Part shown: positions 1 to 32,442 of the stretch, piece by piece
How the letters are laid out: the number at the start of each line of letters is the position of its first letter
Position numbering within the stretch: the first letter of the stretch is position 1
DNA from: Chloroflexota bacterium
GTDB lineage: Bacteria > Chloroflexota > Dormibacteria > Dormibacterales > Dormibacteraceae
NCBI GenBank assembly: GCA_005880315.1
Contig: VBHB01000169.1
Coordinates: forward strand, 1-32,442
Length of the DNA stretch: 32,442 nt
Reading direction: 5' to 3'
Notes under the pieces: model-generated
Database searches by the model: none
Seen by the model: only the letters and a program-made list of their open reading frames with translations
What the model was told of the DNA's origin: nothing
Position numbers and translations under genes: made by a program

Positions 1-566
1 AAACGGACGAGAACTCGGCCTGGCGACACAAGGACCTCGAGCAGCGCTACGGCGGAGGGGTGGAGGGTGATCCTTACGAAGCCGAAGCCAAAAAGCGCGG
101 CCTCACCTATGTGTCGCTGGACGGCGAGGTCGGCATCATCGGCAACGGCGCCGGCCTGTGCATGAGCACTCTCGACCTCGTCCAGCGCGCCGGCGGGCGG
201 GCGGCCAACTTCTGCGACATCGGCGGCGGCGCCAAGGCCGAGGTGGTCGAGAACGCGCTCGCTGTGATCCTCATGAACCCCAAGGTCAAGGGCGTGCTCA
301 TCAACGTGTTCGGTGGCATCACGCGCGGTGACGAGGTGGCCAAGGGCATCGTCACCGCCCGCGACCGCCTGCAGATGAAGCTGCCCCTGGTGGTCCGGCT
401 GAGCGGCACACGCGAGGAGGAAGGCCGCGCCATCCTCCACCAGAACGGGATCGAGCCGGGGGCGAACGCGTGGGAGGCCGCGCAGAAGATCGTGGCTTTG
501 ACCAGAGAGCTGGACACCCCTCCGGCGCTTCGCGCCACCTCCCCCCAAGGCGGGGAGGCCAGATGA
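1..566 (+). CDS. sucC: Succinate-CoA ligase (ADP-forming) subunit beta, 3' part
   Basis: This is the C-terminal part of the beta subunit of succinyl-CoA synthetase, which with SucD interconverts succinyl-CoA and succinate with nucleotide phosphorylation in the TCA cycle. The gene enters from the left edge; the readable frame starts at base 3 ([18 protein letters not shown]). The ligase-CoA domain is clear: [12 protein letters not shown], then [21 protein letters not shown] and [14 protein letters not shown]. Family members normally end just after the helix matching [11 protein letters not shown]; here about 17 extra residues ([17 protein letters not shown]) follow, encoded by a double-hairpin repeat. 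The stop TGA overlaps the sucD start as ATGA. Identification is firm; the 5' end lies outside the window. Confidence 0.96.
515..562 (+). repeat. Double-hairpin repeat, copy 1, in the sucC 3' end
   Basis: Two adjacent hairpins are visible. The first is GGCGC-TTC-GCGCC at 524-536; the second has arms CCTCCCC and GGGGAGG around a 7-nt loop within 537-562. The 26-nt second block matches 6900-6925 at every position except inside the loop, and both blocks follow a 3-nt-loop hairpin and a CCGGC stretch. It encodes the extra SucC tail, and its GGGGAGG arm is the Shine-Dalgarno of sucD. The outer boundaries are estimates. Confidence 0.72.
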
Positions 567-1429
567 GCATCCTCCTAGACGCGAACACTCGCGTGATCGT
601 GCAGGGCATCACCGGCCGCGAAGGCACGTTTCACGCCGAGCAGATGCAACAGGTCGGCACCAAAGTCGTCGGCGGCACGAGCCCTGGCAAGGGCGGGACC
701 ACACACGTCGGTGTGCCCGTGTTCAACACGGTCGCCGAAGCCGTCAAGGCCACCGGCGCCAACGCGTCCGGCATCTTCGTCCCGCCGCCGTTTGCCCCCG
801 ACGCGATCATGGAGGCGGCAGCCAACGGCATCGAGCTCATCGTCTGCATCACCGAAGGGATCCCGATCCAGGACATGATCCGGGTCAAGGATTACCTGCG
901 CGGCTATCCACGAGCGCGACTGCTAGGACCCAACTGTCCTGGCTTGATCACGCCCGGTGCGGCGAAGATCGGCATCATCCCCCAGCGCGTCGCCAGCCCA
1001 GGCTCGGTCGGCCTCGTGTCTCGCAGCGGCACCCTGACCTACGAGGTCGGCTCGGCGCTCACCGCGGCGGGCATGGGCCAATCGACGATCGTGGGGATCG
1101 GCGGAGATCCCATACTGGGCCTTACTTTCAAGGATGTCATCGAGCTCTTCGAGAAGGACCCCCAGACCACTCATCTGGTCGTCATCGGCGAGATTGGCGG
1201 CAGCGACGAAGAGCGCGCCGCGGAGCTCCTCGCCAAGGGCAGCAGGTTGAAAACGGTGGCGTTCATATCCGGCCGCACGGCGCCGGAAGGCAAGCGCATG
1301 GGCCACGCCGGCGCAATCATCTCCGGCAATCGAGGGACCGCGAAGAGCAAGGAAGAAGCGTTCAGAGCCGCGGGCGTCGCCGTGGCGGAGACGACCGACG
1401 ACATCGTCGGCCTGCTGCGATCGGCATGA
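563..1429 (+). CDS. sucD: Succinate-CoA ligase subunit alpha
   Basis: Alpha subunit of succinyl-CoA synthetase, carrying the phosphohistidine intermediate. The 288-aa length is normal. The N-terminal CoA-binding Rossmann domain begins [18 protein letters not shown], with the family segments [14 protein letters not shown] and [13 protein letters not shown]. The active-site histidine is His248 in the motif [13 protein letters not shown], close to the E. coli position. I chose ATG 563 because it matches the usual SucD N-terminus and has GGGGAGG about 6 nt upstream; the frame is open further upstream but that part is sucC. It overlaps sucC by four bases (ATGA) and its own stop overlaps the next start the same way, so translation is probably coupled. 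Confidence 0.97.
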
Positions 1430-1854
1430 CCTTCCCGATCTCGATCGCGAAGACCCAGGGAGACCAACGTCTCCGCGACCTTGGCATCTTCGGCGGCCTG
1501 GCCCTGTGGCTCGTCTATACCCGCGTCTACTGGGCCATCCACGCCACGCACTTCGTGCTGCCTCCGTGCCCGTTTTACTACCTGACCGGACATCCCTGCC
1601 CCTTCTGCGGCGGCACGCGCTCGTTTGCCTACATGTGGGAGGGCGACATCTCCGATGCGGTCCGTCTGTATCCGCTGGGTCCGGCGATGTTCGCTGGCAC
1701 CATCCTCGGGATGGGCGGCCTCGGCGCGGGCCTCATCACCGGGCGCTCGTGGACTCCGCGGCTGACGCCATTTCAGTGGCGCCTGGTGATCATCGGCGGC
1801 ATCAGCGCCGTCGCGGTGAGCTGGGTGCTCAAGGTGTTCGTCCTCGGGAATTAG
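1426..1854 (+). CDS. DUF2752 membrane protein
   Basis: A 142-aa protein with the DUF2752 signature: [27 protein letters not shown] at about residues 46-72, a CP...GxPCPxCGxTR cysteine cluster followed by a GD and a hydrophobic region. Hydrophobic segments lie near residues 18-35, 85-110 and 115-138, so it is an integral membrane protein. The biochemical role of the family is unknown; the conserved cysteines suggest metal or redox chemistry, but that is inference. The start ATG overlaps the sucD stop by four bases, placing it in the sucCD operon, although a role in succinyl-CoA metabolism is not implied by the sequence. Confidence 0.85.
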
Positions 1855-2323
1855 CATCCGGCGTCTTCACGCCGACGACTGGCATGTCTTCCGCGACGTA
1901 CGACTGGCGTCGCTAAAAGACGCCCCCTACGCCTTCGGATCGACGTGGGAGCGTGAGCAGGACCGCCCCGAAGCCGACTGGCGGCATGCGGTGGGATCCA
2001 GGGAACGCTACGTGGCCGAAATGGACGGCCGAGTGGTGGGCACTGCCTCGGGAGGCGAGTCCGGCTATAGCCGAGCCGCTTCCCTGACGTCGTTGTGGGT
2101 GGATCCGTCGGCACGTGGCAAAGGCGTGGGTGATGCACTCATAGCCACTGTGATGGCCTGGGCCAAGGCGGCCGGCAACAACCAGCTGCTCCTTTGGGTC
2201 ACCGAGACCAACGCGCACGCCGAAAAGCTGTATGAGCGCCACGGCTTCCGCCGGACCGGCGCGATCCAGCCCGTGCGGCCCGGCGAGGATCGCCTCGAGT
2301 TCGAAATGTCGGTGCGGATCTAA
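1850..2323 (+). CDS. GNAT family N-acetyltransferase, probable ATT start
   Basis: A GCN5-related N-acetyltransferase of about 157 aa. The acetyl-CoA loop is [17 protein letters not shown] (R/QxxGxG/A type), followed by [23 protein letters not shown], the beta5-alpha4 end of the fold; the substrate is not predictable. The first standard start in frame is GTG 1991, but that would drop the first strand and helix. The frame is open upstream and encodes a good GNAT N-terminus ([30 protein letters not shown]). Between the in-frame stop at 1817 and that segment there is no ATG, GTG, TTG or CTG; ATT 1850, overlapping the DUF2752 stop TAG, would give MSIRRL. The protein is confident, the start is not. 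It ends convergently with a four-base overlap with the next gene. Confidence 0.8.
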
Positions 2324-3186
2324 CTCCCGGAGATAGTCTCGATTACGACCGGGTAGACGCGCTCGGTGTTCTGCCGAGGGTTCGCCGGATCGATCAGGTC
2401 GTGAGGCAGATGCTCGGACGCGGGAAATTCGAAAGTGCCTGGTTGAGCACCATGAGCTCGCCATAGATCGACCAGCTGGTATGTAAAACGGTTGTCGAGT
2501 CGGGGCTCGGCCGCATTGGTGATGACGGCGATCGAGCCGGCCTTCGGCGCCGAGGTGCGGGCGGTCTTGAACACACCACCTCCGGCTTCGAACAGCGCGG
2601 CATATGCCCGCGTCGCGAAGCGAGGGTAGCCGTGCGCCGGACCGATGTTGTCCTTCAGCGCGCGGTCCCACCAGATGTAGAAGTTGGGCAGCACGTTCGC
2701 GAGACGTGCCAGGGAGGCCAGACCCCAGCGGGGGATGGGGCGCAGTCCAAACATCGGCGCGATCAACACCGCCCGCTCCACCATCTCGCTCGACTGGGCG
2801 AGATGGGCGGTGAGCACCCCGCCCAGCGACAGCCCAGCCACGGTGAGCCGCTCACCGAGACCGGCTCCCGACTCGCCCGCCCGATTCGCGACCGCGATCA
2901 GGTGCTCTGAGCGCAGCTCGGCGATCGAGGTCGTCAGGCGATCCGAGTAGCCGTGCCGCGGATACCGAGGGATGAGCACGTTCCAGCCCAGCTCGTAGAA
3001 CTGTTTCCCCAGGGCATCGAACTGCTGAGGGCAGTTGGTGAACCCGTGCAGCAAGACGAGCGAGCGCTCGGTTCGGTGCCCATGGGTGTACAGACGCGTG
3101 CGGCAACTGGGATTGACGTTGGGGCCGTCCAGCGCTTTCAAGCTCTCCGCGATCTCGATTCCCGCGTGGTAGGGATCGTCGCTCAT
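2320..3186 (-). CDS. Alpha/beta hydrolase (carboxylesterase or lipase-like)
   Basis: A 288-aa alpha/beta-hydrolase fold protein. LVLLHGFTNCPQQF at residues 43-56 is the HG oxyanion region, GLSLGG at 118-123 carries the nucleophile Ser120, and HLPHDLID near 259-266 holds the probable catalytic His262; Asp231 in AAEPRLDN is a candidate acid. There is no signal peptide, so it is probably cytoplasmic. The fold and the short lid resemble monoacylglycerol lipase or carboxylesterase families; the substrate cannot be read from sequence. It is divergent from the acyl-CoA dehydrogenase at 3213, with 26 bases between the two starts, and converges on the GNAT gene with a CTAA overlap. Confidence 0.88.
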   Translation of the reverse strand: MSDDPYHAGIEIAESLKALDGPNVNPSCRTRLYTHGHRTERSLVLLHGFTNCPQQFDALGKQFYELGWNVLIPRYPRHGYSDRLTTSIAELRSEHLIAVANRAGESGAGLGERLTVAGLSLGGVLTAHLAQSSEMVERAVLIAPMFGLRPIPRWGLASLARLANVLPNFYIWWDRALKDNIGPAHGYPRFATRAYAALFEAGGGVFKTARTSAPKAGSIAVITNAAEPRLDNRFTYQLVDLWRAHGAQPGTFEFPASEHLPHDLIDPANPRQNTERVYPVVIETISGS

Positions 3187-3196
3187 CGCCGTACGG

Positions 3197-3203
3197 GATA
3201 CTA
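3197..3203. promoter_or_regulatory. Shared -10 core between hydrolase and acyl-CoA dehydrogenase
   Basis: In the 26-bp gap, GATACT (3197-3202, plus strand) and TAGTAT (3198-3203, minus strand) overlap, sharing the A and T that matter most in a -10 hexamer. The plus hexamer is 10 nt from GTG 3213 and the minus one 11 nt from ATG 3186, so both transcripts would have nearly no leader. A 5-bp inverted repeat CGGGA/TCCCG (3194-3210) flanks the core. Called by eye; no -35 is evident. Confidence 0.4.
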
Positions 3204-3212
3204 AGTCCCGGT

Positions 3213-4376
3213 GTGGATTTCGAATTAAGCGCGGAGCAGCGCGCCGTCCGCGAGCTGTGCCGCGACTTCGCGAAAGAGGTCGTTGCGCCGGCCGCCGAAG
3301 AGCTCGACCGCGATCACAAGTTCGGCTACGACATCGTGCGGCGGATGGGCGAGCTGGGCCTGTTCGGCCTGCCGTTCTCCGAGGAGTTCGGTGGCGCCGG
3401 CGCCGATTTTCTGTCGCTGTGCCTGGCCATCGAAGAGATCTCGCGCGCTGATGCCGGCGTGGGGATCACGCTCGAGGCGGCCGTGTGCCTCGGCGCTGCG
3501 CCCATTTACGACTTTGGGAGCGTCGCGCAAAAGCAGAAGTGGCTGCCCGACCTGCTCGCGGGCCGCAAGCTGTGGGCGTTCGGGCTCACCGAGCCGGAGG
3601 CCGGCTCCGACGCGGGGGCTACCAAGACTCGCGCCGAGCTGCGCGACGGTCACTGGGTCGTCAACGGCGCCAAGCAGTTCATCACCAACTGCGGCACCGA
3701 GATCTCGGCCGGGGTGACGGTGACGGCGGTGACCGGCAAGAACAAGCGCGGCGGCCCCGAGATCAGCGCGATCATGATTCCGACTGGAACCCCGGGCTAT
3801 CACGTGCTCGAGTCGTACCGAAAGCTTGGCTGGCACTCGTCCGACACGCACCCGCTGAGCTTCGAGAGCTGCGAGGTCCCGGTGGAGAACGTCCTCGGGG
3901 AGCGTGGCGGCGGCTACAGGCAGTTCCTGAACACTCTGATGGGCGGCAGGATCGCGATCGCGGCGCTGTCTGTCGGTGTCGCCCAGGCCTGCCTGGACGC
4001 ATCGCTCGCCTACGCGAAGGAGCGGCGCACGTTCGGCGTCCCGATCTCCAAGCACCAGGCGATCCAGTTCAAGCTCGCCGACATGGCGATGGAGACGGAG
4101 CTGGCGCGCACCATGGTGTATCGCGCCGCCACTGCCTATTCACATGGCGGCGGCAAAGCGACCGACGACGTGCGCATGCTCGCGGCGATGTGCAAGCTCT
4201 ACGCGTCCGAGACATCGAAGCGCGCGGCCGACCAGGCCGTGCAGATCCATGGCGGGTATGGCTTCATGGAGGACTACCCGGTGGCGCGCTACTGGCGCGA
4301 TGTCAAGGTCAACGAGATCGGCGAAGGCACCTCCGAAGTCCAGCGAATGCTGATCGCCCGCCTCCTCGGCGCCTAG
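3213..4376 (+). CDS. Acyl-CoA dehydrogenase (first of three)
   Basis: A 387-aa FAD-dependent acyl-CoA dehydrogenase that introduces a trans-2,3 double bond into acyl-CoA, passing electrons to ETF. The N-terminal helical domain starts MDFELSAEQRAVRELCRDF; the middle beta domain has FGLTEPEAGSDAG and the C-terminal domain has RRTFGVPISKHQAIQFKLADM and QIHGGYGFMEDYPVARYWRD. The catalytic glutamate is expected at Glu371 in IGEGTSEVQR, the short- and branched-chain type position. Length is normal. GTG 3213 is chosen from the family N-terminus. Chain-length specificity is not decided by sequence alone; short or branched acyl-CoA is likely. Its 3' end is 9 bases from the convergent YVTN gene. Confidence 0.95.
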   Translation: MDFELSAEQRAVRELCRDFAKEVVAPAAEELDRDHKFGYDIVRRMGELGLFGLPFSEEFGGAGADFLSLCLAIEEISRADAGVGITLEAAVCLGAAPIYDFGSVAQKQKWLPDLLAGRKLWAFGLTEPEAGSDAGATKTRAELRDGHWVVNGAKQFITNCGTEISAGVTVTAVTGKNKRGGPEISAIMIPTGTPGYHVLESYRKLGWHSSDTHPLSFESCEVPVENVLGERGGGYRQFLNTLMGGRIAIAALSVGVAQACLDASLAYAKERRTFGVPISKHQAIQFKLADMAMETELARTMVYRAATAYSHGGGKATDDVRMLAAMCKLYASETSKRAADQAVQIHGGYGFMEDYPVARYWRDVKVNEIGEGTSEVQRMLIARLLGA

Positions 4377-4385
4377 GTCCTGCCC

Positions 4386-5639
4386 TTAGCGATAGACGCC
4401 GTTATGGCCAAGGCTGTGCAGGCCGACGTTTGGGAAATAGGTCAGGCCGTGGTCTTCTGAGCCGACCGCAATCCTCGCTATGAGCGCGCCGGTGGTCGTG
4501 TCCATCACGTACACCGTCTTGTTGTAGCGTCCCGAGGCCCACAGCTGCGTGCCCGCGGGGTTCAGCTGCAGCATGTCCGGGCTGCCGCCGCCGGGGATGT
4601 GCCACTTCGCTACGACGGTGCGCGTCGCGAAGTCGATCACCGAGATCGAGCCCTCGAGGCGGTTGGAGACATACAGCGACTTCGTGTCGCGTGATACCTG
4701 CAGCCCGTGTGCCCCGCGGCCGGTGGGGATGAACTGGATCTCCTTCATCGCGATCGGATCGACGACTGACACGCCCATGCGGCCCTGGTTGGTGACATAG
4801 AAGACAGTGCCGTCCGGCGACAGCTTGATATCGATGGGCAAGCCGCCGACGCGGACGTAGCCGACGAGGCTCATGTTGATCGTATCGACCTTGGCGACTA
4901 CTCCGGAGTACTCGGTCGAGATCATCAGGTAGCTACCGTCGGCGCTGAAGTCGAGGTGGTCGGCGCCCGGCCACGGGATGGGCACTGCCTTGAGGAGCTT
5001 CCAGCCGTTGTGGGGGTCGCGAAACTCGATGCGCTGTAATCGTTCGACGACGTCGATCGCCTTCATGCCATCGGGTGTGAAGTAGAGGTTGTACGGGAAG
5101 GGGATGCTGATCTTGCCGGTGGGGCGTCCGGTGTGGATGTCGATGACGCTCAGGCTGCTCGACCCCTCGTTGTCGACGTACAGCGCGCTCATGTCCCACG
5201 CCGGCGCGATGTGGTGCGGGATGTTGCCCACCGCGTAGTGGTCGATGACCTTGAACGTGAGTGGGTCGATGACGTCGACCGTGCCCGCCGTGCTGTTGGG
5301 CACGTATACGCGCGGCGGGAGCAAGCACAAAGGACAGGGGACGACGCCAGAGAGTGTGTTCGCATACACATTGACCGCGGAGGTCGGCAGCGGTCCCTGC
5401 TGCACGTCGGGAGCCGGGAGCAGGCGGGCGGGCTCGGTGTCGATCGGGGCCGCCGGCTGCGCCACGCTCGGCGAGTTCCAGACGACCGCAAACACCACTG
5501 CGGCCGGGCTGACGATCACCAGGGCGAACAGAATCGCCGAGGCGATCCGAACCGGCCTGGATCTCACCAGGCCGGCGAATGCGTTACTCGTCAGGGAGAT
5601 CTTCAAGTTTGGGGGCGAGCTCACACACCCACCGCCCAT
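4386..5639 (-). CDS. YVTN-type beta-propeller protein, membrane anchored
   Basis: A protein of up to 417 aa with one N-terminal hydrophobic segment (ASAILFALVIVSPAAVVFAVVW), a Pro-rich linker, then about seven beta-propeller blades of the 40-residue YVTN class: VYVPNSTAGTVDVIDP, ALYVDNEGSSSLSVIDI, VFYVTNQGRMGVSVVDP, LYVSNRLEGSISVIDF and TQLWASGRYNKTVYVMD. It is probably anchored outside the membrane; ligand and role are unknown. A CPLC pair in the linker (GVVPCPLCLLPP) could form a disulfide or bind metal. The start is uncertain: ATG 5639 overlaps the upstream gene by 56 bases, and GTG 5624, TTG 5606 or GTG 5567 are alternatives; the last still keeps the whole membrane segment. Confidence 0.85.
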   Translation of the reverse strand: MGGGCVSSPPNLKISLTSNAFAGLVRSRPVRIASAILFALVIVSPAAVVFAVVWNSPSVAQPAAPIDTEPARLLPAPDVQQGPLPTSAVNVYANTLSGVVPCPLCLLPPRVYVPNSTAGTVDVIDPLTFKVIDHYAVGNIPHHIAPAWDMSALYVDNEGSSSLSVIDIHTGRPTGKISIPFPYNLYFTPDGMKAIDVVERLQRIEFRDPHNGWKLLKAVPIPWPGADHLDFSADGSYLMISTEYSGVVAKVDTINMSLVGYVRVGGLPIDIKLSPDGTVFYVTNQGRMGVSVVDPIAMKEIQFIPTGRGAHGLQVSRDTKSLYVSNRLEGSISVIDFATRTVVAKWHIPGGGSPDMLQLNPAGTQLWASGRYNKTVYVMDTTTGALIARIAVGSEDHGLTYFPNVGLHSLGHNGVYR

Positions 5640-6006
5640 CGTCCAGGCGGCGGATGAAGCGACCGTAGCCCTGGTTGCGTGCGACGTTCAAGAACTGCTC
5701 CTGGGTAATCAACGTCCGCAGCCGGGCCAAGTCCGCATAAGTGCTGTCGCGCATGATCCCGCCGACCACGCCCGCAAGCTCCCTCCACTGGCCTTCCGAA
5801 AGGGGTTCGCCGTAGCCGGCGATGGTCACCAGGAGCGCCGCCGTCGCGCCCGTGATGGTCTCAGGAAGGAGCTTGTCCGACTTGGCGCGGGCGATGATCT
5901 CGCGGCCCGTGCCGATGATGTCGGCGATCCGGTCCCTGCGCACCCCGATGATGTCGCGTCCGCTGCCGACAGTGGTTCCTTCGAGGTATCTGGGTCCTGC
6001 TTCCAT
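5584..6006 (-). CDS. Unrecognised 140-aa protein
   Basis: I do not recognise a family. The 140-aa product starts MEAGPRYLEGTTVGSGRDIIGVRRDRIADIIGTGREIIARA, has a small Ala/Gly/Thr-rich middle (ETITGATAALLVTIAGYGEPLSEGQW) and a charged C-terminus (RRLDDGRWVCELAPKLEDLPDE). No convincing signal peptide or membrane helix is visible; the middle stretch is only weakly hydrophobic. It lies upstream of, and overlaps, the YVTN propeller gene on the same strand, so the two may form an operon. A good -10 (TACAAT, minus strand, 6020-6025) sits 13 nt before ATG 6006. The frame is open throughout with codon use typical of the region, so it is probably real. Confidence 0.68.
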   Translation of the reverse strand: MEAGPRYLEGTTVGSGRDIIGVRRDRIADIIGTGREIIARAKSDKLLPETITGATAALLVTIAGYGEPLSEGQWRELAGVVGGIMRDSTYADLARLRTLITQEQFLNVARNQGYGRFIRRLDDGRWVCELAPKLEDLPDE

Positions 6007-6018
6007 GCCGCAACCGAA

Positions 6019-6025
6019 TATTGTA
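6019..6025. promoter_or_regulatory. Symmetric divergent -10 element TATTGTA
   Basis: An AT-rich island in the divergent gap. On the plus strand TATTGT (6019-6024) precedes GTG 6041 by 16 nt; on the minus strand TACAAT (6020-6025) precedes ATG 6006 by 13 nt. The two hexamers are the same DNA read in opposite directions. It lies downstream of the in-frame ATG at 6005, arguing that the plus-strand gene starts at GTG 6041. An 11-bp inverted repeat TCACTTAGTGA covers 6034-6044. Confidence 0.5.
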
Positions 6026-6040
6026 ATTAGTCGTCACTTA

Positions 6041-7228
6041 GTGAATCTGGACCTCCCTCCTCAGCACGCCGGCTTTCGCGATTCCGTACGAGAGATTGCG
6101 CAGGGCGTGGCCCTGCCTCTGGCGGCTGAGGTCGACCGCGATCACAGGTTCCCCGAGGAAGCTGTCAAGGCGGCGGCCGAGGCGGGGCTGATGGGCGTTC
6201 TCATCCCGCGCGAGTACGGTGGTGCCGGACTCGACGCCCTCGCTTTCATGCTGTGCATCGACGAGCTGGCCCGCGCATGCGCCTCGACCTCGGTCATCGT
6301 CGACGTGCATACCAGCGTCGGCAGCGAGCCGATCCTCCTCTTCGGCTCGGATGAACAGAAGAAACGGTGGCTGCCTCGCATGGCTTCGGGCGAGCTGCTC
6401 GGGGCATTTGCGCTGACCGAGCCGGCGGCGGGGTCCGACGCGGCGTCGCTGCAGACCAGCGCGCGTCGCAATGGCGACGGCTACGTCCTCAACGGCACCA
6501 AGGTCTTCATCACCAACATCGGACACGCCGGCCTCTACATCGTTTTCGCGCGAACGGGTCCTGGGGAGAGGGCGGCCGGGGTGAGCGCCTTCATCGTGCC
6601 CGCGGACTCGCCGGGCGTGAAGGTCGGCCAGGTGTTCAAGAAGATGGGCCTCAACGGGTCGCCGACCGGCGAGCTCGTCCTCGAGGATGTGGCGGTGCCG
6701 ACGGCGAACCGGCTCGGTGGGGAGGGCGAGGGCTTCAGGGTCGCCATGCGCGCGCTCGATTCGGGCCGCATCGGCATCTCGGGCCAGGCCCTGGGGATCG
6801 GCCAGGCGGCGGTCGACGAGGCCACGGCGCTGATGAAACGACGAGCGAAAGAGCAGGTCGCATCGCCCCACCCGGCCGACTCGCTACGCGAGTGGGCCGA
6901 CCTCCCCACATGGTGGGGAGGCCAGGGCGAGGAGTTCTGGCTGGCCGACATGAGCACTCGCACCGAATCCGCCCGCATGCTCGCGTACCACGCAGCGTGG
7001 CTGTGCAGCGCCGGGCGCCCCTTCACTCGCGAAGCCTCGATGGCAAAACTCCACTGCACCGACACCACCATGCAGGTCGCCCTCGATGCGCTACAGCTGG
7101 CCGGCGAGGAGGGCGCGTTGACCGGGAGTCCTTTCGAGCGCCATGTGCGAGACGCCAAGGCGCTTCAGATCTATGAGGGCTCGAACCAGGTCCAACGAGT
7201 CGTCATTGCAAGAGACATCCTTCGATAA
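6041..7228 (+). CDS. Acyl-CoA dehydrogenase (second), with repeat-derived insertion
   Basis: A 395-aa acyl-CoA dehydrogenase: MNLDLPPQHAGFRDSVREIAQ opens the helical domain, FALTEPAAGSDAASLQT marks the flavin/substrate middle domain and IYEGSNQVQRVVIARDIL ends it, with catalytic Glu379 predicted. The usual C-terminal segment RRxQFGxPIxxFQxIQFxLADM is absent: after LMKRR come about 32 residues including VASPHPADSLREWADLPTWWGG, then EEFWLADM. That block is encoded by a double-hairpin repeat (6866-6925). GTG 6041 is preferred over ATG 6005 because the probable -10 lies between them. The altered segment helps bind FAD across the dimer interface in relatives, so activity or oligomer contacts may differ. 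Confidence 0.92.
   Translation: MNLDLPPQHAGFRDSVREIAQGVALPLAAEVDRDHRFPEEAVKAAAEAGLMGVLIPREYGGAGLDALAFMLCIDELARACASTSVIVDVHTSVGSEPILLFGSDEQKKRWLPRMASGELLGAFALTEPAAGSDAASLQTSARRNGDGYVLNGTKVFITNIGHAGLYIVFARTGPGERAAGVSAFIVPADSPGVKVGQVFKKMGLNGSPTGELVLEDVAVPTANRLGGEGEGFRVAMRALDSGRIGISGQALGIGQAAVDEATALMKRRAKEQVASPHPADSLREWADLPTWWGGQGEEFWLADMSTRTESARMLAYHAAWLCSAGRPFTREASMAKLHCTDTTMQVALDALQLAGEEGALTGSPFERHVRDAKALQIYEGSNQVQRVVIARDILR
6866..6925 (+). repeat. Double-hairpin repeat, copy 2, inside an acyl-CoA dehydrogenase gene
   Basis: Hairpin 1 is ACTCGC-TAC-GCGAGT at 6879-6893. Hairpin 2 has arms CCTCCCC and GGGGAGG within 6900-6925, a 26-nt block identical to 537-562 outside the 7-nt loop. The copy keeps the reading frame and adds residues around 276-295 of the enzyme. 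Outer limits are approximate. The resemblance to in-frame palindromic elements known from other bacteria (such as those of Rickettsia) is in behaviour, not in sequence. Confidence 0.72.
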
Positions 7229-7245
7229 GGAATTCGACTTGGGAT

Positions 7246-7251
7246 TAATCT
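7246..7251 (+). promoter_or_regulatory. -10 element TAATCT of a leaderless acyl-CoA dehydrogenase gene
   Basis: TAATCT ends 7 nt before ATG 7259, the distance expected between a -10 hexamer and the transcription start, so the transcript would begin at the start codon. The 30-bp gap after the previous gene is AT-rich for this window, has no Shine-Dalgarno near the ATG, and no clear -35. Confidence 0.45.
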
Positions 7252-7258
7252 CACGCTG

Positions 7259-8398
7259 ATGGACTTCGAGCTCTCCGAAGAGCAGGTCGCGATCCGAGAC
7301 ACGATTCGCGAGCTCGTGCAGGATCGTGTCGCCCCACGCGCCGCCGAGATCGACGAGAAAGCCGAGTATCCAAAAGATATCGAGCGGCTCTTCGCCGACA
7401 ACGGCATCCTGGGCATCCCCTTCCCCGAGGAATATGGCGGCATCTCAGGCTCCAGCGTCACCATCTGCATGGGCATCGAGGAGATCGCCAAAGCCTGCGC
7501 CACCTCCTCGCTGATCCTGGCCGTACAGGCCCTCGGTTCGTACCCCATCCTGGTCGCCGGCTCGGAAGAGCAGAAGAAGCGGCTGTGCCCGCCGCTGGCG
7601 TCAGGCGAGAAGGTTGCCGCATACGCATTGTCGGAAACCGGCAGCGGCTCCGACGCCGCGGCGATGCAGACGCGCGCCAAGCGATACGGCAACGAGTACG
7701 TCCTCAACGGGACCAAGCAGTTCATCACCGGCGGAAGCGTCGCGGGCACGCTGGTCGTCTTCGCCCAGACTGACCCTGAGGCCAACCACAAAGGCATCTC
7801 GGCCTTCGTCCTCGAGAGGGAGAGGAGCCCGTGGCAGGCGACGAAGCTCGAGCACAAGCTCGGCATTCGCGGATCGCCCACCGCGCAGCTTGTCTTCGAC
7901 GACGTCAAGGTCCCGGCCGCCAACCGTCTTGGCGAGGAAGGAGCGGGCTTCAAGCTGGCCCTCGCCGTCCTCGATAGGTCGCGACCGGGGATCGGGGCCC
8001 AGGCGCTCGGCATCGCCGAGGGCGCCTTCGACTACGCGCTGAACTACGCGCGCGACCGCAAGCAGTTTGGTCAGCCGATATCCAGCTTCCAGGGAATCCA
8101 GTTCATGTTCGCCGACATGGCGACGCAGATCGAAGCCGCCCGGCATCTCGTCTACCTGGCGGCCACCAAGGTCGATGCAAAGGCGGCCGACCTGACCAAG
8201 GTCGCGGCCATGGCGAAGCTTTTCGCGTCGGACATGGCGATGAAGGTGACCACCGACTGTGTCCAGATCCTCGGCGGTTACGGTTACATCGCCGACTACC
8301 CCGTTGAAAGAATGATGAGGGACGCCAAGATCACGCAGATTTACGAGGGGACGAACCAGATCCAGCGCGTCGTGATCGCACGCTCGCTGCTGAAGTGA
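7259..8398 (+). CDS. Acyl-CoA dehydrogenase (third)
   Basis: A canonical 379-aa acyl-CoA dehydrogenase. It begins MDFELSEEQVAIRDTIRELVQDRVAP, has the flavin-domain motif ALSETGSGSDAAAMQT with GTKQFITGG, and in the C-terminal domain RDRKQFGQPISSFQGIQFMFADM and QILGGYGYIADYPVERMMRDAK. Predicted catalytic base is Glu363 in IYEGTNQIQR. It belongs to the short-chain/butyryl-type group by overall pattern; the exact substrate is not certain. Compared with the second copy, it shows what the uninterrupted C-terminal segment looks like. It has its own probable promoter 30 bp after the second copy and overlaps the next gene by GTGA. Confidence 0.96.
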   Translation: MDFELSEEQVAIRDTIRELVQDRVAPRAAEIDEKAEYPKDIERLFADNGILGIPFPEEYGGISGSSVTICMGIEEIAKACATSSLILAVQALGSYPILVAGSEEQKKRLCPPLASGEKVAAYALSETGSGSDAAAMQTRAKRYGNEYVLNGTKQFITGGSVAGTLVVFAQTDPEANHKGISAFVLERERSPWQATKLEHKLGIRGSPTAQLVFDDVKVPAANRLGEEGAGFKLALAVLDRSRPGIGAQALGIAEGAFDYALNYARDRKQFGQPISSFQGIQFMFADMATQIEAARHLVYLAATKVDAKAADLTKVAAMAKLFASDMAMKVTTDCVQILGGYGYIADYPVERMMRDAKITQIYEGTNQIQRVVIARSLLK

Positions 8399-8769
8399 GT
8401 GCCCAACGATCGCCGCAACCACCGCCTTCGGTGGCGCCTTATCACCCGCCTCCTTCGTATCCGCCGCCCATGCCAGGTGCGTCGCAGCGGTCCGACAACG
8501 GTGCCCTCATCGCGCTTGGGCTGGCCATCGCCGGCCTGGTGCTTGGGCTGCCGCTCGGCGTCCCGGGCCTCATCTGCGGGCCGATCGCCTACTTCATGGG
8601 CAAAGCCGCGATCAACCGGATCGACGCCTCCGCCGGCGCTTTGAGCGGCCGCGGGATGGCGACCGCGGCCTGGATCTTCGGCATCGTGGCCACGGCGGTC
8701 GGCGCCGTAATTTCGCTGGTCTGGCTGGTCTTGCTGCTGATCCAGATCTCGGGCTCGCCTCCCCAGTAG
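8395..8769 (+). CDS. DUF4190 small membrane protein with proline-rich N-terminus
   Basis: A 124-aa protein with a Pro/Ser/Tyr-rich N-terminal tail (residues 5-30, PQPPPSVAPYHPPPSYPPP) followed by a DUF4190 domain: two hydrophobic hairpin segments near 38-65 and 85-118 joined by MGKAAINRIDASAGALSGRGMATAAWIFG, where small residues and GRG(M/L)A are typical of the family. No function is established for this domain. GTG 8395 overlaps the preceding stop as GTGA. Three other small membrane proteins in the window share the same arrangement of proline-rich tail plus membrane domain. Confidence 0.83.
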   Translation: MSAQRSPQPPPSVAPYHPPPSYPPPMPGASQRSDNGALIALGLAIAGLVLGLPLGVPGLICGPIAYFMGKAAINRIDASAGALSGRGMATAAWIFGIVATAVGAVISLVWLVLLLIQISGSPPQ

Positions 8770-8772
8770 CGC

Positions 8773-9432
8773 ATGGAGCGCATCACCGAGGCATTCGTCT
8801 GGCCGTTCCGCGATCCCGAATGGGCCCTGAAGCTCCTGATCATCGCGCTCATAACGCTGATTCCGATCGTCGGCACGATCAACGGCATCGGCTGGATGCT
8901 GGCGACGCTCGATCGCTTGCGAGCGGGAGACGAGAAGCTTGCCCCAGCCAACTTTTCATACCTCGGGCGGGGCATTCGCCTGTTCGTGGTCGAGCTCGTC
9001 TACGCGCTGGTGGTCGCTCTGATCGGGCTCATTCTCTACATACCCGGGGTGGCGATCGCGGCGCACGAGGGCCACGGCAATGGCAATGGCGGATTGATCG
9101 CCGTCGCCATCCTTCTGAACCTGGCGGCGTTCGGATTGATCTCGATCGGGAGCCTCGCTTACACGTTCCTCCTGCCGGCCATCGTCCTCGCCACCGACCG
9201 GGGCGGGGTCGGGGGAGGCTTGAACGTAACCGAGGTGTTCAAGCGCAGCCGCGCAAATCCGATCAACACTCTGATCGCCGGCCTTATGCTGCTGGCTGCC
9301 AGCTTCATCGGAGGCCTCGGTGTGATCGCCTGCGGCATCGGGGCGTTCTACACCGCGGCGTTCGCGCTGGCGATGCAGGCGTGGATCATCCGCAGCTTCG
9401 AGATCGGCACAACCAGCCCGCAGGCGGGATAG
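8773..9432 (+). CDS. DUF4013 family membrane protein
   Basis: A 219-aa integral membrane protein resembling DUF4013: an N-terminal amphipathic start MERITEAFVWPFRDPEWALKLLIIALITLIPIVGTING, then hydrophobic segments around 70-95, 105-130 and 155-205. The opening FxWPFxDPxW and the GxxxAxLDRLRAGDExLAP segment are characteristic of the family, whose function is unknown. It sits three bases after the DUF4190 gene and 10 bases before another Pro/Gly-rich DUF4190 gene, suggesting one transcription unit of envelope-associated proteins ahead of the LCP gene. Confidence 0.8.
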   Translation: MERITEAFVWPFRDPEWALKLLIIALITLIPIVGTINGIGWMLATLDRLRAGDEKLAPANFSYLGRGIRLFVVELVYALVVALIGLILYIPGVAIAAHEGHGNGNGGLIAVAILLNLAAFGLISIGSLAYTFLLPAIVLATDRGGVGGGLNVTEVFKRSRANPINTLIAGLMLLAASFIGGLGVIACGIGAFYTAAFALAMQAWIIRSFEIGTTSPQAG

Positions 9433-9442
9433 GAGGGATCTG

Positions 9443-10000
9443 ATGTCGGACTTGCCGCCGCCGCCGCCACCTGGGGGCGGCACTCCCACACCACCTCCAC
9501 CACCTCCGCCGGGAGGAGGTTTCAACCCGCCTCCTCCACCGCCGCCGCCTCCCGGTGGTGGTGGATTCCCGCCTCCGCCGCCTCCACCGGGAGGAGGCTT
9601 CAACCCGCCCCCACCGCCACCGCCGCCGGGCGGCGGCTACACACCGGGTGGCGGCTACGTGCCGCCGGCGCCGATGGGATACATGCAGGGCGGCGTCGGG
9701 TACGCCCAGCCGCGGACGGACGGGCTGGCGATCGCCTCGCTCATCGTCGGCATCGTCGGAGTGGTCTGCTTCTTCCTCTGCCTTGGCATCGTCGCCGGAC
9801 CGACCGCCGCGATCATGGGCTTCGTCTCGCGCCAGCGGATCACATCAAGCGGCGGCATGCTCGGTGGGGGAGGCTTGGCGCTCGCCGGTTTGATACTTGG
9901 GATCGTCGGTTTCGTCGGGAGCGTGATCTGGTTTTTCTACTGGGTCCTCATATCCAGTCATACGACGACCACCACCGGGCTCGTGACGTTCTTCCAGTAA
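9443..10000 (+). CDS. Proline/glycine-repeat DUF4190 membrane protein
   Basis: A 185-aa protein. Residues 4-75 are a low-complexity tail of PPPPPPPPGGGFN-like units repeated about four times, then GYTPGGGYVPPAP. Residues 95-175 form a DUF4190-type two-segment membrane domain (LAIASLIVGIVGVVCFFLCLGIVAGPTAAIMGFVSRQRI and LALAGLILGIVGFVGSVIWFFYWVLI). The start ATG has a strong Shine-Dalgarno (GGAGGG, 9432-9437). Proline tails of this kind occur on cytoplasmic ends of small membrane proteins and may mediate clustering or binding of proline-recognising partners; this is inference. Nothing identifies a specific role. Confidence 0.82.
   Translation: MSDLPPPPPPGGGTPTPPPPPPPGGGFNPPPPPPPPPGGGGFPPPPPPPGGGFNPPPPPPPPGGGYTPGGGYVPPAPMGYMQGGVGYAQPRTDGLAIASLIVGIVGVVCFFLCLGIVAGPTAAIMGFVSRQRITSSGGMLGGGGLALAGLILGIVGFVGSVIWFFYWVLISSHTTTTTGLVTFFQ
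9457..9660 (+). repeat. Imperfect tandem repeat encoding Pro-Gly units
   Basis: About 200 bases of CCX and GGX codons in imperfect units of roughly 39-45 bases, each reading PPPPPPP(P)GGG followed by FN, F or Y. Units differ at third codon positions (for example GGAGGAGG against GGTGGTGG), so they are not recent perfect duplications. It is coding, not a CRISPR. Confidence 0.8.
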
Positions 10001-10053
10001 GCCACCGCGTAACCGCGCAGACGCGACTGACGTTCCTAGTAGGTCTTGCAGGG

Positions 10054-10059
10054 TAGAAT
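10054..10059 (+). promoter_or_regulatory. -10 element TAGAAT before the LCP gene
   Basis: TAGAAT ends 10 nt before ATG 10070, so the leader would be only 3-4 nt. It lies in the 69-bp gap after the DUF4190 gene and favours ATG 10070 (or GTG 10064) over TTG 10046 as the start. No convincing -35 was found. Confidence 0.45.
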
Positions 10060-10069
10060 CCCCGTGCGC

Positions 10070-11518
10070 ATGCAGAGGGCCAGGCCTAGGGCCAGGCGAT
10101 CCCGCTACAACGTCTCCTACCGCCTGACCCGGTCTGTTCCGGCGGTCATTGCCGCATTCGTGCTGGTAGTTGTGGTCGTCACCGCGACATTCACCTACAA
10201 GCGAATCGACGACTTCCTCTCCACCACGACAGGGCGACATTTCAATCCGATCGGCGAGGTGGTGCAGGCTGTGGAGCCGTCGCCGGGCACCATCGCGTAC
10301 AAGCTGAAGCACGGTCAGCAGGTCAATGTCTTGCTGCTTGGACGCGGTGGTTATGAGAACGACGCCCCGTACCTGACCGACTCCATCATGGCCGTGACGA
10401 TCGACCCCGCCAGCGGCCGCGTCTCGATGGTCTCCATCCCGCGCGACCTCGTCATCGGCATGAACCTGCAATCAACTTCGAGCCGCGTTTGGTACAACAA
10501 GATCAACGCGGCATACGAGGTTCCGTATACGAACATCATCTGCTGCGTCGCCTCGCAGTACCAGGGACGCGATGGCGGAGGCCACGCGGCGGAGCACGAG
10601 GTGGGGAAGGTCACGGGGTTGACCTTCGACCGCTACATCGCCGTCGACTTCAAAGCGTTCCGCGACATGGTCAATGCGCTCGGTGGGGTTGACGTCTGCC
10701 TTTCGACCAACCTGGACGACTATTCGTATCCCGCTTATGGGGGCGGCTACCACCCCATCCACTTCAAGGCCGGCTGCCAGCACCTGACTGGCGAGCAGGC
10801 TCTTCAAATCGCTCGCTCGCGTCATGCCGAACAGGCAGCGCAGTCATCCGACTTCGGCCGCGCCCGGCGCCAGCAGGACATCATGCAAGCGATCAAAAAG
10901 AAGGCGACGACCATCAATGGCTTCTCCAAAGCGCCGGCGCTGCTGACCGCGCTTCAGAACAACATCACCACCGACATGTCGGTGTCGGACATGAGGGCCA
11001 TCTACGACTGGGGCAAGAACCTTCCCGACAGCTCGATCATCCGGGTCGCCCTGACGGCGCCTGCGCCAGGGACCGAGGGCAACCTCCTGGATTCGTACAA
11101 CTGCGGCATGGGGCCTGGTGTGTCGCAGCTTTGCGCCGACGATCCCAGCTTCGCGATGATCCACCGCTACATCGCCGCGGTCCTCATCGACCCGGCCGTG
11201 CTCTCCGAGAAGGCACCCGTCCAGTTCGCCAACGGCGCCAACAACTTCGCCGGCCTCGAGAACCGGGTCACATCGATGTTCGATCCCACCGGCCTGCAGC
11301 TTGCCGATCCGATCACGCACCGCGCCGTCGCGCAGACCGTGGTTCTCGATTACTCGAACGGTCAGTTCCCACAGACCGCGAAGTGGCTCGCGACGTTCTT
11401 CGGTGCCAGCGTGGTGACTGCGACCCCGACCAGCCCGGCCCCGGCGAGCGGGCAGCAGACCTATGGCCTTGTGGTCGTGCTGGGGCATGACTTCGCCCGG
11501 CGTTGGCTGGGCCAGTGA
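10070..11518 (+). CDS. LytR-CpsA-Psr (LCP) family protein with LytR_C domain
   Basis: A 482-aa LCP protein. LCP enzymes attach lipid-linked glycopolymers such as teichoic acid or arabinogalactan to peptidoglycan outside the membrane. A basic tail (RARPRARRSRYNVSYRLTR) precedes one membrane helix at about 24-43. The LCP domain shows VNVLLLGRGG, LTDSIMAVTIDPASGRVSMVSIPRDL, FDRYIAVDFKAFRDMVNALGGVDVC and LTGEQALQIARSRHA; Asp and Arg residues of these motifs bind the pyrophosphate in known members. The C-terminal 95 residues (VVLDYSNGQFPQTAKWLATFFGA) match the LytR_C domain. The start is ATG 10070 or GTG 10064. Presence of LCP supports a cell wall with attached polymers. Confidence 0.88.
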   Translation: MQRARPRARRSRYNVSYRLTRSVPAVIAAFVLVVVVVTATFTYKRIDDFLSTTTGRHFNPIGEVVQAVEPSPGTIAYKLKHGQQVNVLLLGRGGYENDAPYLTDSIMAVTIDPASGRVSMVSIPRDLVIGMNLQSTSSRVWYNKINAAYEVPYTNIICCVASQYQGRDGGGHAAEHEVGKVTGLTFDRYIAVDFKAFRDMVNALGGVDVCLSTNLDDYSYPAYGGGYHPIHFKAGCQHLTGEQALQIARSRHAEQAAQSSDFGRARRQQDIMQAIKKKATTINGFSKAPALLTALQNNITTDMSVSDMRAIYDWGKNLPDSSIIRVALTAPAPGTEGNLLDSYNCGMGPGVSQLCADDPSFAMIHRYIAAVLIDPAVLSEKAPVQFANGANNFAGLENRVTSMFDPTGLQLADPITHRAVAQTVVLDYSNGQFPQTAKWLATFFGASVVTATPTSPAPASGQQTYGLVVVLGHDFARRWLGQ

Positions 11519-12458
11519 GCTGAGCGACCCGGAGCTAGTAGAGCGGTTCCGTTCCGGCGACGTCCGGGCCCTGGCCCGCGCGATCAGCCTCGTCGAGAAG
11601 CGTGATCCGTCGGTGCGCGCCCTCCAGACCGAGCTTGCGGATGGATCACGAGCCTACGTGGTCGGCTTCACCGGCGCTCCCGGAACGGGCAAGTCCACCC
11701 TCGTCGATGCGCTTGTCTCGGCGCTGCGTAAGGACGAGCGCTCCGTGGCTGTGATCGCCACCGACCCCAACTCTCCCTTCACCGGCGGCGCCATCCTAGG
11801 CGACCGCATCCGGATGCAGCGCCACGCGCTCGACCCCAAGGTGTTCATCAGGAGCATGGGCGCGCGGGGCCATCTCGGCGGCCTTTCGCTCGCCGCCCGC
11901 GAGGTCATCCGCCTTCTCGGGGCTTTCGGTTTCGACCCGGTGATACTGGAGACCGTCGGCGTCGGGCAGTCGGAGCTGGAGGTGGCGGCGGTCGCGGATA
12001 CCACGGTGGTGGTGCTGACCCCCAACCTCGGCGACGGCGTGCAGATGATCAAGGCCGGCATCCTCGAAATCGCAGACGTGTTCGTGGTCAACAAGGCGGA
12101 CCTGGAAGGCCACCATCGATCGGTCACCGAGCTTCGGGCCATGCTGAGCCTTTCCAACGCCCCGGGCGAGCGAAAGGCGTGGAAGCCGCCCATCATCGCG
12201 GCGTCGGCGGTGCGCCAGGAAGGCATCGAGGAGCTCTGGTCGGCGATCGAGGCCCACCGCAAATACCTGACGTCGACCGGGAAGGCGGAGCAGCTGGCGG
12301 CGGATCGGCTCAAGGAGGAGGCGGCGGAGGTGGCTGCCGAGCTCGCGCGCGACCGGGTCCGGCGGGCGCTGGCTGACGACCCGGCGCTCACCAAGCGCCT
12401 GCTCGAAGCGGGCACGCCGTACGGAACGGCCGAGGAGATCCTGGACCGAAAGCGATAA
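11487..12458 (+). CDS. meaB: Methylmalonyl-CoA mutase-associated GTPase MeaB
   Basis: A 323-aa G3E P-loop GTPase that protects and reloads adenosylcobalamin-dependent methylmalonyl-CoA mutase. Walker A is [10 protein letters not shown] with Lys69; [32 protein letters not shown] and NKADLE are the switch, Walker B-like and base-recognition (NKxD) motifs. A C-terminal helical arm (residues 260-323) is typical of MeaB dimers. ATG 11487 lies inside the LCP gene's last 32 bases; no other start gives the normal N-terminus. It sits directly before the mutase large-subunit gene, the usual arrangement. Being intact next to a broken mutase gene makes the latter notable. Confidence 0.95.
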
Positions 12459-12475
12459 TTGAATACAAATTCAAT
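12458..12475. promoter_or_regulatory. AT-rich palindrome at the meaB/mutase junction
   Basis: Arms ATTGAAT and ATTCAAT flank a 4-nt centre ACAA, filling the gap from the last base of the meaB stop to the start ATG 12474. Seven paired bases, all but one A/T per arm, are striking in a GC-rich region. It may be an operator or a translation-control site; a bound protein is not known. Confidence 0.5.
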
Positions 12476-14011
12476 GAAGGTGCGCTCTCGCGACCCGAAG
12501 CAGGCATGGCAGGACGACTACGAGTCCGCGCCCGCCCGCGACGACGGCCTGGAGACATCGACGATCTCCGGGATCCCGCTCAAGCCCCTGTACACGTCTG
12601 GCGACCTGGCGCGCCGCCCGGAGGAATACCCGGGCCAGTTCCCGTACACGCGGGGCATCCACCCCACGGGCTACCGCGGGCGGCTGTGGACGATGCGGCA
12701 GTTCTCCGGCTTCGCGACCGCCGAGGAGACGAATCGGCGCTACAAGTACCTGCTCGCCAACGGGCAGACCGGCCTGTCTGTGGCCTTCGACATGCCCACC
12801 TTGATGGGCCAGGATTCCGACGCCCCAACCAGCCGTGGCGAGATCGGCCACTGCGGCGTGGCGATCGACTCGCTGGCTGACATGGAAACGCTGTTCGAAG
12901 GCATCCCCCTCGCCGACATCACGACGACATCCTCAAAGAGTTCATCGCCCAGAAGGAGTTCATCTTTCCGCCAGAGCCGTCCATGCGCCTGGTCGTCGAC
13001 TCGATCGAGTACTGCGCCAAAGAGGTGCCGAAGTGGAACACGATCTCCATCTCCGGCTACCACATTCGCGAGGCCGGCTCGACCGCGGCGCAGGAGCTTG
13101 CCTTCACCCTCGCCGACGGCATGGCGTACGTCGACGCGTGCCTCGAGAGAGGGATGCGCATCGACGATTTCGCTTCGCGGCTCTCGTTCTTCTTCGATGC
13201 TCACATCGACTTCTTCGAGGAGATCGCGAAGTTCCGCGCCGCGCGCCGGATCTGGGCGCGATGGATGCGAGAGCGCTACGGCGCGCAGGACGAGCGTTCC
13301 TGGAAGCTCAGGTTCCACACGCAGACCGCGGGCGTCTCGCTCACGGCGCAGCAGCCGGAGCTGAACATCGCCCGCACCGCCATCGAGGCCCTGGCCGCGG
13401 TACTTGGCGGCACGCAATCGCTGCACACGAACGCGATGGACGAGGTGCTGGCGCTGCCGACCGACAAGGCGGCCCGCCTCGCGTTGCGCACGCAGCAGCT
13501 CCTCGCCTACGAGACCGGGGTCGCCAACACCATCGATCCGCTCGGCGGGAGCTACTTCGTCGAGGCGCTGACCGACGAGATGGAGCGGCAGGCGGAGGCT
13601 TACTTCAAACGCATCGAGGACCTTGGCGGAGTCATCCCCGCCATCGAGGTCGGTTTCTTTCAGAAGGAGATCGCCGACGCCTCCTTCCGCTACCAGCAGG
13701 AGCTCGAGCAGAAGCGCAGGCTGGTCGTCGGCGTCAACGAGTTCACAGTGGACGAGGAAGAGCCGATCGACATTCTGCGCATCGACCCGAAGCTCGAGAC
13801 CGAGCAGGTGGCGCGGGTCCGCGACGTGCGCGCGAGGCGTGACCAGGCGCGCTGCTCCAACGCGCTGGCGCAATTGCGTAAGGCCGCGGCCGGGACGGAC
13901 AACCTGATGCCCTACATCCTCGAAGCCGTTCGCGCATATGCGACCGAGGGCGAGATCATGAACGCGATGGTGGAGGTGTTCGGCATCTACACAGAGCGTG
14001 CAGTCATCTGA
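12474..14011 (+). pseudogene. Methylmalonyl-CoA mutase large subunit, frameshifted by internal deletion
   Basis: Large subunit of the two-subunit type adenosylcobalamin mutase that turns (R)-methylmalonyl-CoA into succinyl-CoA. The first part ends in frame with [17 protein letters not shown]; the second, in another frame from 12926, resumes [20 protein letters not shown] and runs to [11 protein letters not shown]. The family segment between (SMTxNxP...GTIQN, about 35 residues of the substrate barrel) is missing and the frame shifts at ACGAC (12924-12928). Both sides are otherwise well conserved ([35 protein letters not shown]). A second fragment could start at ATG 12983. ATG 12474 is favoured over TTG 12459 because the palindrome covers the latter. 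Assembly error is an alternative to a true lesion. Confidence 0.88.
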
Positions 14012-14430
14012 TGTCGACGAAGACCGAGGTCCGGCCGGTTCGCATCGTGCTCGCCAAAGTCGGGCTCGATGGGCACGACCGCGGCGTCAAGGTGGTCGCC
14101 CGCGCCCTGCGTGATGCCGGCTATGAGGTCATCTACACCGGGCTGCGGCAGACGCCGGAGATGGTCGTCGACGCCGCGCTCCAGGAGGATGCGCAGGTGA
14201 TCGGCCTGTCGATCCATTCCGGCGCCCACATGACGCTGTTCCCGGCCGTGGTCCAGGAGCTCAAGCGCCGAAAGGCAACCGACATCGTGGTATTCGGCGG
14301 CGGCATCATCCCCGACGACGACATCGCTGCGCTCAAGCAGCATGGGGTGGCGGAGCTGTTCACGCCGGGCACGCCTCTGCAGGGCATCGTCGACTGGCTG
14401 CGCAAGCGTTTCCCCGAGGGCGCTCGCTAG
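14011..14430 (+). CDS. Methylmalonyl-CoA mutase B12-binding (small) subunit
   Basis: A 139-aa stand-alone cobalamin-binding domain. [19 protein letters not shown] carries the DxHxxG-type motif with His22 as lower axial ligand of cobalt; [11 protein letters not shown] and [13 protein letters not shown] are the SxL and GG motifs that line the nucleotide tail. It supplies the cofactor domain to the separate large subunit encoded immediately upstream, whose stop shares one base with this ATG. It is intact, so if the large-subunit lesion is real either a second large subunit exists elsewhere or the pathway is decaying. Confidence 0.95.
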
Positions 14431-14443
14431 TCGCTAGCCTCGG

Positions 14444-14992
14444 TCAGTAGTGGACCACCACTGAGTTGGCGACCTTGTCGTGCCAACCCTGCTTTCGCAG
14501 GTCGAACGCCACCCAGATCCAGCCGAGGTAGCAGGCCCACGTGTTGACGAAGCTCATCAGGAGTCGAATGATGGCCCGGCCGTAGCCAATTGGTGCGCCA
14601 GTGTTCGCGTCGATGATGCGCAAACGGAGGAGCCGCATGCCGAGTGTCTCGCCGGATTTGCCCCAGAAGTAGATCCAGTATCCGAACGTAACCACAAGCG
14701 CCAAAAGGTACATGAGCACGAAAGCCCCGCCGAACAGCACCGCCATCGCGTTTTGGGAGCTCTGGTTGTCCGAGCCGGTATTTCCTGCGAAGGCACCTGC
14801 GGCTGTTGCGAAGACGATGAAGAGAATGCTGAAAGGAATCCCCAGGATCAGGGAATCGACGAGCCTCGCGACAACGCGGATCCAGAATCCCGCATAGGTG
14901 GTCTGCCCCCCGTAGTTTTGGGGCGCGAGATAGGCCGGCGCGGGCATATATCCCTGTGGGGGCTGGGCCGGAGGCGGCGGAGGGCTCTGCAC
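14444..14992 (-). CDS. RDD family membrane protein (second of tandem pair)
   Basis: A 182-aa RDD protein. A Pro-rich start MQSPPPPPAQPPQGYMPAPAY precedes the RDD core: FWIRVVARLVDSLILGIPF (the R...D of the family name) near residue 36, hydrophobic segments around 45-70 and 88-112, GETLGMRLLRLRIID, and the end segment YLGWIWVAFDLRKQGWHDKVANSVVV. RDD proteins are small membrane proteins, some linked to Na+/H+ transport, but most are uncharacterised. GTG 14992 follows the TAG of the upstream paralogue with no gap, so the pair is one operon and probably translationally coupled. It converges on the mutase small subunit with 13 bases between stops. Confidence 0.88.
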   Translation of the reverse strand: MQSPPPPPAQPPQGYMPAPAYLAPQNYGGQTTYAGFWIRVVARLVDSLILGIPFSILFIVFATAAGAFAGNTGSDNQSSQNAMAVLFGGAFVLMYLLALVVTFGYWIYFWGKSGETLGMRLLRLRIIDANTGAPIGYGRAIIRLLMSFVNTWACYLGWIWVAFDLRKQGWHDKVANSVVVHY

Positions 14993-15499
14993 CTAGGACG
15001 TGGTGACGATCGTGCCCGCGACCTTGTCGTGGATGGCCTGCCTCTGTGGGTCCCACAGCTGCCACAGCCAGCCGATCGCGCCAATGATGCAGACCGTGAA
15101 TGCGACCTCAAGCCACCAGATGAATCCGCGCAGGGCGGCCTTGCCCAGCGACGGATACTGGCCGGTAGCCACGTCGCGGACCTTGAAGCCAAACACCATC
15201 ATTCCGACCGTCTGTCCGCGGGTGCTCAGGAAATATCCGAAATACCCGAGCAGCAGGATGAGGTTGACCAGCCCGGCGAGGTAGTGGGTGCCTCGGAAGA
15301 TGGCGTCGCTGATCAGGAAGACGACGAGCAAGATCACGGTATCGATAAGGCCGCCGACGATGCGGAGGCCCGGAGACGCGAGGTTGCCGGGCGCTGCGGC
15401 GCCCCCACCCATGGGCGGCTGCATGTAGCCCCCTCCAGGTGGCGGTGGCGGAGGCATCATCCCTCCGGATGGCGGCGGGGGAGGCGGTGGGCTCTGCAT
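14993..15499 (-). CDS. RDD family membrane protein (first of tandem pair)
   Basis: A 168-aa paralogue of the next gene, sharing the start MQSPPPPP and the RDD layout: a Pro/Gly-rich tail (residues 3-35), LRIVGGLIDTVILLVVFLISDAIF, LILLLGYFGYFLSTRGQTVGMMVFGFKV, and WDPQRQAIHDKVAGTIVV. The first arginine of the RDD core is kept (GLRIVGGLID). ATG 15499 is chosen because it matches the paralogue's N-terminus and has a strong Shine-Dalgarno GGAGG about 9 nt upstream. It is transcribed divergently from rplY out of a shared -10. Function is unknown. Confidence 0.88.
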   Translation of the reverse strand: MQSPPPPPPPSGGMMPPPPPPGGGYMQPPMGGGAAAPGNLASPGLRIVGGLIDTVILLVVFLISDAIFRGTHYLAGLVNLILLLGYFGYFLSTRGQTVGMMVFGFKVRDVATGQYPSLGKAALRGFIWWLEVAFTVCIIGAIGWLWQLWDPQRQAIHDKVAGTIVTTS

Positions 15500-15550
15500 G
15501 GCTTGTCCTCCAGGTGATCGTGCTGCCGGCGTGGTGTGGCTTCTGCGCGG

Positions 15551-15557
15551 TATCATA
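15551..15557. promoter_or_regulatory. Symmetric divergent -10 element TATCATA
   Basis: Plus strand TATCAT (15551-15556) lies 29 nt before rplY ATG 15586, which has a Shine-Dalgarno AGAGGG at 15574-15579. Minus strand TATGAT (15552-15557) lies about 52 nt before the RDD ATG 15499, which has GGAGG at 15507-15511. One 7-mer therefore offers a near-consensus -10 in each direction in the 86-bp gap. Confidence 0.58.
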
Positions 15558-15585
15558 GCCACGCCTCTCCACCAGAGGGTCAAAC

Positions 15586-16248
15586 ATGCAGCTGAACGCC
15601 TCCACCCGCGAACTCCTCGGTAAGCGAACCCGGCGCCTTCACCGCCAGGGAAAGCTGGCCGCCGTCGTCTACGGCCACAACGCCACGCCGACCCCGCTGG
15701 TGCTCGACCGGCTCGAGTTCCAGAAGGTGTTCGTGAAGTCGGGACGGACCCACCTGGTCGACCTCCAGGTCGACGGTGAGCGGGCGGCAAAGGTCCTCGT
15801 TCGCGAGATCCAGACCCACCCCCGGCGCCTGGGCCCGATCCACGTCGACTTCTACGCCGTGAACCTCGAGGAGAAGATCACCGTCGAGGTGCCCGTCCAC
15901 CTCACCGGTGAATCGGCGGCGGTAAAACGAGGCGATGGCGACATCCTCCAGCCGATCCACGCGCTGCGTGTCGAGTGCCTGCCCGGGAACATCCCCGAGG
16001 CCTTCGAGGTCGACCTTGGGCCCCTCGAGGAGATCGAGTCTGAGCTCCGCGTGTCAGACATCAGCGTGCCCAAGGGCGTGACCGTTCTCGTCGACCCGGA
16101 AGAGCTGGTGGTCAAGATCGTGCACAAGCGCGAGCTCAAGGTCGAAGAAGAGCTCCCGGCCGCCGAAGCCGTGGTTCCTGCCGAGGGCGAGGCAGCTGCC
16201 GAGGGCGAAGCCCCCGCCGGAGAGGAAACAGCCGAGACCGAGAAGTGA
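15586..16248 (+). CDS. rplY: Large ribosomal subunit protein bL25 (TL5/CTC type)
   Basis: A 220-aa bL25 of the long CTC/TL5 type that binds 5S rRNA. The N-terminal L25 domain runs MQLNASTRELLGKRTRRLHRQGKLAAVVYG to about residue 92; the C-terminal TL5 beta domain follows (ITVEVPVHLTGESAAVKRGDGDILQPIHALRVECLPGNIP, DISVPKGVTVLVDPEELVVKIV). An acidic Ala/Glu-rich tail from about 188 to the end is common in this class. Start, Shine-Dalgarno and promoter are clear. It overlaps the MscS gene by GTGA. Confidence 0.96.
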   Translation: MQLNASTRELLGKRTRRLHRQGKLAAVVYGHNATPTPLVLDRLEFQKVFVKSGRTHLVDLQVDGERAAKVLVREIQTHPRRLGPIHVDFYAVNLEEKITVEVPVHLTGESAAVKRGDGDILQPIHALRVECLPGNIPEAFEVDLGPLEEIESELRVSDISVPKGVTVLVDPEELVVKIVHKRELKVEEELPAAEAVVPAEGEAAAEGEAPAGEETAETEK

Positions 16249-16802
16249 TCCGGGCCGCTGCCAGCGGCTCGAGCCTCAGCCTCCCGGACACCAACACCGT
16301 CGTGTTTGTCGTCGTCGGCGTGCTTGTCTTCCTCGGCTTCGTCATCGCGTCGCGGCTGATCGCGCGCTTTGCTGCGGAACAGCTTCGCAGGCGAAACGTC
16401 CGCTCCGACATGGTCGTTCTCGGGCGGCGCGTGGTGACCTTCCTCGTCATCGTCCTCGGGCTGTTCGCCGCCTTCGGCTTCGCGCTGAAGAACGCGGACG
16501 TGCCGATCCTGGGCATCCTCGTCGCCACCGTCATCGCCGCTTTTGGCGTGCAGGACCTGCTCAAGGACTACGTCTCCGGTTACTACGTGTTGCTCGAGCA
16601 TCACTTCCGAGTGGGCGATCGCATCACGCTGGAAGGCGCCAGATCGGGTACCGTCAAGGAGGTTCGGTTGCGCGTGACGCTGTTGCAGACCGACACCGGC
16701 GACCTGGTTGTGGTGCCGAACTCCGAGCTCTTCGGCAAGGCGGTGACGGTGCATGGTCGCGCCGAGCGAGCCGAGGAGGCTAAGCCAGCGCCCCCAGCGT
16801 GA
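16245..16802 (+). CDS. Small-conductance mechanosensitive channel (MscS family)
   Basis: A compact 185-aa MscS-type channel. Two hydrophobic helices at about 17-40 and 60-85 precede the pore helix VPILGILVATVIAAFGVQDLLKDYVSGYYVLLEHHF, where the Ala/Gly pattern and FGxQxLxxDxxSG are the MscS signature. The beta domain follows (VGDRITLEGARSGTVKEVRLRVTLLQTDTGDLVVVPNSELFG). It lacks most of the C-terminal vestibule domain of E. coli MscS. GTG 16245 overlaps the rplY stop. Its 3' end overlaps the opposing NDPK-like gene by 23 bases. Confidence 0.9.
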   Translation: MIRAAASGSSLSLPDTNTVVFVVVGVLVFLGFVIASRLIARFAAEQLRRRNVRSDMVVLGRRVVTFLVIVLGLFAAFGFALKNADVPILGILVATVIAAFGVQDLLKDYVSGYYVLLEHHFRVGDRITLEGARSGTVKEVRLRVTLLQTDTGDLVVVPNSELFGKAVTVHGRAERAEEAKPAPPA

Positions 16803-17400
16803 TCCGCCACAGGGCCTCGAGCTGGGCGCCCTCGATGTCCGATTCCTCCGCAATGAGCTCGCGCATCATCTGCGAAGCCAGCTCGACATGGATCCCAGCG
16901 TTCACCTGCGTGGCGAGCGAGCGAAGGTGGAATGTGTGGTCGGGCTTGTTCGTGCCGACCTCCAGATTGGCGTCGATCTTGTCGAGCTGAACGAACTTCG
17001 CCCACCGCGCCACCTCGGACGCGCCCGTGTCCACAGCGTCAGACAGGTGCATGCAGTTGATGCCGCCGAAGATTCCGTATCGCTCGCGCAATGAGCCTGG
17101 GCGCGATTGCTGGATGCGCGTTTCGCCGAGGTCGTAACGCATGCGCTCGAGTGCCTCGGCCGACGCGCTGACCCGACCGACAGGCATCGGCAGCGCGGTC
17201 ATGAAATCGACCAGCCAGCCGAAGAACGGCCTGCCCGCGAGGAAGTCGTAATGGCTCTCGATGAGTGATGCCGGCGGCTGGAACCACGTGAGCGATTCGA
17301 CCTTCCAATCACGCTCCGAACAGAGCCAGCCCCAGATGCCGGCGCGCGCGGCGAGGCGATAGGCAGTGTCGGGCTTGAAAATGACGAGAGCGTCGGCCAC
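16780..17400 (-). CDS. Divergent nucleoside diphosphate kinase-like protein with C-terminal extension
   Basis: A 206-aa protein with a nucleoside diphosphate kinase fold, which would transfer the gamma phosphate from NTP to NDP through a phosphohistidine. ALVIFKPD at the N-terminus gives Lys9; HYDFLAGRPFFGWLVDFMTALP, RMRYDLGET and PGSLRERYGIFGGINCMHLSD follow. Residues matching the classic active site are all present: Tyr51, Arg88, Thr94, Arg105, Asn115, His118 and Glu129. The usual HGSD is HLSD, identity to ordinary Ndk looks low, and residues 140-206 are an extra helical region not found in Ndk. GTG 17400 has a -10 TAACCT 6 nt upstream, suggesting a leaderless transcript. Kinase activity is likely but not proven. 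Confidence 0.78.
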   Translation of the reverse strand: MADALVIFKPDTAYRLAARAGIWGWLCSERDWKVESLTWFQPPASLIESHYDFLAGRPFFGWLVDFMTALPMPVGRVSASAEALERMRYDLGETRIQQSRPGSLRERYGIFGGINCMHLSDAVDTGASEVARWAKFVQLDKIDANLEVGTNKPDHTFHLRSLATQVNAGIHVELASQMMRELIAEESDIEGAQLEALWRITLGALA

Positions 17401-17406
17401 GGGCTC

Positions 17407-17412
17407 AGGTTA
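17407..17412 (-). promoter_or_regulatory. -10 element TAACCT of the leaderless NDPK-like gene
   Basis: On the minus strand TAACCT ends 6 nt before GTG 17400, so transcription would start at the start codon. It lies in the 45-bp gap after the lipoprotein gene. No Shine-Dalgarno is present. Confidence 0.45.
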
Positions 17413-17445
17413 TTCGAGTGCGGTCTGTACGCGCCCGGCGTGCCG

Positions 17446-18588
17446 TTACACGCAGGGAGACTGGCCGGCCGGAAGCATTGGCAGAAATGTGCTGACGACG
17501 ACAGTGGCTCCGACGAGCTTGCCCACGGTCATCAGTTGATATGCGTCTTCCGGCACATCGAACGCAACTTTGCCGGACATCGTGTCTCCCTGACTGAGGA
17601 TCCGCGTTGGCAGGAGGCCAGTGGTCCCGACATCGACAGGTAGCGCGCCATTGACACCATCGCCGTATAGCCGCCAGTCGTCAGGTGCTATCGAGATCCC
17701 GCCCGGCCCAGAGTCGACGTACGTGAGCGTGATCAACACAAATTTGCGCCCAGGCATCGGACGTCGCGCTGCCGTGCCCGAACAATCGAATGTCACATCG
17801 CCGACGGTAACCGTCCCGGCAGGCAGTAGAACCGGCGTGCCCGGCCCAACGATCCCGCGGTTTGTAAGGCCGGGCGCCGTGACAACGACTCCGGAGTTGA
17901 ACTGTCGATAGAGGGCATTGATGTAGTAGGTCGACCCCTTCGCATTGAGCCACGGGATCGTGTAGCGGAGAGGGTAACCATCACTTTCTCTCAGCCACAC
18001 CTTGAACTGCCGACCGAAGGGTGCATTTGCCTGCAGCACCCACGTGGCCGACCCGTTTACCGAAGCCTCGCCAAGAACCCTCGGGTTGGTGGCACTCTGC
18101 CAGGCCGTTGGATTGATGCTGGCGAAAAGGTTGTAGTAGGGGTCTGCCGCGTCGATCACCTGCCAGGCATTGAAAGTGTTGGCGCGCACGTAGAAAGTGC
18201 TCCCGATCGATACAAAGTCACCTCGGCCGTCGATGTCCGGCTGTGACCCGCTCATTACGTCGTCCCAAGGTTGCAGCTCGAGTGCAGCGGGCTGGGTTGT
18301 CAACTTCCCGTCGAGGTGATAGATCTGTGCGCCGATCTGGCCCTGCGCCCGGGGCGTCATTTCGGTTCCAACGATCTGGAACGTCGCTGAGTGCATCGAA
18401 GACGCTCGAGCCAATGCACGGGCGGGTGATGGCGCATGCGGCGCCGGATGAACCGCAGGTTCAGGCAGCGGTTGCGCAAATTCCGATGGATTCAAATCGC
18501 CGAAAGCCGCAGGTTGCCGGGCGTCCGCTCCGCACGCGCCAACCAGCGCTGTGGTTAGAGCCGCGACGATGACAAGCCTCGCCGGCAT
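17446..18588 (-). CDS. Lipoprotein with LppX/LprG-like and DUF4352-like domains
   Basis: A secreted lipoprotein of 380 aa from ATG 18588 (394 from GTG 18630). The signal MPARLVIVAALTTALVGACGAD ends in a lipobox LVGAC, so the mature protein would be anchored outside by its cysteine. A Pro/Ala linker follows, then a region with the LppX/LprG-type pattern (MHSATFQIVGTEM, IYHLDGKL, GDFVSIGSTFYVRA, YPLRYTIPW). The last 130 residues look like a DUF4352 Ig-like domain (KFVLITLTYVDSGPGGISIAPDDWRLYGDG, SGKVAFDVPEDAY). LprG relatives move lipids or glycolipids to the outer envelope; this role is inference. It follows rarA on the same strand. Confidence 0.78.
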   Translation of the reverse strand: MPARLVIVAALTTALVGACGADARQPAAFGDLNPSEFAQPLPEPAVHPAPHAPSPARALARASSMHSATFQIVGTEMTPRAQGQIGAQIYHLDGKLTTQPAALELQPWDDVMSGSQPDIDGRGDFVSIGSTFYVRANTFNAWQVIDAADPYYNLFASINPTAWQSATNPRVLGEASVNGSATWVLQANAPFGRQFKVWLRESDGYPLRYTIPWLNAKGSTYYINALYRQFNSGVVVTAPGLTNRGIVGPGTPVLLPAGTVTVGDVTFDCSGTAARRPMPGRKFVLITLTYVDSGPGGISIAPDDWRLYGDGVNGALPVDVGTTGLLPTRILSQGDTMSGKVAFDVPEDAYQLMTVGKLVGATVVVSTFLPMLPAGQSPCV

Positions 18589-18648
18589 CGACCGGTACAA
18601 CGGCTGTCGGGTCCCCAGCTTGTGAAACACCTCGCCTGCCCGCAGTCT

Positions 18649-19890
<1,242 letters not shown>

Positions 19891-19914
19891 AACTGAGATT
19901 CTGGACCCTGTCTG

Positions 19915-19920
19915 TAGAAT
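19915..19920 (+). promoter_or_regulatory. -10 element TAGAAT of the leaderless zinc-ribbon gene
   Basis: TAGAAT ends exactly 7 nt before GTG 19928. It contains the upstream in-frame ATG 19919, so that ATG lies within the promoter and is unlikely to be translated. This fixes GTG 19928 as the probable start. No -35 is clear. Confidence 0.5.
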
Positions 19921-19927
19921 GCCCGCC

Positions 19928-20575
19928 GTGGGCGCCTGCTGGTATTGCAACTCAGAGCTGCCCGATGGGGCCCAGTACTGCCCGACCTGCGGCCACAGCC
20001 AGTCCGACCGCACTTCGAGCCCTCTGTTCGGGGTGGTCGACCCCGTGACCGGGATCTGGAACTCCAAGTTCATCAACGCCTTGATCGGCCAGGAGGCCAA
20101 CCGGGCTGTTCGGTACCACCGCCCGCTGTCGGTCCTCGTGATGGAGCTCGACCACGCCGAACACGTCCATAAGGAGCTCGGGCACATCCAGCTGGAAGGG
20201 CTGCTGCGGGAGATCTCTGAGCGCCTCGGCCGCGCCATCCGCGACACCGACACCGTCGCGTTCCTCGACGCCGAGGGGCCCCCGCACTTCGCCATCGTGC
20301 TGCCGGAGACCGATGAACAGGGGGCTACGCTCGCCGCGGACAAGATTCGGCGCGCCATCGCCTCCTACGACTTCGCTACCAGCGGCGACTGGAAGCGGAT
20401 CACGGTGAGTTGCGGCGCGGCCACCATCGACGTGGTCCGGCCGTCCGGCGATGAGCCGGGCCTCATGAATCGCCGCGAGTACACCGGCAACCTTCTTCGT
20501 GAGGCGTACCACGCCCTCGAATCCGGCCGTTCGGCCGGCACCAATCGCACCTCGGTCGGCGCCTTCCGTTCGTAG
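19928..20575 (+). CDS. Zinc-ribbon protein with degenerate GGDEF domain
   Basis: A 215-aa protein. Residues 4-21 form a zinc ribbon (CWYC...CPTC: Cys4, Cys7, Cys18, Cys21). Residues about 38-165 resemble a diguanylate cyclase GGDEF domain: DPVTGIWNSKFINALIGQEANRAVRYHRPLSVLVMELD, LLREISERLGRAIRDTDTVAFL, FAIVLPETDEQGATLAADKIRRAI and ITVSCGAA. Where active enzymes have GG(D/E)EF before F-A-I-V-L-P this protein has EGPPHF, so cyclic-di-GMP synthesis is unlikely; it may bind nucleotide or act as a scaffold. It sits divergent to rarA and 34 bases before the phosphatase gene. Confidence 0.8.
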   Translation: MGACWYCNSELPDGAQYCPTCGHSQSDRTSSPLFGVVDPVTGIWNSKFINALIGQEANRAVRYHRPLSVLVMELDHAEHVHKELGHIQLEGLLREISERLGRAIRDTDTVAFLDAEGPPHFAIVLPETDEQGATLAADKIRRAIASYDFATSGDWKRITVSCGAATIDVVRPSGDEPGLMNRREYTGNLLREAYHALESGRSAGTNRTSVGAFRS

Positions 20576-20593
20576 CGGTTGATCGTGGTTGCG

Positions 20594-20599
20594 TAGGAT
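20594..20599 (+). promoter_or_regulatory. -10 element TAGGAT before the histidine phosphatase gene
   Basis: TAGGAT ends 10 nt before TTG 20610, giving a 3-4 nt leader at most. It overlaps the first codons of the longer reading from TTG 20589, which would therefore lie upstream of the transcription start. Confidence 0.42.
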
Positions 20600-20609
20600 C
20601 GAATTCACT

Positions 20610-21245
20610 TTGGCGTCCACGCGCGTCTACCTGATCCGCCACGCCGATGTCGAGAACCCCCGACGGCTCCTCTACGGGCACCTCGACGGGTTTCAGCTGA
20701 GTGCGCTCGGCCGCGCCCAGGCCGCCGCGGTCGGTGACTCGCTGCGCGACAAGAACGTGGGCCGAATCGTCCACAGCCCGCTGGCCCGCGCGGTGGAGAC
20801 GGCCGCGATCATCAACTCCAGGCTCGAGCCCCCGGCGATTCTCGAAGCGGATCCAGAGCTGCGCGAGGCCGAGTTCAGCCGCTACCTGCAGGGGCTGCCT
20901 TACTGGCAGATCCCGGTGAGGCGGCCCCTGTGGTTCGTGCACAAGACCAGGCGCGGCCTGGTGCCTGGGGACGAGTCGGTCGAGCAGATGGGCGACCGCA
21001 TCCTCGGCGTCGTCCGGCGGATCGTGCGCGAGCATCCGGGCGACACCATGGCCGTCGTCAGCCACGCCGACCCTCTTCAGGCGGTGTGGGTCGTGCTCGA
21101 CGGCCGCCCGCACAACGAGCGCGAGATGTATCGGAAGTCCATCGACAAGGCGGGCATGCTCGTCCTCGACCTCGAGGGCGAGAAGGCCGTGCGATGGGAG
21201 TACGTTCCGCCCCCCCAAGTGGAAAAGCCGGCCGGGGTGGCGTGA
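20610..21245 (+). CDS. Histidine phosphatase family protein
   Basis: A 211-aa member of the histidine phosphatase (phosphoglycerate mutase-like) superfamily. YLIRHADVENP gives the RH motif with nucleophile His11, SPLARAVETA the second arginine region, and VVSHADPLQAV the second catalytic histidine. The class includes phosphoglycerate mutases, alpha-ribazole and sugar phosphatases; the substrate is not decided here. Start TTG 20610 is chosen from the promoter position. The stop overlaps the GH1 gene as GTGA, so the phosphatase and glycosidase may act together on sugar phosphates, although this is inference from arrangement only. Confidence 0.85.
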   Translation: MASTRVYLIRHADVENPRRLLYGHLDGFQLSALGRAQAAAVGDSLRDKNVGRIVHSPLARAVETAAIINSRLEPPAILEADPELREAEFSRYLQGLPYWQIPVRRPLWFVHKTRRGLVPGDESVEQMGDRILGVVRRIVREHPGDTMAVVSHADPLQAVWVVLDGRPHNEREMYRKSIDKAGMLVLDLEGEKAVRWEYVPPPQVEKPAGVA

Positions 21246-22486
21246 GCGAACAGAAGGTGGCGGGGCGCTTTCCCCCCGCCTTTCTGTGGGGGACCGCCAG
21301 CGCCGCCCACCAGGTCGAAGGCGACAACCGCAACAGCGACTGGTGGGAGTTCGAGCAGCAGCCCGGCCGAATCGCCGGCGGGGACACCTCAGCGGTCGCG
21401 AACGACCACTATCACCGCTACCGCGAGGATTTCGCGCTCCTGCGCGAGCTGAACCAGAACGCCCACCGGCTCTCGATCGAGTGGTCTCGCATCGAGCCAT
21501 CGCAGGGCGAATTCGACGCGCGTCAGATTCGCCACTACCGCGACGTCCTGGGCGAGCTGCGCGAGCAGGGCATCGAGCCGATGGTCACGCTTCACCACTT
21601 TTCGAGCCCGATCTGGTTCGTCGACAAAGGCGGATGGGCGGCGAAGGATGCGCCACACGCGTTTCTGCCTTTCGTGCATCGCGTCATCGATCAGCTCGGC
21701 GACCTCGTCAGGCTGTGGTGCACCATCAACGAGCCCAGCATCTACGGCGCCAACGGCTGGGTGACCGGCGAATTTCCACCTGGCCGCAAGGGCGACCTCA
21801 TCGCGCTGTACAGCGTCACGAGCAACATGCGCAAGGCACACGAGCTCGCATACACCGCCATCAAGCGCAGGTGGCCCGATGCGATGGTCGGCGTCTCACA
21901 TCACAAGCTGCTCTTCATCCCCGCAACAGAGAGGCGGCGCGACCGCTGGGCCGCGCAGGCGTCGCAGATGGCGCTGGATCGCTGGCCAGTCGCACCAGGA
22001 CGGCTGGCCCGGATCGTGGAGGCCACATGCGACTACGTCGGCATCGCGCACTACTGGGGACAGATGTGCGCGTTCGATCCTCGGCGGCCTCAAGACCAGT
22101 TCATCAGGCGCTTCAACGTTCCGGGCCGTCGGGTCACCGACATGGGACTCAGCGCAGACCCGACGTGGATCCGCACGGTCCTGAACGAGCTGCGCCCACT
22201 GGGCAAACCGGTGTACATCACAGAGAACGGGCTCGCAACCGATGACGATGAATGGCGCTCGCGTCACCTTACCGAAACGCTTCAAAACGTGCTTCTTGCG
22301 ATCGGTGATGGAGTCGACGTCCGCGGCTACTTCCACTGGACGAACACGGACAATTTCGAGTGGGCGCGCGGGTATGGCACGCATTTCGGGCTGATGGCGG
22401 TGGATCGCAAGACGCTGGAGCGGACGATCAAGCCCAGCGGCTACCTGTACGGACGGATCGCGGCCGCGAGCTCGCTCCCGGACTGA
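21242..22486 (+). CDS. Glycoside hydrolase family 1 (beta-glucosidase-like)
   Basis: A 414-aa GH1 enzyme, a retaining beta-glycosidase with a (beta/alpha)8 barrel. FPPAFLWGTASAAHQVEGDNRNSDWWEFE is the GH1 N-terminal signature; HRLSIEWSRIEP and MVTLHHFSSPIWF follow. The acid/base is Glu164 in CTINEPS and the nucleophile Glu328 in YITENG; WTNTDNFEWARGYGTHFGLMAVD ends the barrel. No signal peptide, so intracellular. Slightly shorter than many GH1 enzymes (about 440-460). The sugar is not identified: glucosides, galactosides and others are all possible. Confidence 0.94.
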   Translation: MSEQKVAGRFPPAFLWGTASAAHQVEGDNRNSDWWEFEQQPGRIAGGDTSAVANDHYHRYREDFALLRELNQNAHRLSIEWSRIEPSQGEFDARQIRHYRDVLGELREQGIEPMVTLHHFSSPIWFVDKGGWAAKDAPHAFLPFVHRVIDQLGDLVRLWCTINEPSIYGANGWVTGEFPPGRKGDLIALYSVTSNMRKAHELAYTAIKRRWPDAMVGVSHHKLLFIPATERRRDRWAAQASQMALDRWPVAPGRLARIVEATCDYVGIAHYWGQMCAFDPRRPQDQFIRRFNVPGRRVTDMGLSADPTWIRTVLNELRPLGKPVYITENGLATDDDEWRSRHLTETLQNVLLAIGDGVDVRGYFHWTNTDNFEWARGYGTHFGLMAVDRKTLERTIKPSGYLYGRIAAASSLPD

Positions 22487-22533
22487 CCAGGCCGCGCGGC
22501 GAAAGTGTGCGCAGCCCGTGTTTCCTGCTGAAC

Positions 22534-22539
22534 TAGACT
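22534..22539 (+). promoter_or_regulatory. -10 element TAGACT before the ccm operon
   Basis: TAGACT ends 8 nt before TTG 22548, so the operon message would begin at or next to the first start codon. The 61-bp gap after the GH1 gene holds no other clear signal. The upstream in-frame GTG 22518 would lie before the promoter. Confidence 0.45.
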
Positions 22540-22547
22540 CAGCGACG

Positions 22548-23063
22548 TTGAACCTCAGGTCCGGCTTGATCTCGGCCGGCGCGATCGTCCTGGGCACCGT
22601 CCTGATGGTCTCGCTGGCATGGGGCCTACAGCACGCGGCGATGTCGAGCCCGCATCTGCTCGGCCGCACCGCCCCCGACCTCGCCATCCAGCAGCTCGAT
22701 GGGCACAAGGTGGGGGTCCACGACCTGCGTGGCAAGCCGGTGGTCATCAACTTCTGGGCGTCGTGGTGCGGCCCCTGCGCGCAAGAGCTGCCCTTCCTCA
22801 CAGACGCCTCCACTGCGCATCCCAACATCGCCTTCGTTGGCGCTGACATGCAGGACACTGCGAGCGGAGAGCTTGCCTTCGAGCAGGCGCATCCGCATCC
22901 ATATGCAGTGGGGCCGATCGTGACCGGCAGCTACCGGGCATATGGAGTCGTCGGGCCGCCGGTGACGATCTTCATCGATGCCAACGGCGTCGTGGCCGCG
23001 TCCTTCGCCGGGCCGCTTGACCGGACCACCCTGAATCACTACCTGAGCCTCATCGCGCCGTGA
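22548..23063 (+). CDS. TlpA/CcmG-type thiol-disulfide oxidoreductase
   Basis: A 171-aa membrane-anchored thioredoxin-like protein facing outside. One helix at about 5-27 (LISAGAIVLGTVLMVSLAWGLQ) leads to the AhpC/TSA-redoxin domain: GRTAPDLAIQQLDG, VVINFWASWCGPCAQELPFL with the redox pair Cys74-Cys77, and the cis-Pro loop VVGPPVTIFIDANG. In System I cytochrome c maturation CcmG/DsbE reduces the apocytochrome CxxCH thiols. Its place as first gene before ccmE, with a GTGA overlap, supports that role. Confidence 0.9.
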   Translation: MNLRSGLISAGAIVLGTVLMVSLAWGLQHAAMSSPHLLGRTAPDLAIQQLDGHKVGVHDLRGKPVVINFWASWCGPCAQELPFLTDASTAHPNIAFVGADMQDTASGELAFEQAHPHPYAVGPIVTGSYRAYGVVGPPVTIFIDANGVVAASFAGPLDRTTLNHYLSLIAP

Positions 23064-23440
23064 TCCGCTGGGCGGTGGTCACGGTCGTCGTCGCAGCCTG
23101 CGTGGGCTATCTCGTCTACTCGGCATCAGGCGGATCGGCGGAGTACTACCTCACTGTGTCGGAGTTGCGCTCGCACCAACCGGCGAGTGGTGACGTGCGC
23201 GTGGCGGGGGTGGTCCAGAACGACATCCAACGCAGCGACGGCGGCCTGCACGTCCGCTTCACCGAGAAGGACGGGACCGCCACCGTGCCCGTCGATTACA
23301 CGGGCACGCTGCCGGATATCTTCAAGCCGGGCATCACCGTGGTCGCGGAGGGGCGGCTTGGCACCGACGGGATCTTCCATGCGCGGGTGGTGCTGGCGAA
23401 ATGCCCGTCGCGCTTCTCGACGACTTCATACACGTCGTGA
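23060..23440 (+). CDS. ccmE: Cytochrome c maturation protein CcmE, cysteine-type variant
   Basis: A 126-aa heme chaperone. One helix (residues 4-20) precedes an OB-fold (VAGVVQNDIQR, LHVRFTEKDGTATVPVDYTGTLPDIFKPGITVVAEGRLG, HARVVLAKC). Ordinary CcmE binds heme covalently through a histidine in LAKHDExY. Here the site is LAKCPSRF (Cys115, Phe119), the pattern of the CxxxY class known from some sulfate reducers and archaea, but with Phe in the Tyr position; a Tyr occurs later at 124. The C-terminal 14 residues are encoded in DNA that also encodes residues of the longer ccmF reading. Heme attachment through Cys115 is inference. Confidence 0.88.
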   Translation: MIRWAVVTVVVAACVGYLVYSASGGSAEYYLTVSELRSHQPASGDVRVAGVVQNDIQRSDGGLHVRFTEKDGTATVPVDYTGTLPDIFKPGITVVAEGRLGTDGIFHARVVLAKCPSRFSTTSYTS

Positions 23441-25404
23441 TACTGGCGTTCCTCGGTTCAGGTGCCCTGCTCGCCGGCCTGGTGATGGCTGTGTTCTCGG
23501 CTCTGCTTTCGTTCTGGGCCGGCCGTGTCGAGAACAGAGTGATGATCCAGGTCGGCCGCCGTGCGTTCTACGCGACGGCGGCGATGATTTTCATCGCATC
23601 CGCGCTGCTCGAGACAGCGCTGGTCACGCACGATTTCTCGCTCGCCTACGTAGCCGAGCACACCGACCTGTCGACACCGATCGCGCTGGTGGCAGCCGGC
23701 TTCTACGGCGGCCAGGAAGGATCGCTGCTCTACTGGGCCCTCATCCTCGGCATCCTTGGCAGCGCGTCGCTGCTGGCGAGCGCGCGGCTCGGGCCGCGCC
23801 TGGCCGCCTACGCGGCCGGGATCATGGGCGCGATCGCGAGCTTCTTCCTGGTCGTGCTCGTGATGGTCGCGAGCCCGTTCGACGTCCTGGCGGTCACGCC
23901 GCCTGACGGCCTCGGCCTCAACCCGGTCCTTCGCGACGGCGGCATGCTCATTCATCCGCCGGTCGTCCTGGCCGGCTTTGCCGCATTCGCGATCCCGTTC
24001 AGCTTTGCGGCCGCGGCGCTGCTCGCGGGGCGATTCGACGCCTCATGGATCGCCCACACACGCCGGTTCGCGCTCGTGGCGTGGGGCCTGCAGAGCGCCG
24101 GCCTGCTGCTCGGCATGTGGTGGGCTTACCACGTGCTTGGATGGGGCGGCTACTGGGGTTGGGACCCGGTCGAGAACGTCGCCTTCATGCCCTGGCTTGC
24201 AACCACGGCGTACCTGCACTCGTCGCAGGTGCAGGAGCGGCGCGGACGCCTGCGTGCGTGGAACTTCGCGCTGGTCATCCTCGCGTTCCTGCTCGTGGTG
24301 TTCGGAACCTTCATCGTCCGCAGTGGGATCGTGCCTTCGGTGCACACGTTTGCCGTGAGCGCGATCGGGCCGTGGTTCCTTGGCTTCCTCGGCTTGTGCA
24401 TCGTCTTCTCGATCGGCCTGCTCGCTTTGCGCTCGGGCGGCCTCCGCAGCGGGGGCGAGGCGGGGCCGGCAGTGTCGCGTGAAGGCGCTTTTGCTCTCCA
24501 GAACCTCCTCCTCATCGGGGTCATCGCCGTGGTGTTCTGGGGCACCATGCTCCCACTGGTTTCCGGTCTGGTTGGGCAGGAGCGCGTTGTCGGTGTTTCG
24601 TATTACGAGCGTGCGGCGGGCCCGCTGTTCGTTGCCATCCTGGCGCTGATGGCGGCGGGCCCGCTGATCCCCTGGCGGCACGCGGGCGCGCCGTTCTGGC
24701 GCTCGCTGGTCTGGCCCGGAGCGACCTGCGCGTTGGTGCTTGCGACCCTCCTCGCCGGCGGCGTGCGCAGCCTGCCTGCGCTGTTCGGCGTGCCACTCAG
24801 CGCCGCCGTGGCGAGCACCGTCATCTACGAATACATCCGCGCGATCGGCAGGTGGCGCCGCGCCGGCGGAGGCCGCGCGCGGGCTTTGGCGCTGCTGGCG
24901 AGGAGGAGAAGGCGCTACGGGGCGTACCTGGCGCACCTCGGCCTCGCTGTCGTCGTCGTGGGCCTGGCCGCGTCGCACTTCTGGCAGCAGGAGCGGGACG
25001 TCACCATGCGACCGGGCCAGCAGGCCACGGTCGCCGGGTACACGTTGACTTACAGGGGCTCGGACACCAGAGAGCTCGCCGACCACTCCGAGCTGGTGGC
25101 GGCCATGACGCTGGGCGGCAAGACGCTCGAGCCCGCGCGCGCGACCTATGCCGGCCTCGGCGGCCAATCGCTGACCCACGTCGCGATCAGCTCCAGTCCC
25201 ATCGCCGATGTCTATGTGGTCCTGGCCGGCATCAACAGCGACGGCTCGGCTTCGTTTCGGATCTTCGTCAACCCCCTCGTCAGCTGGATCTGGGCGGGCG
25301 GGGCGATCATCATCCTCGGCGTGATTCTCGGCAACGCGGGTAGTCGCCGGACCGTCGCCGAACCCGTGCCCGCGAGGGTGGCCAGCCCGGTGGGCGTGTC
25401 ATGA
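23437..25404 (+). CDS. ccmF: Heme lyase subunit CcmF
   Basis: A 655-aa polytopic protein that with CcmH attaches heme to apocytochrome c outside the membrane. The WWD heme-handling motif is WWAYHVLGWGGYWGWDPVENVAFMPWL at about residue 227-253, followed by YLHSSQ and VFGTFIVRSGIVPSVHTF, both diagnostic. About 14 membrane helices and a C-terminal periplasmic domain (YTLTYRGSDTRELADHS) followed by a final helix. GTG 23437 gives a GTGA overlap with ccmE as at other junctions; ATG 23401 (667 aa) is the alternative. The stop overlaps a microprotein start. Confidence 0.95.
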   Translation: MILAFLGSGALLAGLVMAVFSALLSFWAGRVENRVMIQVGRRAFYATAAMIFIASALLETALVTHDFSLAYVAEHTDLSTPIALVAAGFYGGQEGSLLYWALILGILGSASLLASARLGPRLAAYAAGIMGAIASFFLVVLVMVASPFDVLAVTPPDGLGLNPVLRDGGMLIHPPVVLAGFAAFAIPFSFAAAALLAGRFDASWIAHTRRFALVAWGLQSAGLLLGMWWAYHVLGWGGYWGWDPVENVAFMPWLATTAYLHSSQVQERRGRLRAWNFALVILAFLLVVFGTFIVRSGIVPSVHTFAVSAIGPWFLGFLGLCIVFSIGLLALRSGGLRSGGEAGPAVSREGAFALQNLLLIGVIAVVFWGTMLPLVSGLVGQERVVGVSYYERAAGPLFVAILALMAAGPLIPWRHAGAPFWRSLVWPGATCALVLATLLAGGVRSLPALFGVPLSAAVASTVIYEYIRAIGRWRRAGGGRARALALLARRRRRYGAYLAHLGLAVVVVGLAASHFWQQERDVTMRPGQQATVAGYTLTYRGSDTRELADHSELVAAMTLGGKTLEPARATYAGLGGQSLTHVAISSSPIADVYVVLAGINSDGSASFRIFVNPLVSWIWAGGAIIILGVILGNAGSRRTVAEPVPARVASPVGVS

Positions 25405-25505
25405 CGCTGATCGTGGCGACGCTATTTCTCTTTGCCGCGGGACCGTTCGTTTTGTGGCCGCTGATCAAGACGCCGGACGACGGCGCCGGTGGCGAGTCCC
25501 GGTGA
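25401..25505 (+). CDS. 34-aa membrane microprotein between ccmF and ccmA
   Basis: A short gene: MTLIVATLFLFAAGPFVLWPLIKTPDDGAGGESR. One hydrophobic helix (residues 2-22) is followed by a short charged tail, so it is a single-pass membrane protein. It starts with an ATGA overlap with the ccmF stop and ends with a GTGA overlap with the ccmA start, so it fills the gap exactly and is very likely translated. Its pattern (LFLFAAGPFVLWPLI) resembles the N-terminal helix of CcmI/CcmH-type assembly proteins, but it is too short for any of these and no family can be assigned. A small Ccm partner is the simplest reading. Confidence 0.72.
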   Translation: MTLIVATLFLFAAGPFVLWPLIKTPDDGAGGESR

Positions 25506-26146
25506 GTGCGGTCGTCGCCAGCGCGCTATCCCAGCGCTTTGGCATCGAGGTCGCTCTCGACGCGGTCGATCTGACGGTTGACACCGGCGAACACCTGGCG
25601 GTGTTGGGCGAGAACGGCGCCGGCAAGACCACGCTCCTGCGCATCATCGCGACGGCCGCGCGCCCGACGTCAGGCAGCATCGCGATATTCGGGCTCGACG
25701 CGTCAAGCGAGCGCCGGAGGCTGCGGGCGCGAATCGGCTACGTCGCGCACACGCCCGGGCTGTACCTCGCGCTGTCGGCCGCCGAAAACCTCGAGTTTTT
25801 CTGCGCCTTGCAGGGCGTCGACCGCGGGCGCGTCGCCGAGGTGCTCGACCTGGTCGGCCTTGGCGACGTCGCCGGCCGACCTGCCGGGAAGCTGTCGCGG
25901 GGCGCTCAGCAGCGGCTGGCGATCGGCCGGGCGGTCCTGCACGACCCCGCGCTGCTGGTGCTGGACGAGCCCGATGCGAGCCTCGACTCTGGTGGTGCCG
26001 ATCTGCTCGCGCGGGTGATGCGAGACCGCACGGCGGTGATCGCCACCCACGACCACGCGCTGGCCAACCGGTTGTGCCCACGAACGATGGAGCTGAGGCA
26101 TGGGCGCGTAGCAGGCGTCCCAACGCGGCTCCGCATCGTTCAGTAA
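25502..26146 (+). CDS. ccmA: Heme ABC exporter ATP-binding protein CcmA
   Basis: A 214-aa ABC ATPase that powers release of heme-loaded CcmE with CcmB and CcmC. Walker A is GENGAGKTTLLRI, the signature LSRGAQQRLAIGRAVL, Walker B LLVLDEPDASLD and the H-loop IATHDHALA. GTG 25502 is chosen from the overlap with the microprotein stop and from the N-terminus SAVVASALSQRFGIEVALDAVDL. The signature motif reads LSRGAQQR rather than LSxGQ, which is usual for CcmA. It is followed directly by ccmB (TAAATG). Confidence 0.92.
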   Translation: MSAVVASALSQRFGIEVALDAVDLTVDTGEHLAVLGENGAGKTTLLRIIATAARPTSGSIAIFGLDASSERRRLRARIGYVAHTPGLYLALSAAENLEFFCALQGVDRGRVAEVLDLVGLGDVAGRPAGKLSRGAQQRLAIGRAVLHDPALLVLDEPDASLDSGGADLLARVMRDRTAVIATHDHALANRLCPRTMELRHGRVAGVPTRLRIVQ

Positions 26147-26812
26147 ATGCGGTCTCTTTCCATCGCGCTCGCCGTCGCTCGCAAGGACCTGGCCTCCGAA
26201 TGGCGCACGCGCGAGCTCGTTCCGGCGCTCGCGCAGTTCGTCGTCCTTGCCCTGGTCATCGCGAACTTCGGTTTCCAGTTCGACTCGCGCACGGCTCCCG
26301 CCATCGCGCCCGGGGTGCTGTGGATGACCCTGGTGTTCGCGGGCCTCGTTGCATTTGGGCGAGCGTTCGCGGCCGAGCGAGAGCAGGCCTCGCTCGAAGC
26401 CATGCTGCTCACGCCCGCGGCGCCGGCCGCGATTTTCGCAGGCAAGGCCCTCGCCGCCGCGCTACTGCTGGTGGTCTGCGAGGCGGTTCTGCTCCCGGCG
26501 CTTGCGCTGTTCTTCAATGTGCCTCTGTCATTCGAGGTCGTGTCGGCGGTGCTGCTCGCCACCATCGGGATGGCCGTGCTGGGGTGCCTCTTCGCGGCGA
26601 TGGTTGCTCGCGTCCGCGCTCGGGAGCTGCTGCTGCCGCTGCTGACGCTCCCGCTGTGGATTCCGTTCATCGTCATCGGCGGCCAGGCCGTGCAGGTCGG
26701 CATGGGCGCCGGCTCCGGCGGGACCAGCTCGGCCACCAGTCTGCTCATCGACCTCGACATACTGTTTGTCGTGCTGACATCGCTTGTCGCGCGGTTCGTT
26801 CTCGATGACTAG
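26147..26812 (+). CDS. ccmB: Heme exporter membrane protein CcmB
   Basis: A 221-aa ABC permease with six predicted helices. It begins with a cytoplasmic segment ALAVARKDLASEWRTRELVPALAQFVVLALVIANFGF, typical of CcmB, and continues GVLWMTLVFAGLVAFGRAFAAEREQASLEAMLLTPAAPAAIFAGKALAAALL, matching the family's R...E...LLSP region, and PLWIPFIVIGGQAV. With CcmA it forms the ATP-dependent part of the CcmABCD complex. It follows ccmA without a gap and overlaps ccmC by eight bases. Confidence 0.92.
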   Translation: MRSLSIALAVARKDLASEWRTRELVPALAQFVVLALVIANFGFQFDSRTAPAIAPGVLWMTLVFAGLVAFGRAFAAEREQASLEAMLLTPAAPAAIFAGKALAAALLLVVCEAVLLPALALFFNVPLSFEVVSAVLLATIGMAVLGCLFAAMVARVRARELLLPLLTLPLWIPFIVIGGQAVQVGMGAGSGGTSSATSLLIDLDILFVVLTSLVARFVLDD

Positions 26813-27512
26813 CCGGTTGAACGTCTTCGAGAAGGCAGCGCTGGGCGCGGTCGCGCTCATGGTCGTTGCGGCGGGCTTCATCTTCGTCTTCGCACCCCAG
26901 GATGCGCTGCAGGGGCCAGTGCAACGAATCTTCTATCTGCACGTGAGCTCCGCGATCGCCGCGTACGGTTGTTTCGCGGTCGTGCTGATCGGCGGGATCG
27001 TCTATCTATGGAAAGAGAACCCCACCGCCGATCGGCTCGCGCGCGCGGGCGCTTTGGTGGGCCTCGTCTTCACCACCGTGACGCTCGTGATGGGGATGAT
27101 CTGGGCGAAGCCCATCTGGGGCACGTTCTGGACATGGGACGCGCGACTCACCTCGACGCTGGTGCTCTGGATCATCTACGCCGGTTACCTGATGGTCCGC
27201 CGCCTCGCGGAGCCGGGTCGCCAGGCGGCGCGGTTTGCGGCGGTGGTCGGCATCTTCGGCTTCATCGACGTGCCCGTGGTGCACTTCAGCGTCACGTGGT
27301 GGCGGACGGTGCATCCAGGTCCGGTAGTCATCAACGACGCACTGCCGGCGGAGATGCTGGTTGCTTTCCTCATCACGATGGCCTGCACGCTGTTCCTGGC
27401 GGCGGTGATGATCGCGATTCGTTATCGCATAGAGGTGCTGACCGATCAGGCGGCGGATAGAATCGTTGCCGCCGCGGTGGCGGTGCCGAGCAAAGCGGGG
27501 AGCACCAGGTGA
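26805..27512 (+). CDS. ccmC: Heme exporter protein CcmC
   Basis: A 235-aa six-helix protein that loads heme onto CcmE. The WWD-type motif is WAKPIWGTFWTWDARLTSTLVLW near residues 97-119, flanked by the two heme-ligand histidines in YLHVSSA and VVHFSVTWWRTVHPG. ATG 26805 is selected because MTSRLNVFEKAALG fits the family and the upstream frame lies in ccmB. Length is normal. The stop overlaps the ccmD start as GTGA. Confidence 0.94.
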   Translation: MTSRLNVFEKAALGAVALMVVAAGFIFVFAPQDALQGPVQRIFYLHVSSAIAAYGCFAVVLIGGIVYLWKENPTADRLARAGALVGLVFTTVTLVMGMIWAKPIWGTFWTWDARLTSTLVLWIIYAGYLMVRRLAEPGRQAARFAAVVGIFGFIDVPVVHFSVTWWRTVHPGPVVINDALPAEMLVAFLITMACTLFLAAVMIAIRYRIEVLTDQAADRIVAAAVAVPSKAGSTR

Positions 27513-27610
27513 TCTATCTCATCACCGCATACGCGTTCGCGATCTTGGTTCTGGGCGGATACCTGGTGTGGTCGCTGCGTCGGGTCAGAGAGCTGTCGCG
27601 AAGGCGCTGA
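27509..27610 (+). CDS. ccmD: CcmD small membrane protein
   Basis: A 33-aa protein: one helix then a basic tail, MIYLITAYAFAILVLGGYLVWSLRRVRELSRRR. The start Y-x-x-x-AY, the VLGGYLVWSLRRVREL helix end and the arginine-rich tail are the CcmD pattern. CcmD is needed for release of holo-CcmE from the CcmABC complex. GTG 27509 overlaps the ccmC stop by four bases. Its position and features make this assignment strong despite the length. Confidence 0.85.
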   Translation: MIYLITAYAFAILVLGGYLVWSLRRVRELSRRR

Positions 27611-28746
27611 TCGTCGGCGGTGGGCCCGCGGGGGACGCCGTCGCGGCTGGTCTCAGGGATGCCGGTTTTGACGGCGAGGTCGTGCTCGTCGGGGCGGAGC
27701 CGGAGCCTCCTTACGAACGGCCGCATCTCTCGAAGGGGTATCTGTTGGGCACCGTGCCGGACCAACGGCTGGGCTTGCGGCCGGCGGAGCAGTATCGCGA
27801 GCTCGGGATCGAGGTGCGCCAGGGCGAGCGAGTCATCGACCTCGGCGTCGAGCGGCGCACAGCCGTGCTGGAGTCGGGCCGCGCAATCTCGTGGGACGTC
27901 CTGTGCATCGCGACAGGATCGTCCGCGCGGAGCCTGCCGGGCCTCGACCGAGCGCTGTACCTGCGCGAGCTACCAGATGCCCTCGTACTCCGCGGGATCC
28001 TGGATGGGGGCGGCGCCCTCGACGTGATCGGGGCAGGCTTCATCGGCTGCGAGGTCGCCGCCGCCGCGATCCAGAAAGGCTGCAAGGTTCGCGTGCACGA
28101 GGCACTGGCGCAGCCGCTGCTGCGCGTGCTCGGCGACGAGCTGGGGAACTACCTCGCCCGCGAGCATCGCGCCCACGGGGTGGACCTACGTCTCAACGTC
28201 TCGGCCCTGCCGAAGATGGACGGGCCCGTGCTGGCCGGGGTGGGCTCAGAGCCGCGCACGCACCTGGCCGAGAGCGCCGGCCTGGTCGTGGATCGGGGCA
28301 TCGTCGTCGATGGTCTCGGCCGGACATCGGCCCCGAACGTTTTTGCGGCCGGCGACGTGACCCGCTTCGACTGTCCTCCCTTTGAGATGCGCGTCAGGGT
28401 TGAGCACTTTCAGACCGCCCAGAGGCAGGGATTCGCCGTCGGTCGTGTGATGGCCGGCGCCACGGAGCCCTACAACGAGGTGCCGTGGTTCTGGTCGGAC
28501 CAGTACGACCTCAACATGCAGTACGTGGGCGCCGGGCTGCCGTGGGATCAGATCGCCGCGCGCGGCCATCTTGGGCGGCCACCTTTCACCGTGTTCTACC
28601 TGCAGCAAGGCCGTCTCGTCGCCGCGGCAGGCATCAACGATCACCACACCATCGCTCGCACGCGCCGCGTGATGCAGGCCCGTGCCGCGGTCACTCCCGA
28701 CCAGCTTGCGGATCCGGCTTTCGACCTTCGGCGGCTGCTTCGCTGA
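27568..28746 (+). CDS. FAD-dependent NAD(P)/ferredoxin-reductase-like oxidoreductase
   Basis: A 392-aa (from GTG 27568) two-dinucleotide-fold flavoprotein of the rubredoxin/ferredoxin reductase class. ALIVGGGPAGDAVAAGLRDAG is the FAD GxGxxG site, YERPHLSKGYLLG the family's signature after it, LDVIGAGFIGCEVAAAAIQKGCKVRVHEA the NAD(P) site, NVFAAGDVTRF the second FAD motif, and EVPWFWSDQYDLNMQYVGAGL opens the C-terminal Reductase_C domain. It would pass electrons from NAD(P)H to a ferredoxin or Rieske partner not present here. Starts are GTG 27568 or CTG 27607, both overlapping ccmD; its link with the ccm genes is by position. Confidence 0.9.
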   Translation: MVAASGQRAVAKALIVGGGPAGDAVAAGLRDAGFDGEVVLVGAEPEPPYERPHLSKGYLLGTVPDQRLGLRPAEQYRELGIEVRQGERVIDLGVERRTAVLESGRAISWDVLCIATGSSARSLPGLDRALYLRELPDALVLRGILDGGGALDVIGAGFIGCEVAAAAIQKGCKVRVHEALAQPLLRVLGDELGNYLAREHRAHGVDLRLNVSALPKMDGPVLAGVGSEPRTHLAESAGLVVDRGIVVDGLGRTSAPNVFAAGDVTRFDCPPFEMRVRVEHFQTAQRQGFAVGRVMAGATEPYNEVPWFWSDQYDLNMQYVGAGLPWDQIAARGHLGRPPFTVFYLQQGRLVAAAGINDHHTIARTRRVMQARAAVTPDQLADPAFDLRRLLR

Positions 28747-29299
28747 GGGCCTGTGAGAGGTTTGGCGCCAGCCCGGCGAAGATCCGCTCGGTGAGGCCCC
28801 AGACGACGCTCTCGTCGTGTGTCAGGTAGCGGAACCTCCAGGGATCTTCCGAGAGCAGCCAGGCGCTGTCGTCCAGCAGGCGGTCGAGCGGTATCTCGAG
28901 TACCCCCTCGAGCTCGTTCACGTCGTGGGCGAAGGCGGGTACGGGGTCAGGCAGGAAGGCCACGAACGGCACCACCGAGAAGTTCGAGACGGCTGCGTAG
29001 ATGGGGTCGCCCGCGCCCAGCGGCACCAGGCGGCCGACCGGAACGCCGATCTCTTCGGCCACCTCACGCTGTGCCGCATCCCACGCCGACTCGCCCTCCT
29101 GGACGCCTCCGCCGGGTAGCGCCACCTGACCCGGATGGTCTCGAAGATCGGTACGCCTGCGAACGAATGGGACCATCCAGCGGCCGTCCGCGCGGTACAG
29201 GACGAATACGACGGCAGCTTTGCGAGCGCCCCGCCTGAAATCGCCCCAGCCGTCCATTGGATGGAACAGCTGTTCGAGGCGGCCGAGGAAGTCAGGCAA
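28691..29299 (-). CDS. Nudix hydrolase, CoA pyrophosphatase-like
   Basis: A 202-aa Nudix enzyme. The Nudix box is complete at residues 64-86 (GGVQEGESAWDAAQREVAEE then IGV, fitting GX5EX7REUXEEXGU). The preceding VPFVRRRTDLRDHPGQVALPGG is the UPF0035/NudL pattern of coenzyme A diphosphatases, so CoA or acyl-CoA cleavage to acyl-phosphopantetheine plus 3',5'-ADP is the likely reaction. TTG 29299 has an AAGGG Shine-Dalgarno; ATG 29257 is an alternative. The 3' end overlaps the opposing reductase gene by 56 bases. Confidence 0.9.
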   Translation of the reverse strand: MPDFLGRLEQLFHPMDGWGDFRRGARKAAVVFVLYRADGRWMVPFVRRRTDLRDHPGQVALPGGGVQEGESAWDAAQREVAEEIGVPVGRLVPLGAGDPIYAAVSNFSVVPFVAFLPDPVPAFAHDVNELEGVLEIPLDRLLDDSAWLLSEDPWRFRYLTHDESVVWGLTERIFAGLAPNLSQALSEAAAEGRKPDPQAGRE

Positions 29300-29331
29300 A
29301 GCGGGCCCTTGGTGAAGCCGCCCGGAGCCGG

Positions 29332-29338
29332 TAAGCTA
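29332..29338. promoter_or_regulatory. Symmetric divergent -10 element TAAGCTA
   Basis: Plus strand TAAGCT (29332-29337) precedes ATG 29368 by 30 nt; minus strand TAGCTT (29333-29338) precedes TTG 29299 by 33 nt. This is the same TANNNTA layout as at 6019 and 15551, in the 68-bp gap. Confidence 0.45.
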
Positions 29339-29367
29339 GGAAAGGTAGCTGAGGCAATCCAAGAGCA

Positions 29368-29712
29368 ATGATCGATCACACGAGCACACGAATTGAGCAG
29401 CAGGAGAGCGCACTGCGCCGCCTGAACCGGCGGCGTTATGCCTTCCAGCGCATGCTGAAGGCGACCGACCGGGTCCTGTGGCAGCTCGAAGAGATGAACC
29501 GGGACGGCGTGAAGAACGTGCCCGCGCCGTTGCGAACTGAGCTTCGGGGTGCGGTCGAGAACATGCCCAACCACATCCGCGAGCCGCTGGCCGACACGGG
29601 CCACGTCCAGGACACGCTCGACAGCCTCTTCGAGGTGCAGGAGCGACTCTTCCGGTGGCGCTTTCCCGAGTGGGACGACACCGAGCCCGACGACTTCGAA
29701 TACGCGGGCTAG
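29368..29712 (+). CDS. Unrecognised small protein, 114 aa
   Basis: I do not recognise a family. The 114-aa product is hydrophilic and mostly helical in character (ESALRRLNRRRYAFQRMLKATDRVLWQLEEMNRDG, then REPLADTGHVQDTLDSLFEVQERLFRWRFPEWDDTEPDDFEYAG). The basic first half and acidic C-terminal end are striking, and W/F residues cluster near the end. No cysteines, signal peptide or membrane segment. It is divergent from the Nudix gene and its stop overlaps the ZIP gene stop by four bases. Codon use is like its neighbours. Confidence 0.7.
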   Translation: MIDHTSTRIEQQESALRRLNRRRYAFQRMLKATDRVLWQLEEMNRDGVKNVPAPLRTELRGAVENMPNHIREPLADTGHVQDTLDSLFEVQERLFRWRFPEWDDTEPDDFEYAG

Positions 29713-30500
29713 GTGCTGGCCAGAGTTAACACGAGGTCGGTCGCGTAAGCCGTCAGGAACCCGAAGAGCAGGCCCCACGCGAATGACGTCGGCGTCGAGA
29801 GGCGCCTGCCGACATGGAACAGCTCGTTGACAACGTAGAGCAGCGCGCCAGCGGCGACGGCCAGGAAGGCGACGTAAAAGTAATTGGACGAGGCCAGGTA
29901 ACCGATCCAGGTGCCGAGGAAGGTCGGCCCGCCGCCGATCAGACCCGCAATGCCTAGAAAGCCCCATGACGCGGGCTTGGGATCCATCGTCATCGGCGCG
30001 GCGATACCGAATCCCTCGGTGATGTTGTGTAGCGCAAAGCCGACGACGAGGACGCCAACGAACGCGATCGCCCCGGCGCGAGCGGACTGCCCGATGGCGA
30101 GCCCTTCCGAAAAGTTGTGCAGACCGAGGCCGACGGCGATTGCAAGCGAGAGGCTGCGCGGGCTCGGTGTGTGGTCGGCGTGGCGCAGACGGCCGAACAC
30201 GGCCCGGTTGAAGTACACGAGTCCCAGGAGGCCGGCGCCGATGCCAGTGGCGAAGATCAGCGCCATGGCCGCGAACGCACCCACCCTCGCGTTCGTGCGA
30301 ACCGCCACCAGCGCCGTCTCGACGGGGACGCTCGCGTGGCTCAGGATGTCCCACAAGATGAAGATCAGGATTCCGGTCGCGAATGCGTTCAGGAACCCCT
30401 GCACGGACTTGGGCAGTCCGCGCATGCGGGCCACCGGCAGGCCCAGGAAAATGGTGACCCCCGCAACGGCTCCGAGGGCGACGGCTGTGGCCTGGCTCAT
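29709..30500 (-). CDS. ZIP family divalent metal transporter
   Basis: A 263-aa ZIP transporter importing zinc, iron or manganese. Eight hydrophobic segments are apparent. The metal-site helices are helix IV, SLAIAVGLGLHNFSEGLAIG, and helix V, LVVGFALHNITEGFGIA, with the paired HNxxEG motifs of the family. A short histidine-poor loop (RHADHTPSPRS) lies between helices III and IV. It is divergent from the DtxR-type gene with only 22 bases between the starts, so control by that repressor is likely. Confidence 0.92.
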   Translation of the reverse strand: MSQATAVALGAVAGVTIFLGLPVARMRGLPKSVQGFLNAFATGILIFILWDILSHASVPVETALVAVRTNARVGAFAAMALIFATGIGAGLLGLVYFNRAVFGRLRHADHTPSPRSLSLAIAVGLGLHNFSEGLAIGQSARAGAIAFVGVLVVGFALHNITEGFGIAAPMTMDPKPASWGFLGIAGLIGGGPTFLGTWIGYLASSNYFYVAFLAVAAGALLYVVNELFHVGRRLSTPTSFAWGLLFGFLTAYATDLVLTLAST

Positions 30501-30510
30501 GTCTCAGTCA

Positions 30511-30516
30511 TAGGAT
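30511..30516 (+). promoter_or_regulatory. -10 element TAGGAT of the leaderless DtxR-type gene
   Basis: TAGGAT ends 6 nt before GTG 30523. Read on the minus strand, AATCCT (30512-30517) sits 11 nt before the ZIP ATG 30500, again an overlapping divergent core. Both genes share a 22-bp gap, so any bound repressor would affect both. Confidence 0.45.
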
Positions 30517-30522
30517 TAGTAC

Positions 30523-31224
30523 GTGCGAAAGGCGCAATTAGATAAGTCTAACGGGGCACATTCGGCGCCTTCCGAGGTCATCTCCCGCTACCTCGAGGCG
30601 CTCTACTACATGTGGTCGGAAGGCGAGCCGCCCCGGAGCGCGCGCCTGGCCGACTGGCTGGGGGTGAGCCGGCCGACCGTGACTGCGGCCCTCCGGCGCA
30701 TGACCCGCGACGGCATGGTCAGGATGAACGGCCACAAGGAGATCGAGCTGACCGCGGCCGGCCGGCGGGCGGCGGAGTCGATCGTCAGGCGGCACCGCAT
30801 CATGGAGCGCTGGCTCACCGACGTGCTCGGTCTGGACTGGGTCGCGGCCGACGCCGAAGCCGCGCGCCTGGAGCATGCGATCTCACAGGTGGTCGAGCAG
30901 CGCCTTTACGAGGCGCTGGGACGGCCGCGCACGTGCCCCCACGGCAACCCAATCCCGGGCCACTCGACGGCTTCGGCGAAGGAGAGGCGTCTGGCCAGCC
31001 TCGAGGCCGGAGGCCGGGCCACCATCTCTCGTGTGTCGGAGGTGGCCGAGCGAGAGGCGCCGCTGCTGCTCGCCTATCTCGATGAGCGGGGACTCATCCC
31101 CGGCCGCGTCGTGAACGTCGTCGAGGTCGACGGGATCGGCCGCACGCTGCGGATCCGTGCCGGCAAGCGAGAGGTGACCCTCAGCCACGACACGGCTGCC
31201 AAGGTGTGGGTAGTGCCCGGATAG
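30523..31224 (+). CDS. DtxR/MntR-type iron/manganese-dependent transcriptional regulator
   Basis: A 233-aa metal-dependent repressor. The winged helix-turn-helix is SRYLEALYYMWSEGEPPRSARLADWLGVSRPTVTAALRRMTRDGMVRM, followed by the dimer and metal domain VRRHRIMERWLTDVLGLDWVAADAEAARLEHAIS with the H-x-x-x-E-x-W and E-x-x-H-A patterns of this family, GHPxxCPHGNPIP, and a C-terminal FeoA/SH3-like domain (ERGLIPGRVVNVVEVDGIGRTLRIRAGKREVTL). It is divergent from the ZIP transporter and probably controls it. A palindrome lies in its first codons. Confidence 0.92.
   Translation: MRKAQLDKSNGAHSAPSEVISRYLEALYYMWSEGEPPRSARLADWLGVSRPTVTAALRRMTRDGMVRMNGHKEIELTAAGRRAAESIVRRHRIMERWLTDVLGLDWVAADAEAARLEHAISQVVEQRLYEALGRPRTCPHGNPIPGHSTASAKERRLASLEAGGRATISRVSEVAEREAPLLLAYLDERGLIPGRVVNVVEVDGIGRTLRIRAGKREVTLSHDTAAKVWVVPG
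30538..30551. promoter_or_regulatory. Candidate metal-repressor operator palindrome
   Basis: TTAGATAAGTCTAA: perfect 5-bp arms TTAGA and TCTAA around TAAG, about 15 nt after the start codon. TTAG...CTAA is the half-site theme of DtxR/IdeR operators. It encodes Leu-Asp-Lys-Ser-Asn using TTA and TCT, codons rare in this GC-rich region, which suggests a DNA-level constraint. Confidence 0.5.
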
Positions 31225-31266
31225 CCACGGCCACCGCCCTGATACGCGCGTACAGTGGGCGCCAAG

Positions 31267-31557
31267 ATGTCGTTTCCGCTCTGGGACCTGGCGTCTGACC
31301 TGGCGGTGGCCCGCGGTGGGGGACCAGTCAAGACAGATCCGATGGACCTGGTTGAAGGTCGCGTCTTGCGGAGGCGAATCGCCGCCCTGGTCTGGATCCC
31401 CGGTACGGTGGCTGTGCTCGCCCTCGGAAGCTGGACCAGCAGCGTGGTCGTCGGCCTGGCCGGATTTGCAGTACTGATCGCCGGCCTGTGGCTTTTCACC
31501 GAGCGGTGGGAGCGAGTCGTCGCCTGGATTCGCAGGCGCAAGGAGCCGGCGGACTAG
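31267..31557 (+). CDS. Small two-helix membrane protein
   Basis: A 96-aa protein of no recognised family, starting MSFPLWDLASDLAVARGGGPVKTDPMDL. Two adjacent hydrophobic segments near 44-62 and 63-80 (ALVWIPGTVAVLALGSW and SVVVGLAGFAVLIAGLWLF) are followed by a basic tail ERWERVVAWIRRRKEPAD, giving a cytoplasmic C-terminus. A -10-like TACAGT (31251-31256) ends 10 nt before ATG 31267, inside a 10-bp palindrome TACGCGCGTA (31243-31252). ATG 31348 would be a shorter alternative start. It is tandem to the regulator and converges on mscL with four bases between stops. Confidence 0.68.
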   Translation: MSFPLWDLASDLAVARGGGPVKTDPMDLVEGRVLRRRIAALVWIPGTVAVLALGSWTSSVVVGLAGFAVLIAGLWLFTERWERVVAWIRRRKEPAD

Positions 31558-31561
31558 CCAG

Positions 31562-31969
31562 CTACGCCGGCTGGGGTTGCGTGCAGAACGCGCAGCGCTT
31601 GGCCTGGATCGGGATCTCGCTGAGGCATTCGGTGCACTTTTTGGTCGTCGGATCCGCGGGCTTCTCCTGCCGCCGGCTGCGCTCGATGAGTGCGTTCACA
31701 GGAAGGATCACCAGGTAGTAAACGATCGCGGCCGTGACTATGAACGTGAATGCGGCGTTCAGGAAGAGGTAGACGGGGAACGTCGCTCCGCTCACAGTGA
31801 AGGTAAGGCCGCCCAAGCCGCGTCCACTGCCGAAGATCGCCGCGATCAATGGCGTGATGAACGAGCCCGTGAAGCCGGTCACCACGGCGGTGAACGCCAC
31901 GCCGATCACTACGCCGACGGCGAGGTCGACGACGTTGCCGCGCAACAAGAACGCCCTGAACCCTCTCAT
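31562..31969 (-). CDS. mscL: Large-conductance mechanosensitive channel MscL with C-terminal zinc ribbon
   Basis: A 135-aa MscL, a tension-gated emergency release channel. MRGFRAFLLRGNVVDLAVGVVIGVAFTAVVTGFTGSFITPLIA is the N-terminal helix and pore-lining TM1; the second helix is AAFTFIVTAAIVYYLVILPVNAL. Instead of the usual cytoplasmic helix bundle the tail is a zinc ribbon, KCTECLSEIPIQAKRCAFC (Cys112, 115, 126, 129). Start ATG 31969 follows the alcohol dehydrogenase gene, with a GGAG Shine-Dalgarno and a 13-bp inverted repeat AGAAGATTCTTCT (31970-31982) in the 18-bp gap. Confidence 0.95.
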   Translation of the reverse strand: MRGFRAFLLRGNVVDLAVGVVIGVAFTAVVTGFTGSFITPLIAAIFGSGRGLGGLTFTVSGATFPVYLFLNAAFTFIVTAAIVYYLVILPVNALIERSRRQEKPADPTTKKCTECLSEIPIQAKRCAFCTQPQPA

Positions 31970-31987
31970 AGAAGATTCTTCTCCTTA

Positions 31988-32442
31988 CTAACCCGCCGAA
32001 ACCGACAGCACGACCTTTCCGAACTGTTCGGCGGCGTCGAGACGCGTGAGCGCCGCCTGCACCTCATCCAACGGATAGACCGAGTCGACCACCGGGCGTA
32101 GGCCGCGATCCATCGCCTGCAAGACCGCCTCGAACTCCGATGCGTTGCCCATGGTCGAACCGAGCAGGCTCGCCTGGCGGAAGAACAAGCGCGGCATGGT
32201 GATCTCTGCTTTGACGCCGGACGTCGACCCGCAGGTGACGATGCGCCCGCCCATGGCCAGCGACCGCATCGACTCGTCGAGCGTGGCCGGCCCGACGTGC
32301 TCGAAGACGACGTCGACGCCGTCTTGTGTCGCCGCGCGGACCTCTTTGCTGAAGGCCGAAGAGTCGAATGCGGCTTCGGCACCGAGCTCGAGCGCGCGCT
32401 TTCGCTTGGACTCTGAGCGACTCGTGACGAGAACCCGCGCGC
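31988..32442 (-). CDS. Zinc-type alcohol dehydrogenase family protein, 3' part
   Basis: The C-terminal 151 codons of a medium-chain dehydrogenase/reductase that runs off the right edge. Visible are the end of the Rossmann domain (VLVTSRSESKRKRALELGAEAAF), VDVVFEHVGPATLDESMRSLAMGGRIVTCGSTSG, and the closing region LFFRQASLLGSTMGNASEFEAVLQAMDRGLRPVVDSVYPLDEVQAALTRLDAAEQFGKVVL, typical of this family. The zinc ligands and start lie outside the window, so substrate and cofactor preference cannot be judged. It is upstream of mscL on the same strand. Confidence 0.9.
   Translation of the reverse strand, partial: ARVLVTSRSESKRKRALELGAEAAFDSSAFSKEVRAATQDGVDVVFEHVGPATLDESMRSLAMGGRIVTCGSTSGVKAEITMPRLFFRQASLLGSTMGNASEFEAVLQAMDRGLRPVVDSVYPLDEVQAALTRLDAAEQFGKVVLSVSAG

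Follow-up and report, generated by a model that had tools for sequence, protein, structure and literature searches.

A candidate family of short palindromic elements in Dormibacterota, with a copy in frame in an acyl-CoA dehydrogenase gene

In-frame palindromic elements are known mainly as a curiosity of Rickettsia, with a few REP examples besides. Rhizobial and alphaproteobacterial genomes carry GC-rich intergenic repeats made of two palindromes, a variable hairpin and then a CTCCCC...GGGGAG hairpin. The two-hairpin element described here may share this architecture. REPs show an intergenic bias together with in-frame intragenic copies, and their CGTC class has no dedicated transposase (PMC3733652). 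Intragenic REPs are rare, and REPs at the same site have been described in Xanthomonas recB (PMC3733652).

The present element was noticed in a stretch of 32,442 nucleotides (the window) from the genome of an uncultured soil bacterium of the Dormibacterota (G000), where one copy of about 61 nt (6866-6926, forward strand) lies in an acyl-CoA dehydrogenase (ACAD) gene. An earlier note on this DNA had likened the palindrome to coding palindromic elements of other bacteria, and the likeness held against those compiled in PMC3733652. As with the Rickettsia palindromic elements (RPEs) and CGTC-tagged REPs, the element is short, occurs in many copies and sits in some cases in frame in functional genes for varied proteins (ACAD, PheA, a UPF0047-polyprenyl synthetase protein, ribosomal proteins L15 and L29, and others), and the CGTC class is likewise without a known dedicated transposase (PMC3733652). 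It is set apart from RPEs, by description, in having two unlike hairpins, one with a covarying stem, and in belonging to another phylum. The CGTC tag was not enriched at either end over 77 copies, whose ends are CCCC and GGAGG-YGAR, and only 4 of the 77 had a GTAG in the 25 nt before the element, against 3.8 expected. With the GTAG REPs and REPINs that accompany RAYT (TnpA-REP), the element shares dispersed hairpins (89 copies), an intergenic bias (71/86), a placement mostly in co-directional or convergent gaps, tandem groups and rare intragenic copies (PMC3733652); in contrast to them, it has no GTAG end and no Y1 transposase in any element-rich genome, and its two hairpins do not represent one REP and its inverted copy. 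Like it, MITEs and the ERIC/RU-1, RU-2 and RU-3 repeats (PMC2759123) are small, with open frames and in-frame fusions to genes, but the Dormibacterota element is shorter and shows at best a weak target duplication and no terminal inverted repeats of the 15-30 bp MITE type, since its ends, CCCCACC and GTGGGGAGG, form no long one and inner hairpins are found instead. The mitochondrial coding palindromes of Nematomorpha likewise lie within protein-coding genes, but they are long perfect inverted repeats and form no dispersed family of common sequence (PMC6649704). Rfam gave no match at the gathering score in the window and, in six loci searched at E 0.1, none that fell on an element copy, and no description of the element in Dormibacterota was found in open-licence papers. 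The element works like REPs and RPEs, yet it lacks their tags and no RAYT partner was found in the element-rich genomes, and we place it in neither family.

Element copies in the window

The earlier note had taken 6866-6925 for the second copy of a double hairpin that also lies near the start of the window, and the fold bore this out: the region forms two adjacent hairpins as DNA at -23.7 kcal/mol (z = -6.7), an energy equalled by 0 of 200 shuffles. The coordinates of both copies are given in Table 1. The shared 26-nt block (6900-6925 and 537-562), said to be identical outside the loop, differs at three bases in and beside the loop (ACCTCCCC-ACATGGT-GGGGAGGCCAG against ACCTCCCC-CCAAGGC-GGGGAGGCCAG), and the hairpin with a 3-nt loop that was said to precede it is present at both copies.

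Table 1. Features of the two element copies and their host genes in the window
Feature	Position	Strand	Basis
Element copy forming the final 16 codons of sucC	517..563	+	Covariance model, 46.5 bits, E 8e-7 (whole genome)
Hairpin 1 of the sucC copy, GGCGC-TTC-GCGCC	524..536	+	Fold
Hairpin 2 of the sucC copy, CCTCCCC ... GGGGAGG	538..558	+	Fold
Acyl-CoA dehydrogenase gene with element	6041..7228	+	Acyl-CoA_dh_N and _M before the element, Acyl-CoA_dh_1 after it; bounds from the codon-score gene calls; structure-known homologues
Entire in-frame insert of 69 nt = 23 codons (VASPHPADSLREWADLPTWWGGQ), as compared with orthologues that lack it	6857..6925	+	DNA and protein alignment; G001, G002, G003, G005 empty, G004 occupied
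Element core, 61 nt	6866..6926	+	Covariance model R1, 82.0 bits, E 7.8e-15 (whole genome)
Hairpin 1, sequence-variable stem, CGC-TAC-GCG tip	6873..6899	+	Fold; base covariation across 74 distinct copies
Hairpin 2, conserved stem CCTCCCCAC / GTGGGGAGG, variable 3-nt loop ATG	6901..6921	+	Fold; 99.2% of cells paired

Alignment with uninserted orthologues, in which the site is empty, confirmed that the ACAD insertion is in frame, and its length agrees with the 16-24 residues that had been anticipated relative to the closest homologues. The CAG at its 3' end (6923-6925) is also found at 6854-6856, and the insertion may alternatively be taken as one of 66 nt with a 3-nt repeat. Among 19 related dehydrogenases, 17 were without the segment, one (L017, from G004) carried it and one (L032) had an unrelated insert at the same place; the latter is 12 residues long (NSKGDVDVLDRL) and has no palindrome. 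The claim that the element replaces the conserved FGxPIxxFQ segment proved wrong, as the uninserted orthologues are already without that segment and read roughly R-x-(H/R)-(E/D)-QGDDF, whereas more distant dehydrogenases and solved structures have FGxPIxxFQ at that place. Judged from these alignments, the element is an addition to a loop natively short in the subfamily, and nothing was replaced. The subfamily itself (window 6041-7228 and orthologues L016-L034) natively lacks the loop segment RxxFGxPIxxFQ, which is conserved elsewhere.

The earlier note had named as the case that would speak for a native segment a homologue with these amino acids and no palindrome, and none was seen among these proteins; in the sole segment-bearing orthologue, that of G004, the palindrome is present and one of its base pairs is compensated. 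Between G000 and G004, the ACAD copies were identical at 58 of 61 sites; a loop base and a compensated change from A-T to G-C made up the differences, which alter two residues, and the rest of the gene differed at 20.6% of sites (79% identical). The 58/61 identity would fit either constraint or a recent parallel gain or conversion. A protein model, which the note had proposed, was made, with low confidence (AlphaFold, mean pLDDT 53 from 19 similar sequences), and in this model the insert lies approximately between helices 245-274 and 295-323 of the C-terminal domain. The insert would lengthen the loop between these two helices and is probably near-neutral for activity.

The double hairpin of the sucC copy (524-558) taken alone was weakly better than shuffles (z = -1.9), and the covariance model placed it in the same family. 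Its GGGGAGG lies 4 nt upstream of the sucD ATG (563), so the element at the end of sucC could supply the ribosome-binding site of sucD (window 552-565); G001 has a different element at the same position. This putative site is held in a hairpin, which ribosomes finishing sucC would open. Differing element sequences were found at the sucC/sucD junction in G000, G001, G003 and G004 (the last with a gap of Ns), and the junction of G005 was empty.

The element family and its genomic placement

Many copies genome-wide had been expected from the two in the window, and a covariance model (R1) built on 12 copies indeed found 89 in the 3.25-Mb genome, dispersed and in both orientations. The pattern CCTCCCCN{3,12}GGGGAGG gave 85 matches in the genome against 1 for a reversed-pattern control. 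The element follows the formula CCCCACC-(hairpin 1, sequence-variable)-A-CCTCCCCAC-NNN-GTGGGGAGG-YGAR, and copies aligned in the same orientation read CCCCACCCGG-(stem)-CGCTNCGCG-(stem)-CCGACCTCCCCAC-NNN-GTGGGGAGG-YGAR. Its ends are sharp: the flanks were at background beyond about 8 nt on the left, where the end is a weak ATC-N motif (ATC at -4 to -2), and beyond 4 nt on the right, where the end is YGAR.

Among 74 distinct copies, hairpin 2 was near-constant and almost always paired (Table 1), and hairpin 1 showed two-sided changes at 12 of 12 pairs, with 142 two-sided against 8 one-sided cells. Over the whole structure, 16 of 21 pairs changed on both sides. The two-sided cells numbered 161, whereas shuffles gave 41.8 and slid controls no more than 29. 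The 74-copy alignment was fitted to the structure, and the same covariation was seen in the first 12 copies, whose alignment used no model. One-sided G-U states were very rare in the covarying stem of hairpin 1, and this scarcity suggests that the pairing matters in DNA or that both arms are rewritten together. Local tandem arrays of 2-4 copies, spaced about 65-145 nt with flanks included, were observed at L004, L084, L077, L096 and L002.

Genes were called with our own simple codon-score script, so that the placement counts are approximate. Beside the 71 intergenic copies, 7 of the 86 overlapped gene ends and 8 lay inside called genes, in loci that are 89% coding; with at most 15 copies in or overlapping genes (binomial P ~6e-53), the element is strongly depleted from genes. 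The intergenic copies with both neighbours called were mostly located between co-directional or convergent genes (59/65), and many were within about 15 nt of a stop codon. Intragenic copies occurred in both orientations relative to the host gene; those that persist are in frame and lie in loops, interdomain linkers or the ends of proteins. Hosts of in-frame copies supported by Pfam were PheA, with the element between the PDT and ACT domains, the UPF0047-polyprenyl synthetase protein, with the element in the linker of the two domains, ribosomal proteins L15 and L29, in their C-terminal tails, and NadA, at an N-terminus that may be a start-site error. A membrane protein of L063 was a further in-frame host.

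Presence and absence among relatives

A tree of three concatenated proteins grouped G000 with G005 (100), G002 with G004 (96) and G001 with G003 (91). Within the genus, the ACAD element was present only in G000 and G004, which conflicts with the first two of these groups, so that the element must have either arrived twice at the same nucleotide or been lost precisely on two occasions; a single ancestral ACAD insertion was not adopted because of this conflict. The PheA linker carried the element in one orientation in G000 and G004 and a different one, running the other way, in G002, and was empty in G001, G003 and G005. Likewise, the L063 membrane protein had the element in one orientation in G000 and G004 and in the opposite one in G001, and was empty in G005. 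As judged from presence and absence between species, these opposite orientations show that elements entered the tolerant linkers of PheA and the membrane protein independently, and precise losses of the element are likely. The L15 tail carried the element in G000, G001 and G004 and a variant in G003, and was without it in G005; the element in the UPF0047-polyprenyl linker was common to G000 and G005.

Within a single family, copy number spanned 0-117, with 20-117 copies per genome in the congeners and a patchy 0-72 in the family. The covariance model gave none or one weak match in other families of the class, and in a 300-genome sample of the phylum matches occurred only in the same family, in a search that scored 18 candidates per genome, so that low counts elsewhere in the phylum could be missed.

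Origin of the element and the search for a mover

The Y1/RAYT transposase (Y1_Tnp, PF01797) was absent from G000 and from all element-rich relatives in a search that detected its controls, although the assemblies are drafts (92% complete for G000, 71-90% for the congeners), so a missing transposase gene is not proof of absence. PF01797 matches above the cut-off occurred only in G016, a genome with 0 elements, and a RAYT/Y1 transposase was rejected as the mover, being absent where elements abound. A target-site duplication test over 71 copies gave a weak 3-nt excess (7 against 2.0 expected), with CAG...CAG in the ACAD gene, and the ACAD copy, searched against plasmids, returned chance-level matches only. 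A hairpin subfamily with an A-rich flank and an AAACC-type loop was observed a short distance 5' of multicopy DUF222 genes (L010, L100, L101 at 3134-3184, L103, and also L152 in G004). That DUF222/HNH-type proteins are for this reason the mobilising enzymes is highly doubtful: G006 has 1 DUF222 gene and 72 elements, G008 has 5 and 0, and most DUF222 loci of the relatives have no hairpin. DUF222 proteins were rejected as the mover, the association being real for one subfamily but without a relation to copy number.

The copies could also be a structured RNA, acting as a terminator, as an attenuator or to stabilise 3' ends and dispersed through ordinary duplication, with the dehydrogenase copy accidental. 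The bias to co-directional or convergent gaps and the closeness of many copies to stop codons agree with this, as do REPs, which are situated downstream of genes and plausibly transcribed (PMC3733652). We consider it unlikely, since hairpin 2 is followed by no T-run, no Rfam match was found, copies stand in both orientations relative to the host gene, and the scarcity of G-U intermediates in the covarying stem points to DNA rather than RNA pairing. A terminator was rejected, as no terminator-like site was called at either window copy; an RNA role of such a kind may be a secondary function. Equally, palindromes could arise or be rewritten locally at each site by template-switching or self-primed synthesis, with no common mobile element. 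Such rewriting would explain the two-sided changes in hairpin 1 without one-sided intermediates, and near-identical tandem copies occur at L002, L004 and L084. It nevertheless appears rather improbable as the origin, because empty sites exist and because hairpin 2 and the CCCCACC and YGAR ends are near-constant among unrelated sites, for which a common source is needed; it could instead homogenise hairpin 1 after insertion. That the segment belongs natively to the dehydrogenase subfamily and serves a function there, its DNA being palindromic by chance, agrees with its presence in the independently assembled G004, but this is almost certainly not the case, given that every other orthologue of the subfamily is without it and that the same DNA recurs about 90 times in unrelated contexts.

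The in-frame ACAD copy and the related copies that recur in shared loops and linkers of further proteins from sister species point to a new family of the rare type, known from Rickettsia, in which palindromes become protein. On the sequence comparisons, we regard it as probable that these are short, non-autonomous, REP/RPE-like mobile palindromes, new as a family and found in one Dormibacterota family. Such an element would move, or be lost, as a folded single strand, its hairpins forming in lagging-strand or otherwise exposed single-stranded DNA, and an enzyme acting in trans would work on the folded form. Precise loss could proceed through an enzyme or through replication slippage between 3-nt repeats, such as the CAG...CAG of the ACAD gene. 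Insertions in genes would mostly be purged, and those that keep the frame open, have a length divisible by three and lie in tolerant loops would survive as extra residues. We suggest only tentatively, as one possible account, that a family without a Y1/RAYT partner is moved and precisely excised as folded DNA by an enzyme or the replication machinery, has its stem rewritten two-sidedly, and is a recurrent source of linker and tail peptides for core proteins (L15, L29, PheA and the acyl-CoA dehydrogenase) across the genus.

An unrelated soil lineage now offers empty sites, single linkers entered by insertions of opposite orientation, and strong covariation on both sides of the stem, which makes two old questions testable, namely what moves REP/RPE-like hairpins without RAYT and how often short selfish DNA turns into protein. 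Tail and linker residues in protein models from Dormibacterota may be repeat-derived and call for caution.

UPF0047 (YjbQ-like) and polyprenyl synthetase form one fused protein (L062:1068-2486) across the sampled members of this Dormibacterota family. The element was rejected as the cause of the fusion, as it lies only in the linker and relatives without the element are also fused. In G004, a cobalamin riboswitch (L243:4502-4630) was found about 260 nt from two element copies. At L056 and L105, a forward element lies at the gene end, and its own TGA (GGTGGGGAGGTGA) can stop the protein, giving a tail that ends in VGR.

Follow-up and report, generated by a model that had tools for sequence, protein, structure and literature searches.

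Organisation of the locus

A gene for a DtxR/IdeR-family regulator and a gene for a ZIP-type metal importer diverge from a short intergenic stretch of a Chloroflexota contig, from a group of soil bacteria that has received little study, and a palindrome lies within the first codons of the regulator. This arrangement raises the question whether the palindrome is an operator and, if so, which protein would bind it and what would be controlled. The whole stretch of DNA analysed (32,442 nucleotides) is called the window; its relevant features are listed below.

29709-30500, minus strand: ZIP-type metal importer, 263 amino acids, divergent; ATG at 30500; Pfam Zip 4.2e-08
30501-30522, no strand: intergenic stretch of 22 bp, seen in the sequence, which probably houses promoter parts of one or both genes
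30516-30529, no strand: site B, weaker candidate site TTAGTACGTGCGAA, with one strict half (TTAG) and one degenerate half; overlaps the GTG start codon
30517-30519, plus strand: in-frame TAG within site B, which bounds the regulator start
30523-31224, plus strand: DtxR/IdeR-family regulator, 233 amino acids; GTG start at 30523; Pfam PF01325, PF02742 and PF04023
30538-30551, no strand: site A, strong candidate operator site TTAGATAAGTCTAA of the form TTAG-N6-CTAA; regulator codons 6-10 (TTA GAT AAG TCT AA.)

The 22 bp said to be shared by the two genes in a preliminary description of this DNA were confirmed (30501-30522). The in-frame TAG at 30517-30519 places the regulator start at GTG 30523 or later. 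The leaderless gene of the preliminary description is at most a possibility, as an AGGA is located 7 nt ahead of this GTG and no sigma-70 consensus promoter was found. The window ZIP scored just below the Pfam Zip cut-off (33.2 versus 35.1 bits) and under the cut-off of the ZupT model (9e-11); two relatives scored above the Pfam cut-off (L170, 38.7 bits; L239, 58.5 bits). The window also carries a 114-aa gene (29368-29712) with no Pfam or NCBIfam match. Sequence similar to it is found directly upstream of the regulator where the ZIP gene is absent (L114, L116, L120), and it is possibly an older partner of the regulator.

Two elements 22 bp apart at the start of the regulator gene

The palindrome had been placed about 15 nt inside the regulator gene; TTAGATAAGTCTAA begins exactly 15 nt downstream of 30523, where the GTG starts. 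Its arms, TTAGA and TCTAA, pair perfectly around 4 bp. The string TTAGAN4TCTAA occurs once in the window, any copy of it in 0/100 dinucleotide shuffles, and once in the whole 3.25-Mb draft genome. The looser TTAGN6CTAA is found in two places in that genome, and its genome-wide frequency there shows no excess over a reversed control. The preliminary description regarded the codons at the palindrome as rare and AT-rich, which held in part: across the orthologues only TTA (5/979 Leu codons) and TCT (20/530 Ser codons) are rare, whereas AAG, AAC and GAT are not.

Site A was borne out, but not as the single element first described. It belongs to a two-site tandem whose second member, site B, had been missed and lies at a distance of exactly 22 bp. 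The TTAG of site B is present in 38/38 aligned rows, as is the third base (A) of its other half; the invariant upstream TTAG of the alignment has the form TTAGTACGYRCAAA.

Conservation of the DNA at varying protein sequence

A search for regulator orthologues gave matches at E 1e-45 in 81 of 110 genomes of the class. By family, the matches numbered 41 in f1 and 13 in f4, all of which were examined, and 26 in f2 and 5 in f3, for which 14 and 4 loci were fetched; near-identical loci from two collections were collapsed ahead of counting. The arrangement TTAG-N18-TTAG-N6-CTAA was found at the same position in all 49 genomes with a divergent regulator-ZIP pair (36 from f1 and 13 from f4), so that the TTAG of site B is likewise present in 49/49. 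One f1 genome that is 71% complete (G038) has neither regulator, ZIP nor site and was left uncounted. Site A is in frame in 48 of the 49. At the remaining locus (L103, G030:C78), omitted from the codon counts for this reason, both the palindrome and site B are preserved, yet they precede the regulator ORF and are not in its frame; this arrangement could be real or could be a draft-assembly error.

The Leu codon in site A is TTA in 48/48 in-frame cases, compared with 5/1100 Leu codons in the remainder of these genes. At the fourth codon, TCT occurs in 29 cases, GCT in 16, ACT in 2 and CCT in 1 (Ser, Ala, Thr and Pro), so that NCT is kept throughout, as against 226/2809 NCN codons elsewhere in the same genes. 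Thirteen different pentapeptides are encoded across site A, among them LDKSN, LVQSN, LDNAN, LVRPN and LDHTN. In 17 cases, mostly from one large genus, the GTG was lost and the first start is an ATG that lies three codons further along and 6 nt ahead of the palindrome, whose position is unchanged. Orthologues with the same amino acids and no palindrome were not encountered; the reverse was seen, residues changing while TTAG-N6-CTAA stays. Together, these patterns indicate that the palindrome is under selection at the level of the DNA, as far as sequence comparison can tell, and the start of a coding sequence would thus be constrained by an operator rather than by the protein.

It is scarcely credible that the conservation is due instead to the encoded N-terminal peptide or to a hairpin formed by the beginning of the transcript. 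TTAGA-N4-TCTAA is able to form a 5-bp RNA stem, but the fifth pair is often broken (A29/T8/G1 at position 5 versus T30/G5/A2/C1 at position 10), the variation at this pair is non-compensatory and the folding z-score is only -1.36, and the hairpin was rejected. Conservation of the peptide was rejected as well, since its residues change in 13 combinations and the DNA does not. Moreover, ZIP and FTR1 genes have the site in noncoding DNA as well.

The site follows the transporter

In f1, five regulators have no ZIP neighbour, and the site is absent from all five loci (0/5), even when one mismatch is allowed. A protein search found a ZIP elsewhere in 4 of these 5 genomes, and each of the four relocated ZIPs has TTAG-N6-CTAA 47-67 bp upstream. 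The fifth genome (G019) has kept the regulator, but neither a ZIP match nor TTAGN6CTAAC was found anywhere in it. These loci serve as a natural control, the same regulator with no ZIP neighbour and no site, and together with the sites ahead of relocated ZIPs they argue that the operator follows the transporter and not the regulator. The window ZIP is thus the probable main target of the predicted operator. Autoregulated metal uptake, as proposed in the preliminary description, stands as regards the tie to an importer; autoregulation in f1 looks like a by-product of the shared promoter region. The ZIP-less f1 regulators included in a 53-sequence tree fell outside a group of 27 rows that have the divergent pair (support 89/91, not starred), suggesting a later origin of the packed arrangement.

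The 22-bp step recurs away from the divergent pair. It was found upstream of the relocated ZIPs of G018 and G027 and at the FTR1 iron-permease gene of G018, which has two full sites; three f3 genomes show it in the interval from the regulator to FTR1. The second half-site at 22 bp is absent in G025 and G026. Sites near other metal genes, for which the preliminary description had suggested a search, do exist in relatives, at relocated ZIPs and FTR1, whereas the only other TTAGN6CTAA of the window's own genome sits in an unrelated ORF.

The same module in related families

Of the 14 fetched f2 loci, 11 have an IdeR-like box of 19 bp that differs from the IdeR consensus at 1-3 positions and begins between 9 bp before and 13 bp after the end of the regulator stop codon. 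The gene that follows the box is a ZIP (L239-L241, L250) or an FTR1, the latter with Pfam support in 4/5 tested genes. The second pair of G044 (L243), with a divergent ZIP, has a single site within its 80-bp intergenic gap; no site was found at L245 and L249. Since the 19-bp IdeR box consists of two TTAG-N6-CTAA modules with a 5-bp offset, f2 and f1 appear to share one module in two geometries. In six f2 loci (L244, L246, L247, L250, L253, L258) the 3' end of the regulator gene runs into the box, and the stop codon lies inside this operator-like sequence.

In f3, 3/4 fetched loci have a divergent FTR1 and a site that precedes the regulator by 17-21 bp; L252 has no site. Where the upstream sequence was complete, ZIP loci of f2 and f4 that lack a neighbouring regulator had a site in 3/6 cases and none in 3/6, two further loci cut at contig ends (L232, L238) being omitted from this count. 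Among more distant homologues (L022-L083, a set that takes in L033, a record matching the contig of the f2 locus L250), TTAGN6CTAA was found within -250 to +110 of the regulator in 7/62 cases versus 0/62 in a reversed control, which is no more than suggestive. Perfect intergenic palindromes, GTTAGTCCGGACTAAC or GTTAGTCGCGACTAAC, were seen in genus g2 (L157, L158, L160, L162-L164, L166-L168); their neighbours are varied non-metal genes, and they were therefore not counted as targets.

An alternative is that the conserved block serves chiefly as a divergent promoter for both genes, with TTAGTAC and TTAG/CTAA acting as -10-like elements, and not as a repressor site. The genes are only 22 bp apart, so promoter parts are probably present here, and little or no variation is seen in the TTAGTAC region. 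However, no match to a sigma-70 consensus promoter was found at the regulator/ZIP locus, and promoter elements account neither for the recurrence of TTAG-N6-CTAA, with a further TTAG at a distance of 22 bp, ahead of relocated ZIPs and FTR1 nor for the 19-bp IdeR-like boxes at related loci. We regard a mainly promoter function as very improbable.

The regulator, its metal site and a second DtxR-family protein

All three domains of the regulator scored above the Pfam cut-offs (PF01325, 36.2 bits; PF02742, 96.5; PF04023, 44.3). Their order, an N-terminal winged-helix HTH, a metal-binding/dimerisation domain and a C-terminal FeoA/SH3 domain, is that of the DtxR/IdeR/MntR family, and the protein matched IdeR in phmmer at 1.8e-38. 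It scored 139.6 bits against the NCBIfam DtxR/IdeR equivalog, short of the cut-off of 290, and 124.1 of 350, 69.7 of 153 and 37.1 of 138 bits against the MntR models, far below their cut-offs.

The metal site departs from both types. We take Glu105 and His106 to be primary ligands of IdeR beside Met10 and Cys102, and His79, Glu83 and His98 to be ancillary ligands. At the four primary positions (10, 102, 105 and 106) the window regulator has Arg, Ala, Glu and His, so that both sulphur ligands are gone. Across 43 rows labelled f1, a set that takes in two f4 rows (L016, L017), these positions read R35/H8, A41/E2, E43 and H42/Y1. Of the ancillary positions, His79 and Glu83 are kept in the regulator and His98 is replaced by Asp in 43/43 of the same rows; the ligands of the SH3 domain align unreliably. 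The f2 and f3 regulators lose Glu105 too. In IdeR, Met10 and Cys102 are reported to raise iron selectivity, and their MntR counterparts are Asp or Asn, with Glu (excerpts of PMC10317159); the window regulator has Arg and Ala at these positions. Lacking Met10 and Cys102 of IdeR as well as the MntR ligands, it may or may not depend on metal for binding.

ZIP and FTR1 genes repeatedly swap beside one regulator clade, which favours iron. ZIP proteins transport several metals, and FTR1 belongs to an iron permease family (Pfam). Iron is thus the likeliest metal to be sensed, a view drawn from the neighbouring genes and not from the ligands, which are non-canonical. A branch of the DtxR family that lacks the known metal ligands yet is tied to iron-type importers makes metal recognition in the family testable.

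The genome of the window encodes a DtxR-family paralogue (G000:C232:18054-18638) with ligands of the MntR type (Asp, Glu, Glu, His); it thus holds an MntR-like protein and, in the window regulator, a third type. The operator could be real and be read mainly by this paralogue, not by the product of the adjacent gene. The paralogue's own promoter carries TTAGG-N4-CCTA sites, in 4 f1 genomes the ZIP and its site are far from the adjacent-type regulator, and G019 retains such a regulator without any TTAGN6CTAAC site. Yet position 5 is G and position 10 is C in 20/20 aligned rows of paralogue promoters (chosen by a pattern demanding the G and a C), a combination that ZIP sites hardly ever have, and sites repeatedly adjoin the clade of the window regulator in f1, f2, f3 and f4. 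We consider control mainly by the paralogue unlikely. In the paralogue promoter (L124, G000:C232:14000-22000, about 3945 to 4002; L185-L203), TTAGG-type sites recur in steps of 22 bp, at 0, 22 and 44 bp; the second of them is degenerate and the third is often at the ORF start. The first is present in 20/21 loci and the others in most.

Proposed mechanism

Taken together, the conserved sequence at 30516-30551, with its fixed position and spacing and its tie to ZIP and FTR1 genes, is likely to be a bipartite operator of a DtxR/IdeR-type regulator, most likely encoded by the gene that contains it, that represses the ZIP gene and probably the regulator too. Each element would be a 14-bp TTAG-N6-CTAA site for a single dimer, site A strong and site B weaker, 22 bp (about two helical turns) off and on the same face. 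By analogy with SloR, site A would fill first and assist a second dimer onto site B. Dimers at both sites would cover the promoter of the ZIP gene together with the start of the regulator gene, so that the ZIP gene would be silent at ample supply of the metal, most likely iron, and expressed under scarcity, with the regulator partly self-limiting. The location of the operator within coding sequence may reflect the tight packing of the genes (22 bp here). The preliminary observation was right and stronger than claimed, and its interpretation right in kind and partly supported.

A wider and more speculative possibility is that these regulators form a distinct DtxR subfamily of Dormibacterota, in which an Arg/His-Asp metal site replaces those of IdeR (Met-Cys) and MntR (Asp-Glu) and which controls iron import via ZIP or FTR1 through TTAG-N6-CTAA modules arranged in either of two ways, as overlapping pairs with a 5-bp offset or as same-face pairs at a distance of 22 bp. 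One branch would have taken the same-face form of the operator, start codon included, into the regulator coding sequence, where selection on codons would keep it. If this is true, the metal chemistry, or even the metal requirement, would be new.

Comparison with known systems

Among titles and abstract openings listed from an open-access library for the terms used, we found no paper dealing with the window operator or with the control of metals in this phylum. The window regulator shares its family with MntR and has Glu at IdeR position 13, which we assume to correspond to MntR Glu11. Unlike MntR, it lacks the distinguishing Asp and Glu. SloR is presumably a DtxR-family protein as well. It resembles the system proposed here as a repressor of a metal importer with adjacent strong and weak elements, which it binds cooperatively at mntH (excerpts of PMC12096823). 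The SloR sites differ in sequence and lie upstream of coding sequence, and cooperativity, shown for SloR, would be expected for the window operator by inference only (PMC12096823).

The closest likeness is to DtxR/IdeR. The window regulator shares their domain order, and the window sites share the TTAG/CTAA half-sites of their 19-bp box, TTAGGTTAGSCTAACCTAA (excerpts of PMC8464063 and PMC10317159). In both systems the sites adjoin metal importers, in keeping with the DtxR-like half-sites noted in the preliminary description. The recognition-helix residues Ser37, Pro39 and Thr40 of IdeR are kept; the position of Gln43, reported as dispensable for IdeR binding (PMC8464063), is Val, Ala, Ile or Gly in the clade of the window regulator. 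Differences from IdeR are the replacement of Met10, Cys102 and His98 by Arg/His, Ala/Glu and Asp in this clade and, relative to DtxR and IdeR alike, the location of the operator inside the regulator's codons.

IdeR is reported to bind a 14-bp site as one dimer with an affinity of about 78 nM, which stays near 70 nM when CCTAA is changed to TCTAA (PMC8464063). Site A, TTAGA-N4-TCTAA, equals this single-dimer form, TTAGG-N4-CCTAA, with the tolerated change of the first C to T (C1 to T1; PMC8464063). Instead of the 19-bp TTAGGTTAGSCTAACCTAA, the window carries a site of the 14-bp form and, 22 bp from it, a weaker copy, and near-canonical 19-bp boxes are found in its f2 relatives. The IdeR operator is made of two 14-bp sites that overlap with a 5-bp offset, whereas the two window sites are 22 bp apart; a TTAG-N6-CTAA module at two spacings in one regulator clade thus offers a test of the DtxR-type arrangement.
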